Shown in pieces: positions 1 to 64,000 of a stretch of DNA of 64,000 nucleotides. The stretch lies in IMG/VR virus record IMGVR_UViG_3300027759_000070, positions 1 through 64,000 of that record. One strand, given 5' to 3'. The notes beneath the pieces are model-generated. The model was not told the origin of the DNA. It ran no database searches and worked only from the letters and a program-made list of their open reading frames with translations. This DNA comes from a virus. A program made the translations under genes and the position numbers. Position 1 is the stretch's first letter. Each line of letters begins with the position of its first letter.

Positions 1-1
1 G

Positions 2-115
2 TTGGATGATCGTCAGGTTGATCGGAGCGGGATTGAGTACTGGCTCACTTACCTCAAGACTCACGAGGACGCTCACTCCCCTCGCTACTTCGCCATGATC
101 TTCGGGGCTGAGTAG
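2..115 (+). CDS. C-terminal end of an unrecognised protein (5' partial)
   Basis: An open frame runs from the window edge to TAG at 113-115 and gives 37 residues ending in FAMIFGAE. Its codons are GC-rich (CTC, GCC, CGC), unlike every other gene here. The frame is supported only by that codon use and by the terminator-like hairpin that follows. I do not recognise the family. It may belong to a different replicon joined to the phage contig. Confidence 0.4.
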   Translation: MDDRQVDRSGIEYWLTYLKTHEDAHSPRYFAMIFGAE

Positions 116-140
116 CCCCCCCCCCCCTTCGGTCTGACTC

Positions 141-167
141 GACCCCCTCCAACTTCGGACGGGGGTC
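141..167 (+). terminator. GC-rich hairpin, possible terminator
   Basis: GACCCCC (141-147) pairs with GGGGGTC (161-167), and TCC (148-150) can pair with GGA (157-159) inside it around an AACTTC loop. TTGT follows, so the U tract is weak. It lies 25 nt after the partial gene. Confidence 0.45.
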
Positions 168-409
168 TTGTCGTATACACATCATGCTTACGGCGCAAGC
201 CACCCCCTCTCCCCGCGAGCCACTAGGCTGCTCCCCGCCCGACACCTCCAGTGTACCACACTGCGTTCTAATACACAAGCCCAATCTCACACCTTGAGGT
301 ATTTTAATGTTGCTGTATGCGTATAAAACATGATGAGGGGGGAGGGGGGGATGCCTAAAAATTTTTTTGGTATTTTTTGGAAGTTTTTCCTTAAAGAAAT
401 TTTTTATAA

Positions 410-415
410 TAAATA
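410..415 (+). promoter_or_regulatory. Late promoter box TAAATA
   Basis: TAAATA ends 5 nt before the ATG at 421, the standard spacing in this genome. Confidence 0.7.
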
Positions 416-420
416 CGATT

Positions 421-786
421 ATGATTACCTTTAAAGAATATTATCAAGTTAACGAACAAGTAAACTTAGATACTATTCAATCCGCTTTGGACATTGCTGG
501 ATTGGAGCCTACTATTGGGACTGGGGCTGATATAGCAAATACTATTATTTCTGGATTAAGAGCAGCATTTTCTAAAACTTCTGATGAAAGGAAGAAGCAT
601 ATCTTAAATGCGGCTATTAGTGGTGTTTCTATATTACCGTTTGGTGATATAGTAAAACTATTGAAACTTAGGAAGTCCAAGAAAGTAGCCAAGCTTGCAG
701 TTAAAGGTGCAAGAGGTTTAAAGACTTTAGCTAAGTCTAAACAATCAGCAGGTAATAGATTTGATAGTGAACCTATTCAGAAGTAG
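421..786 (+). CDS. Small protein with capsid-targeting-like N-terminus
   Basis: The protein has 121 residues. The ATG at 421 was chosen over an upstream TTG because a TAAATA box ends exactly 5 nt before it and because the protein then begins MITFKEYYQVNEQ, which resembles the MKTYQEFIAEA start of T4 internal proteins. VNE at residues 9-11 could be a prohead protease site of the [L/I/V]-x-E type. Residues 25-95 are moderately hydrophobic (SGVSILPFGDIVKLLKL), followed by a basic tail rich in Lys. The family is unknown. I infer a packaged internal protein. The end overlaps the convergent next gene by 14 nt. Confidence 0.75.
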   Translation: MITFKEYYQVNEQVNLDTIQSALDIAGLEPTIGTGADIANTIISGLRAAFSKTSDERKKHILNAAISGVSILPFGDIVKLLKLRKSKKVAKLAVKGARGLKTLAKSKQSAGNRFDSEPIQK

Positions 787-1489
787 ACTTCTTACTTAAT
801 AATTCGGCTCTCGTTGGTCTGAATTCTTTCTTAGGCATATTACCTCTAGAGAATAATTGCTTAGATCTCTGGAATGTTCCCTTTGGTACTGCTTCTTTAC
901 CTTTGGTAGCTAGTGTATCTCTTACTGCTCCGTATATCTTGTGTGCTTCGTTCTTGTGGGCTTCTAATCTTCGGGTCATTACCTGAAGTTCGCATTGAAT
1001 TCCGTTTACTACTAGTATAAGATGGTGTGAACCAAAGTATCCAAAATCTACATCAGATCCTCTTTCTTTTACTTCATGATTAAAAGTAGGAACCTTTCTT
1101 TTAACATCTTTTACAAAATTCTCTACCTGCTCTTGGTCATTGAAATATATGGTTGCTCTAACCAAATCATTCATTCCTGCTAATGTTCTAGATTTTCTAA
1201 TGATTACTTTGGACACAACGGATTTAAATGACTTCACTCCCCCAAAGTTTAAACTCATGGTCGAACTATTAATCCCCTTTGATTCAATATACTTTTCCAA
1301 TATCTTTCTATACTGTCTTGCTGTTTGTAGAAGCTTAGGCTGAACTTTACGATAAACATCTTTTAATTTCCTTATCAATACGTTCTGAGATACGGACCCG
1401 CTAGAATTTAATTTATCGAATTCTTTTACTTCGGGAAGCTTTGTGAGGTATAATTCAGAAGCTTGGTAATATTCTAGGAACGTAAACAT
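773..1489 (-). CDS. RelA/SpoT-fold nucleotidyltransferase-like protein with capsid-targeting-like N-terminus
   Basis: The protein has 238 residues. It begins MFTFLEYYQASE, close to the T4 internal-protein leader. Residues 83-187 match the RelA/SpoT synthetase pattern: GGVKSFKSVVSKV (like the RVKS..S...K strand), GMNDLVRATIYF at 105-116 (like I.DLVG.RI), GYFGSHHLILVVNG at 150-163 (like GY.S.H..V...G) and IQCELQVMT at 164-172 (like EIQIRT, with the Arg replaced by Met). The HD hydrolase, TGS and ACT domains of long RSH enzymes are absent. Family members make (p)ppGpp or, as toxins, pyrophosphorylate tRNA or adenosine. I infer a virion-delivered RSH-like protein; activity is unproven. The hexamer 5 nt before the ATG is TAACTA, a weak version of the late box. 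Confidence 0.7.
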   Translation of the reverse strand: MFTFLEYYQASELYLTKLPEVKEFDKLNSSGSVSQNVLIRKLKDVYRKVQPKLLQTARQYRKILEKYIESKGINSSTMSLNFGGVKSFKSVVSKVIIRKSRTLAGMNDLVRATIYFNDQEQVENFVKDVKRKVPTFNHEVKERGSDVDFGYFGSHHLILVVNGIQCELQVMTRRLEAHKNEAHKIYGAVRDTLATKGKEAVPKGTFQRSKQLFSRGNMPKKEFRPTRAELLSKKSTSE

Positions 1490-1510
1490 AATAATAGTTA
1501 TTCTTATATC

Positions 1511-1516
1511 TAAATA
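1511..1516 (+). promoter_or_regulatory. Late promoter box TAAATA
   Basis: CTAAATAA; the box ends 5 nt before the ATG at 1522. Confidence 0.7.
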
Positions 1517-1521
1517 AAATT

Positions 1522-1950
1522 ATGATGTTGTTTAAAGAATTTTTCGATAAAGATAAAAATTCAAAAGTAAGTTATAGTGCAATTGTTCTTGATGACGAAT
1601 CTAGAAACTTATTATTATCCTCTCCTGAGATACTAAAATATTTAAATCCTAAACATCAGATCATTGCTCACCACATGACTATTAAGATGGGTGGTCTAGA
1701 AAATAGCGCATACAAGAACAAAGAAGGTACTAGGGAAACACTAACCGCAACTCATATTGGAATATCAAATGATGGTAATGTCATTGCGGTAAAGGTTGAT
1801 GGTCAAAGTGCAAATCAAATACCCCACATCACAATATCAATTAATCGTCACGAAAAAGCCAAACCGAAAGACAGTAATAATATTACCAACTGGAAACCTC
1901 TTAAGTCCCCTATTAGACTCACAGGGATTGTAGAGCAGATCAGACATTAG
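1522..1950 (+). CDS. 2H phosphoesterase-like protein
   Basis: The protein has 142 residues. Two H-x-T motifs, H51-M-T53 (AHHMTIKMG) and H102-I-T104 (PHITISIN), about 50 residues apart, are the hallmark of the 2H (LigT/CPDase) phosphoesterase superfamily, which acts on cyclic phosphates and 2'-5' or 3'-5' linked oligonucleotides. T4-family phages use a 2H enzyme, Acb1, to destroy cyclic nucleotide signals of CBASS defence; the size and motif layout here fit such a role, but I cannot show homology to Acb1. The N-terminus MMLFKEFFDKDK resembles the capsid-targeting leader of neighbouring genes, so delivery with the DNA is possible. It overlaps the convergent gene by 4 nt. Confidence 0.7.
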   Translation: MMLFKEFFDKDKNSKVSYSAIVLDDESRNLLLSSPEILKYLNPKHQIIAHHMTIKMGGLENSAYKNKEGTRETLTATHIGISNDGNVIAVKVDGQSANQIPHITISINRHEKAKPKDSNNITNWKPLKSPIRLTGIVEQIRH

Positions 1951-2366
1951 TGTGCTGGTTCTTCGTCTACTATCTCTACTGGTATTTGTTTCCAGCCTGA
2001 TCTTTTTGCAATAGTAAACGTACTGTTCCCGTCCACTACTTTATAATAACCATTATTTATTTCCTTTACCGATATGGGTTGTCTGGAACTCATACCATTA
2101 TCATCATGATTGGCTTTTGTAAACATAACAATTAGTGCATGTCTAATACCAGATTCTCTTGCACGCATGTTTTGTAGTTTATCTACATCCATCATTACTA
2201 AATTAGGATAATCCATCTTAAAATATAATTCGGGTTCTTCTGGTAGGGGCAACATTTCCTCATCTGATAGATGTTCGTACTTTGCTAAAAGATCTTCATA
2301 TACATTTTCATTTGGGTACAGATTTGTATATATTTCTTGTAGTAATTTTAATTCGGATCTTTGCAT
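1947..2366 (-). CDS. ParB/sulfiredoxin-like domain protein with LLQE leader
   Basis: The protein has 139 residues and begins MQRSELKLLQEIY, nearly the same leader as the gene at 3069-3536. LQE at 9-11 fits a prohead-protease site. The C-terminal third (PISVKEINNGYYKVVDGNSTFTIAKRSG..., ending in PVEIVDEE) has the pattern of the ParB/Srx fold: a conserved DGN turn, then an alpha helix, then G..IPV. Such domains bind or cleave nucleic acid or bind nucleotides, and this assignment is moderate. It is the last of a run of four minus-strand genes (5182 to 1947) with only 2 nt before it, so it is probably co-transcribed. Confidence 0.6.
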   Translation of the reverse strand: MQRSELKLLQEIYTNLYPNENVYEDLLAKYEHLSDEEMLPLPEEPELYFKMDYPNLVMMDVDKLQNMRARESGIRHALIVMFTKANHDDNGMSSRQPISVKEINNGYYKVVDGNSTFTIAKRSGWKQIPVEIVDEEPAH

Positions 2367-2368
2367 AA

Positions 2369-3067
2369 CTATCTTTTAAATGTTAATTTAGATCCAGCAA
2401 CCTGTAACACTTCTTCCCAAGGAATACGGGTAATCGCATCCATCTTCCCTCTTTGATGTGATGGTCTTCTGAAAATCTTGGGGAAGATTGCTTCTGCTGG
2501 ATTTTCTACCATTGGGAAATACTTGGAAGTATTGGGTCCGTCTATTAGATTCATAATATCAAATAATTTTCCACTTGGTATCACCTGAGTTAATTTCTTC
2601 TGTATTAGATCTCTTAGTCCATGTGTTCTTACGAATTGAAGATGATCCCCCTGCTGGAATGAGATGTAGTTGCCTTGGGCGAATAACCAACCTTTATAGT
2701 ATCCCTCATTTATAAGTTCTACCAAAAGATTTCCGTTTATTACCTTGTTACCTTTTGTTTCTACGGAACCAGAGTTTCTTCCTGCTCTTACATTTTCGGG
2801 TAAGTCCATCCATGCAGGAACTAACTTACCTGCCTTGTCTTTCTTTCCTTCAAAAACAAAAAAGTCTATTCCTGCCTTTTCTTGTTCCTTTGAGGCGGTA
2901 TTTACGATGTACCCATTTTCTTCCATGATACCACGGAATTCGTCTTCGGTCCTTTGACCTTTATTCTGACGATGCTGGTGTTGTTGTACAGTTTCTCCTT
3001 CTCTTTGTTTAGAAGCCTGTGCTTCTAATAGAAGAGCCTCAACTAGTAAATCAAATTTAAATTTCAT
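2369..3067 (-). CDS. PD-(D/E)XK nuclease-like protein with capsid-targeting-like N-terminus
   Basis: The protein has 232 residues. The start MKFKFDLLVEALLLEAQ carries two LxE sites (LVE at 8-10, LLE at 13-15). The core fits a PD-(D/E)XK nuclease: E41/E43 in a helix (EDEFRGIMEE), then GIDF with D68, then E103-T-K105 (SVETKGNK), followed by a helix (NLLVELINEG). If packaged and injected it could act on host DNA; that is inference. The residue pattern is clear but the family has no name I can give. It lies 1 nt from the upstream gene and 2 nt from the downstream gene, so it is one operon with them. Confidence 0.6.
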   Translation of the reverse strand: MKFKFDLLVEALLLEAQASKQREGETVQQHQHRQNKGQRTEDEFRGIMEENGYIVNTASKEQEKAGIDFFVFEGKKDKAGKLVPAWMDLPENVRAGRNSGSVETKGNKVINGNLLVELINEGYYKGWLFAQGNYISFQQGDHLQFVRTHGLRDLIQKKLTQVIPSGKLFDIMNLIDGPNTSKYFPMVENPAEAIFPKIFRRPSHQRGKMDAITRIPWEEVLQVAGSKLTFKR

Positions 3068-3068
3068 A

Positions 3069-3536
3069 CTAGGCAGTAAGGTATGCTACGACTTCATACA
3101 TGGGACGATCATATTGCATTTCGTCCTGTCCTTCTCTTCCCTGCCATGCGGCAGTCACATGGATTCTATAGTAATCCGATACCAAAGGATGCTCTACATA
3201 AGGATCGCTATTTTTTTCATCTTTCTTTCTAAGTCTCAACAAGCGGAACTCTGGTCCTGCTCCTGCACTGGTTCCATAACTTCCTCTGAATCCATCAACA
3301 GGAGTATCTAATTCAAAACCAACACTTGCCAATACCTCAGACAAAGGTCGAATGAAATCATTGGGACGAAATACTTTGGTAATACCCTTTAAGATATTAT
3401 TTGAATGTATTGCATTTTGGATTTGTTTTACTTCTCTGGGGCTTAAACGAACTCCATCTTCATGATGGGATTTTTTAAAGTTTTCGTTTACCTTAGAGTA
3501 TACTTCTTGTAAAAGTTCAAATTCGGATCTTTGCAT
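3069..3536 (-). CDS. Unknown protein with MQRSE..LLQE leader
   Basis: The protein has 155 residues. It shares the leader MQRSEFELLQEVY with the gene at 1947-2366; LQE at 9-11 is a likely prohead-protease site. The rest is hydrophilic and alpha/beta with no motif I recognise. The two leaders are alike while the bodies differ, which points to a detachable signal peptide rather than a gene duplication. A TAAATA box overlapping the stop codon of the upstream gene ends 5 nt before this ATG, so it can be transcribed on its own. Confidence 0.65.
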   Translation of the reverse strand: MQRSEFELLQEVYSKVNENFKKSHHEDGVRLSPREVKQIQNAIHSNNILKGITKVFRPNDFIRPLSEVLASVGFELDTPVDGFRGSYGTSAGAGPEFRLLRLRKKDEKNSDPYVEHPLVSDYYRIHVTAAWQGREGQDEMQYDRPMYEVVAYLTA

Positions 3537-3541
3537 AAATT

Positions 3542-3547
3542 TATTTA
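3542..3547 (-). promoter_or_regulatory. Late promoter box TAAATA
   Basis: The box overlaps the stop codon of the upstream gene and ends 5 nt before the ATG at 3536. Confidence 0.65.
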
Positions 3548-5182
3548 GTCTAAAGTTGGTTTAGCTAATTTCTTTCTCTTAATTCCTTTTGGAGGAGTTC
3601 CGTGAACATAGAGGTAGGTTCCTAGAACGTCCTTACGGGTGGCGGGAACGTCCGCTTCACCGGGCAGTACAATGACAATATACTGATTCGGTTGTCCCTG
3701 TGGAGTATTAAACATTTCATCCATGCTTAATATATTTGCAGGATTTAATTTAAACTCTTTTGCCATTGCTTGCTTGAATTCTTGTAGTGCCTGTGAACTA
3801 TTATACTTCCACTTATCTTCTACTAAATTTTGTGCATCTTTCAATTCTGCTGGTCTGAGTTTTAATGATCTGTTGTTATGAACCACGTTATCATGTTCCG
3901 ATGGTAATAACAATACAACATAACCAGAATAACCAGCAGGATTACTTTGATATTCATCATAGGTTAAAAATTTGTCGGCATTTACTTTGAATAAGTTTGC
4001 CATTAAATTTTTAAATTGTATGATTTGTTTTGGTCCCTTGTATGTATATTCTTTATGAATCAAGTCATGCAAGACTACCCCAGAATTCAATACTCTGGGT
4101 ATAATGTCTGAATGCTTATCAGCATATCTATCAATTAGATTATCTTGTCTACCTTCAAAAGAAAAGTTCCAAATAAAATTATCAGGAATGTTTGTCATAC
4201 CCTTCACCAACTTTACTTCCTTGGTGTATGCATAGAACAATATATTAGGCATAGAACGAGCAGTGTCCATTGCCATTTGGATATATTTCTCTGATATCAT
4301 ATCCCCCGAATCATTGAAACGAATTACGGTCTTTACATTATTACGATCATTTTCTCTCTTGTAACCGATAATCTCCCAATGTAATTGATCCTTATAACCC
4401 TCATAATCATTCATCAAGTAATTAAGAATCCTTGTTTGTCTTAGCGTAGGTCCGCTTTGTACCAAGTAATTTCCCAACATTGCATAACAAACTTTCATAC
4501 ATTGTCCTGCATGAGGACATGTTGTTACAATTAAAAATTCTCCTGTTGATTCGTTTACAACCAAACCTCTTAATGCGGGTAATGTAGTATTATAATATAT
4601 CGCATCACTACCAGCAGACTTCATCATTTTACCATTAGTAGCAAGAAGATCGTCTGGTCTTTGCATGATCATCTTTTTGAATTCATCAACATCTATTAAA
4701 TCTACGGGATTATTGTTTGCATCGGTTAAAACTACTGCCTTGATTTCGTCAATTCGTTTTTCTCTGTTCTTATGTTTTAAGAACGGTGCTTCGACTTCGG
4801 GCTTTATTGGTATATTACTTGCATGTACTAAAGGCTTTTTATATTTGGCATTTGGATTTCTTTTAAGTTCTGCTTGTGCTTGGGGACTATCAAATACACG
4901 ATCTGCCAAGAATTTTTTTAAATTATCTACACTTATTGGATTTGCACTTGCCTGAATTTCGTTAAACTTGCTAGGATCGTTTGCATCTTGATCATAGACC
5001 TCTTCGTCCTCGTTTTCTGGCTGCATACTCTGTACATTTTCTTTATCATCAAATAAAGATTCTGCTGGTTCGATTAAACTAATAAAACCCGGAGGCATGT
5101 TCATACCCTTCGTCGGACCCATCGTTTTTTCTAAAATAACCCTATATGCCTTTTCCAAAAGTAAAGAATCTTTGTCAACCAT
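3545..5182 (-). CDS. GP88-like protein with Cys cluster and cleavable leader
   Basis: The protein has 545 residues. It starts MVDKDSLLLEKAYRVILEK with LLE and ILE sites, then an acidic linker (residues 40-75). Residues 195-330 match the phage 'gene product 88' family: NTTLPALRG, then TTCPHAGQCMKVCYA with a Cys-x5-Cys-x3-Cys cluster, then R..N...., VIRFNDSGDM and an aromatic NFSFEGR strand. The biochemical role of this family is not known; the Cys cluster could bind zinc or an iron-sulfur cluster. Two repeated C-terminal blocks (around 400-440 and 475-520, each with a helix, NPA(G/N), then a strand YVVLLLPSEHD / YIVIVLPGEAD) look like an internal duplication. The late promoter lies at 5188-5193. 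Confidence 0.6.
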   Translation of the reverse strand: MVDKDSLLLEKAYRVILEKTMGPTKGMNMPPGFISLIEPAESLFDDKENVQSMQPENEDEEVYDQDANDPSKFNEIQASANPISVDNLKKFLADRVFDSPQAQAELKRNPNAKYKKPLVHASNIPIKPEVEAPFLKHKNREKRIDEIKAVVLTDANNNPVDLIDVDEFKKMIMQRPDDLLATNGKMMKSAGSDAIYYNTTLPALRGLVVNESTGEFLIVTTCPHAGQCMKVCYAMLGNYLVQSGPTLRQTRILNYLMNDYEGYKDQLHWEIIGYKRENDRNNVKTVIRFNDSGDMISEKYIQMAMDTARSMPNILFYAYTKEVKLVKGMTNIPDNFIWNFSFEGRQDNLIDRYADKHSDIIPRVLNSGVVLHDLIHKEYTYKGPKQIIQFKNLMANLFKVNADKFLTYDEYQSNPAGYSGYVVLLLPSEHDNVVHNNRSLKLRPAELKDAQNLVEDKWKYNSSQALQEFKQAMAKEFKLNPANILSMDEMFNTPQGQPNQYIVIVLPGEADVPATRKDVLGTYLYVHGTPPKGIKRKKLAKPTLD

Positions 5183-5187
5183 AGAGT

Positions 5188-5193
5188 TATTTA
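5188..5193 (-). promoter_or_regulatory. Late promoter box TAAATA
   Basis: The box ends 5 nt before the ATG at 5182. Confidence 0.7.
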
Positions 5194-5228
5194 TTTATTC
5201 TGCTATATATTTAAATAGAAAGGTAAAA

Positions 5229-5234
5229 TAAATA
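5229..5234 (+). promoter_or_regulatory. Late promoter box TAAATA
   Basis: The box ends 5 nt before the ATG at 5240; it is divergent from the box at 5188-5193. Confidence 0.7.
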
Positions 5235-5239
5235 AAGTA

Positions 5240-6469
5240 ATGGATGACATATTAGCAAAACACTTGACCAGTACTCTTTTGCTATTAAAAAATGACGAAA
5301 AAAATAAAACCACTGTAGATGAAACAATAATACCTTATTATTCTTATAAGATAATTGATAATTTATTTCATGTAAAAACAGATGGCAATACCATTGTGTC
5401 CGAAAATAAAGGTTACTGGAGAGATAAACCTATACTAGAATACAATAATAATAAATATGTTTTACTAGAATCATCTAGTAATATAGTAAGAATTGACAAT
5501 TTAGGGATAACCTCCGAGAGTATTACTCCCTATATAATGGATACAAAGAATAAGGAAGAACAGATTAGTAGTAATTTGTTAAAATCCATTAAGAATATTA
5601 TAACAACAAGTAAACCTCTTGTCAAACAAAAAGAGAAACCAATTGTTAAAAAGCCTAAAATTGTTAAAAATGAATTAACTCCTTCTGAACCAGAAATAAA
5701 GGCAGTAGTAAATACTAATCCTGTTTCTGATTTGACGGCAATAAAGAACATAATGGAACCATTGGATTCTAATATTACTCAAGAATTAGAACAACAACCT
5801 AAACCAGAGATTCCAAGTCCAGAAGAAATTGTTAAAAATGTCAACGAAATATCCCCTAAAAAAACGACTGATAAAAATTCGGTTATTTCTCACTATGTAA
5901 ATACACTCAAAAAGTCAGATCAACAGACAAAAGTAGAACCAAAACCAGAAGAAAGTACAGTTAATTACATAGATAATGGTAAGCCTAAGTCAATTGAAGA
6001 AGAATTATTCACCCTTCTAGATGCTAAAAAAGACGATCCTAGAATTAAACGTCTCTTTAGTCACTATACAGAACAAACTAAAAAGGAAGTTCATGAGATT
6101 AATGAGAAATATGCTAAACAATACTTGGCTAAATTGCTCGAAAACAGTGGTGGTGGAGGTACAAGCAACAGTGCCGTAGACTATTCCAAGGGGGGAATCA
6201 TCGATGGTGCCCTTACTATCACCTCTACTTTATCTGTTGGAGGGATGATTTATGGTATAATAGATAATAAACGTGTTTTTAATATCGGTAATACCACAGA
6301 TACCGATTATGTTTTAGACCATAACTTCAATACCAAAGATTTAATTGTTAATGTTTATGATGTGAATGATGAAATCGTATTAACCTCTATCAAAAACATT
6401 AACAATAATCAAACCTTAATATCTTTTAGTGAGCCTATAGAAAATATTAAGGTTGTTATTATGAGATAA
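5240..6469 (+). CDS. Probable virion fibre or appendage protein
   Basis: The protein has 409 residues. The middle (115-250) is a Pro/Lys/Glu-rich linker, residues 250-300 look helical, then a GGGG hinge is followed by a glycine-rich beta segment (SKGGIIDGALTITSTLSVGGMIYG) typical of phage fibre shafts. The last 60 residues (from IGNTTDTDYVLDHNF) form a compact beta unit like the knob often found at the end of T4-like fibre proteins. The function is inferred only from this architecture. It has a late promoter with the standard 5-nt spacing and ends 1 nt before the convergent gene. Confidence 0.55.
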   Translation: MDDILAKHLTSTLLLLKNDEKNKTTVDETIIPYYSYKIIDNLFHVKTDGNTIVSENKGYWRDKPILEYNNNKYVLLESSSNIVRIDNLGITSESITPYIMDTKNKEEQISSNLLKSIKNIITTSKPLVKQKEKPIVKKPKIVKNELTPSEPEIKAVVNTNPVSDLTAIKNIMEPLDSNITQELEQQPKPEIPSPEEIVKNVNEISPKKTTDKNSVISHYVNTLKKSDQQTKVEPKPEESTVNYIDNGKPKSIEEELFTLLDAKKDDPRIKRLFSHYTEQTKKEVHEINEKYAKQYLAKLLENSGGGGTSNSAVDYSKGGIIDGALTITSTLSVGGMIYGIIDNKRVFNIGNTTDTDYVLDHNFNTKDLIVNVYDVNDEIVLTSIKNINNNQTLISFSEPIENIKVVIMR

Positions 6470-6470
6470 A

Positions 6471-6764
6471 CTACATTACAGTAGTTCCGTAGTATTGAGT
6501 ACGAAGATATAATTTACTTCCACTAGTTCCTTTTGCACTTAAAGAACTTAAATTAGTCAATCCACAAAATACAAACTCATCATTTGCACTTAAAAGATAA
6601 CCTACTGTAGGGTTTGCAGGATCAAATATTTCTGCTGTACTTGTTCTTGGTCTTACGCTTACTTGGGAACACTCTTGATTAAGAGCAGACAATGTTTCTA
6701 TACTAGAAGAACCAAAAGTATAAACAAAAGTTTTACAAAAATTACGATTTACAAAATTAGGCAT
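6471..6764 (-). CDS. Small probable virion protein
   Basis: The protein has 97 residues, rich in Ser, Thr, Asn and aromatic residues, with beta character (KTFVYTFGSSS, YLLSANDEFVFCGLTNL). It has no leader peptide and no recognised motif. The small size, beta content and late promoter suggest a structural or decoration protein, which is a guess. Confidence 0.5.
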   Translation of the reverse strand: MPNFVNRNFCKTFVYTFGSSSIETLSALNQECSQVSVRPRTSTAEIFDPANPTVGYLLSANDEFVFCGLTNLSSLSAKGTSGSKLYLRTQYYGTTVM

Positions 6765-6769
6765 AAGAA

Positions 6770-6775
6770 TATTTA
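6770..6775 (-). promoter_or_regulatory. Late promoter box TAAATA
   Basis: The box ends 5 nt before the ATG at 6764. It touches the -35 of the divergent early promoter at 6777. Confidence 0.65.
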
Positions 6776-6776
6776 G

Positions 6777-6804
6777 TTGACACTTGAAAAAAATGTGATA
6801 TCAT
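6777..6804 (+). promoter_or_regulatory. Host-type promoter (TTGACA / TGTGA-TATCAT)
   Basis: TTGACA at 6777-6782, 16-nt spacer ending TGTGA, TATCAT at 6799-6804. It serves the gene at 6820. A TAAATA at 6807-6812 ends 7 nt before the same ATG, so early and late control may be stacked. Confidence 0.7.
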
Positions 6805-6806
6805 TG

Positions 6807-6812
6807 TAAATA
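6807..6812 (+). promoter_or_regulatory. Possible late promoter box TAAATA
   Basis: The box ends 7 nt before the ATG at 6820; the spacing is slightly long for this genome. Confidence 0.4.
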
Positions 6813-6819
6813 AAAATAT

Positions 6820-7011
6820 ATGGACATTACTAATCATATCAAACAAAGAATGAAATTCACCCTTTGTGGAAACAAAACATGCTGTCCCGTACTCACAGAA
6901 GTAGACGATAATAAGTTTACCTTGACTGATGATTATGAAGGTGAAGTCGTCTTGACAAAAGACGAACTTCATATTTTAAAGAAGTTCCTTGTTGAAAATT
7001 TGAAGGACTAA
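6820..7011 (+). CDS. Unknown small protein (63 aa)
   Basis: The protein is short and charged. Residues 13-30 hold three Cys (FTLCGNKTCCPVL), a possible metal site, and the rest is an acidic strand-helix unit. The family is unknown. It is followed by a membrane-protein gene that overlaps it as TAATG and has a GAAGGA Shine-Dalgarno at 7002-7007, one of few clear SD sites in the window. It is expressed from the early-type promoter at 6777. Confidence 0.65.
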   Translation: MDITNHIKQRMKFTLCGNKTCCPVLTEVDDNKFTLTDDYEGEVVLTKDELHILKKFLVENLKD

Positions 7012-7352
7012 TGATCTGGCATTATTGGTCTGCTGGAGTTGGTATTTGTTTGATACTCAAGTACGGCTCCATCTTAGAAGCATTTAGACAAAAAACTTCA
7101 CAAGTATTCTCTCCACTTGCGAAGTTGTATAAGTGTTGTTTGTGTATGGGATTTTGGGTAGGACTGTTATTAGTTCCCTTCTTGTACATAATTGAGGGAT
7201 ATGGTATAGAAGCATTTCTATTGCCATTTAGTATATCGTTTCTAGGATTTCTTTTTGATAGTATTATTGTCGCATTACATGCGGTGAATAACTACTTGTC
7301 TTCTGATTCTGAATCTGAATCATCTTCCGAATCATCTTCTCCCAATAAGTGA
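7011..7352 (+). CDS. Membrane protein with CxxC-GFW motif
   Basis: The protein has 113 residues. Hydrophobic segments lie near 5-18, 47-62 and 67-92. The sequence CCLCMGFWVG between the first two recalls the C.GFW signature of DUF1360-type membrane proteins. The tail is a run of Ser, Glu and Asp. The start overlaps the previous stop (TAATG) and has a good SD, so it is translated as a coupled second gene. The last 61 nt overlap the convergent gene, and both proteins end in acidic low-complexity tails read from the same DNA. Confidence 0.65.
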   Translation: MIWHYWSAGVGICLILKYGSILEAFRQKTSQVFSPLAKLYKCCLCMGFWVGLLLVPFLYIIEGYGIEAFLLPFSISFLGFLFDSIIVALHAVNNYLSSDSESESSSESSSPNK

Positions 7353-7666
7353 GATAGTAGTTCGGAAAATATATATTTGGTTTTTTCGTCCCATGTTCCT
7401 TCATCAATTTCTTTCTTGAAGAAGGAAATCAATAGTTGAGCTTTTGCAGAATTTGGTAATTCTCCATCCCCTTTAGGAAATGCCAGTCTGTCTCCAAATT
7501 GAGCCATATCGCTATCACTTGCATGGGTTGGTCCGTGACCCGGTCCCATCATGGATGCAGTAGTTTGATATGAATTCTTGGAATCCATTTCTGGACTATT
7601 CGTAAATTCACGAAGCACTACTTTCTTTTTATATAAATCTCCCATTTGGTAGAAACTAATATCCAT
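7292..7666 (-). CDS. Unknown protein with acidic C-terminal tail
   Basis: The protein has 124 residues. The N-terminus MDISFYQMGDLYKKKVVLREF has LRE at 18-20, a possible prohead-protease site. The central part is Met/Gly/His-rich (MMGPGHGPTHASDSDMAQFGD), a helical part follows, then an acidic tail of alternating Glu, Asp and Ser. The family is unknown. Its promoter is the minus half of the palindrome at 7671-7686. Confidence 0.55.
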   Translation of the reverse strand: MDISFYQMGDLYKKKVVLREFTNSPEMDSKNSYQTTASMMGPGHGPTHASDSDMAQFGDRLAFPKGDGELPNSAKAQLLISFFKKEIDEGTWDEKTKYIFSELLSHLLGEDDSEDDSDSESEDK

Positions 7667-7670
7667 GTGT

Positions 7671-7686
7671 TTATTTAGCTAAATAA
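7671..7686. promoter_or_regulatory. 16-bp palindrome forming two divergent late promoters
   Basis: TTATTTAGCTAAATAA is a perfect palindrome. It places TAAATA 5 nt before the ATG at 7691 (+) and, on the other strand, 5 nt before the ATG at 7666 (-). The two boxes share the central AGCT, so two polymerases could not occupy it together. Confidence 0.75.
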
Positions 7687-7690
7687 CTTC

Positions 7691-7906
7691 ATGAAGTTTG
7701 ATGATTTGGTTAATATGTTTTTGGAAGAGTTCAATACTCCGTTTTCTCCAAAAGCAACAAGCGGCAACACATGGTTCAGAGGTAAACCCGCAGGATTCAT
7801 GGGAGACGATGGAAGAGCAGGAGTAAATGGACTCCTCCCTCAAGAAATGTTTCCACAGAAGAGAAATAAAAAACCAAAGAATAAATATAAAAATGATAAA
7901 GTTTAA
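7691..7906 (+). CDS. Small basic protein with capsid-targeting-like leader
   Basis: The protein has 71 residues and begins MKFDDLVNMFLEEFN with LEE at 11-13 as a possible processing site. The body is Gly- and Pro-rich and ends in a Lys/Asn-rich basic tail, as expected for a DNA-associated internal head protein. The family is unknown. The 3' end overlaps the next gene by 14 nt. Confidence 0.6.
   Translation: MKFDDLVNMFLEEFNTPFSPKATSGNTWFRGKPAGFMGDDGRAGVNGLLPQEMFPQKRNKKPKNKYKNDKV
7882..7887 (+). promoter_or_regulatory. Late promoter box TAAATA
   Basis: The box lies inside the end of the preceding gene and ends 5 nt before the ATG at 7893, fixing that start. Confidence 0.65.
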
Positions 7907-8819
7907 AGAGTATTTTTTTTTAAAAGAAGATCCTGATTATGTTGATATCAACAACGAAGATCTTAGAGTCTCCGTTGAGTATGATTTTGATGATAATAGT
8001 ATTTTTGGTTTTGGATTTTTAAATACGGATGTAGTATTTAAAGATGTAAAGCCTTTCGAGGAAATGAAAGATCTTCATAGTGAATTGGCAATGGGTCGAG
8101 GTTTATCACATGGATTAATAAAGAAACAATTCTTTTTAAATTTGAAACAAGGTATTGTAAATACCCATGATTCCGAGAATAGATTAATCAAATACGATTT
8201 ATCCGATCCATTACAACATAAAAAGTTTATGGATACTCCATTGATGAGACAAGTAAATGCTCGTATTATGTTTTCTCCATCAGGAAGAATTTGGACAAAG
8301 GCAATAAACGAAGTGGATAATAAACCAATAGTTCTTATTTCATTCTGGGCATTTAAAAATAAAGAAAAGAATAAAGATAATGATCCTACATCTTTTGGTA
8401 GTGGTGGAATGTTTTGTCCAAATGGGTACGAGATAACTGCTACACATATTAAACGTGTATTGAATAAAGCAGGTGTACCAAGAGATCAATGGAATGATGC
8501 GTATTTGGAATTTTTAGAAGATCAATATGAAGGATCTCGTGCTAAAAGAATAACTCTTAGGGAATTCATAGGTCAAAAGCCACCAGAACAACCTGTACAA
8601 AAAACCAAAGAAGAAGAAGAAAAAGAACAAGAGATCGTTAAACAAGCCAAGGAAAAAATAAAGATTGGCGCACACGGAAACAGATTAAATCCTAACTTTG
8701 GTTCTCCTATGCAGGCTAAGAAAGCAGAGCAAGCAGGGGTTAATTCATACGCAGAATACAATGCAAAACGAAACCCCTACGGTGAATCAGTTGATTCGCA
8801 TAAAAAACGAAAATTATAA
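7893..8819 (+). CDS. Unknown protein with capsid-targeting-like leader
   Basis: The protein has 308 residues. The ATG at 7893 is supported by a TAAATA box 5 nt upstream and by the leader MIKFKEYFFLKEDPDY, with LKE at 10-12 as the probable cleavage site. Residues 20-200 are a folded alpha/beta region, residues 225-260 are a Glu/Lys-rich coil, and the C-terminus has HGNRLNPNFGSP and a basic end. I recognise no family. By its leader it may be one of the larger internal or injected proteins. Confidence 0.65.
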   Translation: MIKFKEYFFLKEDPDYVDINNEDLRVSVEYDFDDNSIFGFGFLNTDVVFKDVKPFEEMKDLHSELAMGRGLSHGLIKKQFFLNLKQGIVNTHDSENRLIKYDLSDPLQHKKFMDTPLMRQVNARIMFSPSGRIWTKAINEVDNKPIVLISFWAFKNKEKNKDNDPTSFGSGGMFCPNGYEITATHIKRVLNKAGVPRDQWNDAYLEFLEDQYEGSRAKRITLREFIGQKPPEQPVQKTKEEEEKEQEIVKQAKEKIKIGAHGNRLNPNFGSPMQAKKAEQAGVNSYAEYNAKRNPYGESVDSHKKRKL

Positions 8820-8988
8820 AGAACTATCAGAAAAGTTTTTTTCTATTGAACATGAAGAATGGGGGTTAGAATTTATTTCTTGTTATCCTATAGGAGGAAA
8901 AATAATAGATGCTACATTTAAAATTGTAGATATTAAAAAATACATGCTATTTTTAATAAAGCATCCCGTTAAAATATACACAGTTTAA
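8761..8988 (+). CDS. Unknown small protein
   Basis: The protein has 75 residues if it starts at the ATG at 8761, which overlaps the previous gene by 59 nt; a later start such as the TTG near 8791 is possible. The C-terminal part is hydrophobic (YMLFLIKHPVKIYTV). The family is unknown and no own promoter is seen. Confidence 0.4.
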   Translation: MQNETPTVNQLIRIKNENYKELSEKFFSIEHEEWGLEFISCYPIGGKIIDATFKIVDIKKYMLFLIKHPVKIYTV

Positions 8989-8990
8989 GT

Positions 8991-8996
8991 TAAATA
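8991..8996 (+). promoter_or_regulatory. Late promoter box TAAATA
   Basis: The box ends 5 nt before the ATG at 9002 and selects it over the ATG at 8996. Confidence 0.65.
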
Positions 8997-9001
8997 TGAT
9001 C

Positions 9002-10366
9002 ATGAGTGACTGCGGAAATCATCCCAATTTGTTTCAAACCCGTAGAGATTTTTTAACAGATTTTGGTTGGGGTGTTGGTGGATTATCTCTTGCATCTATA
9101 CTTGGTGTTTGTCCAACTACAGCAGAAGCAATATCACCATTAGCTGCAAAAAATCCACACTTTCCAGTTAAAGCAAAAGCAGTTATTCAACTATTTGCAT
9201 CAGGAGCACCATCTCATGTTGATACATTTGATTATAAACCAGAATTACAAAAGAGAGATGGTCAAAAGGGTGATTATGGAAATCTATTAGCATCCCCTTT
9301 CGAGTTTCCTAGATTCGGAAAATCTGGATTGAATATATCTGAAGTGTGGTCTAAGTTAGGACAACATGCGGATGATATGGTAATTATCAATTCTATGCAG
9401 ACAGATATTCCTGATCACGGAATTGCACAAAAAATGATGAATACGGGATCAGCACAACTACCAAAACCTAGCTTGGGTAGTTGGTTGACATATGGTTTGG
9501 GTACAGTAAACCAAAACATGCCAGCATTTATTTCATTGAATGGTTCTCCAGAATGGAGACAGTGTGCATTTTTACCCGGTATGTTTCAGGGCTGTAATGT
9601 TCAGTATAAATCTAACATGAAAGCCGAAGAAATATTATCAAATCTTAGAAGTGAGTTTTCTACATTAGATCGTCAAAGAAGACAGATTGAATTGGCTAAG
9701 GCAATGAATTACGAACATCTATCTAAATTACAAAAGGATGCTCAATTAGAAGCAAGAATCGAAGCATTTGAAACAGCATTTAAGATGCAAACAGAAGCTA
9801 CCGATGCGTTTGATATCTCTAAAGAGAATGAAAAAACTCAAGAACTTTACGGGAAGAATGAGGAAGGAAATAAAATGTTAGTAGCAAGAAGATTGGTTGA
9901 AAGGGGTGTTCGATTTGTGCAGGTTCATGTTGGAGGATACGATCATCACATGGATATTAAAACCAATATGGCACGAACTGCTGCTAGATATGATACGGCT
10001 TTTTCTGGTCTTTTGACCGATTTAAAACAAAGAGGATTGTTGGATTCCACATTGGTTATATGGGGTGGGGAGTTTGGCCGTACAGTGACAGCAGGAGGAG
10101 GTGCTGGAGCACCTGGTAGGGATCATAACGGAAAAGCGTTTTCGGTTTGGATGGCAGGTGGAAATGTAAAAGGTGGTCAGCGTTACGGGGAAACCGACGA
10201 GACGGGATCAAAAGCCGTCAAAGATATTACGCACATACATGATCTTCATGCAACTATATTGCGTCTTATGGGTTTTGATCATACCAAGTTGACGTATAAT
10301 TACAACGGACGAGAGTTTCGTTTGACCGATAATTTTGGGAATGTAATCAAGGAAATCATCTCCTAA
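9002..10366 (+). CDS. DUF1501 family protein with Tat signal
   Basis: The protein has 454 residues. A twin-arginine signal (RRDFL at 14-18, hydrophobic stretch, ATEA-like end near 43) indicates folded export. The body carries the DUF1501 hallmarks: LFASGAPSHVDTFDYKP, the HVGGYDHH strand, GGEFGRTV, then GRDH followed by WMAGGNVKGG..YGETDETG, and HDLHATILRLMGFDH near the end. DUF1501 proteins belong to the alkaline-phosphatase/sulfatase-like superfamily and are strongly expanded in Planctomycetota and Verrucomicrobiota; their reaction is not firmly known. The gene is full length. It has a late promoter, so export late in infection is implied. It probably came from the host lineage by transfer. 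Confidence 0.88.
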   Translation: MSDCGNHPNLFQTRRDFLTDFGWGVGGLSLASILGVCPTTAEAISPLAAKNPHFPVKAKAVIQLFASGAPSHVDTFDYKPELQKRDGQKGDYGNLLASPFEFPRFGKSGLNISEVWSKLGQHADDMVIINSMQTDIPDHGIAQKMMNTGSAQLPKPSLGSWLTYGLGTVNQNMPAFISLNGSPEWRQCAFLPGMFQGCNVQYKSNMKAEEILSNLRSEFSTLDRQRRQIELAKAMNYEHLSKLQKDAQLEARIEAFETAFKMQTEATDAFDISKENEKTQELYGKNEEGNKMLVARRLVERGVRFVQVHVGGYDHHMDIKTNMARTAARYDTAFSGLLTDLKQRGLLDSTLVIWGGEFGRTVTAGGGAGAPGRDHNGKAFSVWMAGGNVKGGQRYGETDETGSKAVKDITHIHDLHATILRLMGFDHTKLTYNYNGREFRLTDNFGNVIKEIIS

Positions 10367-10371
10367 AAAAC

Positions 10372-10400
10372 TTGCTTTTCTGATCCAACTGTGATACTAT
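10372..10400 (+). promoter_or_regulatory. Host-type promoter (TTGCTT / TGTGA-TACTAT)
   Basis: TTGCTT 10372-10377, 17-nt spacer ending TGTGA, TACTAT 10395-10400. The -10 ends 6 nt before the ATG at 10407, so transcription should begin at or next to the A of ATG. Confidence 0.7.
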
Positions 10401-10406
10401 TAAAAG

Positions 10407-10772
10407 ATGTCCCATAAGATATTGTGCATAATTACTGGAAAGGTTACTACGGTTAGTAATGAATATTACGACAAGAAAATTTCAGATTTTGGTTCTGAAG
10501 AAAAATTTAATTCATTGTATGTTTCCCGTCAGGCAAAAAGCCTTTTGAAAAGAGGTTATAAAATAAAAGAAATTCGTAATCTACTTAAAGTTGATATAGA
10601 AGGATTATTAGAAATAGCCGAATCAAAGATTAAAGAAATACTAAAGGCTAATGATGATGATAATCAAAATTACGAGAATTTTTCTATTAAAAAATCCGAT
10701 CCAGAAGTAGTGGAGTATATAGAACGTCTCCAAGGATATTTATCAACAAAAACCGATTTAGAAGTGGTGTAA
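10407..10772 (+). CDS. Unknown phage protein upstream of nrdB
   Basis: The protein has 121 residues and starts MSHKILCIITGKVTTVS. Residues 45-85 (RQAKSLLKRGYKIKEIRNLL) look like a helix-turn-helix-type helical pair, and an acidic stretch follows. No family is recognised. It is first in the early nucleotide-metabolism operon and its mRNA is predicted leaderless. Confidence 0.65.
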   Translation: MSHKILCIITGKVTTVSNEYYDKKISDFGSEEKFNSLYVSRQAKSLLKRGYKIKEIRNLLKVDIEGLLEIAESKIKEILKANDDDNQNYENFSIKKSDPEVVEYIERLQGYLSTKTDLEVV

Positions 10773-10806
10773 ATGAACACAAAGTACACTCTAAATAAGG
10801 AAGCAT

Positions 10807-11778
10807 ATGATATTCGATGAACAGATTTCGCGTAAACCCAATCACTATCCTTGGACTGATAAATTCATCAAGGCTATGCATGACGGATTTTGGACAGATA
10901 AAGAATTTACATTTAGTTCTGATGTACAACAGTTCAAAGTTACACTAAGTGAGAAAGAAAAAGAAATCATTATTCGTACTTTATCGGCTATTGGTCAGAT
11001 AGAAGTAGCAGTTAAAACTTTTTGGGCTAGGTTAGGCGACAATCTCCCTCATCCTTCTTTACAGGATTTAGGTTATGTAATGGCTAGCGTTGAGGTTATT
11101 CATAATAATGCATACGAAAGACTTCTTTCTGTGTTGGGATTAGATGATATTTTTGAACAAAATCTCAAATTAGAATGGATTCAAGGAAGAGTAAAGTATT
11201 TGCGTAAGTATACACATAAATTTTATAAAGATAGCAAGAAGCAATATTTGTATGCAATTATACTATTCACTCTATTTGTTGAAAATGTTTCATTATTTTC
11301 TCAGTTTTATGTAATCAATTGGTTTGCTCGCTTTAAGAATGTTCTTAAAGATACAGATCAACAGGTAAAGTATACTAGAAATGAAGAAAATCTCCATGCA
11401 TTAGTAGGGATTAAGATCATTAATACCATGAGAGAAGAATATCCTGAGTTATTTGATCAGGAATTGGAAGAAAGAATTATCAAAGAAGCAGGAGAAGCAT
11501 TTGCTTCCGAATCACAAATTGTGGATTGGATGGTTAATGGAATCAACGAAGAAGGATTAAGTGCTCCTATCTTAAAAGAATTCATTAAAAATCGTATTAA
11601 TCAATCATTAGAACAGATTGGATTTCTGCAAGCATTTGAAGTAAATAAAGAACTACTATCTTCCACGATGTGGTTCGAAGAGGAATTGCTTGGTAATAAT
11701 ATGGCAGACTTTTTCCATACTAGACCCACAGAATATTCCAAGAAGAATCAGTCATTTACAGAAGACGATCTATTTTAA
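10807..11778 (+). CDS. nrdB: Class I ribonucleotide reductase small subunit
   Basis: The protein has 323 residues and makes the radical cofactor for reduction of ribonucleotides. Di-iron ligands fit E66 (QIEVAVKTFW), E96 and H99 (SVEVIH), E159 (FVEN), E194 and H197 (NEENLH). The radical Tyr fits Y103, four residues after H99 as in class Ia enzymes. Just before the ATG lie TAAATA (10792-10797, 9 nt away) and AGGAAG, an SD-like site, so this start is unlike the leaderless pattern. nrdB precedes nrdA here, the reverse of the usual order. NrdA follows after 2 nt. Confidence 0.95.
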   Translation: MIFDEQISRKPNHYPWTDKFIKAMHDGFWTDKEFTFSSDVQQFKVTLSEKEKEIIIRTLSAIGQIEVAVKTFWARLGDNLPHPSLQDLGYVMASVEVIHNNAYERLLSVLGLDDIFEQNLKLEWIQGRVKYLRKYTHKFYKDSKKQYLYAIILFTLFVENVSLFSQFYVINWFARFKNVLKDTDQQVKYTRNEENLHALVGIKIINTMREEYPELFDQELEERIIKEAGEAFASESQIVDWMVNGINEEGLSAPILKEFIKNRINQSLEQIGFLQAFEVNKELLSSTMWFEEELLGNNMADFFHTRPTEYSKKNQSFTEDDLF

Positions 11779-11780
11779 TT

Positions 11781-13433
11781 ATGAAAAAAGACAGCTATTA
11801 TTGGTTGAACAAGGAATCTATTAAATTTCTTGAGAGAGGGTATTTATTGGAGGGAGAAGATGCTAAAGAAAGATATGCTAAAATTGCTTTTTCTGCACAA
11901 TTTCATTTGGCTATAGAAGGTTTTGCAGATAAATTCAATAATTATTTAAGTAGAGGTTTTTATTCATTAAGTTCTCCTATCATTTCTAATTTTGGTAGAG
12001 AACGCGGATTACCAATTAGTTGTTTCGGTAGCTATGTCACAGACACAATGGATGGCATCTTAGACAAAGTTTCAGAAGTTGGGATCATGACCAAGATGGG
12101 TGGAGGAACATCGGCCTATTTTGGGGCTTTGCGGGGCCGTGGCGCGGCTATTTCTGCTGGTGGTGAGTCCACGGGTTCCGTCCATTTCATGGAATTGTTT
12201 GATAAATTGATGAATGTTGTTTCTCAGGGTAATGTTCGAAGGGGTTCTTTTGCTGCATATCTCCCTATTGATCATCCAGACATTGGAGAATTTCTCAAAA
12301 TACGCTCTGAAGGGAACAACATTCAGGATCTTTCCTTTGGGGTTTGTATCGATGATGCATGGATGAAGTCGATGGTTGATGGTGATAAAGAAAAAAGGAA
12401 ACTTTGGGGGGATATAATTAAGAAAAAGTTTGAAAGTGGTTATCCATATATTTTCTATACAGATACTGTAAACAATAATGCACCACAAGTGTATAAAGAT
12501 AAAGGTATGAAGATACATCACACCAATCTTTGTACTGAAATTATGCTTCCTAACAGTGGGGATGAATCATTTGTATGTAATCTTGCATCCATGAATGCAG
12601 AAACATATGAAGAATGGAAGGATACTGATGCAGTTAAAACCATGATTTACTTTTTGGATGCGGTTATGACCGAATTCATTAATAAAACTAAAGGTATGCG
12701 CTTTATGGAAGCTCCCAGAAAGTTTGCCATGAACCATCGTGCATTGGGTTTAGGACTTTTAGGATGGCATTCCTTGTTGCAATCTAAAAATTTATCCTTT
12801 GAATCAATGGAATCAAAGTTTTTGAATGTTGAATTGTGGAAGCATATGAAACAACAATCAGAAGAGGCCAGTAAAGAGCTTGCAGTAAAGTATGGAGAAC
12901 CCGAACTATTAAAGGGTTATGGTCGTAGGAATACTACATTACTTGCAATTGCTCCTACAACTTCTAGTTCTTTCATTGTTGGTCAGGTATCCCCTAGTAT
13001 CGAACCACTTAGAGATAATTATTTCGTTAAAGATTTGGCTAAGATTCGTTCTTCTTATAAAAATCCTTATTTGAAAGAAGTATTGAAGAAGTACGATAAA
13101 GATGACGACGAAACATGGAAGAGTATCTTAACCAAAGCTGGTAGTGTTCAACATTTAGATTTCTTAACAGAACAAGAAAAGAGTGTATTTAAAACTTTTG
13201 GTGAGATTTCACAGAAGGAAGTTGTTATACAAGCTGCTCAAAGACAAAAGTATATCGACCAAGGTCAAAGTTTAAACATATTGATTCCTCCAAATACAAA
13301 GCCAAAGGAAGTAAGTGAACTTATGATCTTTGCATGGGAACAAGGAATCAAGAGTTTATATTACCAACGTAATGCAAATCCTGCACAGGAGTTAGCTCGT
13401 TCGATACTTACTTGTGCATCATGTGAAGCATAA
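11781..13433 (+). CDS. nrdA: Class I ribonucleotide reductase large subunit, short form
   Basis: The protein has 550 residues, versus about 750 for typical class Ia NrdA. The N-terminal ATP cone is missing and the protein begins near the first catalytic helix. Active-site elements are present: C81 (ISCFGS), the N249-L-C251-T-E253 radical site, C266 (FVCNLAS), PTTSSS and the C-terminal CASC pair (C545, C548) that takes electrons from a redoxin. Loss of the cone would free the enzyme from dATP shut-off, a known trait of phage enzymes (family knowledge). It is co-transcribed with nrdB. Confidence 0.95.
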   Translation: MKKDSYYWLNKESIKFLERGYLLEGEDAKERYAKIAFSAQFHLAIEGFADKFNNYLSRGFYSLSSPIISNFGRERGLPISCFGSYVTDTMDGILDKVSEVGIMTKMGGGTSAYFGALRGRGAAISAGGESTGSVHFMELFDKLMNVVSQGNVRRGSFAAYLPIDHPDIGEFLKIRSEGNNIQDLSFGVCIDDAWMKSMVDGDKEKRKLWGDIIKKKFESGYPYIFYTDTVNNNAPQVYKDKGMKIHHTNLCTEIMLPNSGDESFVCNLASMNAETYEEWKDTDAVKTMIYFLDAVMTEFINKTKGMRFMEAPRKFAMNHRALGLGLLGWHSLLQSKNLSFESMESKFLNVELWKHMKQQSEEASKELAVKYGEPELLKGYGRRNTTLLAIAPTTSSSFIVGQVSPSIEPLRDNYFVKDLAKIRSSYKNPYLKEVLKKYDKDDDETWKSILTKAGSVQHLDFLTEQEKSVFKTFGEISQKEVVIQAAQRQKYIDQGQSLNILIPPNTKPKEVSELMIFAWEQGIKSLYYQRNANPAQELARSILTCASCEA

Positions 13434-13435
13434 TA

Positions 13436-13663
13436 ATGAAAACCAATTATAAGGTTGAAATTCATGTAATAAACCCAAACACAGAGGATGTGTGTGTGGG
13501 TGAGATTGATAGTAAAATGATTACCGATAATCTAAATTTACACGGAATAAATATCTTACAAATTACATACAATAATTTGGTTAACCATTTGGAAACACAA
13601 AAAATGAATGATATGGTTCCTCTAATTAAGATACCCGGTCTATCAACTCCCCCAGAATTATGA
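13436..13663 (+). CDS. Unknown small protein downstream of nrdA
   Basis: The protein has 75 residues with an alpha/beta pattern (KVEIHVINPNTEDVCVGEIDS) and a short C-terminal Pro-rich end. The ATG directly follows the nrdA stop and the stop overlaps the next start (ATGA), showing translational coupling in the nrd operon. It is too large and has no CxxC for a glutaredoxin. The family is unknown. Confidence 0.6.
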   Translation: MKTNYKVEIHVINPNTEDVCVGEIDSKMITDNLNLHGINILQITYNNLVNHLETQKMNDMVPLIKIPGLSTPPEL

Positions 13664-13899
13664 TACATACTCATAAATTAAATCGACTTAGTCCAGATGA
13701 AATGACTGTTTTGCTGTATTGTGTAAACGATGGAGACAATGCACAAGATTTAGAAAATCTACCGATAGATAGACAACATTTATCTTGGATTAAACCTGAA
13801 TATGCATCCAAAATGCTTAATCAGTATACTCAAAAATTAAAAGATGAAAAAAAGATAAAGCAAGTGCGGGCTATAGCAGATAAAATTACAAATCCATGA
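13660..13899 (+). CDS. Unknown small helical protein
   Basis: The protein has 79 residues, helical and charged (LNRLSPDEMTVLLYCVNDGD, SKMLNQYTQKLKDEKKIKQVRAI). It overlaps both neighbours by 4 nt, as in a coupled operon. The first half recalls winged-helix or replication-accessory small proteins, but no firm family can be given. Confidence 0.6.
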   Translation: MIHTHKLNRLSPDEMTVLLYCVNDGDNAQDLENLPIDRQHLSWIKPEYASKMLNQYTQKLKDEKKIKQVRAIADKITNP

Positions 13900-14054
13900 A
13901 AGAGTTTTGGAAAATCTGGTGCCGTACGATGGGTAACAAAATATCCGAATATGATGAAATTTCGGATATAGCAGCAGTGATAAGAACATTTTGGTGGATT
14001 ATTCATATAATAACATGTTTTTTTATTATTGCTGGTGTGATTAGACACTGGTAA
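13896..14054 (+). CDS. Short membrane protein (52 aa)
   Basis: An ATG overlaps the previous stop (ATGA) and gives 52 residues: a cytoplasmic basic part (MKEFWKIWCRTMG), a short acidic part, and one membrane helix (FWWIIHIITCFFIIAGVI) ending RHW. Small proteins of this build (KxFW...IRTF...helix...R.W) are common in T4-like phages of marine bacteria. The terminator at 14077 follows it directly. Confidence 0.7.
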   Translation: MKEFWKIWCRTMGNKISEYDEISDIAAVIRTFWWIIHIITCFFIIAGVIRHW

Positions 14055-14076
14055 TTCGTAAAAAAATAATTTACAG

Positions 14077-14108
14077 AGGGATTTAGATTTAATTCTAAAT
14101 CCCTTTTA
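14077..14108 (+). terminator. Intrinsic terminator of the nrd operon
   Basis: AGGGATTTAGA (14077-14087), loop TTTAAT, TCTAAATCCCT (14094-14104), an 11-bp stem followed by TTTTAT. Confidence 0.85.
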
Positions 14109-14111
14109 TAT

Positions 14112-14117
14112 TAAATA
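14112..14117 (+). promoter_or_regulatory. Late promoter box TAAATA
   Basis: The box ends 6 nt before the ATG at 14124, directly after the terminator. Confidence 0.6.
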
Positions 14118-14123
14118 ATATAT

Positions 14124-14354
14124 ATGGATTTTAAGTTACTAGGAAAGATGTCCTTATATGTTTTTGTAAGCACAATTATATCGTTTGTATCTTTGCTAGA
14201 TACACTGGATGCACATTATTTTGATCAAGTATCCAATTTAGATTGGATTAAGATATTTTTTAAATCACTAGCACCTGGTTTAATTTCTCTAAAAGCATTT
14301 TTAGATACTTCTATGAATGACAATAAACCAAACATACAATTATCTGATAAGTAA
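14124..14354 (+). CDS. Small two-helix membrane protein, holin candidate
   Basis: The protein has 76 residues. One clear membrane helix (LYVFVSTIISFVSLL, 11-25) and a weaker second one (FFKSLAPGLISLKAFL, 45-60) are followed by a charged tail. Size and layout fit a small holin, but many other phage membrane proteins look the same. The PAS gene follows after 5 nt. Confidence 0.5.
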   Translation: MDFKLLGKMSLYVFVSTIISFVSLLDTLDAHYFDQVSNLDWIKIFFKSLAPGLISLKAFLDTSMNDNKPNIQLSDK

Positions 14355-14359
14355 TAAAT

Positions 14360-14911
14360 ATGAAAAATTTATTACAGGATGTGGATCACTTATATTATGC
14401 GCTGGCAATAATGGGTGTATTATATACTGTTTTTAAATTTATATCTAAAGGAGTTTCAAATTCCGATTGGTATAATCTTATTAGATTAATTAAAGAAACT
14501 CCAGAAAATATAGTACAGATAAAAAAAGGTCAAACTGAAATATTTAAAGAAATAAAGTTACAAGGAAAACTCGTAAATTCCATATTGGATACACTAGAAT
14601 TAGCTCAACTAGTTTGTGATGCTAGAGGAGAATGCATAAAAGTTAATAGTAAATGGATTTCTGTTACTGGTTTATCTCAAGATGAAGCACACGGAAATAA
14701 TTGGTTAATATCGATTCACCCCGAAGATAGACAAAGTGTACAAAAAAAATGGCATAACATGATCGCATATAATACACCATTTGAAGAAACATTTAGATAC
14801 CAACATCGTATAACGGAATCTATAACTAAAGTTAAATGTACAGCAATTGATGTTGAAGACGAAGATGGTAACAGGGTCTATATACTCGGACTTTCTCGTG
14901 TTTTAGAGTAA
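14360..14911 (+). CDS. Membrane-anchored PAS domain protein
   Basis: The protein has 183 residues. A membrane helix at 11-28 (YYALAIMGVLYTVFKFI) is followed by a short coil (45-75) and one PAS domain (about 78-183): LVCDARGECIKVNSKWISVTGLSQDEAHGNNWLISIHPEDR, then a F-x-EE-x-FRYQHR strand, then EDEDGNRVYILGLSR. PAS domains sense ligand, redox state or partner proteins. No kinase, cyclase or DNA-binding output domain is attached, so it may work through another protein, for example by binding a host sensor. It sits between the small membrane protein and ClpP. Confidence 0.85.
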   Translation: MKNLLQDVDHLYYALAIMGVLYTVFKFISKGVSNSDWYNLIRLIKETPENIVQIKKGQTEIFKEIKLQGKLVNSILDTLELAQLVCDARGECIKVNSKWISVTGLSQDEAHGNNWLISIHPEDRQSVQKKWHNMIAYNTPFEETFRYQHRITESITKVKCTAIDVEDEDGNRVYILGLSRVLE

Positions 14912-14914
14912 ATA
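14909..14914 (+). promoter_or_regulatory. Late promoter box TAAATA
   Basis: The box overlaps the stop codon of the PAS gene and ends 5 nt before the ATG at 14920. Confidence 0.65.
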
Positions 14915-14919
14915 ATAAT

Positions 14920-15555
14920 ATGAAAAAATATTGGGGGTCGGAGGAAGATTACGAAGATGAACAGTCTAAAGAATTACCATCAGCACAGCCAACATCAGAT
15001 TTATTATTACCTTCTGGTTCTATAAAAGTATTGGATAATACAATACATTTTTATGCAGAAATATCAGGTTCTACTTGTAGTGAATTGAATAGATTGCTTA
15101 GGGAACTAGAAATACGAATGCAACATGCCAAGATTACCATGTGTGATCCTGATTTTGATCCCACAATTCATCTAAGAATTCATAGTTATGGTGGTGATGT
15201 GTTAGCAGGATTAGCTACAGTAGACACTATAAGAAGTATGAAAACTAAAGTTTATACTTATGTCGAAGGCGCAGCAGCAAGCGCAGCAACATTAATTAGT
15301 ATTGCTGGTAAAAAAAGATCTATAGGGAAAAATAGTTTTATGTTAATTCATCAACTAAGTGCTGTTTGTGCAGGTACTTTTGAAAGATTAGAAGACGAAC
15401 AAGAGAACAATAGAAGAATGATGAATACTATTAAATCTCTTTATAAAGAGTATACTAAAATTCCTATGAAGGAATTGGATAATATTTTAAAAAGAGACAT
15501 TTGGTTTGATTCTGCAACATGTTTGAAGTACGGTTTAGTTGATGCTATTGTGTAA
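14920..15555 (+). CDS. clpP: ClpP-like serine protease
   Basis: The protein has 211 residues. The ClpP fold is shown by IHLRIHSYGGDVLAGLA (oxyanion glycine pair), the catalytic Ser121 in EGAAASAATLI, His144 in MLIHQLS, and the end FDSATCLKYGLVDAIV. The N-terminus has an acidic extension of about 30 residues. Phage ClpP proteins may replace or modify host proteolysis, or process phage proteins; the partner ATPase is not in this window. The start is fixed by a TAAATA box 5 nt upstream. Confidence 0.9.
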   Translation: MKKYWGSEEDYEDEQSKELPSAQPTSDLLLPSGSIKVLDNTIHFYAEISGSTCSELNRLLRELEIRMQHAKITMCDPDFDPTIHLRIHSYGGDVLAGLATVDTIRSMKTKVYTYVEGAAASAATLISIAGKKRSIGKNSFMLIHQLSAVCAGTFERLEDEQENNRRMMNTIKSLYKEYTKIPMKELDNILKRDIWFDSATCLKYGLVDAIV

Positions 15556-15562
15556 TTTAAAC

Positions 15563-15591
15563 TTGATATTTTATATAAAATGTGGTAATAT
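15563..15591 (+). promoter_or_regulatory. Host-type promoter (TTGATA / TGTGG-TAATAT)
   Basis: TTGATA 15563-15568, 17-nt spacer ending TGTGG, TAATAT 15586-15591. The -10 ends 6 nt before the ATG at 15598. Confidence 0.75.
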
Positions 15592-15597
15592 GGTGGG

Positions 15598-16431
15598 ATG
15601 ATTTCTGCTAAAATTATTGCCGATTCCGTTTGTAATTTGATCGATGGCAAGCGTATAACATCATTTATTCTGGAGTATCCTAGATTTATTCATGCGGAAT
15701 TAATGACTCACAGAATGTTCAGTAGAAATGCAGCATCTTCTAGAGCTATTCCTATCAATAAGTTTGTAGAAGATGTGTTGTCTAATCCCGCAATGCCGAT
15801 GCATTGGGGTGCAAAGCAAAAGGGAATGCAAGCGGACAATGAGGTTGATGACGAAACAAAGGTAAAAGCGATGCAGATTTGGCACGAAGCTAAAGAGGAT
15901 GCGGTCAAACATGCTAAAAGATTAGATGAATTGGGTTTGCATAAACAAGTTGCAAACAGAATTATGGAGCCGTACTTCCATATTACAACTTTGGTTACTG
16001 CTACTGAATTTAAAAACTTTTTTAAGCTTAGGGCACACAAAGCAGCACAACCAGAAATTAGAGAATTAGCATATAAAATGTTGGAGTTATACGAAATTAA
16101 CGAACCCGAAGAAAAGAATTTTGGTGAGTGGCATATACCTTTTGGTGACCAGTATCTTACTGGTTTATCAATTCAACAAAAATTAAAAATTTCCACCGCA
16201 AGAGCTGCAAGAGTTTCATATAAGAATTTTGAAGGAGAAATTAATTTAGAAAAAGATTATCAATTACACGATCTACTTTTGGCTGAAGGTCATTTCAGCC
16301 CATTTGAACATTCTGCTATTTGTGAAGTTGGTGTACATGACAATTTTGATTGTTGGAAATCGTATAGAAATTTAGTAAAAAGAAATTTAAACGAAGAACA
16401 ATGGAACAAAATAGAACAAGAATCTGTTTAG
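15598..16431 (+). CDS. thyX: FAD-dependent thymidylate synthase
   Basis: The protein has 277 residues and makes dTMP from dUMP with methylene-tetrahydrofolate and NADPH. The ThyX signature is present at 38-49: HRMFSRNAASSR (usual form RHRxxSxxxxSxR, here THR at the start). Further conserved parts are QVANRIMEPYFHITTLVTATEFKNFFKLR and HFSPFEHSA. Length is a little above the usual 220-250 residues. It has its own early-type promoter, with predicted transcription start at the ATG. Confidence 0.95.
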   Translation: MISAKIIADSVCNLIDGKRITSFILEYPRFIHAELMTHRMFSRNAASSRAIPINKFVEDVLSNPAMPMHWGAKQKGMQADNEVDDETKVKAMQIWHEAKEDAVKHAKRLDELGLHKQVANRIMEPYFHITTLVTATEFKNFFKLRAHKAAQPEIRELAYKMLELYEINEPEEKNFGEWHIPFGDQYLTGLSIQQKLKISTARAARVSYKNFEGEINLEKDYQLHDLLLAEGHFSPFEHSAICEVGVHDNFDCWKSYRNLVKRNLNEEQWNKIEQESV

Positions 16432-16625
16432 ATTTTTATACTCAGTATGAACCAGCAATGATTGAGAGGTATAATAATTCATCCCCACTTCTTCAATATG
16501 AATTCGATGTGGAGCTTGGATTAAAATGTATCAATGATTATGAATTACGTGATACCGATATTTTAGAATTTGAAATTATCGATCCAAAGCTTTTCATGTT
16601 AGCACAAATAAAATATGGCTTTTAA
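16401..16625 (+). CDS. Unknown small protein overlapping thyX end
   Basis: The protein has 74 residues from the ATG at 16401, which overlaps thyX by 31 nt; an in-frame ATG at 16458 would remove the overlap. The sequence is acidic (FDVELGLKCINDYELRDTDILEFEIIDP). No family is recognised. Its stop overlaps the start of the next gene, which supports it being translated. Confidence 0.5.
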   Translation: MEQNRTRICLDFYTQYEPAMIERYNNSSPLLQYEFDVELGLKCINDYELRDTDILEFEIIDPKLFMLAQIKYGF

Positions 16626-17334
16626 TAAAATAAAAAATGAAGATTTTGAAAAAATATTATCAATTTTAAAACGATGCGATAAAAATCAAATAGAGATTCT
16701 ATCTAAACATTTAGATTTAAAACCATTTTCGCATCCATTAGAAAAACTAATAAATGTAAAAGCAGAAATTCTTTTAGATTCATTATTAAGATCTTCATAT
16801 ATAACTTTAAATGGTATAAGAGGTATTATAGCAGAATCTACGTTCAATGATATTTTAGTCAAAAATTCTAAAAGGTGGAAAGATATACCAGCAGGTGCTC
16901 AGAATCCTTACGATTTTATACTAGAAGATAATGCAGGTCAAGTTCGAATACAAATAAAACTCCAAAGAAAAGTAGAAAATTTACCTTGGATACGAAAAGA
17001 TGGATGTGCTGTAGTTGAAACAGAAAGAACTAGATCGGGCAAAACAAAAGATGGGGAAAGTTCCAGACCATATCGATACGGAGAATTTGATTTATTGGGA
17101 GTTTGTATGGAACCATCTCATGGTGTATGGGAATCGTTTTTGTTTATACCACAAAAATATTTAGATCCTCATAAAGATGATATCAGATATCTAAACAAAC
17201 TACAATCTGTTCCGTTAAGTCCTAAAAATAATTGGACTGATAATTTGGATGAAGCTGTAGAATTATTTCGAAAAGATCCATCCAAAATTTTTATTGCCCC
17301 AAATAGACCAAAACAATTCGAATTTGCGTTCTAA
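16615..17334 (+). CDS. Restriction-endonuclease-like PD-(D/E)XK protein
   Basis: The protein has 239 residues. The core NPYDFILEDNAGQVRIQIKLQRK (Asp, about 12 residues, then Q-I-K) matches the D...(D/E/Q)xK active site of PD-(D/E)XK nucleases, preceded by a helix with Glu (RGIIAESTFNDILV). The part after it, with GESSRPYRYGEFDLLGVCMEP and FLFIPQKYL, is typical of type II restriction-enzyme-like proteins. No methyltransferase partner is seen nearby, so host DNA degradation or competitor exclusion is more likely than a restriction-modification pair. It ends in a convergent overlap with the baseplate gene. Confidence 0.65.
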   Translation: MAFNKIKNEDFEKILSILKRCDKNQIEILSKHLDLKPFSHPLEKLINVKAEILLDSLLRSSYITLNGIRGIIAESTFNDILVKNSKRWKDIPAGAQNPYDFILEDNAGQVRIQIKLQRKVENLPWIRKDGCAVVETERTRSGKTKDGESSRPYRYGEFDLLGVCMEPSHGVWESFLFIPQKYLDPHKDDIRYLNKLQSVPLSPKNNWTDNLDEAVELFRKDPSKIFIAPNRPKQFEFAF

Positions 17335-18401
17335 ACACCCGGTGTCTTATATCCATGCTGAATTTTGCCCGCTGTACCTATACTACCAGAATTCAACCCA
17401 GCAGCCTTTGCTCTCATCTGTTCGTTGCCTGTGGTGAAACTTAAAGGTATATTATTGAATGGGTGTTCGTGGGGGTATACAAATACGGAATAAGTTGGAT
17501 TTGCTTTTGATCCTCCATTTCCTGCGGTTGATGCCAAATTTGTTCCTCCTTCTGATAGTGTTAATACTGGAACTTTTTCTGGTAAACTCCAAGGGAGTTT
17601 AACCAAATATGCGTTACCTACGACATACAAAAAATCATATAATTTTTTAACATAACTTAAATCAGCATATGCTATAACACTAGTTCCTCCCGCACCTTTC
17701 TCAGATCCTGTTGGTCCAGAACCTGTCATAAACTGACCAAAACTTCCCATACCTCCACCTGTATATTGAACTTCTGCTGGACATGTGACATGGTGTAGAT
17801 ACACTTCACCATCTATGAATGCACATCCATTTATTATAGCATTTTTAGATACTCCTAAATTTGAATTTACCACAACTTGATTTGGGCACTCCAAATTCAT
17901 TGAATCAGATTTTAAAGAAATATTAGATCCTGCTCTGATATTAACATTATTAGAAGATGAGACATTCATCTCTTGTGCTGCTGCAATTACAGATCTAGCA
18001 CCCGCAGTAACATTCATGTTACCACCAGTGGACATACTTAGCCCACCATTACCAACAGTTAAGTCATATTTGTTAGTGACGTTTACGGAATATGTCCCAC
18101 AAGGAAAACGAGAATTTTCTACAGTCTCTATATAAGGAACTGTTTCGTTTTTGACGAAAGAACCCTTTCCTTCAATTGTTACTGCTTTGGGTCTAAACTC
18201 TCCAGAAGTATCAACTCTGTGTGCCGCAAAACTATTGACTACTGATCCGATAGTTTCGTGTCTATCTTTTTCGTAGGAAATAATTTGGTTACCCCCAGCT
18301 TTAATAGATTGCTCGATTGGTATCAAATCCTCTGCTACCTTCTTGAGAATATCACCTTGGTTGCCTTTATCAACCTTTTGTGTGTTTTTTACTGCTGGCA
18401 T
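17331..18401 (-). CDS. Baseplate spike beta-helix protein (gp5 C-terminal-like)
   Basis: The protein has 356 residues. Residues 115-200 are repeats of short strands with regular Val, Asn and Ser positions (LTVGNGGLSMSTGGNMNVTAG, then NNVNIRAGSNISLKSDSMNLE), the pattern of the T4 gp5/VgrG needle. A Gly-rich loop follows and a C-terminal part has PHEHPF, a His-rich site that could hold a metal ion as in spike tips. It lies just downstream of the gp5-like gene, so the spike seems to be built from two proteins. The late promoter is at 18407-18412. Confidence 0.7.
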   Translation of the reverse strand: MPAVKNTQKVDKGNQGDILKKVAEDLIPIEQSIKAGGNQIISYEKDRHETIGSVVNSFAAHRVDTSGEFRPKAVTIEGKGSFVKNETVPYIETVENSRFPCGTYSVNVTNKYDLTVGNGGLSMSTGGNMNVTAGARSVIAAAQEMNVSSSNNVNIRAGSNISLKSDSMNLECPNQVVVNSNLGVSKNAIINGCAFIDGEVYLHHVTCPAEVQYTGGGMGSFGQFMTGSGPTGSEKGAGGTSVIAYADLSYVKKLYDFLYVVGNAYLVKLPWSLPEKVPVLTLSEGGTNLASTAGNGGSKANPTYSVFVYPHEHPFNNIPLSFTTGNEQMRAKAAGLNSGSIGTAGKIQHGYKTPGV

Positions 18402-18406
18402 ATTTA

Positions 18407-18412
18407 TATTTA
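18407..18412 (-). promoter_or_regulatory. Late promoter box TAAATA
   Basis: The box ends 5 nt before the ATG at 18401. Confidence 0.7.
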
Positions 18413-18419
18413 TCAGTAA

Positions 18420-19646
18420 TTATGAAGCTGCAACTCCTAATTCGGTATGTTGTACTTTTTTTGCATATGATGTTGGATTCATACCTTTTAACCAGCTAGG
18501 CCAACTTTTAACTAAAGTTAATTTAGTTGGATGACTAAAATTATTATTTGGTCCACCCTTAGAAGCTCCATCTTTTGATGGATCTTCTATTGTTCTTTCC
18601 TTTTGCGAAAATTGTGCAGCATGAGCAAAAGCTGGTTTTGCAGTATTTACCCAATCATCATAATAAGTTTTATTATCAGGATCACCATAAGTAACGTAAT
18701 GATCTCCTCTATATGATTCGTGATTATCACCTAATACTGTTAACCCTCTATCGCCTTTTACTGTATGATGTTCTTCTTGATTCACGACAATAACTTTATT
18801 TTCAACAGCAACTTCGACAGTTACATGATTTCCTATTTCGTAGTGTGATCCGCTATAATGTGATAACTTTATTTTCTCGAAATCATCAGTTTCTATAAAC
18901 TCTAACGATCCAGCTTTAGAGTTAAATGTTGTTTGACCAGAGAAAAAATAAGGTTCACCATCAGGCATTGATTCGGCTCCAGCAGGATAATGTAAACTAG
19001 GATTACTACCTTGTGGATTTGTTACGCTATTCCAATCTTGTTTATCAAAAACATAACCCATATAAACAGGTCTGTCCAGACTCCCATTTTCAAAAAATAC
19101 CCAAACATGTGCTCCGACACGAGGAACCGAAAACATTCCCTTTGCAGCATTGTTTATTGGGGTTGGTGCTATAGATTCATTATAAACATCACACATTCCA
19201 GTTTTATACCCTTCACCAAATCCACCTGGTGTTGCATTTGTTGATAATGCTGCTTTAGGTGAAACGGATTCACCAGATGGTGTGATACTTTGTTCTCCTA
19301 ATGGTTCTCTTAATACTCCCCTGTGACCCTCCCCAACGGTAGCCACACTATTCTTTGCATCATAAACTCCAGCAGAACCACCACCAATTAATGGTGATGC
19401 TTGTTCTGCCCACATTAAAACTTCATTGAATTTTTTTGTATTTTCTTTATTATAAAATGAACATATGTTATCACCACCCAAAAATCTGGCTTGGTGAACA
19501 TCTGGTGGAAGTCCAGATTCTCTAGCTAAATGAGCAGTAAATTCTGGTATAGTAATTTTTACTCTACCTCTTCTTTCTGGGTCATTGTTTTGTGTTACAA
19601 TACCCCTAAAGAATCCATAATGTTTTTCGTCTAAAGGATTTGCCAT
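18420..19646 (-). CDS. gp5-like baseplate hub/spike protein without lysozyme domain
   Basis: The protein has 408 residues. The N-terminal OB fold is shown by FFRGIVTQNNDPERRGRVKITIPEF and, near 175-200, FSVPRVGAHVWVFFENGSLDRPVYMGYVF, as in T4 gp5 and VgrG. No lysozyme domain is present between OB fold and shaft; T4 gp5 has one. Residues 255-345 contain strand repeats (HYEIGNHVTVEVAVENKV) like the gp5 shaft. It acts in the tail tip that pierces the outer membrane. It follows the gene at 20232 by 1 nt and has no own late box, so it is co-transcribed. Confidence 0.85.
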   Translation of the reverse strand: MANPLDEKHYGFFRGIVTQNNDPERRGRVKITIPEFTAHLARESGLPPDVHQARFLGGDNICSFYNKENTKKFNEVLMWAEQASPLIGGGSAGVYDAKNSVATVGEGHRGVLREPLGEQSITPSGESVSPKAALSTNATPGGFGEGYKTGMCDVYNESIAPTPINNAAKGMFSVPRVGAHVWVFFENGSLDRPVYMGYVFDKQDWNSVTNPQGSNPSLHYPAGAESMPDGEPYFFSGQTTFNSKAGSLEFIETDDFEKIKLSHYSGSHYEIGNHVTVEVAVENKVIVVNQEEHHTVKGDRGLTVLGDNHESYRGDHYVTYGDPDNKTYYDDWVNTAKPAFAHAAQFSQKERTIEDPSKDGASKGGPNNNFSHPTKLTLVKSWPSWLKGMNPTSYAKKVQHTELGVAAS

Positions 19647-19647
19647 A

Positions 19648-20232
19648 TTATGTTAAAAATTTAGTTTGCATATTTGCTTTTTCAAGAAATTTGGTATTTC
19701 TATTTACAAAGTTATCTATCGTACCATTTGCTTTAAATGCTTCTTTCGAGACTTCGTTTGCAATTCTTCCGACATGTTTATCAACCTCCATAGTAATTTT
19801 GTTTGTTATTTTATTCATTGCTGACTGAGCTAAACAATTTGTCATCTGAGCAGCAAAGGATGCACAACTTTGCCTACTCTGAAAGTATATGTTTAAGTTT
19901 GTAGACTTTTCTGTTAAACCTTGTATTTCTACTAATATGCCTGTTAATTCATTTATAATGGATGTTATTTTCATCAATGGAGATAACACCGATCCAATAA
20001 TTTGATTGACTCTTGCATTGATTATACCAGTAACAGATGCAGTAATGGAAGCCATTAACCCAGCGGCCATACCAGCAATTTGTTGAAGTAACGCCGCAGG
20101 ATTCATTGCAAATCCAAATATTGTATCTTTTAAACACAATAAGCCGTTAGATGCTGACATTATCCCGTCAACTGTTTTATTAACTGAACTTAGAATTTTA
20201 GAACTGCCTGATACATTAAGTGAAAATCCCAT
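19648..20232 (-). CDS. Probable baseplate or tail-tip protein
   Basis: The protein has 194 residues. The start MGFSLNVSGSS at 20232 is set by the exact T4-type TATAAATA box 5 nt upstream. A long, weakly hydrophobic helical region (35-100, AMNPAALLQQIAGMAAGLMASITAS) is followed by a charged helical end. It is not recognised as a T4 family. Its position before the gp5-like gene suggests a tail-tip role. Confidence 0.55.
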   Translation of the reverse strand: MGFSLNVSGSSKILSSVNKTVDGIMSASNGLLCLKDTIFGFAMNPAALLQQIAGMAAGLMASITASVTGIINARVNQIIGSVLSPLMKITSIINELTGILVEIQGLTEKSTNLNIYFQSRQSCASFAAQMTNCLAQSAMNKITNKITMEVDKHVGRIANEVSKEAFKANGTIDNFVNRNTKFLEKANMQTKFLT

Positions 20233-20237
20233 AAAAA

Positions 20238-20245
20238 TATTTATA
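20238..20245 (-). promoter_or_regulatory. Late promoter, exact TATAAATA
   Basis: An exact match to the T4 late consensus, ending 5 nt before the ATG at 20232. Confidence 0.8.
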
Positions 20246-20255
20246 GCTAAAAACA

Positions 20256-20285
20256 AAAAACCCCACTATTTCTAGTGGGGTTTTT
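20256..20285 (-). terminator. Intrinsic terminator after the 20300-20701 gene
   Basis: A 13-bp stem (20256-20268 with 20273-20285) contains CCCCACTA/TAGTGGGG and, on the minus strand, a GAAA tetraloop, followed by TTTTTTG. Confidence 0.9.
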
Positions 20286-20299
20286 AAAGAACTTATATA

Positions 20300-20701
20300 C
20301 TAGATTTCGACTGCAAAGTGTCTTCTTTCTTCTGGTCCTCTATCATCAAAAGTGATAGCAGCAGTTAAAGACTGAACTGGGCTTGCAGTTAGAACCGTAA
20401 ACTTTAATGTTGAATTATCTGTAAAATATAATGCAAAAGTTTGATTATTATATTTTGGATCTACTTTCATAGCAAATCCGTTTGCACCAGTAATAACAGT
20501 CAATGTAGTTGTTGCTGTTGAAGTACCAGAAACACCATTAAACAATATACCAGCTACTGATTTTGTGGTGGGATTGGTATATCTAACAGCAGAAAGACCT
20601 GTCAATAAAACAACAGAATTATCATAAGCAGATAAACTAACTCCTAGTTTTTGTGGGTATTCCAAGGTTGGGTCAGTTACATAATAATCGAAATTTGCCA
20701 T
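20300..20701 (-). CDS. Small virion protein, probable decoration or fibre unit
   Basis: The protein has 133 residues, rich in Thr, Ser, Val and Asn with regular strands (TATTTLTVITGANGFAMKVDP, NQTFALYFTDNSTLKFTVL). This all-beta composition is usual for head decoration or appendage proteins. The monocistronic unit, with a late promoter 5 nt before the ATG and a strong terminator right after, suggests high late expression. The family is unknown. Confidence 0.6.
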   Translation of the reverse strand: MANFDYYVTDPTLEYPQKLGVSLSAYDNSVVLLTGLSAVRYTNPTTKSVAGILFNGVSGTSTATTTLTVITGANGFAMKVDPKYNNQTFALYFTDNSTLKFTVLTASPVQSLTAAITFDDRGPEERRHFAVEI

Positions 20702-20705
20702 AATA

Positions 20706-21575
20706 TTATTTACTCTTTTCTTGTCTATTTAATTGTCTTTTTTTTAAATTTTGTACTAATGTAAAAAGTTTTTGTTTAAATTGTTTCCAATATCTATTTG
20801 ATTTTTTGATATTTACAGAAGAATTATCAGGAGAATATGCTATAACTCTAAGAAAATCAACTTTCAATAAAAACATTTCTCGCAAATAACTCATATGTAT
20901 CTCTTGCTCTTCGTCTGGTAAATGCATTAGATACCTTATATAAAACGCATTAAAGAATTTATTTGTTTTTGATTTTGGAAATTTTAAAACGGAGTCTAGT
21001 ATGTATAAAACTTTTGATTTATCTACATCCTTTCTTTCATAAAATCTAGTTATTATATAACCTAATTGTGATGCATTAGCTTCGAATTCTGCTGGTTCTG
21101 TATAATATATAAACCATTCTTCTGGTGTTAATTGTTCTCCTCCTGTTATTTTTGTTGTAACTCCATAATATCCAGCAGATGCTTTTTTGTATTGTTGTAT
21201 GGCATGTATTATTTCATGAGCCAAAATGGATAAAATTGTTTCTAAATTTTCAAACACAGTATCAAATGCTATTACAACATGTTCATAATTATGTTCATCT
21301 TCTTCTATATAAGATCCTCCACTACCAGTTTCTTTAATAAAAACTGGTATTTCTTTATTAAGCTGTTTACCTAAATGTATGTATCCTATATGGAGTGATT
21401 TATGTTTGGTTCTGTTTATCATCTTTTTAACATTTTTCTTTGTTTCGTCTAATGTTAAATTTGATAATTTGCCTCTTCTTGATATATTATTATTAATAAA
21501 TGAAGTAATCAATTTTTTTAATTGATTTTTAATATCATATGTTAATGGGGTGAATCTAGATTCGCTAATTAGCAT
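20706..21575 (-). CDS. HExxH zinc metalloprotease-like protein
   Basis: The protein has 289 residues. H-E-I-I-H in LETILSILAHEIIHAIQQ is a zincin site, and EPAEFEANASQLGY about 50 residues later supplies a Glu that could be the third ligand (gluzincin style). The ATG at 21575 begins MLISESRF, where ISE may be a prohead-protease site. Basic helical ends surround the core. The substrate is unknown; a virion-associated role in entry or cell-wall work is possible. It shares a palindromic promoter with the divergent gene at 21586. Confidence 0.65.
   Translation of the reverse strand: MLISESRFTPLTYDIKNQLKKLITSFINNNISRRGKLSNLTLDETKKNVKKMINRTKHKSLHIGYIHLGKQLNKEIPVFIKETGSGGSYIEEDEHNYEHVVIAFDTVFENLETILSILAHEIIHAIQQYKKASAGYYGVTTKITGGEQLTPEEWFIYYTEPAEFEANASQLGYIITRFYERKDVDKSKVLYILDSVLKFPKSKTNKFFNAFYIRYLMHLPDEEQEIHMSYLREMFLLKVDFLRVIAYSPDNSSVNIKKSNRYWKQFKQKLFTLVQNLKKRQLNRQEKSK
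20707..20712 (-). promoter_or_regulatory. Late promoter box TAAATA
   Basis: The box ends 5 nt before the ATG at 20701. Confidence 0.7.
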
Positions 21576-21588
21576 AAATATATTTATG
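21573..21588. promoter_or_regulatory. 16-bp palindrome holding two start codons and two late promoters
   Basis: CATAAATATATTTATG is a perfect palindrome. CAT at 21573-21575 is the reverse ATG of the metalloprotease and ATG at 21586-21588 starts the basic-protein gene. Each strand has TAAATA 5 nt before its own ATG, and each box overlaps the other gene's start codon. Confidence 0.8.
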
Positions 21589-21864
21589 AACTTCGAACAA
21601 CTAATCGATATGCTTTTGATAATGGAAGAAAAATGCACCAAAGTTACACAAAAAGCTCATTCCTCAAGGAAAGGAAAAAAGTGGATGAAGTGTGCAAAAC
21701 AATCAGACGGAAGCATTAAGCGTATACACTGGGGTCAAGCAGGAGTAAGAGTTACTGGGAAATCTGGTAATACAAAACGTAAAAAATCGTTTAAAGCTAG
21801 ACATGGGTGTTCACACGCAAAAGCTGGTACTCCAAAAGCACAAGCATGTAAAGATTGGGCGTAA
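21586..21864 (+). CDS. Small basic protein, DUF5872-like, with processing leader
   Basis: The protein has 92 residues and begins MNFEQLIDMLLIMEEKCTK with IME at 12-14, a possible cleavage site. The rest is strongly basic with spaced Cys and His (KKWMKCAKQSDGSIKRIHWGQ, SGNTKRKKSFKARHGCSHAK, ACKDWA), as in the short DUF5872-type phage proteins. It would suit a DNA-binding internal head protein. The start lies inside the palindromic promoter. Confidence 0.7.
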   Translation: MNFEQLIDMLLIMEEKCTKVTQKAHSSRKGKKWMKCAKQSDGSIKRIHWGQAGVRVTGKSGNTKRKKSFKARHGCSHAKAGTPKAQACKDWA

Positions 21865-21866
21865 TA

Positions 21867-22214
21867 TTATATTATAGCTCTTGCTCTTTTAATTGATTCT
21901 AATTTTAATTTTGCATCGGCTTCGACATTAGGGTTAAATGATTTCCAATCACCAAAATGACCAATCTTCAAGTGACAACCAGCATCACCTTTTTCTTCGC
22001 ATAATGTAATTAGATTGCTTTGTTCTAGTTCCAATTCTGGATGTAAATGAAATGGTTGTTTGTGGTGTACTTGTAAATTCTTAGTATTACCACAAGCAAC
22101 ACAAGCTGGTTCCAGCTTTAAATGATTCTTTCTAGTAGTTTCCCAATGAGGTGATCTTAATGATAACGGTTTACCTTGTATCTTTTCTTTAATAGCGTTT
22201 AAAAGTCTTGTCAT
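21867..22214 (-). CDS. HNH endonuclease
   Basis: The protein has 115 residues. CVACGNTKNLQVHHKQPFHLHPELELEQSNLITLC is the HNH beta-beta-alpha metal fold with a CxxC zinc site, and GCHLKIGH completes the second zinc half. The ATG at 22214 (MTRLLNAIKEK) is chosen because TAAATA ends 5 nt before it. It sits with a GIY-YIG gene just downstream of the major capsid gene, so it is likely a free-standing homing endonuclease. Confidence 0.85.
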   Translation of the reverse strand: MTRLLNAIKEKIQGKPLSLRSPHWETTRKNHLKLEPACVACGNTKNLQVHHKQPFHLHPELELEQSNLITLCEEKGDAGCHLKIGHFGDWKSFNPNVEADAKLKLESIKRARAII

Positions 22215-22218
22215 ATTA

Positions 22219-23010
22219 TTATTTAACATAATCTATTCTTTCTATTAATTTTAGTATACATCCAGTTTCAAAATTATGTTTAGTCATATTGGTTCTTCTT
22301 TTAATTTTAATTGTTTCTGATTTATTCAATTTTGTAAAAACGCTTCCTTCCATTTGCATTTCATTCACAAAATTAGAATAATTATGGATGAATTCTTTGA
22401 TATCCCCATTTGGGTAGATTACATTATATCTAAGTTTATAATGACCATACTCTTTTAATCTTTTAACAGAAGCTTTCTGCGCTTCTGTTAAACCATAAGT
22501 TTTTATATAATTCTTTAATCTTATAGAAGTTTTTTTTGAATTTTCTTGATGTTTTTTTCTATAGTTTTCGTCGTTTTTATATTTTTGTTTAAGCTTTAAA
22601 GAACATTTAACTCTTCCTTGTATTTGTGAATTGCTATGCCCGTTTTTATATTGTTTTAATTTTCCTATTGATATTCTTTTAGAAACTTCCTTTCTATAAT
22701 CTTGGTTACAATAGTGTAATAGATTTCCCCCAGTACCTCCAATATGGATATTATAGCAATTACTACCGTATTTATATTTTAGTTTTTGTATTAGCTTTTT
22801 TTCTAATTTATCTAATTTTTCTTTTGAATCTATTTTTAGTTTCAACCATCTTCTTGAGAAATTCTCTTTTCCATATTTTTTAACAGCTTTTAAAAAAATA
22901 GTTGGTCCAGATCCGATATAATTATCTGTTTTATATCCAATGTGTTGACCTCCATAAACTTTTCCATTTAGATTATTAATGGTTATATATAATAAAAATT
23001 CTTTATTCAT
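22219..23010 (-). CDS. GIY-YIG homing endonuclease
   Basis: The protein has 263 residues. The N-terminus has the GIY-YIG core in divergent form: FLLYITINNLNGKVYGGQH, then YIGSG, then KKYGKENFSRRWL and CYNIHIGGTGG. The middle is a Lys-rich DNA-binding region (NUMOD3-like repeats). The C-terminal HNFETGCILKLIE resembles the end of the gene at 30079-30906 (HQFKTGDILELKYI), so the two enzymes are related. It lies directly downstream of gp23, a typical homing-gene location in T4-like phages. The late box is at 23017-23022. Confidence 0.85.
   Translation of the reverse strand: MNKEFLLYITINNLNGKVYGGQHIGYKTDNYIGSGPTIFLKAVKKYGKENFSRRWLKLKIDSKEKLDKLEKKLIQKLKYKYGSNCYNIHIGGTGGNLLHYCNQDYRKEVSKRISIGKLKQYKNGHSNSQIQGRVKCSLKLKQKYKNDENYRKKHQENSKKTSIRLKNYIKTYGLTEAQKASVKRLKEYGHYKLRYNVIYPNGDIKEFIHNYSNFVNEMQMEGSVFTKLNKSETIKIKRRTNMTKHNFETGCILKLIERIDYVK
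22220..22225 (-). promoter_or_regulatory. Late promoter box TAAATA
   Basis: The box ends 5 nt before the ATG at 22214. Confidence 0.65.
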
Positions 23011-23016
23011 TATTAT

Positions 23017-23022
23017 TATTTA
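23017..23022 (-). promoter_or_regulatory. Late promoter box TAAATA
   Basis: The box ends 6 nt before the ATG at 23010. Confidence 0.6.
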
Positions 23023-23066
23023 TTATCGAGAACAGGAAATCAATCAGGTTATATAATTTAAACAAA

Positions 23067-23096
23067 AAAGAACCACAGATTTCTCTGTGGTTCTTT
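23067..23096 (-). terminator. Intrinsic terminator of the major capsid gene
   Basis: A 13-bp stem (23067-23079 with 23084-23096) contains AACCACAGA/TCTGTGGTT and, on the minus strand, a GAAA tetraloop, followed by a U tract. It lies 28 nt after the gp23 stop. Confidence 0.9.
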
Positions 23097-23123
23097 ACAA
23101 CTGTTTTTATTTTTAGTTTAAAA

Positions 23124-24686
23124 CTAAAAATATGTAGCTTGGTTCCCGGGAGTAAATGCCACGCCAAGATCCTTGAGGATGATGGTGTGATAATATAGGC
23201 TTGCGCCAAAGATATTATCAACAACGCCATAACGGGTCAATAGGCCAACGCGAGGTGCGAAGTCATTTGGTCCAATGGTACGTTGAATCATCACAGGGAT
23301 GTATGGGCAGTAGATAATGCCAGAATCATAGAACTCAGTTCCTTTGTAGCCTAATAGTGCATATTCAATTCCAGTGGAAGTTCCATTGGAATAGCCATTA
23401 TCACCATAGACGCCAACATTTTGAGACTCTGTTCTTGTGTCGCGATAGATCTGGAATCTTCCTCCGAGGGAGCCAACTTTAGCAACGCCAGTCTGCTGGG
23501 TGGATACGTTACCTTGAACGGTTACCCATTGGAACTCAGGCAACATTTCAAAAATAGCGCACACGCGAGGTGTAGCTACGATGAAGTTTGCTGGTCCACG
23601 GCGATTGCGAATAGCAATGCGGTTTGCTTCGATGATTACTCTCTGGTAGAAGTCACGATTACGCTCAACAAGCCAACGGCCATCGGCAGTAGCAGGACGC
23701 CAGACAGAATATCCCTTACCAAGACCACCGTTTAAGGAGGTTTGGATCATACGGATAATCATTTCGCGGTCGATTTCGGCTTGGATCTCATATGCCATAG
23801 CATTTGTGATCTCAGCATCGATGTCGATACCGTTCATGTTCTTTAAGTCCTGTTCTAATTCGACAGACCATTTTGCACCTAATCTACGAGTACCAGCTTC
23901 AACTGCGGTTTTTTCAAAGCTAACTTCAACAGTAGGGATATTTGCATTGATTTCGAAATTCTTTAGAATTTCGGCAACGCCTCTATCCTGATCTGCGAAA
24001 GCCCATTCAGCATTACCTGAGAGAGCAGCATTTGAGGAACCAGTGAAACGAGAATCGAGATGTTGGAATCCTAATTCGTTGTCACCACCAGGAGACTTGT
24101 TATAAGGAGAAGCAGCAGATCCTGCGTAATTGACTGTAGAAGTCTGGGTTCTATACGGAGCACCAGAGCCACTAGCAGAATTACCGGGGGCGGGTGCCCA
24201 AGTACCAACAGTAGTACCACTTAAGGTAGTAGCTTGTGAGGTATCTTGGTAAGAACCACCGAGGGTGTCTTTGCTGTACTTATAACGAAGTGCGAATGCC
24301 AATCCAACAGGACCAGACATAGGCTGAACGCCAACGATTTCGTTGGTGATCAATTCGGGGAATGTACGACGAATCATGGGAATCAAAATCTTAGGAAGAC
24401 GATGATCTCCAGAAGCATAAAAATCAGAACCACCGGGGAATGCTCCACCAGTTGCTCCATTATTACCACTTCCGAAAACTCCACCTGTTCCACCAGCTAC
24501 ATTTGCCTCACGGAGACAGTATGCTTCTTGGTTCTCAAGTAGCATTGCAGTGTTTAAACGGGTATGTTCATCTTCGATAGGACCAACACTCTTAGAGGTA
24601 TAATCGAGCACGGGTGCCCATTTTTCCAATAGAGTCTTAGCGCGATCTTGATCGATATACGATTGTGCGGGTTTAATTTGTTTCAT
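23124..24686 (-). CDS. 23: Major capsid protein gp23
   Basis: The precursor has 520 residues. The N-terminus MKQIKPAQSYIDQDRAKTLL followed by EKWAPVL aligns with the T4 gp23 delta piece. LRE at 58-60 just before ANVAGG is the expected gp21 cleavage site (T4 cuts after E65). The mature part begins with the typical Gly-rich stretch, then LPKILIPMIRRTFPELITNEIVGVQPMSGPVGLAFALRYKY, a signature of the family. The ATG at 24686 is chosen because it gives the conserved delta piece. Unlike other late genes it has no TAAATA next to the ATG; about 100 nt separate it from gp22 and the leader is purine-rich. Its base composition is richer in GC than its neighbours, as usual for a highly expressed gene. 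Confidence 0.97.
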   Translation of the reverse strand: MKQIKPAQSYIDQDRAKTLLEKWAPVLDYTSKSVGPIEDEHTRLNTAMLLENQEAYCLREANVAGGTGGVFGSGNNGATGGAFPGGSDFYASGDHRLPKILIPMIRRTFPELITNEIVGVQPMSGPVGLAFALRYKYSKDTLGGSYQDTSQATTLSGTTVGTWAPAPGNSASGSGAPYRTQTSTVNYAGSAASPYNKSPGGDNELGFQHLDSRFTGSSNAALSGNAEWAFADQDRGVAEILKNFEINANIPTVEVSFEKTAVEAGTRRLGAKWSVELEQDLKNMNGIDIDAEITNAMAYEIQAEIDREMIIRMIQTSLNGGLGKGYSVWRPATADGRWLVERNRDFYQRVIIEANRIAIRNRRGPANFIVATPRVCAIFEMLPEFQWVTVQGNVSTQQTGVAKVGSLGGRFQIYRDTRTESQNVGVYGDNGYSNGTSTGIEYALLGYKGTEFYDSGIIYCPYIPVMIQRTIGPNDFAPRVGLLTRYGVVDNIFGASLYYHTIILKDLGVAFTPGNQATYF

Positions 24687-24788
24687 AATTTGTATTTTTC
24701 TTTCTTTTGTTTTTTCGACCTCAAGCACTAACTCAGTGCAGGAACTCAAGTAATATCTACTTCTACCAAATTTTTATAAGTAAATATA
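24687..24788 (-). promoter_or_regulatory. Untranslated leader of gp23 without strong SD
   Basis: On the minus strand this holds a TTATAAAAAT stretch near 24768-24780 (a possible variant late promoter), a small hairpin GCACT/AGTGC and, just before the ATG, an A/G-rich tract (AAAAGAAAGAAAAATAC). No AGGAGG-like site is seen. An unstructured A-rich leader is known to aid translation with weak or no SD. Confidence 0.45.
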
Positions 24789-25676
24789 TTAGTATTTACC
24801 TAATTCGTTCATATAATTTTGAACGTGTGCAAAATTTTCTTCTTTTTGTTGAACAGTATCTTGTGCGTCTTCTTCCAACACAATACGATCTTGTTTTACT
24901 TTCCTATGTTCATAGGCTTCACCCTTTAAAGTTTTGATTCTTTCTTCTTCCTTCTTATCAAACAAAGAAAGGGTATAATCAATGTTTTCTACGATAAACT
25001 TAGGAGATTTACCTTCAAATACTCTTTGTGCATACTCTTTTTTCTTGGGAGGTAGAACAGAAATTTTTTGTTCTAAAACTAAATCAGCTTTTGCTTTTGC
25101 TAAAGATTCTTTAAGATCTTTAACTTCTGATTCTAATTTTGTGGAAGATTGTTTGAATGAATCAATTTGAGTTTTACCATCAAGTAAAGCGTCTTTTAAT
25201 GATTCGTTCATCAAAGCAGAGTTAATAGCCAATGATTCGCGAAGATTGTTTAAGATAGTACGAGCCTTTTGGTTTTTGACCGCTTCTTCAATTGATTTCT
25301 TAGGGATTTTGGATTCAATAAACAAATCCATATAATGAGAAATTCTTTCTACTAAATCTTCTTTAAACTGAGATGCTTGCTCGTTTACAATGTTTTGGTA
25401 CTTTTTAATTACCATTTGTAATTTTGCGGTGTTATTAGCATCCATTGCTTCAACAACTCTTTCCAACTTTTTGCTATGATCTTGATCAATGGCTTCCAAC
25501 AATTGTTCAGCCTTATCAGTATATTCGGAGTCTTGTTCTGTTAAAGCTTTTTCAACGTGAATTTTAACTCTTTCGTTTACTGCTGTATCAAAAGCTTCTT
25601 GTATTTGATCGAGAGTCTGATCGGTTAGAATTCCTTGGGTTGCTTCTTTTAAAAGATTTGAAATTTCCTTTGCCAT
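24789..25676 (-). CDS. 22: Prohead core scaffold protein gp22
   Basis: The protein has 295 residues, mostly coiled coil and highly charged. It begins MAKEISNLLKEATQGIL with LKE at 9-11 as a cleavage site; further LxE sites (LLEA, LRES, LKES, VLEE) fit its complete breakdown by gp21 in T4. The position between the protease and capsid genes is conserved. The hexamer 5 nt before the ATG is TAACTA, a weak version of the late box. Confidence 0.9.
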   Translation of the reverse strand: MAKEISNLLKEATQGILTDQTLDQIQEAFDTAVNERVKIHVEKALTEQDSEYTDKAEQLLEAIDQDHSKKLERVVEAMDANNTAKLQMVIKKYQNIVNEQASQFKEDLVERISHYMDLFIESKIPKKSIEEAVKNQKARTILNNLRESLAINSALMNESLKDALLDGKTQIDSFKQSSTKLESEVKDLKESLAKAKADLVLEQKISVLPPKKKEYAQRVFEGKSPKFIVENIDYTLSLFDKKEEERIKTLKGEAYEHRKVKQDRIVLEEDAQDTVQQKEENFAHVQNYMNELGKY

Positions 25677-25699
25677 AATATTAGTTATTCTTTTTATAA

Positions 25700-26014
25700 T
25701 TATTTACTTGATTTCTTCCCTTGTTTTTTAACAAATTTTGGATTTTTATCATCAGATTTTGGAAATAAATCTTTTTTTGCTGCCTCTGCAATAGTTTTTT
25801 TGATTTTATTTTGAATTACAACTTCAAGTAATGTATGTGCTTTTTTATAATTTTCACAAATCATTAAATCAACAAACTTTAAAAGATTTTCGTCAAGTTT
25901 CTTTTTGCCCTTCTTTTCAACCTTTTTCTCGTCTTTCTGTTCGTCCTTTTGTTGACCCTTCTTTTTGAATGGGACAAAACCTTTTGGAAGTTTTTTCTTT
26001 TTGTCTTTAGCCAT
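25700..26014 (-). CDS. Small Lys-rich prohead core protein (gp67/68-like position)
   Basis: The protein has 104 residues. The first half is Lys/Gln/Asp-rich (DKKKKLPKGFVPFKKKGQQKDE) and a helical middle carries LLEVVIQNKIKKTIAEAAKK. It lies between gp21 and gp22, where T4-like phages keep small core proteins. I cannot show homology to gp67 or gp68. It has its own late promoter with standard spacing. Confidence 0.55.
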   Translation of the reverse strand: MAKDKKKKLPKGFVPFKKKGQQKDEQKDEKKVEKKGKKKLDENLLKFVDLMICENYKKAHTLLEVVIQNKIKKTIAEAAKKDLFPKSDDKNPKFVKKQGKKSSK

Positions 26015-26019
26015 ATTTT

Positions 26020-26025
26020 TATTTA
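26020..26025 (-). promoter_or_regulatory. Late promoter box TAAATA
   Basis: The box overlaps the gp21 stop codon and ends 5 nt before the ATG at 26014. Confidence 0.65.
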
Positions 26026-26694
26026 GTTAAATTTGATCTTATTTAAGAAATCCAATATAGATTCTTTTAAATATTGTTCTACTTCTCTTTTAGGAAGACT
26101 ACTAATTTTGTTTTCAAAGTCAGCATATAATTCTTCAAATTGACCAGACTCTGCTAAAACCCATTGTTTAGATTCTAAAATACCATTTACAAATGCTTTA
26201 GGGAATGATGGGTCTGCTACACAGTCTACAGAAATTAAACGCAATTCCTTTACGATGTTTTTACCACCAGCAGCTTCTTCGAGTTGTCCTAGTGCTCTAG
26301 AACTCATACCCACCTTTACACCATCTTGAATTAATGCGCGAACTATGTGTCCACATGGAGTAGTTAATACTTTACTTTTACCATGAAATACATTACCTTC
26401 TTGGTATAAATCTGTAACCAAATGACAAGCTTTATCTAAACTTACTTCAGCAGTACTTTCGTGATTGAGTGTACCCATTGATCTACCAGTATTAATCATT
26501 TCGCTCTTGTATCGATTAACTTCTTTAACCATTTCATCCAATTTATATAAACGATTGTTTCTGTTAAAACTTTCAGCCATCATATATGGACCTTTAATAA
26601 AAAGTGTAGATGGGCTTTTTCTATCTTTTTCTTCAAAGATATACTCAAATTGTTCTTCTGGAGCTGGTTTTTCTACAATTAAACGTAGTGACAT
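26023..26694 (-). CDS. 21: Prohead core protease gp21
   Basis: The protein has 223 residues and is a serine protease of the U9/S78 (herpesvirus-assemblin-like) fold. GTLNHESTAEV supplies catalytic His78, and VKVGMSSRALG supplies the Ser at 131/132; SVDCVADPSFPKAFV closes the family pattern. It cuts head proteins after [L/I]-x-E; its own start MSLRLIVEK and LKE near the C-terminus are such sites. It is the enzyme expected to trim the many leader peptides noted in this window. Confidence 0.93.
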   Translation of the reverse strand: MSLRLIVEKPAPEEQFEYIFEEKDRKSPSTLFIKGPYMMAESFNRNNRLYKLDEMVKEVNRYKSEMINTGRSMGTLNHESTAEVSLDKACHLVTDLYQEGNVFHGKSKVLTTPCGHIVRALIQDGVKVGMSSRALGQLEEAAGGKNIVKELRLISVDCVADPSFPKAFVNGILESKQWVLAESGQFEELYADFENKISSLPKREVEQYLKESILDFLNKIKFN

Positions 26695-26699
26695 AAAAC

Positions 26700-26705
26700 T
26701 ATTTA
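26700..26705 (-). promoter_or_regulatory. Late promoter box TAAATA
   Basis: The box ends 5 nt before the ATG at 26694. Confidence 0.7.
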
Positions 26706-26757
26706 GATTATTTATTCATTTTTTTAAGAGCAATTAAGTTAAAAAATAATATTTTCC

Positions 26758-26763
26758 TAAATA
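26758..26763 (+). promoter_or_regulatory. Late promoter box TAAATA
   Basis: The box ends 5 nt before the ATG at 26769. Confidence 0.7.
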
Positions 26764-26768
26764 ATGTT

Positions 26769-27815
26769 ATGAGTAATGATTCAAATTTAATATTTGAAAG
26801 GTATATGGAATCTATTGATGAGGCATTTATGCCTTGGAAAAATGGCAGAAAAGCTGCTGCTGGTTTAGGTAAAAAAACTTTAGTAAGACACGATACACAA
26901 ATTCGTGCAAGAAACGACATAAGAGAACAAAACATAAAGATTGCAATTGAAAATGATTCTACTCTTAATATTTTGGATGCTCTCTCTGAAAGATTCTACA
27001 AAGGCAATGTCAAAAAGGTAAAAACATTAATGGCTGAATATACGGGAGTTGGTAACCCTGAAGTAAAAACAATGTTCAATCCACTAGAATATGGTCTAGA
27101 ACCATACACTATACCATTACACGATATTCCAAATAGAATATTAGCAGTTCAAGCTAGACATCCACAAATCACAGGACATACTATAGGTCAAAATTTACAA
27201 AGAAATTTATTAAAAAATTATTATGAATTGTTGTGTGATGTTTATCGATCAAAAGGTGGAAATCCAGATGACGTAAATGAATTGGAATTGGTTTTATCTT
27301 TCCCAACTAGGATACATCACGAATTTAAAAAATGGGGAGATGAACATCGTGATGTATTAAGACCACAAATATTTGGTGGAGAATCTGAAGCAGATAGAAA
27401 TAATCAATTTGTTCACATTACTAATGTTCGTGAATTACAAGGAAGAAATTGGGAAAGATTAAGTAAAGCAGAAAAGATAGGCAATCTTTTATTTTGGGGT
27501 GATCCTAGGACTCCAGAATCTGAATATGATACCACTTACAAACCCGAATCAGCAAAAACTCCAGAAAATTTAGCAGGAAGAACTTTAGAAAATCCTGATA
27601 GAAAACAACTAACCAAAAAAACAAAAGCATGGCCCAAAGCTAAACCATCACCAGAAGAAAAAGAAAAGAAAAAGAACGAAACATTAGTCCCTGCATTTGG
27701 TTCCACCGAAACCAAACAAGAAGAACCAAAACCAGCTAAGAAAAAGAAACCAACAAAAAAACCAACAAAAGTTAAAGAATCATATCAACCATTTATAAGA
27801 GTTATTCCTTTCTAA
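26769..27815 (+). CDS. Unknown protein with processing leader and Lys/Pro-rich tail
   Basis: The protein has 348 residues. The start MSNDSNLIFERYMESIDEAFMPW holds IFE and IDE, possible prohead-protease sites. Residues 30-225 are folded and mostly helical. The last 95 residues are Lys/Pro/Glu-rich and disordered. No family is recognised. It is a single plus gene inserted between gp21 and gp4 on the other strand, and its terminator lies inside the convergent gp4 gene. Confidence 0.6.
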   Translation: MSNDSNLIFERYMESIDEAFMPWKNGRKAAAGLGKKTLVRHDTQIRARNDIREQNIKIAIENDSTLNILDALSERFYKGNVKKVKTLMAEYTGVGNPEVKTMFNPLEYGLEPYTIPLHDIPNRILAVQARHPQITGHTIGQNLQRNLLKNYYELLCDVYRSKGGNPDDVNELELVLSFPTRIHHEFKKWGDEHRDVLRPQIFGGESEADRNNQFVHITNVRELQGRNWERLSKAEKIGNLLFWGDPRTPESEYDTTYKPESAKTPENLAGRTLENPDRKQLTKKTKAWPKAKPSPEEKEKKKNETLVPAFGSTETKQEEPKPAKKKKPTKKPTKVKESYQPFIRVIPF

Positions 27816-28263
27816 ATAAATCTTTTTCGGTTATAATTATAAACTCAGCACCTTTGGAAGCCGCGAATTTTTTCGCGGCTTCCCATTTTGCACTATTAAC
27901 AGCCCATTGAGTTGTTTCGTATATTATAGTTTGCTTTTTCTTTTTCTTTGTGATGGTTGGTGGTTGTGTTTGTTTGAATGGTTTAATCTCTATCAAATAT
28001 TTTTTAATCTTATTTCCTTCTTTAATCACAACATAATTATCCACATAATATCGATGCATACGATTATCTACTGGACTTTTATATGGGACTATAATGTTTT
28101 CCGATCCCCATTCTAAAACATTGGGATTACTATCAGCCCACAAGAAAAATGTACGTTCAAAAGAAGAACGAAATATTGCAAACTTCCCTATGAATTTTTG
28201 GGGATTTTTTGGTTGAAACACACCCTGTTTATATCTTTCATCTTTTTTAAAAATTGGTGGCAT
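27802..28263 (-). CDS. 4: Head completion protein gp4
   Basis: The protein has 153 residues. The pattern FRSSFERTFFLWADSNPNVLEW, then IVPYKSPVDNRMHRYYVDNYVV, then KYLIEIKPFKQ is the TnsA/PD-(D/E)XK-like core of T4 gp4 (50/65) with D..IEIKP. The protein stabilises filled heads before tail joining. The coding region carries a 12-bp hairpin at 27856-27883. It starts 1 nt after the stop of the spanin-like gene. Confidence 0.85.
   Translation of the reverse strand: MPPIFKKDERYKQGVFQPKNPQKFIGKFAIFRSSFERTFFLWADSNPNVLEWGSENIIVPYKSPVDNRMHRYYVDNYVVIKEGNKIKKYLIEIKPFKQTQPPTITKKKKKQTIIYETTQWAVNSAKWEAAKKFAASKGAEFIIITEKDLFRKE
27856..27883 (+). terminator. Terminator of the 26769 gene embedded in the gp4 coding sequence
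   Basis: GGAAGCCGCGAA (27856-27867), loop TTTT, TTCGCGGCTTCC (27872-27883), then CATTTTG. It is a perfect 12-bp stem starting 41 nt after the plus-strand stop at 27815, yet it encodes an AAKKFAAS part of gp4. Confidence 0.75.
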
Positions 28264-28264
28264 A

Positions 28265-28807
28265 TTATTTTTTGAATATACTTAGTAATCCTTTACTAGC
28301 ACCTGATGGAATAAAATACATTGCTGCTGCTACCAATGCTAATATTACTGCACATATTGTATAAAATTTTCTATTTCTAGCAGCCTGATCTTTTTTTAAT
28401 GCTTCGAATTCTATATTGGAAGTTACCAATTTACCAACTTCTTCTGCATCTTTTCTCTTTAAATCTGCAATAGAATTCTTCTGTTTCTCGTCTTCCAAAA
28501 TAACTTTTTCAACTGCTTTATCTAATTCTTCTCCATTTAAATTTTTTAATTCTTTTCCATCATCAATATCAACACCTAATAGTGATTGTGATTTCTCTAA
28601 AAGATCTTTAACTCTTTTAATATCAATAGTTCCAGAATTTACCTGTAACATTTGTGTGGCTTTTACTAAAAAATCTTTAGCATCATCGGTTAATTTATCT
28701 TGTTTTTGTTCTATCTGTTGTTGATATATTGTGTGTTGTACTGCCGTAGTAGCACAACCAGAAAACAACAAACATATCGTCAATATAATAGAATGTATAT
28801 ATTTCAT
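28265..28807 (-). CDS. Probable unimolecular spanin (lipoprotein with C-terminal membrane helix)
   Basis: The protein has 180 residues. A lipoprotein signal ends at the lipobox LFSGC (Cys18), so the N-terminus should sit in the outer membrane. Residues 25-145 are charged coiled coil. Residues 147-166 (YTICAVILALVAAAMYFI) form a membrane helix with a short basic tail. Outer-membrane lipid anchor plus C-terminal inner-membrane helix is the u-spanin design (phage T1 gp11), used to fuse the two membranes at lysis. No sequence match is claimed. It has a late promoter. It implies a Gram-negative host. Confidence 0.75.
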   Translation of the reverse strand: MKYIHSIILTICLLFSGCATTAVQHTIYQQQIEQKQDKLTDDAKDFLVKATQMLQVNSGTIDIKRVKDLLEKSQSLLGVDIDDGKELKNLNGEELDKAVEKVILEDEKQKNSIADLKRKDAEEVGKLVTSNIEFEALKKDQAARNRKFYTICAVILALVAAAMYFIPSGASKGLLSIFKK

Positions 28808-28812
28808 TTAAT

Positions 28813-28818
28813 TATTTA
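28813..28818 (-). promoter_or_regulatory. Late promoter box TAAATA
   Basis: The box ends 5 nt before the ATG at 28807. Confidence 0.7.
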
Positions 28819-28898
28819 ACATAATTAAACTTAACTATAGAATTATTCGGAAATGTATGTCCTAATTATTTAGTCTACTATTAATGGATCTCCATCAC

Positions 28899-30068
28899 CT
28901 AACCTACAAAAAATATACAAGGGTCGCTATCGCCCAGGGCAGCAGCATTGGTATATAACTGCTCTTCTAGTTTATTTTTTTCTTCAATTCCTTGGCTCAT
29001 GATTTCTGTAGTAAATACCTGACCCCCAAATAAATTTACTTGACTGAATTTACTTCTAGTATGTCCAACCATTATTTTTGTTAAAGCTAATGCATATTGA
29101 TAAACCCAAATTTCTTTTATTAAATCTCTTATTGGCTTTTCTATATAACAATTAATAACTCCATAAAATCTAACCGAATCGTTTGGTTCTGGATAAATTT
29201 TCATATATTGAGTTCTGTCATTAAATTCATAAGATCTTTTAGTTGCCAATACTTTTTCTCTAGTTTCTAACCAGTTTTTAACACTATACCAACTTATTAA
29301 ATCAAATCCATAATTACCCATTGCATAACTAAAATATGTTTGTTGTGCTAATGTTTGTTCTATAGTAAATAATGTATTAATTCCAGTCGTGGAACCTTCT
29401 TCGAAGTCAGTAACCGCAATTACTTTTCTGTAATCCATCATGTCATAGTCAAACATATTATTGTATATAACAGTTTCTTGACCAGTTTTTTCTCCCATTG
29501 TTGTTAATTCTTGCTTATAAGATGAAACAAAATATGATGATATTGGTATTACATGTAATACTGGATCAGCAGCAAATGCTGTTACCATTTGATTATATAA
29601 AGAATAGTTTAATATAACATTCTTTTCCAAGCCATCTGTATATTTTGCTGATAATTCTGAATTTAATGCAAAAAATGCTTTATTTAAAGATGATAAAGAA
29701 ATATAAAATGTATCAGTATTCTGTAAATATGGCGCAGTATCTACTGATAAAGTTTTATGCGTTACTGCTGATCTAGACATGTCAGATTTTGCTAATGTAT
29801 ACAAATGATCTAATCGTATACCTCTACCTCTTTCATATAAAGCCGAATTTATAATCAAATATTCTTTGGTATAACCAGCATATTTCGAAAACATTTCACA
29901 TGCCATCGAAATTGCTTCGAATATTTGATCCTGATGGATCTCTACAGAAATCAATGGTGCTCCGATAGATCTGACTATACGATCAGCCAGTCTTTGGAAA
30001 CTATCAATTTTACTATTTAAATTAGTGCTTTGAAATGCAGATATCGGTGTTATTAGACATTGGCTCAT
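28899..30068 (-). CDS. Virion structural (neck/connector-type) protein
   Basis: The protein has 389 residues. Near 25-90, ADRIVRSIGAPLISVEIHQDQIFEAISMACEMFSKYAGYTKEYLIINSALYERGRGIRLD is a pattern conserved among T4-like phages of marine bacteria, where it is annotated as a structural protein next to the portal gene; the exact place is not firmly known. No leader peptide is seen. The sequence 5 nt before the ATG is TTAATA, a weak late box. Just past the stop a second frame reads GDGDPLIVD, echoing GDSDPCIFF at the end of this protein. Confidence 0.7.
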   Translation of the reverse strand: MSQCLITPISAFQSTNLNSKIDSFQRLADRIVRSIGAPLISVEIHQDQIFEAISMACEMFSKYAGYTKEYLIINSALYERGRGIRLDHLYTLAKSDMSRSAVTHKTLSVDTAPYLQNTDTFYISLSSLNKAFFALNSELSAKYTDGLEKNVILNYSLYNQMVTAFAADPVLHVIPISSYFVSSYKQELTTMGEKTGQETVIYNNMFDYDMMDYRKVIAVTDFEEGSTTGINTLFTIEQTLAQQTYFSYAMGNYGFDLISWYSVKNWLETREKVLATKRSYEFNDRTQYMKIYPEPNDSVRFYGVINCYIEKPIRDLIKEIWVYQYALALTKIMVGHTRSKFSQVNLFGGQVFTTEIMSQGIEEKNKLEEQLYTNAAALGDSDPCIFFVG

Positions 30069-30073
30069 AAATA
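30068..30073 (+). promoter_or_regulatory. Late promoter box TAAATA
   Basis: The box ends 5 nt before the ATG at 30079 and overlaps the start codon of the divergent gene at 30068. Confidence 0.65.
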
Positions 30074-30078
30074 TATTA

Positions 30079-30906
30079 ATGAAGAAACATTTTTTGATGA
30101 TAAAAACTCATAATATAACTAAATTGAAATATCTTTGTTATCATTTTGGTGATAATGCATCTTGTTATATTTATCCGGGTTCTGGTAAATATTGGAAACT
30201 ACATATTAAAAAACATGGTAAAAATATTTCCACCGAAATATTAGGAGAATATTCATCATTAGAAGATGCTAACATAAATGGATTATTTTATTCAAAATTA
30301 TATAATGTTGTCGAATCAAAAGATTTCGCAAATATTATAGTTGAAGATGCTAGTCATAATTTTAATCATCTTACCAAAGAACAAAGAAAAAAATCATTAG
30401 AAAATCGAGAAAAAAGAAGAAAAGAAAAAGGATTTACTGAATCCGAAATTTTAAACCACAAAAGATTTAAAAGTCTTAAATGGAGACTAACAGAAAATAG
30501 AGAAACCCATTATAAAAATAGAACAAATCGTTTAAGTAATAAACAATTTACTGAATCAGAATTGGCTGGATATAAAAGAATGAGCAAAAAACAAAAAGGT
30601 ATATCATCTGCTATAAGATATAATATTGCAGGTTACACCAATCCAACTAAAGGTAAATCATTTAAAGAGACTATAGGACCAGATTATATACATCCCAAAA
30701 GAAAACAATGGCATTTAATAGTAAATGGAGAATCTAAATTTGTTATAGATAGTACTAAAGAATTACGAAAAATTATATCGGATTCTATAATAAAACAAAT
30801 TAAAAATAATAATTTTTATGAAGTAATTAGATATAATAACACAAAACATCAATTCAAAACTGGAGATATTTTAGAATTGAAATATATCGGATATTCTGGC
30901 GATTAA
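30079..30906 (+). CDS. Homing endonuclease-like protein (GIY-YIG related)
   Basis: The protein has 275 residues. The N-terminal part (YLCYHFGDNASCYIYPGSGKYWKLHIKKHGKNISTEILGEY, then the A..NGLFYSKLYNVV strand-helix) resembles the divergent GIY-YIG core of T4-like homing enzymes. The middle is Lys/Arg-rich with repeated motif-like units (FTESEILNHKRFK and FTESELAGYKRMS). The C-terminal HQFKTGDILELKYI resembles the end of the enzyme at 22219-23010. It is inserted on the opposite strand between two virion genes, the usual placement for a homing element. Confidence 0.7.
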   Translation: MKKHFLMIKTHNITKLKYLCYHFGDNASCYIYPGSGKYWKLHIKKHGKNISTEILGEYSSLEDANINGLFYSKLYNVVESKDFANIIVEDASHNFNHLTKEQRKKSLENREKRRKEKGFTESEILNHKRFKSLKWRLTENRETHYKNRTNRLSNKQFTESELAGYKRMSKKQKGISSAIRYNIAGYTNPTKGKSFKETIGPDYIHPKRKQWHLIVNGESKFVIDSTKELRKIISDSIIKQIKNNNFYEVIRYNNTKHQFKTGDILELKYIGYSGD

Positions 30907-30914
30907 ATTTAAAT

Positions 30915-32723
30915 TTATTCTGGTGCTGCTTCTGGTGCTGGAGGTGGAGTTCCTGCTCCAGCTTCAGGCGGTGGTGTTCCACCAGCTTCTGGTCCTACTG
31001 CTGCTGGTCCACCAGCAAACGCAGGAGGCATTCCTCCTCCACCACCTCCTCCACCACCACCAGCTTCAGGGGGAGGACCACCAGCTTCAGCTCCTGCTCC
31101 ACCAGCTTCAGCTTGAGCGGCCAAGGCTTCTTTCCACTTAGGTCCAAGAGTTTCTATTTGGGTCAATTCCCATTTTAGTTCTTTATCTTTTCTTAAGAAT
31201 TCTCTGTTAGCTTTAATATCAACATCAGTCCAACCCAAATATCTTTTTTGTGCAAAAGTTTGCGATACCGATTCATTTGATGCTAGATTTCCAAAATTTG
31301 CAACCTTTAATTCTAATTTTTGACTTTCACGAAGTTCATAGAAATTCGTTGGAACATTAAATTCCATTTGAATTGATTCTTCATTTAAATCAAATTCTTT
31401 CCATAATCCTTTTAATTGTAAATGAGTTATGAAACTGGATTTTATACCATTAGCAAACAATTGTTGTTGGCGAATAATGAAACGTGCAAACTTTAATTCT
31501 TCTCGAAGCATATCTGCTCCATCACGGAATGCATCTTGTGGATCTAAACGAGTAGTAGGAACTTTTAAAGATTGATATAATTTCTTGACGAAATACATCA
31601 AATCAGTTAATTCACCAAGATTTGCAGCACCTGCTAATTGATCTACGGTTGTACCTTCAGAACCTGCACGTTTTGCAAACCAAAAGTTATCAAGAATAGA
31701 TTGTGGATTAAACTTTTGTACGATTCCTCCCTTATCTGGATCGTATGTTTTAGATGACCAATACGAAGAAATTAATTTACGAAGATATGCTTCTGCTTTT
31801 GGTGCTGGCATATTACCAACATCCACATTGAATACTAGACGTTCTGGTGCTCTGGCAAGACGATATATAACAATTGAATCTTCGATCATCGACAACTGAC
31901 GATATGCTCTACGACAATTTTCCAAAAATGGAAGGCGCATAGTTTTGCTTTCATTCCAAACATCAGAATTAATGTAAGTAATCTGATTTTTATCCATAGG
32001 AACAAAATCTACACCAATTTGTTTTAATGGATTATTTGGATCAAATTTCGGTTTTCTGAAAAGATATCCTTTTACTAAAACATTTTGTACATTTGAAAAT
32101 ACTGGATCAATTAACTCTGTCGGAACCTGCACAACACCTAATATGCCTTCATCTGGATAATCTTTGTGTATAATATGTTCCCAATAAATTTCACCTTCAA
32201 CCAATAATTGTCTAAAATAAGACCATCCTTTATGTTCAAGATCAAAGTGAGAAGTAAATTTTAAAAATTCTTTTTGTAATGCTTCTGATTGAAAATTAGA
32301 TAAAGCTAAATTCTTAAATTTCAAATTCATACAACTATTTGTATGAGAATCAATGTTTATTATTTCATCACATATTTCATCTAAAGCATTTGCAACTTCG
32401 GAAAATGCTCCCATGATTCGATAATCACGAACCCTTGCCAATTTATCCTTTTGGATATTGGCATACATGACTTCACTATAACGCTTATCGGCAGTTATGT
32501 CTCCAATAGGATTATTGTTATAATCAAAATTTTGTGATATTGAATGTCTAGATAAAACTTCTGCTCTTTTTGAGCCTGTATCTTCAAAATATTTGTACTT
32601 AGGATTTAAATTATTGGTTAAATCCGATACTTCAAAGTTACCATATGGTAACTTTGAAGAGATATATGACATTAAATCTCTTCCGAAAGTAGATATTTTT
32701 CCATCATCAAAATTTGTCGGCAT
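30915..32723 (-). CDS. 20: Portal vertex protein gp20
   Basis: The protein has 602 residues and forms the dodecameric DNA gate of the head. Family features include YSEVMYANIQKDKLARVRDYRIMGAFSEVANALDEICDE, LVEGEIYWEHI, RRAYRQLSMIEDSIVIYRLARAPERLVFNVDVGNMP and RFIIRQQQLFANGIKSSF. From about residue 545 to the end the chain turns into a Gly/Ala/Pro/Glu-rich tail with ten Gly in a row; this tail is GC-rich compared with the rest of the gene. The late promoter has the standard 5-nt spacing. Confidence 0.95.
   Translation of the reverse strand: MPTNFDDGKISTFGRDLMSYISSKLPYGNFEVSDLTNNLNPKYKYFEDTGSKRAEVLSRHSISQNFDYNNNPIGDITADKRYSEVMYANIQKDKLARVRDYRIMGAFSEVANALDEICDEIINIDSHTNSCMNLKFKNLALSNFQSEALQKEFLKFTSHFDLEHKGWSYFRQLLVEGEIYWEHIIHKDYPDEGILGVVQVPTELIDPVFSNVQNVLVKGYLFRKPKFDPNNPLKQIGVDFVPMDKNQITYINSDVWNESKTMRLPFLENCRRAYRQLSMIEDSIVIYRLARAPERLVFNVDVGNMPAPKAEAYLRKLISSYWSSKTYDPDKGGIVQKFNPQSILDNFWFAKRAGSEGTTVDQLAGAANLGELTDLMYFVKKLYQSLKVPTTRLDPQDAFRDGADMLREELKFARFIIRQQQLFANGIKSSFITHLQLKGLWKEFDLNEESIQMEFNVPTNFYELRESQKLELKVANFGNLASNESVSQTFAQKRYLGWTDVDIKANREFLRKDKELKWELTQIETLGPKWKEALAAQAEAGGAGAEAGGPPPEAGGGGGGGGGGMPPAFAGGPAAVGPEAGGTPPPEAGAGTPPPAPEAAPE
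30918..31095. repeat. GC-rich low-complexity repeats coding for the portal tail
   Basis: Repeated units of GGTGCTGGAGGTGGAGT-like and CCACCAGCTTC type encode EAGG, PPPEAG and poly-Gly on the minus strand. Imperfect short tandem units make length change by slippage likely. Confidence 0.7.
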
Positions 32724-32728
32724 GTTGA

Positions 32729-32734
32729 TATTTA
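32729..32734 (-). promoter_or_regulatory. Late promoter box TAAATA
   Basis: The box ends 5 nt before the ATG at 32723. Confidence 0.7.
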
Positions 32735-32738
32735 TCTA

Positions 32739-33890
32739 TTAAAGTCCAGAAAGAAATATTAATTTTGTATTAATTGAATTGGTGTCTTTCCAACCAACTT
32801 CGTTTAATACTGCTAAGTTTATTTCTGAAGACTGAGTTAAATGTGGTAATGATACATGTATTGCGTTCTTACTTAAAATTGTATAATTTATTTTTGGGAT
32901 TATAAATCCACTAACATTTGGATAATAAGTGTATCCAAATCCCGAATAATTGGTATACAAAGTCGAAGATTTACTGCTGAGTAATATATTACTTGTGTAT
33001 TGTAAGTTTTTCCCTATTATCGTAAGAGATAAAGGAAAATCCTTCGGTTGTATTATGACTTCGGTTCCTGATAATTCTATCATTCTTCCAGAAGAATTTA
33101 AATACAAATTAGTTAAATATGGTGCTCCAGAAATAGACACAGTTTCATTTTCGTTTAATAATCCCTTTGCAGAATCATACACATAATTTTCTGACGATAA
33201 ACTATCAGTAAAAGAATCGAATAATAATTTGCTAGAAACTCTAAAGTTAGAATCTACAAAATAAATGTTTTTCGCATAGTCCGAATCAACACTAGGAAAT
33301 AACCAACCTTTAATTGTAAATGATGTAGTCGCTATGAATCTTGGTTTATCTGCTGATGTTACATCAATTGGGTATTCTGTACTAATAGTTCCATCCCATA
33401 ATACTTCTGATCTAATTTCATTTAATGATTCTATTCCAAATGCTGTCGGAATTTTCCAACATATTATAATATATGGATTAGAATAAGGAATAAAATTCGA
33501 CAGTATCTGATCCATGTCACTCTGATAATTTGTTAATATATTAACAGCAACTGTCAAATTTACAGGGACAGGCATTCTTACATGGGTAGTAAGTTTACCG
33601 TAACCGTTATTTTTTACTGGCTGGTAAAAACCATCAATTTTATTGAAAACTCTGGTTTCATCCCTTGCTATTGAAGTAATGTTTACGGCTATAACAGGAA
33701 CTGTGATATTCTGAGCTTTATTAACTATATCATGTATCACCCTTTCTTTGGGTGCATGAACATATCTAACTCGTATTTGTTCTTTGGCTTCTCTGTTCTT
33801 ATTATGTCTAGTAATAAGAACATCATCCATCGCAGCAATAAATTGCGTCAATAAATCATGAATTTCAAAATGGAATCCATTGTTTTGCAT
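32739..33890 (-). CDS. Virion structural protein of marine T4-like type
   Basis: The protein has 383 residues. The N-terminal domain (IRVRYVHAPKERVIHDIVNKAQNITVPVIAVNITSIARDETRVFNKIDGFYQP) is a block I recall from structural proteins of T4-like phages of marine bacteria; its T4 counterpart is unclear. Residues 230-383 are beta-rich and Ser/Asn-rich. The ATG overlaps the helicase stop as TAATG, so it is expressed by coupling from the promoter at 36316 or by read-through. Confidence 0.6.
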   Translation of the reverse strand: MQNNGFHFEIHDLLTQFIAAMDDVLITRHNKNREAKEQIRVRYVHAPKERVIHDIVNKAQNITVPVIAVNITSIARDETRVFNKIDGFYQPVKNNGYGKLTTHVRMPVPVNLTVAVNILTNYQSDMDQILSNFIPYSNPYIIICWKIPTAFGIESLNEIRSEVLWDGTISTEYPIDVTSADKPRFIATTSFTIKGWLFPSVDSDYAKNIYFVDSNFRVSSKLLFDSFTDSLSSENYVYDSAKGLLNENETVSISGAPYLTNLYLNSSGRMIELSGTEVIIQPKDFPLSLTIIGKNLQYTSNILLSSKSSTLYTNYSGFGYTYYPNVSGFIIPKINYTILSKNAIHVSLPHLTQSSEINLAVLNEVGWKDTNSINTKLIFLSGL

Positions 33891-36310
33891 TAGGATTTAA
33901 GACGGAATGAATTGATATATATTCCTTCACACAATATATCAAATGTAGATTTTCTACTAAATGATTCCTTTTTAACTGTCTTGGAAGATGCTAAAGAATC
34001 AAGAACTACTTTAAGTTCTGGTGAACCAGATAATTGTCTCCTATATTTGTTACAAAGTTTTCTTGCTATGACTGCTTGTTTATTAGAAAGTTTATGTTGA
34101 TTCGCTAGACTATGACCGATAATACCATCAATTTTATTGAATCCGACATTATTCTTTTCTTGTGCAAAATCTTCATCCATTCCAGCTATTATTTGTAGGA
34201 GTTTTAAGCAAGCTTCTTTAACTTCATCGGTTATTGTAGGATCTTGTGCTTCTTTTCTGATTTGTTCTGGTGTTACATTTTTTGTAACATACTCACCAGC
34301 AATATCAACAGGATGATCTACAAATACTATATCTTCCCCAGCAGTTTCTTTCTTGTCTAAAATCTTGTCATTAACACCAGCTTTATTAATGAAACTTCTA
34401 ATCATTATTTCATCGATTGAATCTTTTGCTGCCAAATAATGTATTTCTACGTTTTTGGTCTGCCCAATACGATGTGCCCTATCTTCTGCTTGAATAATCG
34501 TGGTTGGTCGCCAATCAAATTCACCGAATATAACAGTAGTAGCTGCTGTCAAGGTTAATCCAGTGGCACTTGCTAATATAGAACCAATAAATACTTTGAC
34601 ATCTGGATTAGTTTGAAATTCATCTACTATGTCCGTAACTTCATCCGCCGCTGCTCCACCAATTAACATTACCGATCTTTTTCCAAAATGTTGTTGTAGT
34701 CTCTGAACCACTTCTCTGTGGTGAGCAAATATGATAATTTTTTCTCCAGATTTTAATACTTTTTCAGCATGTTCTATAATATGTGGCAATTTTTGTATAC
34801 CCAAAAGTGATCTTTGCTGAGAAATAGTTTCAAAGAATATTCTTTGTTTTTGTTCTAATTCTTGTGTATACTTATTAAACTGAGAAAGATCATCATTTGA
34901 TTTTGCTAATTCAATATAAGCAACTAGCTCTTCGGTTTCTTTTCTTAATTCATCTCTTATTTGAAGTTCTTCTGCTTTTTCTTTTGCTGAAGATTCAAAC
35001 GTAATAATACTCCTTGTTTTTGGTGGAATATCTTTCAGAACATCCTTTTTCAATCTACGAACCATGATGGTAGATCTCAAAAGATCCTGTAATGCTTCCA
35101 TGTCCGAATCTTTTGGAGTATTGTATTCTAATCCATATCGACCTTGTGTTGCACCACAATACTTTGTGATAAACGTGAAATAGTTATTCCATCTATTTGG
35201 ATCTAGATAATGTAATAATGCAAACAAATCTTGTGGCTTATTGTCGATGGGTGTACCAGTCAAAAACAAAGCTCTTTTGGTTTGAACAGGTTTTTTAACA
35301 TCTTTTGGGTTCATTTTTCTGGCATCGTATGGATGTGTCCCCAAAATTGCCATAGATCTTTTTGCTGTTTTGTTCTTCATGTAATGAGCTTCATCAGCAA
35401 TAACCAAATCAAATTCGCCCATTTCATCAATTTGTTTCTTCAAATCATATATTATATCATAATTGACTATGATAATTCCTCCCATTTTTGCAGGGAATGC
35501 CTTTTTATTATCTACAACGGTTATCTTTCTTTTCGAGATTAACCATTTTTCTAATTCGTTTTTCCAATTGTATTTTAATTTCTGAGGACACAAAATTAAA
35601 ACATTTTGAATATCACTATCATATACATTTATGTAACCGATAGCTTGAATAGTTTTTCCTAAACCCATTTCATCTGCAATGAATACTTTGTCTTTACCCA
35701 TCGCAAATCTAATACCTGATTCTTGGAATGGTAGATATTTTAATCCTTCTGGTGCGGGTATGGGAGAATCAGGAGAAGCACCTTCGGGTTTTGGTTCTTC
35801 ACCAGTTGATCTACTAATTTCTTTAGCATCAACATAAGGTTGTAGTTCCTTTTTTAATTCTACATCAGAATCTGGAACATATTCAATCAATCTTGCTGCT
35901 GTAGCAGCATCACCTGTCCACCAATATTTTCTATCCCTATCAAAAATAAATTTTTTTGATTTGACCATGTCTTTTACCGCTTCATCATATTTAAATGATA
36001 TAATATATCTATCTCCATTTTTACTTAAAATGGGTTTAGAAGCGGCTGATGCTACTGTTGATGTAGGTGTAACATCAGTATTTCCAGATTTATTCAAATA
36101 TTCTTTATAGCAATCTTCGTGCATTACTATTTTTGGACTTGAGTTCCAGAAAATTCTCTGCCCAACATTAATTTTTACTCCGTGTTTGCAATTTTCATAA
36201 CCACATCTACCGGGAAATTTACTCGACATAAACCCCTCTTCTAACATACTTAGAAGAGATTCAGATATAGGTATGAATTTTTTTCTTTTTTTAGACTGTA
36301 AACTAGACAT
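33890..36310 (-). CDS. SNF2-type helicase with HARP domain (SMARCAL1-like)
   Basis: The protein has 806 residues. Residues 36-67 have spaced Cys/His (C36, C41, H43, C67), a possible zinc site. Residues 101-142 (RYIISFKYDEAVKDMVKSKKFIFDRDRKYWWT) fit a HARP domain. The SNF2 motor follows: ADEMGLGKT at 212-220, IADEAHYMKN, LFLTGTP, then FAHHREVVQRLQ, GLTLTAATTVIF and QAEDRAHRIGQ. HARP-SNF2 enzymes anneal ssDNA and remodel forks (family knowledge); a replication or recombination role is likely. A late box 5 nt before the ATG is unusual for a replication enzyme. The N-terminal LSMLEEG might be a processing site. Confidence 0.88.
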   Translation of the reverse strand: MSSLQSKKRKKFIPISESLLSMLEEGFMSSKFPGRCGYENCKHGVKINVGQRIFWNSSPKIVMHEDCYKEYLNKSGNTDVTPTSTVASAASKPILSKNGDRYIISFKYDEAVKDMVKSKKFIFDRDRKYWWTGDAATAARLIEYVPDSDVELKKELQPYVDAKEISRSTGEEPKPEGASPDSPIPAPEGLKYLPFQESGIRFAMGKDKVFIADEMGLGKTIQAIGYINVYDSDIQNVLILCPQKLKYNWKNELEKWLISKRKITVVDNKKAFPAKMGGIIIVNYDIIYDLKKQIDEMGEFDLVIADEAHYMKNKTAKRSMAILGTHPYDARKMNPKDVKKPVQTKRALFLTGTPIDNKPQDLFALLHYLDPNRWNNYFTFITKYCGATQGRYGLEYNTPKDSDMEALQDLLRSTIMVRRLKKDVLKDIPPKTRSIITFESSAKEKAEELQIRDELRKETEELVAYIELAKSNDDLSQFNKYTQELEQKQRIFFETISQQRSLLGIQKLPHIIEHAEKVLKSGEKIIIFAHHREVVQRLQQHFGKRSVMLIGGAAADEVTDIVDEFQTNPDVKVFIGSILASATGLTLTAATTVIFGEFDWRPTTIIQAEDRAHRIGQTKNVEIHYLAAKDSIDEIMIRSFINKAGVNDKILDKKETAGEDIVFVDHPVDIAGEYVTKNVTPEQIRKEAQDPTITDEVKEACLKLLQIIAGMDEDFAQEKNNVGFNKIDGIIGHSLANQHKLSNKQAVIARKLCNKYRRQLSGSPELKVVLDSLASSKTVKKESFSRKSTFDILCEGIYINSFRLKS

Positions 36311-36315
36311 ACTTA

Positions 36316-36321
36316 TATTTA
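36316..36321 (-). promoter_or_regulatory. Late promoter box TAAATA
   Basis: The box ends 5 nt before the ATG at 36310. Confidence 0.65.
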
Positions 36322-36325
36322 CCGC

Positions 36326-37954
36326 CTATACAAATCTTTTTAAGAAATATTTTGGTAGTTTTTTAGCATTCCTAATAACAGCATCAGATATAGATCCATC
36401 TAGAATGTAAGTTATACATTTATCCTGTTTTGTTCTTACTCCTCTACCACAGGCTTGAATTAGATGATTCAGCATCTGATTAACATACCAATTTGGATCA
36501 TCTTTGAATAACTTTTTGATTCTCTCATCATTTAATGGCATGTATGCAGCCTTTGCTACAATTTGAAACCTAGCCAAATCTTCTTTCAAATCTACACCAT
36601 ACGTCATTGACGGACTGACCAACACTGTTGGTCCTGTGGATTCTATATGTTGCCTAATAATTTGCTCGTTGTTTGCACCATCTAATCTGAACAAAAATCT
36701 AGGATCATCAATATTATCTTTCAAATATTGAGTAATTTCCATAGTATGAGTATGGATTACACCCTTTACATTTTTATGAAAATCACAAATCTTTAAAATA
36801 TTATCCTTTAATACTGGAAGTTTCTCTTTAAGATTTTTGTAATTTAGTTTATGTGCTGTGGAAACATGAATAGGAGCATTTTTAGGATCAAAAGTAGAAT
36901 CTACTTCAATATATTGATACTTTTCAATTCCCAATGTTTTGGCAAAATTAGCAGGATCAATAATCGTAGCAGACATTAACAAAATCTTTTTTCCATACTT
37001 AAAGATATGCTTTGCCAGATTATCTACCCTTAATGGTTTAAGGGTCACTCCGTCCAAGTTATGTTCAATTACATACTCACATTCTTCCCATGTTTCAATT
37101 GTTGTTTGAATTTGGGCAAGAAGATTTGTGAACAGTTTAAATCTCTGTACATCAGAATCTGCTGTTGATGTGTTTCTCTTCTTTTTTCCTAGAATCTTTT
37201 TAAGATCTTCGATTTCGTTTCCTAGTTTTAAAGTCAATTCTCCCAACCAGATTCTGAATTTTCCATAATTCTCCACAGGAACATCTGTAGGTTTATATCC
37301 CAAACGCTTTAAAATTTTGTAATTCAAACTTCTGCTGAAGCGTTTAACTAATTCAGACTCCATTTCAGAAGCTTCATCGCATACAATATATTGCCTATGA
37401 CGAACATGTTCAGGAAGAGATAAAAACATGCTGTAATTAAGCACTCCAAACTTATTAGTCAACATATCTCTCCTAGAATTATAATAATCACAGGTAGAAT
37501 TCAAAATACATGATTCTTTGATCCTTGGATTAAAGTGACAGGGAGCAAAATCTACATTATAACTAGGATCTACCCTACAAAGATAATTACTTTTACCTTT
37601 CAATGAACACGAATCTTTAAATAATTCAGTGTATTGGTCTTGTAGACTTTTTGTAATAGTCAGAGCAAATGCTCCAAATGGAGGTTGGTCTTCACATTCT
37701 TCAGCCTTTGCAAAGTCTCCAAATTGGTCAACCCTAAATGCATTGTAGGATTCAACTAAACTTTGAAATTTAGCAGGGACTTCATCCGAATAATTGGATA
37801 AAGTTTTAGAGAGGAACGATTTTCCACTTCCAGTCGGAGCACAACAAATTACGAAATCGTAGCCAGAGTTAAAGGCTAAATCAATTTTATCAAGAAGTTC
37901 TACTTGTTGTGTTTGTGGAACGAACCCATTTGGGAAATGATCTAATAGAGGCAT
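36326..37954 (-). CDS. DinG/XPD-like DNA helicase
   Basis: The protein has 542 residues. CAPTGSGKS at 38-46 is the Walker A motif. Several Cys in the insert around 115-160 (CSLKGKSNYLC, PCHF, SCILNSTC) suit the Fe-S cluster of XPD/DinG helicases. Motif II is DEAS rather than DEAH. Later motifs are LLMSATI, SPSMTYGVDL and LIQACGRGVR. It unwinds 5'-3' in known relatives. It has a host-type promoter whose -10 ends 6 nt before the ATG, located in the end of the upstream gene. Confidence 0.85.
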   Translation of the reverse strand: MPLLDHFPNGFVPQTQQVELLDKIDLAFNSGYDFVICCAPTGSGKSFLSKTLSNYSDEVPAKFQSLVESYNAFRVDQFGDFAKAEECEDQPPFGAFALTITKSLQDQYTELFKDSCSLKGKSNYLCRVDPSYNVDFAPCHFNPRIKESCILNSTCDYYNSRRDMLTNKFGVLNYSMFLSLPEHVRHRQYIVCDEASEMESELVKRFSRSLNYKILKRLGYKPTDVPVENYGKFRIWLGELTLKLGNEIEDLKKILGKKKRNTSTADSDVQRFKLFTNLLAQIQTTIETWEECEYVIEHNLDGVTLKPLRVDNLAKHIFKYGKKILLMSATIIDPANFAKTLGIEKYQYIEVDSTFDPKNAPIHVSTAHKLNYKNLKEKLPVLKDNILKICDFHKNVKGVIHTHTMEITQYLKDNIDDPRFLFRLDGANNEQIIRQHIESTGPTVLVSPSMTYGVDLKEDLARFQIVAKAAYMPLNDERIKKLFKDDPNWYVNQMLNHLIQACGRGVRTKQDKCITYILDGSISDAVIRNAKKLPKYFLKRFV

Positions 37955-37960
37955 TAATGG

Positions 37961-37989
37961 ATCATACTACGGAACCAAGGATAAATCAA
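37961..37989 (-). promoter_or_regulatory. Host-type promoter (TTGATT / TATGAT) for the DinG-like gene
   Basis: TTGATT at 37984-37989, 17-nt spacer, TATGAT at 37961-37966 (minus strand), 6 nt before the ATG at 37954. Confidence 0.65.
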
Positions 37990-38329
37990 GCTTATTCTTC
38001 TCAAATAATATAACTTTAGTGTTATAAAAACGAGAATTATTTTTTTGATTTAAAGACATCAATTTAAAATAAAGATCGGAATCGTTTTCCGAAATAGCCG
38101 ATAAAGTATAATCCAATATCAAATAGTTTTTTTCTTTTTTTACTTTAAACGGATATGGTATTTCAACTTTTTTTTGAGTTACGTTATTTCCTATCTTTAA
38201 ATATATATAAAAATAATAATCTTTTTTATTAAAAAGTACTAATTTACCTTCTTTTAGAATTTTACTATTCGAAGATAATACTATATCTCTTTGTAGAAAA
38301 TATTTAAACTCATTCTCTATGTCTTCCAT
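37967..38329 (-). CDS. Unknown protein (120 aa)
   Basis: The protein is small, rich in Lys, Tyr and Asn, with mainly strand character (KDYYFYIYLKIGNNV, KNYLILDYTL). No family is recognised. It has a late box 6 nt before the ATG, and its 3' end carries the early promoter of the next gene. Confidence 0.6.
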   Translation of the reverse strand: MEDIENEFKYFLQRDIVLSSNSKILKEGKLVLFNKKDYYFYIYLKIGNNVTQKKVEIPYPFKVKKEKNYLILDYTLSAISENDSDLYFKLMSLNQKNNSRFYNTKVILFEKNKLDLSLVP

Positions 38330-38335
38330 TTATTG

Positions 38336-38341
38336 TATTTA
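38336..38341 (-). promoter_or_regulatory. Late promoter box TAAATA
   Basis: The box ends 6 nt before the ATG at 38329. Confidence 0.6.
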
Positions 38342-38359
38342 AATGAAAAATACAGAATA

Positions 38360-38776
38360 TCAAGAATCCATAAAATATAATTTTTCATTTGGAGTCATTG
38401 TTAGATATACTTTATTAAATGTCTTCCAAAATTCTCTTTCTTGTGCTACGGGATATGTAGTTACTAGGTAACATTCATTATAGTTTATACACCTAAAATC
38501 CATCATTAATATATCCCATGTGATAATTAATTTCTTTTCTCTTGGATTGAATGGTGGTAATCCACTTGGTCTTTTGTACCCTAAAACTCTTCTTCCATTA
38601 TTTGAATTCAATAATGCCATTGAGTTAGAACACAACATCCTGCGGAAGGCAGGTCTACCCTCCACAGGATTTCGGCGTTTTATAAAAAGTTCACAAACAT
38701 TATTTCTTAAAGCCATTTCTAATTGGCTATAATTAGTTTGTAATACTAAAGGATTTTCGTAATCTCTTCTCGGCAC
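38360..38776 (-). CDS. WYL_2/DUF2693-like protein, GTG start
   Basis: The protein has 138 residues. ALRNNVCELFIKR....FRRMLCSNS and KKLIITWDILMMDFRCINYNECYL fit the small phage domain WYL_2 (DUF2693), whose members carry F.K..G..R.M.CT and a WD...WR.... strand. Its function is unknown. The GTG at 38774-38776 is taken as the start because TAAATA ends exactly 5 nt before it; no ATG fits. The box overlaps the stop codon of the co-chaperonin gene. Confidence 0.65.
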   Translation of the reverse strand: MPRRDYENPLVLQTNYSQLEMALRNNVCELFIKRRNPVEGRPAFRRMLCSNSMALLNSNNGRRVLGYKRPSGLPPFNPREKKLIITWDILMMDFRCINYNECYLVTTYPVAQEREFWKTFNKVYLTMTPNEKLYFMDS

Positions 38777-38780
38777 CTAA

Positions 38781-39221
38781 TTATTTAGTACCTTTGTCTT
38801 TCTTCTTATCTTCTTTTCTTTTAGCAATACCAAACATCCTCTGTTCATTCAAGAACATACCTTTCTTAACCAAGCCATAGCCTTCTACTTCGATGTTAGC
38901 TACACTAACACCTTTATCATTCGGGAATACAATAATGTCATCCTTTTTACAAAATTGAACATTTGGACCCATTAAAACCACTTTAGCTTTTCTCCAAGCT
39001 TTTGTGTTTATATTTGTGGGAACGAATAAAGATCCCCGCTTTACTACAGATCCTTGTGAATCTTCGACTTCGTCAACGAATTCAACTAAAACTATATCAT
39101 CAAAAATAAAAGATAACTGGAAATCGTCTAATCCGAATGATCCTTCTGAATTTGCATTCAAATCGATCATTCCCTTTTTTTGCTTCACATTATCCATGTG
39201 AGATGGTACTTCTATAGGCAT
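38781..39221 (-). CDS. GroES-like co-chaperonin (gp31 analogue)
   Basis: The protein has 146 residues. The Cpn10-type beta barrel is suggested by FDDIVLVEFVDEVEDSQGSVVKRGSLFVPTN, AKVVLMGPNVQFCKKDDIIVFPNDKG and VEGYGLVKKGMFLNEQRMFG. T4 gp31 and relatives replace host GroES so that GroEL can fold gp23. Extensions of 25-30 residues lie at both ends. A possible host-type promoter (TTGACT, 16 nt, TAATTA) lies upstream on the minus strand at about 39228-39255, inside gp62. Confidence 0.75.
   Translation of the reverse strand: MPIEVPSHMDNVKQKKGMIDLNANSEGSFGLDDFQLSFIFDDIVLVEFVDEVEDSQGSVVKRGSLFVPTNINTKAWRKAKVVLMGPNVQFCKKDDIIVFPNDKGVSVANIEVEGYGLVKKGMFLNEQRMFGIAKRKEDKKKDKGTK
38782..38787 (-). promoter_or_regulatory. 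Late promoter box TAAATA before a GTG start
   Basis: The box ends 5 nt before the GTG at 38776. Confidence 0.65.
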
Positions 39222-39226
39222 ATAAA

Positions 39227-39604
39227 TTAATTATGTTGGTTTTTCAGAAAGTCAACATATTGTTTAATTTCTCTTTCTGATAATTCAAAATTTTTTGCTA
39301 AAATTTTAGTATCAGCATTTTCTTGAATTTTTTCTTCTTTGTTTTTCTTTAAATAACTAATTCTTTTTTTCTTTACTTTTGGTAAAATATTTAATAAGAA
39401 TTCGTACTGTTCCTGTTTCGTGGAAAACGTCTTTCCATAGACATTTGTCGTTTGATTAAGTATCTCAGAAATGTCGGGAGAATACATGCTACACCAGCGA
39501 GCAACCATATAATAATTGAACTGTGTTTCTCCTTCATTTATCGTATTTAGTTTCTTCTTATTGAATAAGACAGAATCTATGAAATTAAATATTGTATCTT
39601 CCAT
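39227..39604 (-). CDS. 62: Clamp-loader small subunit gp62
   Basis: The protein has 125 residues. IFNFIDSVLFNKKKLN, then FNYYMVARWCSMYSPDISEILNQ and QYEFLLNILPKVKKKRISYLKK fit the compact gp62 form seen in T4-like phages of marine bacteria. It works with gp44 to load the sliding clamp gp45; neither is in this window. The start overlaps the stop of the epimerase gene by 1 nt, so this replication gene is the tail of the long glycan operon. Confidence 0.8.
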   Translation of the reverse strand: MEDTIFNFIDSVLFNKKKLNTINEGETQFNYYMVARWCSMYSPDISEILNQTTNVYGKTFSTKQEQYEFLLNILPKVKKKRISYLKKNKEEKIQENADTKILAKNFELSEREIKQYVDFLKNQHN

Positions 39605-40596
39605 TATTTTTCTAACTGTTCTTTAATCCACCAGTATACACTACTCAATCCCTTTTGTAAAGGGTAATTTGGCTTCCAGTTTAACTTCTTGAAAATCAAC
39701 TCATTGTCGGAATTTCTGCCGCGAACACCAAGGGGTCCACTGATATGCTTTTTAACTAAATTTTTACTTTCCATCGAAGCCGCAATATCAACAAGTTGAT
39801 TTATGGTAACCATCTCGTCCGAACCGATATTTACTGGACCAGTAAAATCAGATTCCATTAGTCTTCTTACTCCTTCAATACATTCGTCAATATACAGAAA
39901 TGATCTGGTCTGTTTCCCATCACCCCATATTTCGATTTCTCCTCCATCTTTTGCCATTAATACTTTTCTGCAAATAGCTGCTGGTGCCTTTTCTTTTCCA
40001 CCGTTCCAAGTTCCCATAGGACCAAAAATATTATGGAAGCGAGCAATACGGACATTCATTCCAAAATTTCTTGCATATGCCAAATAAAGTCTTTCGCTGA
40101 AAAGCTTTTCCCATCCATATTCACTATCTGGTGCAGCAGGATATGCAGACTCTTCTGAGCACTTTGGATTATTCGGATCTTCTTGGTTGTATGCTGGGTA
40201 CATACAGGCACTGCTCGAATAGAACACTTTCTTTACATTAAATTGTTTACAGAGTTCAGCGATGTTCAAATTAATTTGAGCCGAATTATGCATCAAAACA
40301 GCATCATTATCACCACTAAAGATGTATCCAGCCCCACCCATGTCTGCTGCTAATTGATATACTTCATCAAATGCGTTTTCTTTTTCATCCAAACTGTGTT
40401 GACCGGGTGCCATCATTAGCAATGAACATTTATTATAATCCGTTAAATCCGCAATCACAAAGTCATCCGCAGATGTTTTCGAATATTCTGGATACTTTAA
40501 ATCCGCAGCACGAACCCAATATCCTTCAGACTTTAAACGATTGACCAAATGATTTCCGATAAATCCCCCTGCTCCTAGTACTAATGCTTTTTTCAT
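39604..40596 (-). CDS. GDP-mannose 3,5-epimerase-like enzyme
   Basis: The protein has 330 residues, an extended SDR. GAGGFIGNH is the NAD site, SSSACMYP the catalytic strand, and YGWEK holds the Tyr/Lys pair. The blocks RFHNIFGPMGTWNGGKEKAPAAICRK, WGDGKQTRSFLYIDEC, PVNIGSDEMVTINQL and GPLGVRGRNSDN match plant-type GDP-mannose 3,5-epimerase closely. That enzyme makes GDP-L-galactose and GDP-L-gulose. A phage glycan containing L-galactose is a reasonable inference. It is the second-last gene of the operon. Confidence 0.88.
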   Translation of the reverse strand: MKKALVLGAGGFIGNHLVNRLKSEGYWVRAADLKYPEYSKTSADDFVIADLTDYNKCSLLMMAPGQHSLDEKENAFDEVYQLAADMGGAGYIFSGDNDAVLMHNSAQINLNIAELCKQFNVKKVFYSSSACMYPAYNQEDPNNPKCSEESAYPAAPDSEYGWEKLFSERLYLAYARNFGMNVRIARFHNIFGPMGTWNGGKEKAPAAICRKVLMAKDGGEIEIWGDGKQTRSFLYIDECIEGVRRLMESDFTGPVNIGSDEMVTINQLVDIAASMESKNLVKKHISGPLGVRGRNSDNELIFKKLNWKPNYPLQKGLSSVYWWIKEQLEK

Positions 40597-40598
40597 AT

Positions 40599-41309
40599 TT
40601 AAATATTTTTTATAAAAATTCTATTGTGTCCAACACATGATAATTCTTCGTAATTCTTGTCAGTTTCCATATGATCCTTTATGGCATCACAAACCTCTTT
40701 ATGTCCCCTAAATATAGGCAATCCACCAAGATCCTTATAACATGATGCATCATCAAACACTATAACTCCTTTGTTTTTTGTTATTTCTTTAGCTAAAGCT
40801 ATATCAGAAACTACCGTATCATAATCATGACCACCATCTACATAAATTAGATCAATAGGCCCAATTTTCTTAATTTCATCTTTTATAGAATTATCCGTAG
40901 AAAATCCTCGTATTATTTGTTTATCTAAATCAAATGGCAAAGAAAACTTATCAAATAATCCTTTAACTAATTTAGGATAATCAACTTTATCATATGTTGA
41001 ATATTTGTCTCCTGCATCAGATAATGGAGAAACCCCGTATATTGACGCATTTTTATTGTATTTTTTATTTAAAAATGTTATTAGATTCAATATCTGTCCT
41101 TTAAAAACTCCTATTTCTAGAAATGTAAATACGGAAGGCATTTCTTTTACTAATTCTCTCCACATTACATAATGTGCATCATCAACAAACCCATAAGAAT
41201 TCTGTTTAACATACTCTCTTATTAATTTTAATTTATCGTCACTCCTATATTCGGAATTACACAAATTATACAAATCTACTTCGTTTTTATTTTTAAAAAA
41301 TTCAAACAT
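40599..41309 (-). CDS. Class I SAM methyltransferase (Methyltransf_24-like)
   Basis: The protein has 236 residues from the ATG at 41309, 4 nt after the previous stop; an upstream TTG at 41321 would overlap that gene. FTFLEIGVFKGQILN is the SAM-binding motif I, and PIDLIYVDGGHDYDTVVSDI with GVIVFDDAS the later acidic strands, as in cephalosporin-hydroxylase-like and Methyltransf_24 families found in sugar clusters. The substrate is probably a sugar or glycan hydroxyl. Confidence 0.75.
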   Translation of the reverse strand: MFEFFKNKNEVDLYNLCNSEYRSDDKLKLIREYVKQNSYGFVDDAHYVMWRELVKEMPSVFTFLEIGVFKGQILNLITFLNKKYNKNASIYGVSPLSDAGDKYSTYDKVDYPKLVKGLFDKFSLPFDLDKQIIRGFSTDNSIKDEIKKIGPIDLIYVDGGHDYDTVVSDIALAKEITKNKGVIVFDDASCYKDLGGLPIFRGHKEVCDAIKDHMETDKNYEELSCVGHNRIFIKNI

Positions 41310-41313
41310 AATA

Positions 41314-41907
41314 CTAGTCAATACAATTTTTAATGATTTCTGTATACTCTGCGTCTTTTGTGATTAACTTTTCGTATCGTTCTTTTGAAATATATTTTGG
41401 ATTTATCCACCAATCTTCAAATGGATTTCCAGACAGATGTACATTATCTCCTACCAAAACATATCCTAAACTACTTAAAAATTCTCTTTGAGGAATTTTT
41501 TCTGAAAGTTCGTATCCTCTGTAAGAATCATGTTCTATAGTCAAAACTTTAAATTCCCTACCAGAAGAAAATACGTTTTTTAACGTCCGCACTCTCGTAT
41601 TATCTCCTTCCAAATCAATAGTCAAATAATCAATTACAGCAGGAAAACCATTATCATCAAATAATTTTTTATAGTCTATATTTAGAGCATCATTACAAAC
41701 AAATTTAGTCTTTCTCTTTTGCCATTCTTTTGACAAATCGGTTATATCTAAAGATAATCCATCCCATCCTTCGTTTTCTAATTTTAATGTGTTGTTTATA
41801 TTGTCTGGAACCCAGCATCCAATATCTACAAAAAACTTTTTATCATCAGTTTTTACCAAATACGAAACAAATATATCTTGACCAGCTTGTGAAAAACTAT
41901 CACTCAT
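41314..41907 (-). CDS. FkbM-type methyltransferase
   Basis: The protein has 197 residues. SQAGQDIFVSYL, KKFFVDIGCWVPDNINNT (motif I), GWDGLSLDIT, DYLTIDLEGDNTRVRTLK and KVLTIEHD fit the FkbM family of O-methyltransferases. It probably caps or decorates sugars made by the operon. Overlaps and short gaps of at most 6 nt on both sides show operon membership. Confidence 0.8.
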   Translation of the reverse strand: MSDSFSQAGQDIFVSYLVKTDDKKFFVDIGCWVPDNINNTLKLENEGWDGLSLDITDLSKEWQKRKTKFVCNDALNIDYKKLFDDNGFPAVIDYLTIDLEGDNTRVRTLKNVFSSGREFKVLTIEHDSYRGYELSEKIPQREFLSSLGYVLVGDNVHLSGNPFEDWWINPKYISKERYEKLITKDAEYTEIIKNCID

Positions 41908-41913
41908 ATCAAT

Positions 41914-42675
41914 TTACTTAATTAGATATTTTGCATTTTCAATACAAATTTGTTTATTATCATAATGATGAGTTACACAATTATAAGTTTGAACCACTTT
42001 GTAATTGTGTTTAAAAAATATCCAATTATTTGCAGTTTGTTCACAACAATGCCAAATTTTAGAATTTACGTCAGTAACATCAGAAATATCAACATTCACC
42101 ATAGAATCACAAACAGATCTTAATTCTAATTCTGGATAATCATGTGGTATTCCAAGAACACCTAAATTATAAATTGGTATATCTGTTCTTCCAATAGTAT
42201 TTTGTGCTACCTTTATTTCACCCATCAAAGGATTTCCTTCCTGTATTCTTCTTTCGTATTTCCATACAAAAACTTCATTAGGATTTGGTTCTGGTAAAGC
42301 ATCATGAAATATCAAATCATTATCAATCTTTACAGTAAATTCTGTACTACTTTTTGCATAATAAATAAAATCGGTTAATACATCAAAACAATATTTTAAT
42401 CCATTGGTATACTTTTTAAACATTGGAATAATGTCATGATATCTTACTCGATCTTGATCAATGTTGTATTTAAACATTTTTTCTTTCAGATACTCTATAT
42501 CATCTGTGTATATGTCTAAAATTCTTTTTGGGTTTTTATCCACAAATGTAGCATAAGATGCGGCAGAATATTCAAATATATAGTTCTTATTCCCATATAC
42601 ATCCTTTGCCCAAGATCTTCCAATCTCTGCTAATTTGTTTATGTCGTAATTATAAGTTAATGCAATTGTTTTCAT
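41914..42675 (-). CDS. Putative glycosyltransferase with DND motif
   Basis: The protein has 253 residues. TEFTVKIDNDLIFHD holds a D-N-D that could serve as the DxD metal and sugar-nucleotide site of a GT-A fold; IPIYNLGVLGIPHDYP and NWIFFKHNYKVVQTYNCVTHHY resemble the acceptor parts of small phage glycosyltransferases. The family number is uncertain. It lies between two FkbM genes. Confidence 0.6.
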   Translation of the reverse strand: MKTIALTYNYDINKLAEIGRSWAKDVYGNKNYIFEYSAASYATFVDKNPKRILDIYTDDIEYLKEKMFKYNIDQDRVRYHDIIPMFKKYTNGLKYCFDVLTDFIYYAKSSTEFTVKIDNDLIFHDALPEPNPNEVFVWKYERRIQEGNPLMGEIKVAQNTIGRTDIPIYNLGVLGIPHDYPELELRSVCDSMVNVDISDVTDVNSKIWHCCEQTANNWIFFKHNYKVVQTYNCVTHHYDNKQICIENAKYLIK

Positions 42676-42676
42676 T

Positions 42677-43291
42677 TTATTTTTTAATGTAAAATCCGTC
42701 TCCCCAAGATACCCCAGCCCAATCTTGTTCTACTAATTCAAATCCATATGCTCCCAAAAAATTATTTAATTCATTTACAGATGGAGCATCTTTATAAACC
42801 ATTTCTTTGTGTTCTGTGTTTCTGTTTATTTCACACATAATATAATCGATATGATTTAAAGTTTTTTCAGAACCTTTCAAAACTTCCAACTCATATCCTT
42901 GGACATCAATGTTTAAAAAATTATAAAATGTGTAATTAAAATCATCTAATCGTTTCATTTCGACAATTTCTTTATTACTAAATCTTGTAGTACCCCAATC
43001 TAAATTAAAATTGGGTTCCAATATAGACGAACATCCACAAGCATCAACATCCTCTATAAACATTTCTATAGATTTTGTTTCATTTCCTAATGCACAATTA
43101 TGCAAAATAGCATCAGATATTTTACTTCTTAAAACGTCAAAAGTTTTTTTAACTGGTTCAAAATAAACAAGATTTGATACATTTAAATTTTTGTATAATT
43201 CATGTTCTCCTCCATGATGGGCACCAATATGAATTATTCCATTTATTTTTAAGTTATATTTCTGATTAATCTGTGCTAAATCCAATATCAT
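42677..43291 (-). CDS. FkbM-type methyltransferase
   Basis: The protein has 204 residues. GIIHIGAHHGGEHELYKNL is motif I, followed by LVYFEPVKKTFDVL, LHNCALGNE, FLNIDVQGYELEVLKGSEKTLN and DYIMCEINR, the full FkbM pattern. It overlaps the upstream gene by 4 nt. Confidence 0.85.
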   Translation of the reverse strand: MILDLAQINQKYNLKINGIIHIGAHHGGEHELYKNLNVSNLVYFEPVKKTFDVLRSKISDAILHNCALGNETKSIEMFIEDVDACGCSSILEPNFNLDWGTTRFSNKEIVEMKRLDDFNYTFYNFLNIDVQGYELEVLKGSEKTLNHIDYIMCEINRNTEHKEMVYKDAPSVNELNNFLGAYGFELVEQDWAGVSWGDGFYIKK

Positions 43292-43986
43292 ATTGTACCT
43301 CTAATATCTTTATTAATCCCGTATTCCTGTAGTAATGGATTTAATTCGTCTGGATATTCTGATGTATTCCATTTACCTTTGACCAAAGCTGTTGCTATAT
43401 ACGGATAAACGTCCGAATCATAATGATTCTGTCCTCTTTTTGATTCGTTGTCATAATGATATAGTCCTTTTAAATTTAGCTCTATGCATTTTTGTACATA
43501 AGTTTCGTTCTCAAACCATTTCGAAGCCTTTACCTCTTTATATAGTTTTATAAAATCTGATGTTCTCCATATAGTAGGTTGCATCGAAAATATGTTTTGA
43601 TTATCAGACTCAATCTCATACAAAGTATTTGAAAGCTGAATCTTATTCAAAGCTCCAGACTTTATCAACCTGATAAATGAATATTCTGGATTTTCTTTTA
43701 AAAATTCTTTATACTCATTCAACTTATCTTCGTTTACCTTATTATACAAAACAAAATCTTCTTGTAGATATATAAAAAATTCTGGGTTTATGTCTTCTAA
43801 AGTTTGAACCCATGTTTGCCAATAAGGTTGAGAATTTTTGTAAATATAAATGTTTTTATATTTTTTATCATTATGGGGAACATCAGATAATAGATATAAT
43901 CGGTATGAACAAAATTTTTTGTTTTGTTCATAAAACATATCCCATACATCAGACGTATTACTATTGGTATAACATACTTGTATCAT
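43288..43986 (-). CDS. Putative glycosyltransferase
   Basis: The protein has 232 residues from the ATG at 43986, which forms an ATGA overlap with the GDPD-like gene. PEFFIYLQEDFVLYNKV recalls the aspartate-containing strand of GT-A enzymes, and SMQPTIWRTSDFIKLYKEV with WFENETYVQKC occurs in uncharacterised capsule-type glycosyltransferases. The assignment rests on these strands and on the neighbourhood. Confidence 0.5.
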   Translation of the reverse strand: MIQVCYTNSNTSDVWDMFYEQNKKFCSYRLYLLSDVPHNDKKYKNIYIYKNSQPYWQTWVQTLEDINPEFFIYLQEDFVLYNKVNEDKLNEYKEFLKENPEYSFIRLIKSGALNKIQLSNTLYEIESDNQNIFSMQPTIWRTSDFIKLYKEVKASKWFENETYVQKCIELNLKGLYHYDNESKRGQNHYDSDVYPYIATALVKGKWNTSEYPDELNPLLQEYGINKDIRGTI

Positions 43987-44402
43987 AAATAATCTACACA
44001 AACTCCGTAACAGTTGTAATTTTTACTTTTCCAATCTTTATCAAAATCTACTATAATTGATCTATCAACAACATCTTTATTAGGATATGTCCATATATAT
44101 CCAGATGATGTTAATGTACAATCATCTTCTTGATGCCAAAAACAATTTTTAATGTTATATTTCAACATGTAATGCAATGCATCTAAATTCTTTGCGTGGC
44201 ACCACAACCCATACTTTTGAAGGAATTCGTGATTAACAATATATGTTGGTTTGTCATGTCCCAAAATAATAAGTCCATCTTGAAACCAAACATCAATTTC
44301 TACTTCAATGTTTTTATCAAGCAATGAACTGATGTGATTTGGGTTATTTTCTAAATATTCGTTAGTACCACTAACATTTCCTCTATGAGATATTATCAAC
44401 AT
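43983..44402 (-). CDS. Short glycerophosphodiester phosphodiesterase-like protein
   Basis: The protein has 139 residues, about half the length of a full GDPD. The first strands fit the family: IISHRGN, ENNPNHI, IEVEIDVWFQDG and LGHD (His, then Glu/Asp metal ligands, then the second His). The second half of the TIM barrel appears shortened. It could cleave a phosphodiester in a teichoic-acid-like or phospholipid-linked glycan. Overlaps of 4 and 20 nt bind it into the operon. Confidence 0.65.
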   Translation of the reverse strand: MLIISHRGNVSGTNEYLENNPNHISSLLDKNIEVEIDVWFQDGLIILGHDKPTYIVNHEFLQKYGLWCHAKNLDALHYMLKYNIKNCFWHQEDDCTLTSSGYIWTYPNKDVVDRSIIVDFDKDWKSKNYNCYGVCVDYL

Positions 44403-45030
44403 AATCTTTATTGACTGCTAATATGTCTCCTTCTCCATATGGATGGGGGCATGGAATGAATTCAACTTTAAAATTATTTTGTGTTAAAAATTCTTCCAGA
44501 TCTGTTTTTAATATATGACCCTCATAATAAGGAGAAACCGATGCTTCACAATGGATGAATTTTACATTTTTTAGGAAATCCCCCATACCTTTCAAAGCCA
44601 AAAGCTCGACACCCTGCGTATCCATCCACAATACATCAACAGATTCTATATTGTTTTCTATTAACCATTCATCTAATCTTACACAATCTACTGATATCTT
44701 TTTACAGTCTTGTGTACTGGCAAAAGGAACATCTATTGGTTTTAATAATGATGAGGCACCGATATTTCCTAAAGTCAAATAAAAATCTAATTGTCCCTTT
44801 ACGTCACCTACAGCAAATTGATACACATAAACATTTGGACATGTTTTTGATTTTTTTTCACATATATCAAACTGACTTGGATTCGGCTCAAATGCATGTA
44901 TGGTCGAAGTTGGAAAAGTTTTAGAGAATTCTATGCTTTGATCTAAATCCCTAGATCCAACATCCAATATTATTTTTGGATTTATTCCCCCATGAGAATT
45001 TATAAATGATATGAAGTTATCTATTAGCAT
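44383..45030 (-). CDS. FkbM-type methyltransferase
   Basis: The protein has 215 residues. KIILDVGSRDLDQSIEFSKTF (motif I), IHAFEPNPSQFDIC, VYQFAVGDVKGQLDFYL, SVDVLWMDTQGVELLALKGMGDFL and FIHCEASVSPYYEG make this a clear FkbM enzyme. It overlaps the RuBisCO-like gene by 7 nt, so the two are translated together. Confidence 0.85.
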   Translation of the reverse strand: MLIDNFISFINSHGGINPKIILDVGSRDLDQSIEFSKTFPTSTIHAFEPNPSQFDICEKKSKTCPNVYVYQFAVGDVKGQLDFYLTLGNIGASSLLKPIDVPFASTQDCKKISVDCVRLDEWLIENNIESVDVLWMDTQGVELLALKGMGDFLKNVKFIHCEASVSPYYEGHILKTDLEEFLTQNNFKVEFIPCPHPYGEGDILAVNKDYVDNIS

Positions 45031-46214
45031 TTAATTACACCCCATTTTTCTATAGCTTGATGATATTCATCACCATACTCTTTATCTATGCTCTGTCTCA
45101 TAGATTTTGCTCCAGCTAATGTTCCATTTGGATGTCCATGAATACCACCACCAACATTAGCCATATAATCAACACCTAATCGGCTATTAACCATTTCTGT
45201 CAGCCCAGCATTGAATCCACAGCTTATAGCTGGCATTACATTTAATTCCGTAAGAATCTTACAAGAATCAATTACTTCCTGTTCGTCCCACTTATAATAC
45301 CCTCCAATCATACCAGCATGTATGAAATCCACGCCACTTAATCCTGCAATCTTACAAATTACTCTCCAATCAATATGGAATGCATGGGATTTGTTTGTAA
45401 AAATTTTGTCTCCACTTTTTTGGAAGTGAATGAAAATCGGCAAGTCCAATTCTCTAATTGATCTGTACACACCTAACCCACACCAAAAATTAACATGAAC
45501 AGAATTCCCCCCTAAAGAATGTACTAGTTTTACTCTTTCCAAAATCTTGTCTGGGTCACAATGAATTGATACCGAATAAATTACATTCTTATCTTTTAAA
45601 TAATCCATTATCAAAGGGACACGTTCTTCAAGAGGACACAAGTCAAACTCAGACATAATTTCGTCCTCCTTAATAAAGTTGACACCACCATCAACTAATT
45701 CTTTCACCATTTCTAATAAAACTTGGGGTGTTACACCAATTTTAGGTTTAACTATTGCTCCTAATACTGGTTTATCGTATGAATTTACAAACTTCCTAAT
45801 TCCAGATATTCCATACTTTGGCCCTTTGAATTCAGATAAAATAGAATCAGGAAATTCTATGTCTAATACATGACATTGGTCAACTACATCAATATCCAGT
45901 TGCCCACCCATTAAATTTACTAGCAAATGAGATATTCCGTTGTTTTTAAAGTTGATGTTTACGGTTGGGAACGCAATATCGACAATACCTTCAACTCTAG
46001 ATTCTAGATTTTTTTTATCATCCAAAATGATACAAGAATATTTTTCAAACAATTCTTCGGTTTCCCATTTGTTTCGTACTTTAGGATTTCCTACAGACTG
46101 TCCAATCGCCAATGCCCATGCGGCATCATTTAAATTTGTTGTTGACTTTATGTAGTACTTAACAATCAAATAATCATCTTTGTTTATATCTTCTAATTTT
46201 TTATAGATGTTCAT
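45024..46214 (-). CDS. RuBisCO-like protein (RuBisCO superfamily, form IV type)
   Basis: The protein has 396 residues, near the usual length. By spinach numbering: N123 = N100, K175 = K156 and K177 = K158 (VKPKIG), the carbamate Lys201 with metal ligands D203 and E204 = K182, D184, E185 (NFIKEDE), H294 = H263 (FIHF), H327 = H299 (FIHAG), S379 = S331 (ISCG), and the phosphate glycines 355-357 in NVGGGIHGHPNGTLAGA. Loop-6 Lys334 is Y306 and Arg295 is F264. Metal-site chemistry on an enolised sugar phosphate should remain, but CO2 fixation should not. Known RuBisCO-like proteins act as enolases, isomerases or decarboxylases (for example in methionine salvage or apiose catabolism). It sits in a glycan operon and has a late-type box 6 nt upstream. 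Confidence 0.93.
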   Translation of the reverse strand: MNIYKKLEDINKDDYLIVKYYIKSTTNLNDAAWALAIGQSVGNPKVRNKWETEELFEKYSCIILDDKKNLESRVEGIVDIAFPTVNINFKNNGISHLLVNLMGGQLDIDVVDQCHVLDIEFPDSILSEFKGPKYGISGIRKFVNSYDKPVLGAIVKPKIGVTPQVLLEMVKELVDGGVNFIKEDEIMSEFDLCPLEERVPLIMDYLKDKNVIYSVSIHCDPDKILERVKLVHSLGGNSVHVNFWCGLGVYRSIRELDLPIFIHFQKSGDKIFTNKSHAFHIDWRVICKIAGLSGVDFIHAGMIGGYYKWDEQEVIDSCKILTELNVMPAISCGFNAGLTEMVNSRLGVDYMANVGGGIHGHPNGTLAGAKSMRQSIDKEYGDEYHQAIEKWGVIKC

Positions 46215-46220
46215 TGAACT

Positions 46221-46226
46221 TATTTA
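46221..46226 (-). promoter_or_regulatory. Late promoter box TAAATA inside the glycan operon
   Basis: The box ends 6 nt before the ATG at 46214, in the only intergenic gap of more than 10 nt in the operon. Confidence 0.6.
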
Positions 46227-46250
46227 AAATTTAATTTAGTAAAATCAAGA

Positions 46251-46571
46251 TTAAATTAAAATTTTATCCCCAACAACACTAGGAGTTTTAACTACACACA
46301 AATAACAGTCTTCTAGGAAGACTGGATCAGCTATTTCATTTGGAAAAATCACAAATACATCCCCAGAATTTAATTCTTGACCTTGTATAGTCATTTTTCC
46401 AGAGATTAAAAAATTAATTTCTGTTAATTTTTCGTGATAATGTGCTTCCCAAAATTCTCCTTTTTTATGAACTTTATACCCTACTTCAAAATCTTGGGTT
46501 TTGTAACAACTAGGTTCAAAATTTCCCACAAACCATCCACCCTTATAATCTTCGATTTTTGTTATTTTCAT
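46251..46571 (-). CDS. Cupin-domain protein
   Basis: The protein has 106 residues. WEAHYHEKLTEINFLISGKMTIQGQELNSGDVFVIFPNEIADPVF is a single cupin barrel with His residues and Glu (HYH...E) for a metal, and G(X)5-type second motif. Small cupins in sugar clusters are often sugar isomerases or epimerases, or regulators; the reaction here is unknown. Its start overlaps the upstream gene as ATGA. Confidence 0.8.
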   Translation of the reverse strand: MKITKIEDYKGGWFVGNFEPSCYKTQDFEVGYKVHKKGEFWEAHYHEKLTEINFLISGKMTIQGQELNSGDVFVIFPNEIADPVFLEDCYLCVVKTPSVVGDKILI

Positions 46572-47326
46572 AAAATAAACTTACACTTTTCTAATAAATT
46601 CTTTTTATATAAATGGTATTTATATATGTAATGATGATTTAAAATACATAAGATATTACCAATTACTAGATTAGTAGATCTTTCATTTATTGGTTTTAAT
46701 ATCTCATTACTAAATTCGTTATGTGTATTTGATATAGGCCAACCTTCAACAAAAAGTTTTTTAAAATAATCACTATCATCCATCAAGTATTCAAAAAGAT
46801 CATCATATAATTCACAAATAAGTTTTATATTTTCATAAGAAGAATAAAACCAATGTTCAGTCATACCAGAATTTAATTGATTCCATGTCTTACAGTATAC
46901 TAAATTTGTGTCAATATTTTCTTCAAAATTTAAAACACAAAGATGATCCTGTGGAGCATTATATATTCCGTGCCAATTGAATACATCAAACCTACAAATT
47001 ATTACACAATCATATTTGTCTTGTATAAAATCAAAACATTGTTTTCTAGAATAAGTGTAACTAAACAGTTTATATAATGATGTTCCTCCAGATTCTAGTT
47101 TTTCTGGATTAAACATTTTTATTTCTTCGCTGAAATCTTTTTGTACTTCAAATTTATGATTTACTGGTTTATACTTTTTTAGTATATCATTTATTATTTC
47201 AGTATTAGTCTCCCATGCGTGTATGTACACATCCACATCATATTTTGATAATATATGATCGTTTAATATCTCAAATGATCTAGAATAATCATTGGTCAGA
47301 CCACATATACATAACGCAATTTTCAT
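46568..47326 (-). CDS. Putative glycosyltransferase
   Basis: The protein has 252 residues. It starts MKIALCICGLTNDYSRSFEIL, and DCVIICRFDVFNWHGIYN has an R-F-D strand like the DxD site of uncharacterised capsule glycosyltransferases; TEHWFYSSYENIKLICELYD is also seen in such proteins. The assignment is by pattern and neighbourhood only. Confidence 0.55.
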   Translation of the reverse strand: MKIALCICGLTNDYSRSFEILNDHILSKYDVDVYIHAWETNTEIINDILKKYKPVNHKFEVQKDFSEEIKMFNPEKLESGGTSLYKLFSYTYSRKQCFDFIQDKYDCVIICRFDVFNWHGIYNAPQDHLCVLNFEENIDTNLVYCKTWNQLNSGMTEHWFYSSYENIKLICELYDDLFEYLMDDSDYFKKLFVEGWPISNTHNEFSNEILKPINERSTNLVIGNILCILNHHYIYKYHLYKKNLLEKCKFIL

Positions 47327-48049
47327 TTATAACAAAATGTATTTATTTAAATCTTCGGGGGTTCCTATAGGGAAATGCAAATTAAAATAATAGGGATGAA
47401 TTTTTTTATTATTTTTAATCAAATAATTATAAGTAGGTGCTACATAAAATTCATTATTATATCTTTCATTATTTTCTATCATAATTTTTGCAGAATCTAC
47501 GAAAAGTGATCCGTGTTTCCAAAAGTGGAACCCATTAGTAGCTATGTTGCTTATAACAACTTTTTCTTTAACATCGACTATTTCAAAGTTATCATTTAGT
47601 TTGACATAACTATTTTTATTTGAAACTGAATTAAACACACCTAAAATTCCATCACTATTATTGCGATTGGAATATTTTATGATCGTATTTATATTTAAAT
47701 CTTCTGTTATTTGATCACAGTTTGTTATTACCAAAGGAGTTTCATTATCAATTAAGTGCTGAGATAACAAGCAAGTACAAGCAGATCCTTCTGTTAGATA
47801 ATCTATTGATATAATTTCAAAATTTACATTCAATCTTTTGCATATGCTTTGTAAATTATGAATTGGTAATTCCTTTCTAGTTATAAAAATAAACCTAGTA
47901 TTTTTGAGTTGATTATTATTCTCTATAACACGTTCTATCATTGGCTTCCCATTTACATCTATAAATGGTTTAAATTCATTTGGATGTGTTTTTTGGAACC
48001 TTGATCCTAAACCAGCCATAGGTATCAATATGTTTAAATTTTCATTCAT
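47327..48049 (-). CDS. Sugar-phosphate nucleotidyltransferase
   Basis: The protein has 240 residues. NILIPMAGLGSRFQKTHPNEFKPFIDVNGKPMIERVIEN is the nucleotide-binding signature (G-x-G-x-R and the K-P Lys) of NTP transferases that make NDP-sugars. TPLVITNCDQI holds the metal Asp, and GFHFWKHGSLF with NEFYVAPTYNYLI completes the fold. It probably activates a sugar for the operon's transferases. The sugar and nucleotide cannot be read from the sequence. Confidence 0.85.
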   Translation of the reverse strand: MNENLNILIPMAGLGSRFQKTHPNEFKPFIDVNGKPMIERVIENNNQLKNTRFIFITRKELPIHNLQSICKRLNVNFEIISIDYLTEGSACTCLLSQHLIDNETPLVITNCDQITEDLNINTIIKYSNRNNSDGILGVFNSVSNKNSYVKLNDNFEIVDVKEKVVISNIATNGFHFWKHGSLFVDSAKIMIENNERYNNEFYVAPTYNYLIKNNKKIHPYYFNLHFPIGTPEDLNKYILL

Positions 48050-48645
48050 AATTTATAGCAATCGTGTTTTTTATATTCGCTTATTCTTGTGTTGTATTTT
48101 ATCCAATGTAGATCATTGTTGTCGTTTAAATCATTTAATATAAAATTAACAGGAACACCATCTAAGTAATTATAAAATCTTCTAGTTAAAATTTGTTCCA
48201 CAAAATCAGTAGTTCTTACATCATCAATTTCCCATAATTTTATTAGATCTTCCGTTTTGGCAGACATAAAATAATCAATAAAATATTTTCCTGATTGTGG
48301 GCTACCCACATGTTGTCCTATAAAATTAAATTTATGAAAATCTATTATCTTCATAAATTCATTAAAATTAGTAGGAATCAAGTCGTTTCTTAATTTTAAA
48401 ATATATTCGTATCCCTTTTCTTTGCAAAGATATAATCCATTTAAGCTACATACTTTTTGATAGTAAAAAAGATGAGGACCAGCTTCTATTGGAGGTTCAT
48501 TAAACAAAACAATATCATTACTGTGGTATTTCTGCTCATCACCTTTCCATGTAGAAAAAATTAAATTAAACCCAGAAAATGCTTTTTTAATTTCTGGAAT
48601 ATTTGTGCTTTTTCCTGTAATTAAAATTACAAAATTAAAATTCAC
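48046..48645 (-). CDS. WavE-like glycosyltransferase, GTG start
   Basis: The protein has 199 residues when started at the GTG at 48645, which overlaps the stop of the upstream gene by 11 nt; no ATG lies nearby. FVILITGKSTN, then LIFSTWKGDE, GLYLCKEKGYEYILKLRNDLIPTN and FFIDYFMSAKTEDL-like parts match the WavE family of lipopolysaccharide core biosynthesis. It probably adds a sugar. Confidence 0.7.
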   Translation of the reverse strand: MNFNFVILITGKSTNIPEIKKAFSGFNLIFSTWKGDEQKYHSNDIVLFNEPPIEAGPHLFYYQKVCSLNGLYLCKEKGYEYILKLRNDLIPTNFNEFMKIIDFHKFNFIGQHVGSPQSGKYFIDYFMSAKTEDLIKLWEIDDVRTTDFVEQILTRRFYNYLDGVPVNFILNDLNDNNDLHWIKYNTRISEYKKHDCYKL

Positions 48646-49372
48646 AATTTTTATTATAATATAGTTGATTTTCGAACATGTAAGACCTAGTCTTACTTCC
48701 TTTGGTATACTCATCCAAAGCAGATCCAATATCAATGTATCTTCCAACTTTTTGAGTATCTAATCCTGATAAGAAATCGATAATAACTTCACTCATCGGA
48801 CCAGCAGATATCAAATATAATTCAGGTCTTAATGCAATTTTAGACAATTCATTCAAGAATTCATTCTTTTTGTCTTCCCAAAAATTTACACAATCATCAT
48901 TAACAGGTATAAAATCTAAAACATCAAATGGATATTTTCTATTAGATCCTTCTTTGTTTGCTATCAAAATAACCTTTTCATCTATATTTTGAATTACATT
49001 TTTAAATTTTTTGTAATTTCCGTTAATCCATAAATTCGAATATGTTATGTTTTCCATATCAACTCCAGCAATTTTTAAATTATCTAGAATGATTTTTTTC
49101 CCATAAGGATCACAACATCCACAAGAAATTCCATAAAATTTATCTGGGCTTTTGTTTTTTAAACTATTTGCGAGATCTTTTCCTAATTTAGTTTTGTGTG
49201 ATGGAGCATTCCACTTGTCCTTTTGGAACGCTTGTGTGTGGTTTCCCACTTCTTTACCCATCATTAAGGCCAATTCACCATCGGCGTATCTAGAAAATAT
49301 CGTGTGTTGTTTTTTTACGAAAATTCTATCAATCAAGTATTCGAAATCTTTACTAAAATCTTGTGTCATCAT
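48635..49372 (-). CDS. GT-D fold glycosyltransferase
   Basis: The protein has 245 residues. TIFSRYADGELALM matches the (F/Y)xRxGDGE motif of GT-D (DUF1792) enzymes, and YISAGP-like and GRYIDIGSALDEYTKGSKTRSYM match the end of that family. GT-D enzymes add glucose to protein or other glycans in bacteria. The start is an ATGATGA overlap with the 2-epimerase stop. Confidence 0.8.
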   Translation of the reverse strand: MMTQDFSKDFEYLIDRIFVKKQHTIFSRYADGELALMMGKEVGNHTQAFQKDKWNAPSHKTKLGKDLANSLKNKSPDKFYGISCGCCDPYGKKIILDNLKIAGVDMENITYSNLWINGNYKKFKNVIQNIDEKVILIANKEGSNRKYPFDVLDFIPVNDDCVNFWEDKKNEFLNELSKIALRPELYLISAGPMSEVIIDFLSGLDTQKVGRYIDIGSALDEYTKGSKTRSYMFENQLYYNKNCEF

Positions 49373-50367
49373 ATATTCTTTAATAGTTTTGCTATCTTTT
49401 TTGCTGAATTTCCGTCACCAAAAGGGCATGGATAACTTATTTGATAATCTTTACTTATTTTTGAAACCAAAGAACTCAAATTTTTTGGAGACATACAAAG
49501 GATTCCATGATAATGGAGACATTCTGCTCTTTCTGTGGTTTCTCTACAGATGATAATTTTCTTATTTAAGAAAGATGCTTCTTCTTGAATGCCACCACTA
49601 TCAGTAATAACAAATCTACAATCTTTTAAAATATCAATCAAATCCGAATGATTCAAAGAATCAACAACTTTTACATGCTTGAAAATGTTTTTGTGTTTAA
49701 TCACATTTGGATTTGGATGTATGGGAAGTATAAATTCCAAATCATTATATTGTTCTGCTAATTTATCTATTTCTGTAAACCATTCCTCTATAATGTCGTG
49801 GTTTTCTCTCCTGTGAAGAGTTACCAAAACTTTGTTTCCATACGAAGGAACTACATGAGTAATATTATCTAGTACAGTATTACCAACTACATATACATGA
49901 TTATAGTTTGTTATTTTTTCTGCCTCCAGACAAGCCGCATTATCATTAGTTGCACACAAATGAATGTCGGCAATTCTACTAATTAATTGCCGATTTGCTT
50001 CTTCTGGATATGGATGATTTAGATCATATGTTCTCAACCCAGCTTCCAAATGAATGATCTTTATTTTGTTATTAAAAGCCCACAATGCCACCGCAAAAGC
50101 TGAAGATGTATCTCCTTGGACTAATACATGAGTGAAGCATTCTATGGGTATAGAACAAGTTAATACATTTGCAATAACAGAATTTAATCTATTATCACTT
50201 AATTGCTTTTGTTCTATACTGTAATCGACCTTTATATCTTTTAGAAGATCCGTATGTTGTCCAGTAAAGAATAAAGAATACTCAATATTATTACTATTAA
50301 ATTCTTGGAGCAATGGCTTTATCTTCAGCCATTCTGGTCTTGTTCCAAATGATACTAATACATTCAT
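49369..50367 (-). CDS. wecB: UDP-N-acetylglucosamine 2-epimerase
   Basis: The protein has 332 residues. SFGTRPEWLKIKPLL, FFTGQHTDLL, HLEAGLRTYDLNHPYPEEANRQLISRIADIHL, TLHRREN, LPIHPNP and ITDSGGIQEEASFLNKKIIICRETTERAE are the hallmarks of the non-hydrolysing enzyme that makes UDP-ManNAc. It supplies a precursor for the operon. Confidence 0.93.
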   Translation of the reverse strand: MNVLVSFGTRPEWLKIKPLLQEFNSNNIEYSLFFTGQHTDLLKDIKVDYSIEQKQLSDNRLNSVIANVLTCSIPIECFTHVLVQGDTSSAFAVALWAFNNKIKIIHLEAGLRTYDLNHPYPEEANRQLISRIADIHLCATNDNAACLEAEKITNYNHVYVVGNTVLDNITHVVPSYGNKVLVTLHRRENHDIIEEWFTEIDKLAEQYNDLEFILPIHPNPNVIKHKNIFKHVKVVDSLNHSDLIDILKDCRFVITDSGGIQEEASFLNKKIIICRETTERAECLHYHGILCMSPKNLSSLVSKISKDYQISYPCPFGDGNSAKKIAKLLKNI

Positions 50368-51095
50368 TAACCTCTTAGTAATTTAAATCCTTTATTTTTA
50401 TATTCGGTTAAAGCAATCCCAAACATATTTAAATGATCTGGCTTTTGAGAAATTGCATTATTATCCGCTCCAAACTGCCATCCATAACTAGGAATACTCC
50501 CCCACATTTCCATATCTTCTTTTGGATGTGGTGGTACTAATGTTCTTGTATTCAAATACTTCTGAATTGAATAGGAAAAATGTGTATCTTCTCCACAAAG
50601 TAAAGAATTCGGAACAGTTGCTTCCTGCCAAAAAGCTGTGATAAACTTTCTAGGGAAAAACCAAGAATGCCCCACAATATCAACTTGTGTGGTTTCTGAA
50701 TTGGCCGAGTGCCACCCAACATCTTCTGCTATGCTATAGTTATAATCATTAAATATAACCCCTCTCGTACCATAAAGTGCTTCTTCATTTTTCATTTCAT
50801 TCATACAATTCTCAAACCACTTTTTACCCGGTATTGTGTCATCATCAAATACACATATATAATCACCTGTTGTATTTAACACATGAGAAAATCTAGACCA
50901 AACTCCAAAATTGTAATTTGATATAACGGTTCTATACTTATTAAAGATTGATTTGTCAAACTTATCAAATTTATCGGATGCGTTTACCCACAACATTATT
51001 TCGTGTGGTTTTATTGTTTGATTCTCGATTGCTTCTATTTGAAGTTTTAAACTTTCATAACGTCTAAAACAATTAATTATAACGCTTATTTTCAT
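50367..51095 (-). CDS. Family 2 glycosyltransferase
   Basis: The protein has 242 residues. ISVIINCFRRYESLKLQIEAIENQTIKPHEI is the N-terminal GT2 strand and GDYICVFDDDTIPGKKWFENCM carries the DxD metal site. SLLCGEDTHFSYSIQKYL is the ED motif of the acceptor base. It overlaps the upstream start by 1 nt. Confidence 0.85.
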   Translation of the reverse strand: MKISVIINCFRRYESLKLQIEAIENQTIKPHEIMLWVNASDKFDKFDKSIFNKYRTVISNYNFGVWSRFSHVLNTTGDYICVFDDDTIPGKKWFENCMNEMKNEEALYGTRGVIFNDYNYSIAEDVGWHSANSETTQVDIVGHSWFFPRKFITAFWQEATVPNSLLCGEDTHFSYSIQKYLNTRTLVPPHPKEDMEMWGSIPSYGWQFGADNNAISQKPDHLNMFGIALTEYKNKGFKLLRG

Positions 51096-51096
51096 A

Positions 51097-51978
51097 TTAA
51101 ATTTTATGATACAACTCTTTAACTTTTTTTGCTACATTTGATGCATGAAATTTATCCAAATCATCAGGGGGATTATGTAATTTTTTGTTTAAAATATCGC
51201 CTTTGCTGTTAACATCGTAAATCCATCCAGACTTACCACACAACCATCCTTCAATAGTGGTTCTTCCTAAAAGGATTCCAGCAGTCTCATCACATCTTTG
51301 GACATATTTTTGTACATCGTCTACTGCATTAGAGTGTTTAACATGTTTATGTTTTAATAATTCTCCCAAATAATTATCTGAATTATTTCCCACCAACCAA
51401 AAATCTTTGTTTATACTCTTAGTATATTCGACTAAATCAAATATTGTATTCTTTCTTAAATAATCTATAGTCCCAACAAATAGCACAGCATTGTGATCCT
51501 TTGTTTCTATTTTTTTAAATCTGGTTTCATCGATTGGATTGTATATAATTTCAATAGAAGATGAAGAAATTTTAAAATTATTGATTAAATGATCTTTTAT
51601 TTCTGGTCTTATTGCGATATATTTTTTAATAGATTCGTGAATAACAGGATCTTCTAAAGATATGACTTCTGAGTGAATCGTACAGATCTTTTTTGTTTTT
51701 GGGTATACCTTAATTAATTCTTGTACTACGGGTTTATGCTGACAATGTATTATATCATACTGATCTGTCCCCCTGATGCTAGAAAATTCTTGAACCTTTA
51801 TACCACACTTTAATGCCAAATCTGTCAATTTACCACCAATATAAGGGGATACTACAGTTACATCACAATTTAACTGTAGTAAATTTCTCGCCAATTCATA
51901 CACATACATCTCAGATCCTGTAAAATCCTTAAAAAGTAGACACCCAATAAGTACTTTGGTTTTTTTCTCTTCGGTCAT
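51097..51978 (-). CDS. GT-B (family 4-like) glycosyltransferase
   Basis: The protein has 293 residues, shorter than most GT4 enzymes. FTGSEMYVYELARNLLQLNCDVTVVSP is the N-terminal Rossmann part, IEIIYNPIDETRFKK and AVLFVGTIDYLRKNTIFDLV the C-terminal donor part, and GILLGRTTIEGWLCGKSGWIYD replaces the usual E-x7-E site. It is first in the operon; its early-type promoter has the -10 7 nt before the ATG. Confidence 0.8.
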   Translation of the reverse strand: MTEEKKTKVLIGCLLFKDFTGSEMYVYELARNLLQLNCDVTVVSPYIGGKLTDLALKCGIKVQEFSSIRGTDQYDIIHCQHKPVVQELIKVYPKTKKICTIHSEVISLEDPVIHESIKKYIAIRPEIKDHLINNFKISSSSIEIIYNPIDETRFKKIETKDHNAVLFVGTIDYLRKNTIFDLVEYTKSINKDFWLVGNNSDNYLGELLKHKHVKHSNAVDDVQKYVQRCDETAGILLGRTTIEGWLCGKSGWIYDVNSKGDILNKKLHNPPDDLDKFHASNVAKKVKELYHKI

Positions 51979-51985
51979 AATATTT

Positions 51986-52013
51986 ATTTTACCACACTTT
52001 AAAAAAAAATCAA
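51986..52013 (-). promoter_or_regulatory. Host-type promoter of the glycan operon (TTGATT / TGTGG-TAAAAT)
   Basis: TTGATT at 52008-52013, 16-nt spacer ending TGTGG, TAAAAT at 51986-51991 (minus strand), 7 nt before the ATG at 51978. Confidence 0.7.
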
Positions 52014-52018
52014 TTGAC

Positions 52019-52024
52019 TAAATA
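52019..52024 (+). promoter_or_regulatory. Late promoter box TAAATA
   Basis: The box ends 6 nt before the ATG at 52031. Confidence 0.65.
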
Positions 52025-52030
52025 CTTAAA

Positions 52031-52747
52031 ATGGCTGATGTATTCATTAATATTAAAGATTTACCAGAGTTAAGCGAAGTCAGAAATGGTGATTATATAA
52101 TCGTCGAATCTACTACTGGAACACATTTAATTGATTTTAAAAATCTTATAATGCCAATAGATAATACGGTAATTTCAAGCACGGTAACACAAAACACCAA
52201 TGCTATACTAAGTTTATCTACTTCAAAGGATACATCTGCTACTACATTATCTTCTGATTTGGATGCAGCAAAAACAAACATAGCATCTCTTTCTGATAAA
52301 GTTACCAACATTTTAGGTAAAAATGCATTAAACTTGAGTGTGGGGAAGGCTCAAGTTACCATTTCACCTGGTAATAAAATGGGTACAGGCACTCTTTCTC
52401 AAACAGGAACTTGGGCACTAACCGATATTATGATAACTCCAGCCAATGAATATGCAGCTAAGTTCGGAGCGTATCCAATTTCGGTAACCCAAAAAGGAGA
52501 AATAACCATACAAGGCACATTCACCAGAACATCATTAATATTGAGAAATACTCCAACAGTTTCTGTCGAATCTTCTCTTAGACCAAGCACTAATATTTTA
52601 TCTTCTTATACCGTTTCGGAATATAGTAACAGCTTAAGTCTAAATCCTTCAGATTTAGATAATTTTGTTACATCATTTTCTATAAGCGGAATAGAAATAC
52701 CAGCAGAAGAAGATGCTATATATAATGTTTATGCTATTAAGCTCTAA
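52031..52747 (+). CDS. Probable virion fibre protein
   Basis: The protein has 238 residues. MADVFINIKDLPELSEVRNGDYIIVESTTGTHLIDFKNLIM is a common N-terminal module of fibre or whisker proteins in T4-like phages. Residues 48-95 look like a coiled-coil trimer stalk (SSTVTQNTNAILSLSTSK...). The rest is a beta domain. It is a candidate carrier for, or binder to, the glycan made by the neighbouring operon, by position only. Its end overlaps the convergent kinase gene. Confidence 0.6.
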   Translation: MADVFINIKDLPELSEVRNGDYIIVESTTGTHLIDFKNLIMPIDNTVISSTVTQNTNAILSLSTSKDTSATTLSSDLDAAKTNIASLSDKVTNILGKNALNLSVGKAQVTISPGNKMGTGTLSQTGTWALTDIMITPANEYAAKFGAYPISVTQKGEITIQGTFTRTSLILRNTPTVSVESSLRPSTNILSSYTVSEYSNSLSLNPSDLDNFVTSFSISGIEIPAEEDAIYNVYAIKL

Positions 52748-53498
52748 GATTCTTTTTCGAGAATTTCTTGATTAATTCTTCTTGGTGCTTGATGGATTTT
52801 TCTTTTTCGTGTGATTCTTCTTCTGATTTCAATAATTCCTCCATCTCTGCTAAAGATTTTGGATTTAAAATAGAATCTTCTTCTTCTCCATATACAGTAC
52901 CACTATCATCTAAATATTGTTGGATTAGTAATACCCTTTCTTCTGGACTCCCAAAAATTTCAATAATTGCAGGACAATTATCAGCATCAAAAAATGGTGT
53001 TTTCCCCAAATTGTGCTGATACTGATAGAATAAGGCTTTAAATATGTTATCAATTTCTTCAATATAAACTGGATCTGTCTCTCTTTTCCCGTCTTCGACA
53101 ATATCTACAGGAGATGCTTTAGTGATAGGCAGAAAAAATATTAAATCAATATGCTTTAACGATTCTTTAACCAACGGTATCATTTTATCAATAAATGCTT
53201 TATTGATATTTGAAGACTTTTTTTCGTATGCCCATAATGTATATACCAAACAATCTAATGGGCCTCTATCGATAATCACATTATCGTCTTTACTGTATTT
53301 TTGTAACTCATCAATCATGTGATTAATGATTGCCCATTGACCATCCTTGTTACATTTCTTGCTGTGAGGGTGGTTTTGAGACTTTAAAACATCTCTATAG
53401 GATGATGATGGAGTGGAGTAATTTCCCCATTTTTCTAAAAAATCATTAATTAATGTCGTTTTACCCGTGTTGGCTGTTCCTGAAATACAAATACGCAT
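52737..53498 (-). CDS. AAA_28/NadR-like P-loop ATPase or kinase
   Basis: The protein has 253 residues. CISGTANTGKTTLINDFL is Walker A, DNVIIDRGPLDCLVYTLWA the Walker B/LID-like part, and DLIFFLPIT a core strand. This is the NadR/Ttd14-like (AAA_28) kinase group, which includes nucleoside and ribosyl-nicotinamide kinases. A C-terminal charged helix of about 60 residues is added. The substrate is unknown. Confidence 0.75.
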   Translation of the reverse strand: MRICISGTANTGKTTLINDFLEKWGNYSTPSSSYRDVLKSQNHPHSKKCNKDGQWAIINHMIDELQKYSKDDNVIIDRGPLDCLVYTLWAYEKKSSNINKAFIDKMIPLVKESLKHIDLIFFLPITKASPVDIVEDGKRETDPVYIEEIDNIFKALFYQYQHNLGKTPFFDADNCPAIIEIFGSPEERVLLIQQYLDDSGTVYGEEEDSILNPKSLAEMEELLKSEEESHEKEKSIKHQEELIKKFSKKNLRA

Positions 53499-53514
53499 AT
53501 TATTATTGTATTAA

Positions 53515-53934
53515 TTATACTGATTCATCCTCATTATCAAGTGATTTTTTTCTAGATTTTATTAGTTCCCACTCATAACTTAATCTTTTCAAACCGTCAT
53601 ATGTAAATCTACAAACAGGAAATCTTATGTGTGCATCTTCTATTTTAGCCCATACAAAATCAGAATGTTCATCACTCAATTTAACATTTCCTACATATGT
53701 CCATCCCTTAAATAGACAAAAATTTGGTTTTTTTTGAATTATTTTACAAGATGATATATTTAAATTTGTTTCTTCTTTAACTTCTCTGATTAATCCTGTG
53801 GTGAATGTTTCGTTTATCTTGATATGACCACCAGGAAAATGATATTTATTTAATGTTTTTGACTTTAACAACAAAACCCTCCCACTTCTCAAGATCATTA
53901 TTTTAGAAACTTTATTTGTGTCGTTTTTATCCAT
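53515..53934 (-). CDS. Nudix hydrolase
   Basis: The protein has 139 residues from the ATG at 53934 (MDKNDTNK). The Nudix box GGHIKINETFTTGLIREVKEETNL (G-x5-E-x7-REV-x-EET) is complete. FPGGH before it is typical. Possible roles are clearing of oxidised or signalling nucleotides, or NAD-related compounds. The hexamer TAAGTA stands 5 nt before the ATG, a weak late box. Confidence 0.88.
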   Translation of the reverse strand: MDKNDTNKVSKIMILRSGRVLLLKSKTLNKYHFPGGHIKINETFTTGLIREVKEETNLNISSCKIIQKKPNFCLFKGWTYVGNVKLSDEHSDFVWAKIEDAHIRFPVCRFTYDGLKRLSYEWELIKSRKKSLDNEDESV

Positions 53935-53984
53935 GATAATACTTAGTATATCATGGAATGTATTGAAAGGCAAACAAAAGCTGA

Positions 53985-53990
53985 TAAATA
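53985..53990 (+). promoter_or_regulatory. Late promoter box TAAATA
   Basis: The box ends 6 nt before the ATG at 53997. Confidence 0.6.
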
Positions 53991-53996
53991 ACATTG

Positions 53997-54764
53997 ATGG
54001 CAAAAAAACTTCGTAAAAAAGAGGTTGTCGATAGCAATATCGACGAATATGTTATATTAAACAACATAGAAACTAGCACAAAAAAAGAATGGTTTTTGAA
54101 CTATAAAATACACAATCAATTTAAATTAAATGATGTCCACAACTCTTTTATGGAATTGTTACTGTACAAAGATACTAAAATGGTATTTGTGGACGGCCCA
54201 GCAGGGTCTGGTAAGTCTTATTTGGCTGTATATGGTGCATTACAAATGCTCCTAAAGAAACAAATAAACCAAATTGTATATATTCGTTCTATTGTTGAAA
54301 GTGCTTCTAAGAGTATGGGGAGTTTACCCGGTGAACTACAAGATAAATTCCAACCTTGGTCACTGCCTTTAATAGAAAAATTGGACGAATTAGTTGGATC
54401 TAAGATTGGAGGGGAGTTGATCCGTAACAACTATATCAAATGTATGCCTGTGAACTTTGTTAGAGGTCTTACATTTAGAGACAGTGTAGTTATTGTAGAC
54501 GAATCTCAAAATCTTACTACTGCCGAATTAACTACTATTTTAACTCGTTTTGGAGAAAATACCAAATATATTGTAATTGGTGATAGCTTTCAATCTGATA
54601 TTGGAGCATCCAAGAATGGATTTACAAAAATCCGCAATGTGTTTGATAATGCGGATAGTGAAGAAAAGGGAATACACAACTTTATTTTTAGTGAAAATGA
54701 AGTTGTGCGTTCGCAAATCCTCAAATTTATAGTAAAGAAGTTAGAAACTATCCAGATCCATTAG
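53997..54764 (+). CDS. phoH: PhoH-like ATPase
   Basis: The protein has 255 residues. FVDGPAGSGKSYLAVYGAL is Walker A, RSIVESASKSMGSLPGELQDKFQPW the PhoH signature, VNFVRGLTFRDSVVIVDESQNLTTAELTTILTRFGENTKYIVIGDSFQSD includes Walker B and motif III. PhoH is common in marine phages; bacterial relatives act with RNA. The ATG at 53997 is preferred to the TTG at 53994. A terminator hairpin follows 38 nt after the stop, inside the convergent gene. Confidence 0.92.
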   Translation: MAKKLRKKEVVDSNIDEYVILNNIETSTKKEWFLNYKIHNQFKLNDVHNSFMELLLYKDTKMVFVDGPAGSGKSYLAVYGALQMLLKKQINQIVYIRSIVESASKSMGSLPGELQDKFQPWSLPLIEKLDELVGSKIGGELIRNNYIKCMPVNFVRGLTFRDSVVIVDESQNLTTAELTTILTRFGENTKYIVIGDSFQSDIGASKNGFTKIRNVFDNADSEEKGIHNFIFSENEVVRSQILKFIVKKLETIQIH

Positions 54765-55020
54765 CTTCTAACATTTGCAATTCTCTAATTGCATCTTCGA
54801 CAGAAACAGTCCGTAAACCATTTGCTTTATTCTCTGGTTTACGGACTGTTTCGTTTTCTTTTGTAAGTTCAGATATTTTTGAAAATACAGATTGTTCCAA
54901 ATTTACGAAATGAGGATCTCTTTCAAATGATGTTCCACCAAAAGATCCTCCACCAGACATTCTAACTTGTCCTCTGGGTCTTACTGTACTAGAATACAAA
55001 TTTGCTAGTTCTGGTTCCAT
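54748..55020 (-). CDS. Unknown small protein with an 18-bp inverted repeat in its gene
   Basis: The protein has 90 residues. The first part is Gly/Ser-rich (VRMSGGGSFGGTSFERD); the second is helical. ETVRKP and GLRTVS are encoded by the two arms of the inverted repeat. It has no leader peptide. Its start overlaps the stop of the upstream gene by 1 nt. The family is unknown. Confidence 0.55.
   Translation of the reverse strand: MEPELANLYSSTVRPRGQVRMSGGGSFGGTSFERDPHFVNLEQSVFSKISELTKENETVRKPENKANGLRTVSVEDAIRELQMLEANGSG
54803..54852 (+). terminator. Terminator of phoH embedded in a convergent coding sequence
   Basis: GAAACAGTCCGTAAACCA (54803-54820) and TGGTTTACGGACTGTTTC (54835-54852) form a perfect 18-bp inverted repeat with a 14-nt loop, then GTTTTCTTTTG. 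On the minus strand the same DNA encodes ETVRKPENKANGLRTVS. Confidence 0.8.
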
Positions 55021-55751
55021 TATCTCTTAACATGAAGGCTGGTTTTTCCTCCTAAATATGCTAAAATAAAAAGCCAATCTCGCTTTTCTGTGTTTGATTT
55101 TCCTACACCCAAAGGTTTTAGATATTTTTGTAAATCTTGTTGAACCCCAATAAAAACTTTCTCTGTTTCTGCTTGCCTTTTTTTGTAATCTTCTCCTTGA
55201 GTATTTTTTAATTTATCTTCGGCTTCTTTAGAAGTTTTTTGAATTTCTTCTTTTATTTTATTTTGAGTTTCTGTATCGAATAAATTTAATGTATTTAAAT
55301 CCATTTCAGAAATTAATTTTTCAATTCCTTCTAGTTGATCTAAATCAACACCTCTTGTTTGCATTCTTTTTTCTCCTAACTTAGGATCATTAACTAGATC
55401 ATAATATGATATTTTTGTATTGTTTATATATTTGCGTCCTGAAGATAACGGTACATACGAACTATCTGTAAATGTAATTTCAGTTCTAATAAACATTGGA
55501 TCATTTTTTAAATCATCTTTAACTCCTTGTAATACTTCTGCATTTTTAGCTCTTACTTCAGATCTTTGTCCTTGTTGATCTTGGCGGACCTGACCAAATG
55601 CCTGCACATAAGGATTGTCAGCATATGCCTGCTTTACTACATTTCCTACGGCTTTACCTATTGTTTTTGGAATAGCAGCAGCTATAGAACCTAATAGTCC
55701 TTCAACTACAAATTGTTCCATGTATTGTTTATATGTTTTTTCAAATTTCAT
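55020..55751 (-). CDS. Unknown protein with processing leader
   Basis: The protein has 243 residues. MKFEKTYKQYMEQFVVEGLLG resembles the capsid-targeting leaders, with VVE at 15-17. A short hydrophobic part (GSIAAAIPKTIGKAVGNVV) follows, then a Gln/Arg-rich region and coiled coil (180-225). It may be an internal head or ejected protein. Overlaps of 1 nt at both ends show coupling with its neighbours. Confidence 0.6.
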   Translation of the reverse strand: MKFEKTYKQYMEQFVVEGLLGSIAAAIPKTIGKAVGNVVKQAYADNPYVQAFGQVRQDQQGQRSEVRAKNAEVLQGVKDDLKNDPMFIRTEITFTDSSYVPLSSGRKYINNTKISYYDLVNDPKLGEKRMQTRGVDLDQLEGIEKLISEMDLNTLNLFDTETQNKIKEEIQKTSKEAEDKLKNTQGEDYKKRQAETEKVFIGVQQDLQKYLKPLGVGKSNTEKRDWLFILAYLGGKTSLHVKR

Positions 55752-56176
55752 TATAGATACTCCGTTCTATATATATCCAAAAGATCTTGATCTGTGCATC
55801 CATTATCTTTTAAAAATGATTCCAGCATTTGTATGTTTGAACTGTTCATCACCAATTGGACTAAAGGGCTATCGAACTTCATACCTTTTTCTTCCTTCAA
55901 AAATACCAAGACATTAAGTTTAAATTTTTCAAGTTTGGTTAATCCACTCTCCACATCAATCATCCCACATGGAATAGTTGCTACTAGTCCACCGTCAATT
56001 TCTTCAAAATACATTTTAGCATTAACCCCATCTTCGGCTATAATGAATCCTTCATAACCTTGAAATTTAGATATTTCACCTTTTTCGCAATATGCTGGAT
56101 CTACTTTTAATCTAACTTTTCGTAAATTTACGGTTCTAAAAGAATTTTCTAGAAATTTATTGAAACGGCTGCTCAT
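55751..56176 (-). CDS. Unknown protein (141 aa) with FLEN leader
   Basis: The protein has 141 residues. MSSRFNKFLENSF offers FLE at 8-10 as a possible processing site. An SH3-like beta part follows (KVRLKVDPAYCEKGEISKFQGYEGFIIAEDGVNAKMYFEE), then a helical end. The KOW-like turn around residues 35-45 is only suggestive. It lies 5 nt downstream of the protease-like gene. Confidence 0.55.
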   Translation of the reverse strand: MSSRFNKFLENSFRTVNLRKVRLKVDPAYCEKGEISKFQGYEGFIIAEDGVNAKMYFEEIDGGLVATIPCGMIDVESGLTKLEKFKLNVLVFLKEEKGMKFDSPLVQLVMNSSNIQMLESFLKDNGCTDQDLLDIYRTEYL

Positions 56177-56181
56177 AATGA

Positions 56182-56589
56182 TTATTTAACTTTCACCACC
56201 GCATTTATAAGTTTTAAGAACTCCAAGCCCAATAAAACCTTTTCATCATTATCTTTTCTATCACAGATGCTAAATTTTACATTCTTGTAGATTTTACCTT
56301 TAAGTTTAAAATCAAATTTAACTATTGGTCTATCTTCTACAGTAGAAGCACCAACATTAATTTTAATCGTATCTACTAAAGGCTTTTGTATTTCTTTGCC
56401 TTTATCTGTTTTGAATGTGACAATATCCCCTTGGATCTTTATATCTTCACCATGCAAAGCATTATATGCATCATTTCCTGTATCTACTTTTGCGACATAA
56501 TCACCAACATCTCTTATTACAACTGGTTCTTTAGGTAAGAAAGTAGTAGAGTTTTCGGATTTTGAATAAAATTCCTTGAATAGGATCAT
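56182..56589 (-). CDS. Retropepsin-like aspartic protease (RimB/PF05618-like)
   Basis: The protein has 135 residues. DYVAKVDTGNDAYNALHG holds the D36-T-G active-site triplet, and VEDRPIVKFDFKLKGKIYKNVKFSICDRKDNDEKVLLGLEFLKLINAVV reproduces the later strands (R-P, N/D-R, LLG..FL) of the family once called ATP-dependent zinc proteases, now seen as retropepsin-like. Such proteins often pair with RimK-type ATP-grasp ligases; none is in this window. The start MILFKEFYSKSEN matches the capsid-targeting leaders, so it could be a virion protein. The late promoter has the standard spacing. Confidence 0.75.
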   Translation of the reverse strand: MILFKEFYSKSENSTTFLPKEPVVIRDVGDYVAKVDTGNDAYNALHGEDIKIQGDIVTFKTDKGKEIQKPLVDTIKINVGASTVEDRPIVKFDFKLKGKIYKNVKFSICDRKDNDEKVLLGLEFLKLINAVVKVK

Positions 56590-56594
56590 TCAAT

Positions 56595-56600
56595 TATTTA
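56595..56600 (-). promoter_or_regulatory. Late promoter box TAAATA
   Basis: The box ends 5 nt before the ATG at 56589. Confidence 0.7.
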
Positions 56601-56604
56601 GTCA

Positions 56605-56874
56605 TTATAGAGTAGAAGTAAGAGAAGGCTTCTTATTCTTATCAGTTTTAGCACCCCCAACAGCAGCAATTGCTTTTGCTTCAGGAGAATTAGGGTTGGA
56701 TGCTTTCTTCAAAGCATTGATTTCATCCTGTTTTTGTTTGATTGCTTTTTGTTGATCTACTGGAGAAAGTCCCTCTGCATCTTCGTCTTTAATTTTATCT
56801 TCAAAAATGTATCTTTTTAGATATGCATTAATTTTATCATCATAAGATTCTTTTTTTACAGATTTTACAGACAT
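56605..56874 (-). CDS. Small basic protein, unknown
   Basis: The protein has 89 residues, Lys- and Ala-rich and helical (INAYLKRYIFEDKIKDED, PVDQQKAIKQKQDEINALKKA), ending in a flexible SLTSTL. IFE near residue 20 may be a processing site. It may be an internal head protein. It has its own late promoter. Confidence 0.55.
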   Translation of the reverse strand: MSVKSVKKESYDDKINAYLKRYIFEDKIKDEDAEGLSPVDQQKAIKQKQDEINALKKASNPNSPEAKAIAAVGGAKTDKNKKPSLTSTL

Positions 56875-56878
56875 AAAA

Positions 56879-57337
56879 TTATTTATCTTTCTTTATATAC
56901 TTTTTGTAAAAGTATCCTTCTTGGACGGGTTCTTCTGATTTTTTATTGTAAAAATCATCAACCTCTTGTACCGCATCTTCGATTTCTCCTAAACCTTGGG
57001 CAGAAGTCTGTGATAAAGATGCTTTTTTAATTGTGTTTAATAGTGTAGATATCTTTGGTGGATATTTTGCCTGACCCATTCTTTGTTCATTTCTTAAAAA
57101 GTCTACAATTTTACCCAACAAAGTAACCATTTCGTCCATTGCTGTTTCCACTTGATTGGACATTTTTTCTCCAGCTTTTTCTATGTCATCCCCAGCTTTC
57201 TGTTGATCTGGTGTTGGTCCCCCTACACCCCCAGAAGAACCAGCCTGTGCTTCTGGGGGAGGCATAGCAGCATCTTCTGGAGGAGGTGCTTGTTCTAACA
57301 ATTTGTATGATTTTTTAACTAACTTAGAAAACTTCAT
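56879..57337 (-). CDS. Unknown protein with KLLEQ leader and Pro-rich linker
   Basis: The protein has 152 residues. MKFSKLVKKSYKLLEQ has LLE at 13-15 right before a Pro/Ala/Gly-rich linker, a layout that fits leader removal. A helical region (55-135, IEKAGEKMSNQVETAMDEMVTLLGKIVDFL) and a basic end follow. The family is unknown; a head-internal role is inferred. Confidence 0.6.
   Translation of the reverse strand: MKFSKLVKKSYKLLEQAPPPEDAAMPPPEAQAGSSGGVGGPTPDQQKAGDDIEKAGEKMSNQVETAMDEMVTLLGKIVDFLRNEQRMGQAKYPPKISTLLNTIKKASLSQTSAQGLGEIEDAVQEVDDFYNKKSEEPVQEGYFYKKYIKKDK
56880..56885 (-). promoter_or_regulatory. Late promoter box TAAATA
   Basis: The box overlaps the stop codon of the upstream gene and ends 5 nt before the ATG at 56874. 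Confidence 0.7.
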
Positions 57338-57341
57338 ACGA

Positions 57342-57854
57342 TTATTTATTTAATAGTAACTTAGTTTGTAAACTATTTTTAATTTTTGCCTCTAAATGCT
57401 TTAAATTATTTTTTTCTGTGTATTCTTTAATTTTTTTAAAATTTGTCTCTGGTTTGTTTTGTAATATTTTTTTAAGTTTGTAAATTAATTGAGTGTCAAC
57501 ACTTAACTCTTCCGAAATTACAAATACGTTAAAATTAAATATTTTTATTGACTTATTTAAAATTTTATGTATAATTGCTTTACAAGCTTCTTCCTCAAAT
57601 GTTAAATTTAATATTTTTAAATTTAATTCTTGGTTAAAAACTAAAACATTGTCTATGTTTTGTTTAAAATGAGATAAAATTTCATTTATTATAAAATGTT
57701 TAAATATATTATTAAGATCTCTAGAATTAATATTTATTTTTAAATTATTCTCGTACAAGAAATTAGAAATCTCTAATTCTATTTTTTCTGATAAAAGTAA
57801 ATTTAAACTTATAAGATTTAAATTATATTCTTTAATCTCATGATTGAAAATCAT
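57342..57854 (-). CDS. Unknown Asn/Leu/Ile-rich protein, early promoter
   Basis: The protein has 170 residues from the ATG at 57854. It is very rich in Leu, Ile, Asn and Lys (extremely AT-rich gene), mostly helical, with no known motif. Its strong host-type promoter (TTGACA, 17 nt, TATAAT) sets it apart from the surrounding late genes and suggests action early in infection. The -10 ends 5 nt before the ATG. Confidence 0.6.
   Translation of the reverse strand: MIFNHEIKEYNLNLISLNLLLSEKIELEISNFLYENNLKININSRDLNNIFKHFIINEILSHFKQNIDNVLVFNQELNLKILNLTFEEEACKAIIHKILNKSIKIFNFNVFVISEELSVDTQLIYKLKKILQNKPETNFKKIKEYTEKNNLKHLEAKIKNSLQTKLLLNK
57343..57348 (-). promoter_or_regulatory. Late promoter box TAAATA
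   Basis: The box overlaps the stop codon of the upstream gene and ends 5 nt before the ATG at 57337. Confidence 0.7.
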
Positions 57855-57859
57855 TATCA

Positions 57860-57888
57860 ATTATAACACATCTACTATTCATTGTCAA
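57860..57888 (-). promoter_or_regulatory. Consensus host-type promoter (TTGACA / TGTGT-TATAAT)
   Basis: TTGACA at 57883-57888, 17-nt spacer ending TGTGT, TATAAT at 57860-57865 (minus strand). It is the closest to sigma70 consensus in the window, and the -10 ends 5 nt before the ATG at 57854. Confidence 0.8.
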
Positions 57889-58284
57889 CTACAATTTTAC
57901 TTTTCCTAGTCGAAGATTTATAATTCCATTATAATAATCTTCTTTGAGGAGAACTTCTCTATCAAATTGTTCCTTTGCTTCGTAATAAGCCATTTGACTT
58001 TTATTTGCACAGAACCTTAATATTTCAAAAGTAAACTGGTCTTTACCGTGTTTTAGAATATCTTCGTTAAGTTCTTTAGAAGAACTTGTGTACGTTCTCC
58101 ATTTTGATTCTTTTGTATCTCTTCTAGCCCGTGTTTTTCCTTTTAAAGGCTTTCTTTTAATATTAGATATCATTTGTTTTTTACCTATATACTTTTTATT
58201 CGTAACCGTATTGGTTATTATGTATATAAATCCAAATGAGTTTTCGGGAATTTCTTGATTAGTAATCCAATGACCTAGATCCAT
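57889..58284 (-). CDS. GIY-YIG-like phage protein
   Basis: The protein has 131 residues. FGFIYIITNTVTNKKYIGKKQM is a compact GIY-YIG start, then W.TYTSSSKELNEDILKHGKDQFTFEILRFCANKSQMAYYEAKEQF gives the helix with the Glu. It lacks a separate DNA-binding domain. This short form is conserved in T4-like phages and may be a domesticated nuclease rather than a mobile one. The hexamer TAAGTA lies 5 nt before the ATG. Confidence 0.75.
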   Translation of the reverse strand: MDLGHWITNQEIPENSFGFIYIITNTVTNKKYIGKKQMISNIKRKPLKGKTRARRDTKESKWRTYTSSSKELNEDILKHGKDQFTFEILRFCANKSQMAYYEAKEQFDREVLLKEDYYNGIINLRLGKVKL

Positions 58285-58292
58285 TCAACTAC

Positions 58293-58538
58293 TTACTTCT
58301 TAGATTTGCTTTTTCTATCTTTTTTAGATTCTTTATTAAAGTTTAAATTTCTTTTAATCGGTCCACCAAAAATAGATTTCGGCATAACATTACTTCCTGT
58401 TGCATAACTATCCGTATTACCAAAAGATCCACCAGTATTTCCAATTGGACCAGAAGCAGGAGAACCCATCACACTACCCAATCCACCAGCAGTCATCATT
58501 TCCATTAATTGAGTGTATAATTTATCAAACTTATTCAT
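58293..58538 (-). CDS. Small protein with QLMEM leader and basic tail
   Basis: The protein has 81 residues. MNKFDKLYTQLMEMMTAGG has LME at 11-13 as a possible processing site. A Gly/Ser/Asn-rich middle and a Lys/Arg-rich end follow (NKESKKDRKSKSKK). This is the build of a small packaged DNA-binding protein. Its late promoter overlaps the divergent uvsY promoter. Confidence 0.6.
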   Translation of the reverse strand: MNKFDKLYTQLMEMMTAGGLGSVMGSPASGPIGNTGGSFGNTDSYATGSNVMPKSIFGGPIKRNLNFNKESKKDRKSKSKK

Positions 58539-58566
58539 TGAATTATTTAACTAAATATGGTATAAT
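58538..58566 (+). promoter_or_regulatory. Host-type promoter of the uvsY operon (TTGAAT / TATGG-TATAAT)
   Basis: TTGAAT 58538-58543, 17-nt spacer, TATAAT 58561-58566; the -10 ends 5 nt before the ATG at 58572. Confidence 0.75.
58544..58549 (-). promoter_or_regulatory. Late promoter box TAAATA
   Basis: The box ends 5 nt before the ATG at 58538 and lies in the spacer of the divergent uvsY promoter. Confidence 0.65.
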
Positions 58567-58571
58567 GTATT

Positions 58572-58967
58572 ATGAATTTATATTCTAGATATAAGAAGGA
58601 AATATCTGATGATTTAAAATTTGATGCTTTTAATTTAAAGGAAACTGCAATGTTGGTTCCTTCTAAAAAGCATTTTTGGATAGCAAGATTAAATGATCAT
58701 AGAATCGAAGTTGCAGATCTCAAATCTAAAAAAATTAAGATCATAAAAACTTTGATGCAAAAAGCCGAACAAGCATCTCCAGTAAAATTATCCAAAGCTA
58801 ATTTGGAAAAAATGTTAGAAGAGATGCCAGAAATGTTGGAGTTGGACGCAAAAATAGCCGAACAAGAACATTTGGTTAAATACCTTGAAGATTCTAAATG
58901 GGTTTTTGCATCATTTACAGATGATGTTAAAAACGCGATAGAAACTACCAAGTTAGAACAAATGTAA
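58572..58967 (+). CDS. uvsY: UvsY recombination mediator
   Basis: The protein has 131 residues (T4 UvsY has 137). DDLKFDAFNLKETAMLVPSKKHFWIARLNDHRIEVADLKSKK, then LDAKIAEQEHLVKYLEDSKWVFASFTDDVKNAIE follow the helical plan of UvsY in T4-like phages. It loads UvsX on gp32-coated ssDNA. Placement directly before UvsW, as in T4, supports it. The mRNA is predicted leaderless. Confidence 0.8.
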   Translation: MNLYSRYKKEISDDLKFDAFNLKETAMLVPSKKHFWIARLNDHRIEVADLKSKKIKIIKTLMQKAEQASPVKLSKANLEKMLEEMPEMLELDAKIAEQEHLVKYLEDSKWVFASFTDDVKNAIETTKLEQM

Positions 58968-60415
58968 TGATTAAGTTAGATTTTGATACAAAAAAATGCA
59001 AGGCAATTATTTCTGGAGATAGATTTTTGGAAATAAAAGAGCATTTTTCTGTGGAAAATCCAGCAGCAAAATTTAATCGATCTTTTTATATACCTAAAAG
59101 ATTGTATGCCATAGCTTCTAATGGATACTTTGATATTGGATTATTTGATGAAATAAAAGCATTTTTATTTGAAAAACAATACAAAGTAGAATATGAATAC
59201 ACTCAACCATTTCTTGATGAGTTAACTCCTAAATTGGACAAGCCTTTAATAAAAAGATTGTCTTTGAAGCTTAGAGATTATCAAGAAGAAACTGTTAAAA
59301 GATGCATGTCAGAAGGAAGAGGTATTGCACTATTGGGTACAGGAGCAGGGAAGACGTTAACTATAGCTACTTTGATAGAAAATTTCTATTTGTATGCAAA
59401 AGACGTTAAAAAATTTAAGTGTCTTATTATAGTACCAGATTTGGGTCTTGTCAACCAAACATATAAAGATTTTGAAACTTATAATGTAAGTTTTACACAA
59501 TCAAGATGGACAGGATCAATCAAGCCAGATTTTGAGGCCAACGTGATTATAGCAAATATTGATATCTTACGAAGTAAATTTGATCAAAATGATTGGATCA
59601 AGGACATTGATATCTTAATCGTAGATGAAGCCCATAAAATGGGAAAGGGTAATAAGTCGTCTAAAATTTTAGATAAGATAAAAACTCCAAATAAATTTGG
59701 ATTTACTGGCACACTCCCAACAGATAACATAGACAAATGGAATGTCACGGGAAAAATTGGAGGAGTTCTAATAATTAAAAGTTCATACGAACTAAGAGAA
59801 GAAAAATTCTTAACAACAGTACATGTTAAGATGTTAAATCTTTTATATAGAGATGTTCCAAAACCTATAATTAATACAGGAAATACTACTGATGATTATC
59901 ATAATGAATTAATTTTTATATCAAATAATGAATTTAGAAATAAAGTAATACAGACTACATGTAATAACTTTAAAAATAATATATTAATATTGATTAATAA
60001 TATTAATCATGGTCAGCATTTGTTTGATTTGTTTTCTAAAAATCTACCAGATAAACAAGTATATTTTATCAGAGGAGAAGTGGATGTAGAAGACAGAGAT
60101 AAGGTTAAAGCAATAATGGAAACCTCAAATAATGTAGTTTGTATTGCTATAAGTGCGATATTTTCTACTGGAGTGAATATTAAAAACATTCACATGATTA
60201 TTTTTGCTGCTGGTGGAAAAAGTTTCATCAGAACAGTCCAAAGCATAGGTCGTGGACTTCGTCTAAATGAAAATAAAGACGAATTAATCATTATAGATAT
60301 ATGTGATTTATTAGATTATGGTTCAAATCATGCTGAAAAACGCAAAGAGATATATAATAAAGAAAAAATTACATTTAGTCAACATTTAATTAAAGAAAAA
60401 CAGTTGATAAATTAA
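58967..60415 (+). CDS. uvsW: UvsW recombination DNA-RNA helicase
   Basis: The protein has 482 residues (T4: 502). LKLRDYQEETVKRCM is the Q-like motif, LLGTGAGKT at 122-130 Walker A, IDILIVDEAHKMG motif II, FGFTGTLP motif III and SIGRGLRL motif VI. It processes forks and recombination intermediates and shuts off origin replication. TAATG overlap with uvsY shows translational coupling. Confidence 0.93.
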   Translation: MIKLDFDTKKCKAIISGDRFLEIKEHFSVENPAAKFNRSFYIPKRLYAIASNGYFDIGLFDEIKAFLFEKQYKVEYEYTQPFLDELTPKLDKPLIKRLSLKLRDYQEETVKRCMSEGRGIALLGTGAGKTLTIATLIENFYLYAKDVKKFKCLIIVPDLGLVNQTYKDFETYNVSFTQSRWTGSIKPDFEANVIIANIDILRSKFDQNDWIKDIDILIVDEAHKMGKGNKSSKILDKIKTPNKFGFTGTLPTDNIDKWNVTGKIGGVLIIKSSYELREEKFLTTVHVKMLNLLYRDVPKPIINTGNTTDDYHNELIFISNNEFRNKVIQTTCNNFKNNILILINNINHGQHLFDLFSKNLPDKQVYFIRGEVDVEDRDKVKAIMETSNNVVCIAISAIFSTGVNIKNIHMIIFAAGGKSFIRTVQSIGRGLRLNENKDELIIIDICDLLDYGSNHAEKRKEIYNKEKITFSQHLIKEKQLIN

Positions 60416-60431
60416 AAACATAATGTATAAT
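60404..60431 (+). promoter_or_regulatory. Host-type promoter of gene 55 (TTGATA / TATAAT)
   Basis: TTGATA 60404-60409, 16-nt spacer, TATAAT 60426-60431; the -10 ends 7 nt before the ATG at 60439. Confidence 0.65.
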
Positions 60432-60438
60432 GTTTTTA

Positions 60439-60897
60439 ATGTCAAATGAAGAAAATGTAAAACCAAAAAAGAACAAAGATGCATATTATGTAGATCCCGT
60501 TGTTTTTAAAAATGAAATCAAAGAGTACTATAACACTGCTGTTTGTAATGACTTCTTGGGAGAATGTTTGAATAAAATTGCCGAAGGACTTGGATATAAT
60601 CCCAAATTTATCAATTATTCATACAAAGAAGAAATGATTGGGGATGCATTAATTAAAATGTTCAGCGCATTAAAAAGAAAAAAATTTGACGTTACAACCG
60701 ACACATCACCTTTTGGATATTTCACTACTATAGCATTTCATGCATTCATTAATCGAATTAAAAAGGAAAAGAAACACCATGATACAATTAATGAATACAA
60801 ACAAAGAAAATACGAAGAAGAGATGTCTTCTTCTGAAGGTCATATATACGTCAAGCCGATTTTAGATTCTACTGAAGAAGATCCATTTTGGGATTGA
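60439..60897 (+). CDS. 55: Late-transcription sigma factor gp55
   Basis: The protein has 152 residues from the ATG at 60439. AYYVDPVVFKNEIKEYY, then FINYSYKEEMIGDALIKMFSALKRKKFDV, SPFGYFTTIAFHAFINRIKKEKK match T4-like gp55, which directs RNA polymerase to TATAAATA-type promoters with gp33 and the clamp. This is the factor expected to read the TAAATA boxes listed here. Confidence 0.93.
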   Translation: MSNEENVKPKKNKDAYYVDPVVFKNEIKEYYNTAVCNDFLGECLNKIAEGLGYNPKFINYSYKEEMIGDALIKMFSALKRKKFDVTTDTSPFGYFTTIAFHAFINRIKKEKKHHDTINEYKQRKYEEEMSSSEGHIYVKPILDSTEEDPFWD

Positions 60898-60921
60898 CGA
60901 ATGGAATTTTTAGTGTATGAT
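60894..60921 (+). promoter_or_regulatory. Host-type promoter of gene 47 (TTGACG / TATGAT)
   Basis: TTGACG 60894-60899 overlapping the gene 55 stop, 16-nt spacer, TATGAT 60916-60921; the -10 ends 6 nt before the ATG at 60928. Confidence 0.65.
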
Positions 60922-60927
60922 ATAAGG

Positions 60928-61980
60928 ATGTCGTATTTTAAAAAATCAGAGGTAGCAATATTTTCTGATATCCACATTGGTCTACAGCAGAATTCTAAGT
61001 TTTGGCACGATGTCTCTTGGAAGTGGGCTGAATGGTTCATTCAGGATATCAAGAAAAAGGGTATAAAAGATGTAGTTTTTTGTGGAGATTATTTCCACAC
61101 TAGAGACGAAGTGTCAGTAGACACATTGCACTTCGGTTCTAAACTTTTAGAATTGTTCAAAGATTTTAACGTAATCATGCTGGTTGGAAACCATGATTGC
61201 TTTCTTAAGGATAGTTCTGAAGTAAATTCTATTTCACCATACTCCCAATGGAGTAATATTAAGATTATAGATAAGCTTTGCACAACAGAAGCTTACGACA
61301 AAAGAATTAACTTTGTCCCTTGGGGTACAAAGTACGAAGATATACCGAATGCTGACATTACATTTGGTCATTTTGAAATTAATCTTTATAAAATGAATAC
61401 CTTTGCCATATGTCATGATGGCATTGAAGATGAAGACTTCGTAGAAAAGTCTCCATTAATTATTTCTGGTCACTTCCATTTAAGAGATGAAAGAAATTAT
61501 TCCAATGGTGGGAAGATAATGTATGTAGGGAATCCATTCCAGATGGATTTTAATGATGCGGGTACAGTAAAAGGATACTATACATTAGACTTAAAAACTG
61601 GAAAAACTAATTTTACAGAAAATACACATTCACCAAAACACCAGAGTGTATTACTTTCTGATTTGATTATAGAGAAAACTGTAAACGATAAAGTTAGAAA
61701 ATTATTCCATAACAATTTAGTAAAATTAAAGGTTGATAGGAGAGTAACCCATGATGATATGGAGTTTCTTATTAATGTATTCAAAGGATTAAACCCATCC
61801 CAGTTCAACATCGAATATGAATCCAATTTTTCTGAATTTGATTTAGAAGAAGAAAAGAAAGATTTTTCTGGAATTGATATCCAACAAGCAATAATAGATT
61901 TTATCGAAATGATGGACGCAAACAATAAAAAAGATTTGATTGATTATACTGTAGATTTGTATCAAAAGGTTGCAAAATGA
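60928..61980 (+). CDS. 47: Recombination nuclease subunit gp47 (SbcD/Mre11-like)
   Basis: The protein has 350 residues. Metallophosphoesterase motifs are in order: IFSDIHIGL, VVFCGDYFHTRDE, VGNHDCF, and SGHFHLRDE. The C-terminal capping part binds gp46. The ATG at 60928 begins MSYFKKSEVAIFSD; an upstream in-frame ATG lies before the -10 and is unlikely. The end overlaps gp46 as ATGA. Confidence 0.95.
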   Translation: MSYFKKSEVAIFSDIHIGLQQNSKFWHDVSWKWAEWFIQDIKKKGIKDVVFCGDYFHTRDEVSVDTLHFGSKLLELFKDFNVIMLVGNHDCFLKDSSEVNSISPYSQWSNIKIIDKLCTTEAYDKRINFVPWGTKYEDIPNADITFGHFEINLYKMNTFAICHDGIEDEDFVEKSPLIISGHFHLRDERNYSNGGKIMYVGNPFQMDFNDAGTVKGYYTLDLKTGKTNFTENTHSPKHQSVLLSDLIIEKTVNDKVRKLFHNNLVKLKVDRRVTHDDMEFLINVFKGLNPSQFNIEYESNFSEFDLEEEKKDFSGIDIQQAIIDFIEMMDANNKKDLIDYTVDLYQKVAK

Positions 61981-63785
61981 AAAAAATTAATTTCCAAAAA
62001 ATAAGTATTAAAAACTTTTTATCTTTTGGTGAAATCCCTGTAGTCCTAGAGTTTAAAACTGGATTACATATTATTACTGGGATAAACAGAGATAAATCTG
62101 ATAGACAAAATGGATTAGGAAAATCTGCAATGATGGAATCATTGTATTTTTGTATTTTCGGGACAACTATACGAGACTTGAAAAAGGATTTAATTCCAAA
62201 TGCATTTACTAATGGTGTTTGTGAAGTTATATTAGATTTTGAAGTAGTGTCTGGTAAAAAGAAAGATTCGTATAAAGTCATTAGAACTTTGAATCCTTCT
62301 AAATTATATTTTTATAAAAATGATCAAGATGTAACAAGAGATTCAATCAAAAATACTGAAGAAGATTTGCATACTATATTACATGCTTCTCCTAGTGTTT
62401 TTGAAAATTGTGTTATTATGACCCTTAATAACACAATTCCATTCATGGCTAAGGCCAAAGCAGATAAAAGAAAGTTCATTGAAAGTATTTTCAATTTGGA
62501 TATTTTCAGTAAAATGCTTTCAAAAATTAAAGAAGAACATACAGAAAAAAAGAAAGAGTATGAAATTGAACTTACAAAGATGGAAGAGTCGGAACGATCT
62601 TTGAAGAATTTAACTATACAACGAGATACTATTCTATCCAATCGTAAAAATAAAAATTTAATTTATGAAAAAAGAAAAGTAGATAATCTGGAAGAAAAAC
62701 AAAGATTTTCGGAAGAACTGGATAAACATGAAGTTTGTAATTTAGAAGAAATTAAAACTAATCTCAAGAATCTGAAAAAAGCTAAACTTTCAGTAGAAGA
62801 AAATATCGATAAATTGAATGATGAACGGTCTTCGTTGAGAGCAACAGCAAGTCATAACGAGAAACTTTTGCCTAAAATTGGTGTGTCTGGATCTTCTTGT
62901 CCAGTATGTCTGCGTTCTGTTAATGAGCATGATAAAGAATACATAAAAGAAGAGAAGTTAAAGATTAACGATATCATTATTAAATTAAATAATGATATTA
63001 AAGTTCTTGATGAAAAAATAGAAACACTGAAGTCTAATAAAAGTAAATTAGAAAAGGCATACGAGAAGTATAATAAAAAGATCAGTCAAATAGAAGTGGC
63101 TGAACAAAAAAAGAAAAGCATAAAGGATAGAATCAAACAATTAGATACTTGGTTAATTCAACTTGATTCTGACATAGAAGAATTGAAGTCTGAAAAAACT
63201 GAAGCAGATCCATTTCTAAAAACACAAATAGACATCATACAAACCATCAAGGATTCTGTTAATAAATGCAGATATGATTTAAATTTGATGGATACGGTAA
63301 AATTTATTGTATCTGAAGATGGTGTAAAATCTTATATAGTTAAAAAGATTTTACAGATGTTTAATGATAGACTTAGATATTATCTATCAAAGATGGATGC
63401 AAACTGTATCTGTAATTTTAATGAATACTTCGAAGAGGAAATTGTAAACGAAAAGAATAAAATTTGTTCTTATTTTAATTTTTCTGGTGCAGAAAGAAAA
63501 AATATTGATTTCTCATGTTTGTTTACTTTCATGGATATCAGAAGACTCCAAGGAAATGTTACATATAATATTAGTATATATGATGAATTATTTGATAGTT
63601 GTTTAGATGAAAAAGGTATCGATCTTGTTACCAAAATAATTAAAGAACGAGTAGAAAAATATAATGAATGCGTTCTGGTTATCTCACACAGAAAAGAAAG
63701 CGTGAAATCATCTACGGGGGATGTTATATTTTTAGAGAAAAAAGACGGGATTACATCAAGGATAGATTATAATCCATTCTTGTAA
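61977..63785 (+). CDS. 46: Recombination nuclease subunit gp46 (SbcC/Rad50-like)
   Basis: The protein has 602 residues. Walker A is in NGLGKSAMMESLYFCIFG near 45-62, long coiled coils flank a zinc hook CPVC (around residue 308), and the C-terminal ATPase lobe has a divergent signature followed by CVLVISHRKES. With gp47 it trims DNA ends for recombination-driven replication and breaks down host DNA. Length is close to T4 gp46 (560). It is coupled to gene 47 by a 4-nt overlap. Confidence 0.95.
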   Translation: MKKINFQKISIKNFLSFGEIPVVLEFKTGLHIITGINRDKSDRQNGLGKSAMMESLYFCIFGTTIRDLKKDLIPNAFTNGVCEVILDFEVVSGKKKDSYKVIRTLNPSKLYFYKNDQDVTRDSIKNTEEDLHTILHASPSVFENCVIMTLNNTIPFMAKAKADKRKFIESIFNLDIFSKMLSKIKEEHTEKKKEYEIELTKMEESERSLKNLTIQRDTILSNRKNKNLIYEKRKVDNLEEKQRFSEELDKHEVCNLEEIKTNLKNLKKAKLSVEENIDKLNDERSSLRATASHNEKLLPKIGVSGSSCPVCLRSVNEHDKEYIKEEKLKINDIIIKLNNDIKVLDEKIETLKSNKSKLEKAYEKYNKKISQIEVAEQKKKSIKDRIKQLDTWLIQLDSDIEELKSEKTEADPFLKTQIDIIQTIKDSVNKCRYDLNLMDTVKFIVSEDGVKSYIVKKILQMFNDRLRYYLSKMDANCICNFNEYFEEEIVNEKNKICSYFNFSGAERKNIDFSCLFTFMDIRRLQGNVTYNISIYDELFDSCLDEKGIDLVTKIIKERVEKYNECVLVISHRKESVKSSTGDVIFLEKKDGITSRIDYNPFL

Positions 63786-63788
63786 AAG

Positions 63789-63823
63789 AAAAAGGGAGCA
63801 GAAATAAATCTGCTCCCTTTTTT
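63789..63823. terminator. Bidirectional terminator between gp46 and the convergent gene
   Basis: AAAAAGGGAGCAGA and TCTGCTCCCTTTTT form a 14-bp stem with loop AATAAA; both strands have a U tract. Confidence 0.9.
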
Positions 63824-63837
63824 AATGTCTTAATAGT

Positions 63838-64000
63838 TTATGTCTGTGATACAAATGAGTAGAGTTCTTCGGCTCTAGCCAAGATATCCGAAGTCTTCGG
63901 ATATAAAGAATCTACTAATGTAACATCATAAACTTCATTTTTTTTGTCTGCGTTTACTCTATGTGTGTCTAGCTTTTGGTGGTACGTTCCAACCAAATCG
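63838..64000 (-). CDS. C-terminal part of an unknown protein (5' partial)
   Basis: An open frame runs from the window edge to TAA at 63838-63840 and gives 53 residues, with NEVYDVTLVDSLYPKTSDILARAEELYSFV near the end. The frame shows normal phage codon use and ends next to a bidirectional terminator. The family cannot be told from this part. A 10-bp perfect inverted repeat with a 1-nt centre (63884-63904) lies within it. Confidence 0.6.
   Translation of the reverse strand, partial: DLVGTYHQKLDTHRVNADKKNEVYDVTLVDSLYPKTSDILARAEELYSFVSQT

What the first reader, a model, noticed from the sequence alone, without database searches (positions are those of the whole stretch)
21573..21588. Perfect 16-bp palindrome that is two promoters and two start codons at once
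CATAAATATATTTATG contains the start codons of two divergent genes and a TAAATA box for each at the 5-nt spacing. The genes are separated by only 10 bp, and each box overlaps the other gene's ATG. This is about the tightest divergent promoter pair possible and works only if both mRNAs are leaderless. It would also force mutually exclusive firing.
Basis: partly seen in the sequence, partly recalled or inferred. Interest (0 to 1): 0.8.

Follow-up and report, generated by a model that had tools for sequence, protein, structure and literature searches.

The report
Back-to-back leaderless phage late promoters
In an uncultivated relative of phage T4, two neighbouring genes read in opposite directions appear to share a single 16-bp DNA word that is both promoters and both start codons, and this reflects a genome-wide rule, predicted from sequence only, that the phage's late messages begin directly at the start codon with no leader.

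Summary
CATAAATATATTTATG lies at 21573-21588, in a T4-like viral contig that also encodes gp23 and gp55. It holds two divergent ATGs 10 bp apart, each 5 nt downstream of TAAATA. All 16 bases are forced by two TAAATA-N5-ATG units that share one base pair with each other's start codon, so no extra operator is needed. Ten bp is the smallest gap that keeps the boxes outside the genes.

The main finding is larger. TAAATA exactly 5 nt before ATG is a rule for many genes in this contig: 34 of 194 boxes at 5 nt, 9 at 6, at most 4 at any other spacing. The same peak occurs in 78 gp23-related loci (227 at 5 nt) and in cultured Pelagibacter phage HTVC008M (12). It is absent from T4 (26-28 nt), S-PM2, P-HM2 and RM378. 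In T4 geometry (box -13 to -6) the predicted transcription start is the A of ATG. Boxed genes have no Shine-Dalgarno (0 of 41), and boxes favour strand switches.

The palindrome recurs with the same gene pair at 28% protein identity, and with unrelated partners. Leaderless divergent late promoters are well supported by sequence, but no 5' ends have been mapped. Mutual exclusion is plausible but untested; it would be alternation, not a switch.

The parts
21573..21588 (.). Perfect 16-bp palindrome CATAAATATATTTATG: two start codons and two late-promoter boxes
21575..21580 (+). TAAATA box of the + gene (predicted -11 to -6)
21581..21586 (-). TAAATA box of the - gene (predicted -11 to -6)
21586..21864 (+). 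92-aa protein, phrog_7595-like, function unknown; 215 relatives in viral contigs; predicted start of transcription at the A of ATG
20706..21575 (-). 289-aa protein with a HEIIH motif (possible zinc metallopeptidase; SprT-like only at sub-threshold score in the L007 homolog); predicted start of transcription at the A of ATG
60430..60897 (+). gp55-like late sigma factor (phrog_234, E=7.9e-26), the expected reader of the TAAATA boxes
30066..30081 (.). Second site with the same geometry, CATAAATATATTAATG: divergent ATGs 10 bp apart; + box perfect, - (gp13-like) box degenerate (TTAATA)

Best explanation
The palindrome is two T4-type (gp55-dependent) late promoters placed back to back at the minimum possible distance. 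Each box (CATAAATA, -13 to -6) directs RNA polymerase to start at the A of its own gene's ATG, so both mRNAs are leaderless. The perfect symmetry is a by-product: two TAAATA-N5-ATG units with 10 bp between ATGs leave no free base. Because both promoters melt the same roughly 12-bp segment, one polymerase at a time can open it, in one direction or the other; the two genes would be expressed by alternation over many genome copies late in infection. The site is one instance of a lineage-wide rule that many late genes of these phages start 5-6 nt after TAAATA. Shown: sequence, spacing rule, conservation, gp55, lack of SD. Inferred: transcription start, leaderless translation, alternation.
For: (1) Of 194 TAAATA in the contig, 34 lie exactly 5 nt and 9 lie 6 nt before an ATG opening an ORF of 60 aa or more; no other spacing exceeds 4. 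Among all hexamers with at least 5 A/T, TAAATA at 5 nt is the clear outlier (31; next best, 8, is the overlapping AAATAA; ORFs of 80 aa or more). (2) 78 gp23-related loci: 227 at 5 nt, 45 at 6, fewer elsewhere. (3) Orthologue footprints at 5 nt: gp21 43/58, gp13 27/41, the + gene 35/53, ORF133 11/11; gp20 15/21 at 5-6 nt. (4) Cultured HTVC008M: 12 at 5 nt, all coinciding with deposited CDS starts. (5) T4 late box is at -13 to -6 with no -35 (PMC2988020), which puts +1 on the A of ATG here; no -35 is conserved in the aligned boxes. (6) gp55 is encoded. (7) SD: 0/41 box genes; T4 28/51 genes. (8) Boxes favour genes after a strand switch: 16/24 against 25/82, Fisher p=0.002. (9) The palindrome is kept in L007/L009 with the - protein of L007 at 28% identity, and joins the phrog_7595 family to different partners in L006 and L194/L136.
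Against: No RNA 5' ends exist for this phage. TAAATA is AT-rich and 25 of 82 operon-internal genes carry it, so a translational role is not excluded. SD-like motifs are at background in non-box genes too (6/64), so their absence may reflect the host and not leaderlessness. gp33 was not found (a weak single-sequence search) and gp45 was not looked for. gp23 itself lacks the arrangement (64/68 orthologues). The both-sides palindrome in viral contigs (10 of 119 hits, including duplicates) is not clearly above a control palindrome (1 of 52) by count alone.
Confidence: 0.8

Rival explanations
1. TAAATA-N5-ATG is a translation-initiation signal in the mRNA (an A/U-rich ribosome or RegA-type site) and not a promoter; the real promoters lie upstream and both genes have leaders.
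For: Boxes also precede operon-internal genes (25/82 own, 208/752 in relatives). The phage shows almost no SD, so some other start signal might be needed.
Against: The hexamer is the core of the known T4/cyanophage late promoter; gp55 is encoded; boxes are enriched after strand switches; sampled replication genes (DNA polymerase, gp46, UvsX) lack them. A leader here would have to run from inside the opposite gene.
Confidence: 0.1
2. The real starts are farther upstream (GTG at codon -12 of the + ORF, GTG/TTG at codons -21/-22 of the - ORF), so the genes overlap divergently and the palindrome is internal coding sequence.
For: Both frames stay open upstream in the window.
Against: These starts are not at conserved positions in L006/L007/L009, and L006's - frame has none; homology starts at the ATGs.
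Confidence: 0.04
3. The palindrome is an operator for a dimeric regulator that controls both genes.
For: Perfect dyad symmetry; single perfect copy in the contig.
Against: All 16 bases are already dictated by two start codons and two boxes; the same word joins unrelated gene pairs in other phages; flanks are not symmetric.
Confidence: 0.04
4. Chance arrangement in AT-rich DNA with no function.
For: The word is AT-rich and most hits in viral contigs (63 of 119) have no ORF of 60 aa or more on either side.
Against: Spacing statistics and orthologue footprints; conservation of the junction at 28% protein identity.
Confidence: 0.02

Closest known systems
T4 late promoters (TATAAATA, gp55/gp33/gp45; PMC2988020) and cyanophage NATAAATA late promoters (PMC2984593)
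   Same: Core TAAATA, no -35, AT-rich spacer, gp55 encoded, precedes virion genes
   Different: T4 boxes lie mostly 26-28 nt before the ATG, leaving a leader with SD; here 5-6 nt, leaving none. Positions -13/-12 are loose (A/G, A/C).
Leaderless middle/late mRNAs of Thermus phage phiYS40 (PMC3594737)
   Same: Genome-wide leaderless late expression in a phage
   Different: Thermus host; here a T4-like phage with a gp55 promoter box
Pelagibacter phage HTVC008M (cultured, T4-like)
   Same: TAAATA 5 nt before 12 ORF starts, including a divergent pair at 18916(-)/18943(+)
   Different: That pair is 26 bp apart with a free spacer; fewer boxes in the genome. No 5'-end data found.
Bacterial leaderless transcriptomes (e.g. 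M. tuberculosis, PMC3898074, seen only as a search hit)
   Same: Leaderless starts are common
   Different: Not compared here; host sigma factors, not a phage late box

Membership tests
T4-type late promoter | TATAAATA-type box | tested here: met
   CATAAATA on both strands; 34 aligned boxes NNTAAATA; fits NATAAATA of S-PM2 (PMC2984593)
T4-type late promoter | No conserved -35, AT-rich segment after the box | tested here: met
   Column counts
T4-type late promoter | Phage encodes gp55 | tested here: met
   60430-60894, phrog_234 E=7.9e-26
T4-type late promoter | gp33 and gp45 co-activators | tested here: inconclusive
   HTVC008M gp33 candidate gave no significant tblastn hit; gp45 not searched; the contig is a fragment
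T4-type late promoter | Serves late (virion) genes | tested here: met
   gp13, gp20, gp21 orthologues carry boxes; sampled replication genes mostly do not; a helicase at 36310 does
T4-type late promoter | Transcript starts about 6 nt after the box | not testable with these tools
   No RNA data
Leaderless gene | No Shine-Dalgarno before ATG | tested here: met
   0/41 box genes; but non-box genes are also near background
Leaderless gene | 5' end at the A of AUG | not testable with these tools
   Predicted from box geometry only
Dimeric-repressor operator | Symmetry beyond what promoters and start codons require | tested here: not met
   Enumeration; flanks asymmetric

The most novel reading that the evidence does not exclude
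A whole environmental lineage of T4-like phages, with one cultured member showing the same geometry (HTVC008M), expresses many of its late virion genes from gp55 promoters fused to start codons, i.e. a leaderless late programme. This allows one melted 12-bp segment to serve as two opposing promoters that fire alternately.
Probability: 0.65. Interest if true: 0.75.

Novelty: new variant of a known kind. Interest (0 to 1): 0.62.

Why it matters
T4 late transcription is a textbook system in which the message carries a leader with a ribosome-binding site. If this lineage has fused the late box to the start codon, then promoter choice and translation start are set by one motif, late messages bypass SD recognition, and divergent late genes can be packed to 10 bp. 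It also gives a simple annotation rule (TAAATA-N5-ATG marks a late gene start). It may bear on why standard late-promoter searches failed in pelagimyophages (PMC7029224). And it is directly testable in a cultured phage.

Tried and rejected
Nucleotide and protein searches of the phage collection with the two genes: no match. The search for related loci with the - protein: none; its homologue was found only by reading L007 next to the + gene. Family searches with wrong coordinates failed and were repeated. Sigma-70 scan of the region: no excess over shuffles. Control palindrome CATTTATATATAAATG: 1 of 52 with ORFs on both sides against 10 of 119, not a clear excess by count. Gap distribution of divergent box pairs is biased, because loci were fetched by the palindrome. 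Host inference from ribonucleotide reductase was inconclusive (Opitutales, Lokiarchaeota and Flavobacteriaceae MAGs). Phage-encoded bS21 as a translation modifier: present in HTVC008M, no hit in this contig. Literature: no report of leaderless gp55 promoters found in the open-access library; this is not a full search.

Full report
WHAT IS THERE. The 16-bp word CATAAATATATTTATG is at 21573-21588 as stated and occurs once in the contig. The contig is an 86,971-bp IMG/VR record. It encodes gp23, gp20, gp21 and gp13-like proteins, DNA polymerase and gp46, UvsX and gp55, so it is a T4-like phage. Its gp23 is only about 33% identical to the best cultured matches, cyanophages. The + gene (21586-21864, 92 aa) belongs to a widespread family (phrog_7595; 215 relatives). 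The - gene (21575-20706, 289 aa) has a HEIIH motif and may be a metallopeptidase; this is only suggestive.

WHY THE SEQUENCE IS A PALINDROME. Two units of TAAATA-N5-ATG facing away from each other with 10 bp between the ATGs fix every one of the 16 bases. Enumeration of all gaps shows that 10 is the smallest gap compatible with both boxes lying outside the opposite gene (gaps 0-2 are formally possible but put each box inside the other gene). So the symmetry needs no operator to explain it. Each box shares one base pair with the other gene's ATG, and the boxes abut without overlapping.

THE RULE BEHIND IT. In the contig, 34 of 194 TAAATA hexamers lie exactly 5 nt before an ATG that opens an ORF of 60 aa or more, and 9 lie at 6 nt; no other distance from 0 to 40 exceeds 4. 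With ORFs of 80 aa or more, among all hexamers with at least five A/T, TAAATA scores 31 at distance 5; the next (8) is the overlapping AAATAA, and the rest are 3 or fewer. In 78 loci (907 kb) around related gp23 genes the count at 5 nt is 227, then 45 at 6 nt, falling away. Orthologue footprints show it is not a local accident: gp21 43 of 58 at 5 nt, gp13 27 of 41, the + gene 35 of 53, ORF133 11 of 11, gp20 15 of 21 at 5-6 nt. Controls: T4's boxes peak at 26-28 nt; P-HM2, S-PM2 and RM378 have no 5-nt peak; the cultured Pelagibacter phage HTVC008M does, 9 in the first 50 kb and 12 in the whole genome, all at deposited CDS starts.

PROMOTER OR TRANSLATION SIGNAL. T4 late promoters are an 8-bp box at -13 to -6 without a -35 element (PMC2988020); cyanophages use NATAAATA (PMC2984593). 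On this geometry the start nucleotide is the A of the ATG. The aligned boxes have no conserved -35 and an AT-rich spacer, the phage encodes gp55, and boxes are commoner on genes that follow a strand switch (16/24) than on internal ones (25/82; p=0.002; in relatives 42/108 against 208/752, p=0.02). Box genes have no SD (0/41) while T4 genes do (28/51). But SD is at background in this phage's other genes as well, so the host may not use SD at all; that point is weaker than it looks. A translational role of the box remains the main rival.

CONSERVATION OF THIS SITE. L007 and L009 keep the same palindrome and the same gene pair; the - protein of L007 is 28% identical over its length, so the junction is held while the protein has diverged widely. 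L006 keeps the palindrome in front of the same + gene but with an unrelated - gene, and L194/L136 join a phrog_7595 gene to yet another partner. Unrelated gene pairs use the same word in L087, L192/L096, L161 and L185. By count alone this recurrence is not clearly above a control palindrome (10/119 with duplicates against 1/52), so it should be taken as illustration. A second near-copy in the window (30066-30081) has the same 10-bp geometry upstream of a gp13-like gene, whose own box is degenerate there although most orthologues keep it.

HOW IT MOST LIKELY WORKS. Late in infection gp55-polymerase recognises CATAAATA on either strand, melts the same segment, and starts at one ATG or the other. 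Two polymerases cannot sit there together (inference from size), so the two genes share the site by alternation. With many genome copies both are expressed; nothing indicates a switch.

NOVELTY. Leaderless phage late mRNAs are known in Thermus phage phiYS40 (PMC3594737), and T4 late promoters are textbook; the fusion of the two as a lineage-wide rule was not found in the library searched. I call it a new variant of a known kind.

Noticed in passing
window 24687-24785 (-), upstream of gp23: gp23 is an exception: 64/68 orthologues lack the 5-nt box and close relatives share a structured leader with two hairpins, the second CCTG-stem-loop-stem-TTGAGGTCGA. Several stem pairs change as pairs (e.g. 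C-G/T-A/A-T; T-A/G-C/A-T/C-G) in 22 aligned leaders; no Rfam match. Possible new capsid-mRNA leader element.
   Followed up: partly
window 30079-30906 (+): 275-aa gene sits 10 bp from the gp13-like ATG; relatives in L296/L299 (32% identity) lie downstream of gp13 instead, and L299's copy has its own TAAATA-N5-ATG, as a mobile (possibly homing-endonuclease) gene carrying its own promoter would.
   Followed up: partly
HTVC008M (NC_020484; L335) 18916(-)/18943(+): Divergent pair (DNA end protector / head closure), both with TAAATA 5 nt before ATG, 26 bp apart: a cultured test case for divergent leaderless late promoters.
   Followed up: partly
window 22219-23010 (-) and 21867-22229 (-): GIY-YIG-type homing endonuclease (phrog_314) and HNH endonuclease between gp23 and the palindrome locus.
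   Followed up: no
window 14920-15555 (+): ClpP/head-maturation-protease-like protein (phrog_94) in addition to the gp21 protease at 26023-26694, both with boxes.
   Followed up: no
whole contig: SD-like motifs are at background for all genes, suggesting a host that does not rely on SD; host not identified.
   Followed up: partly
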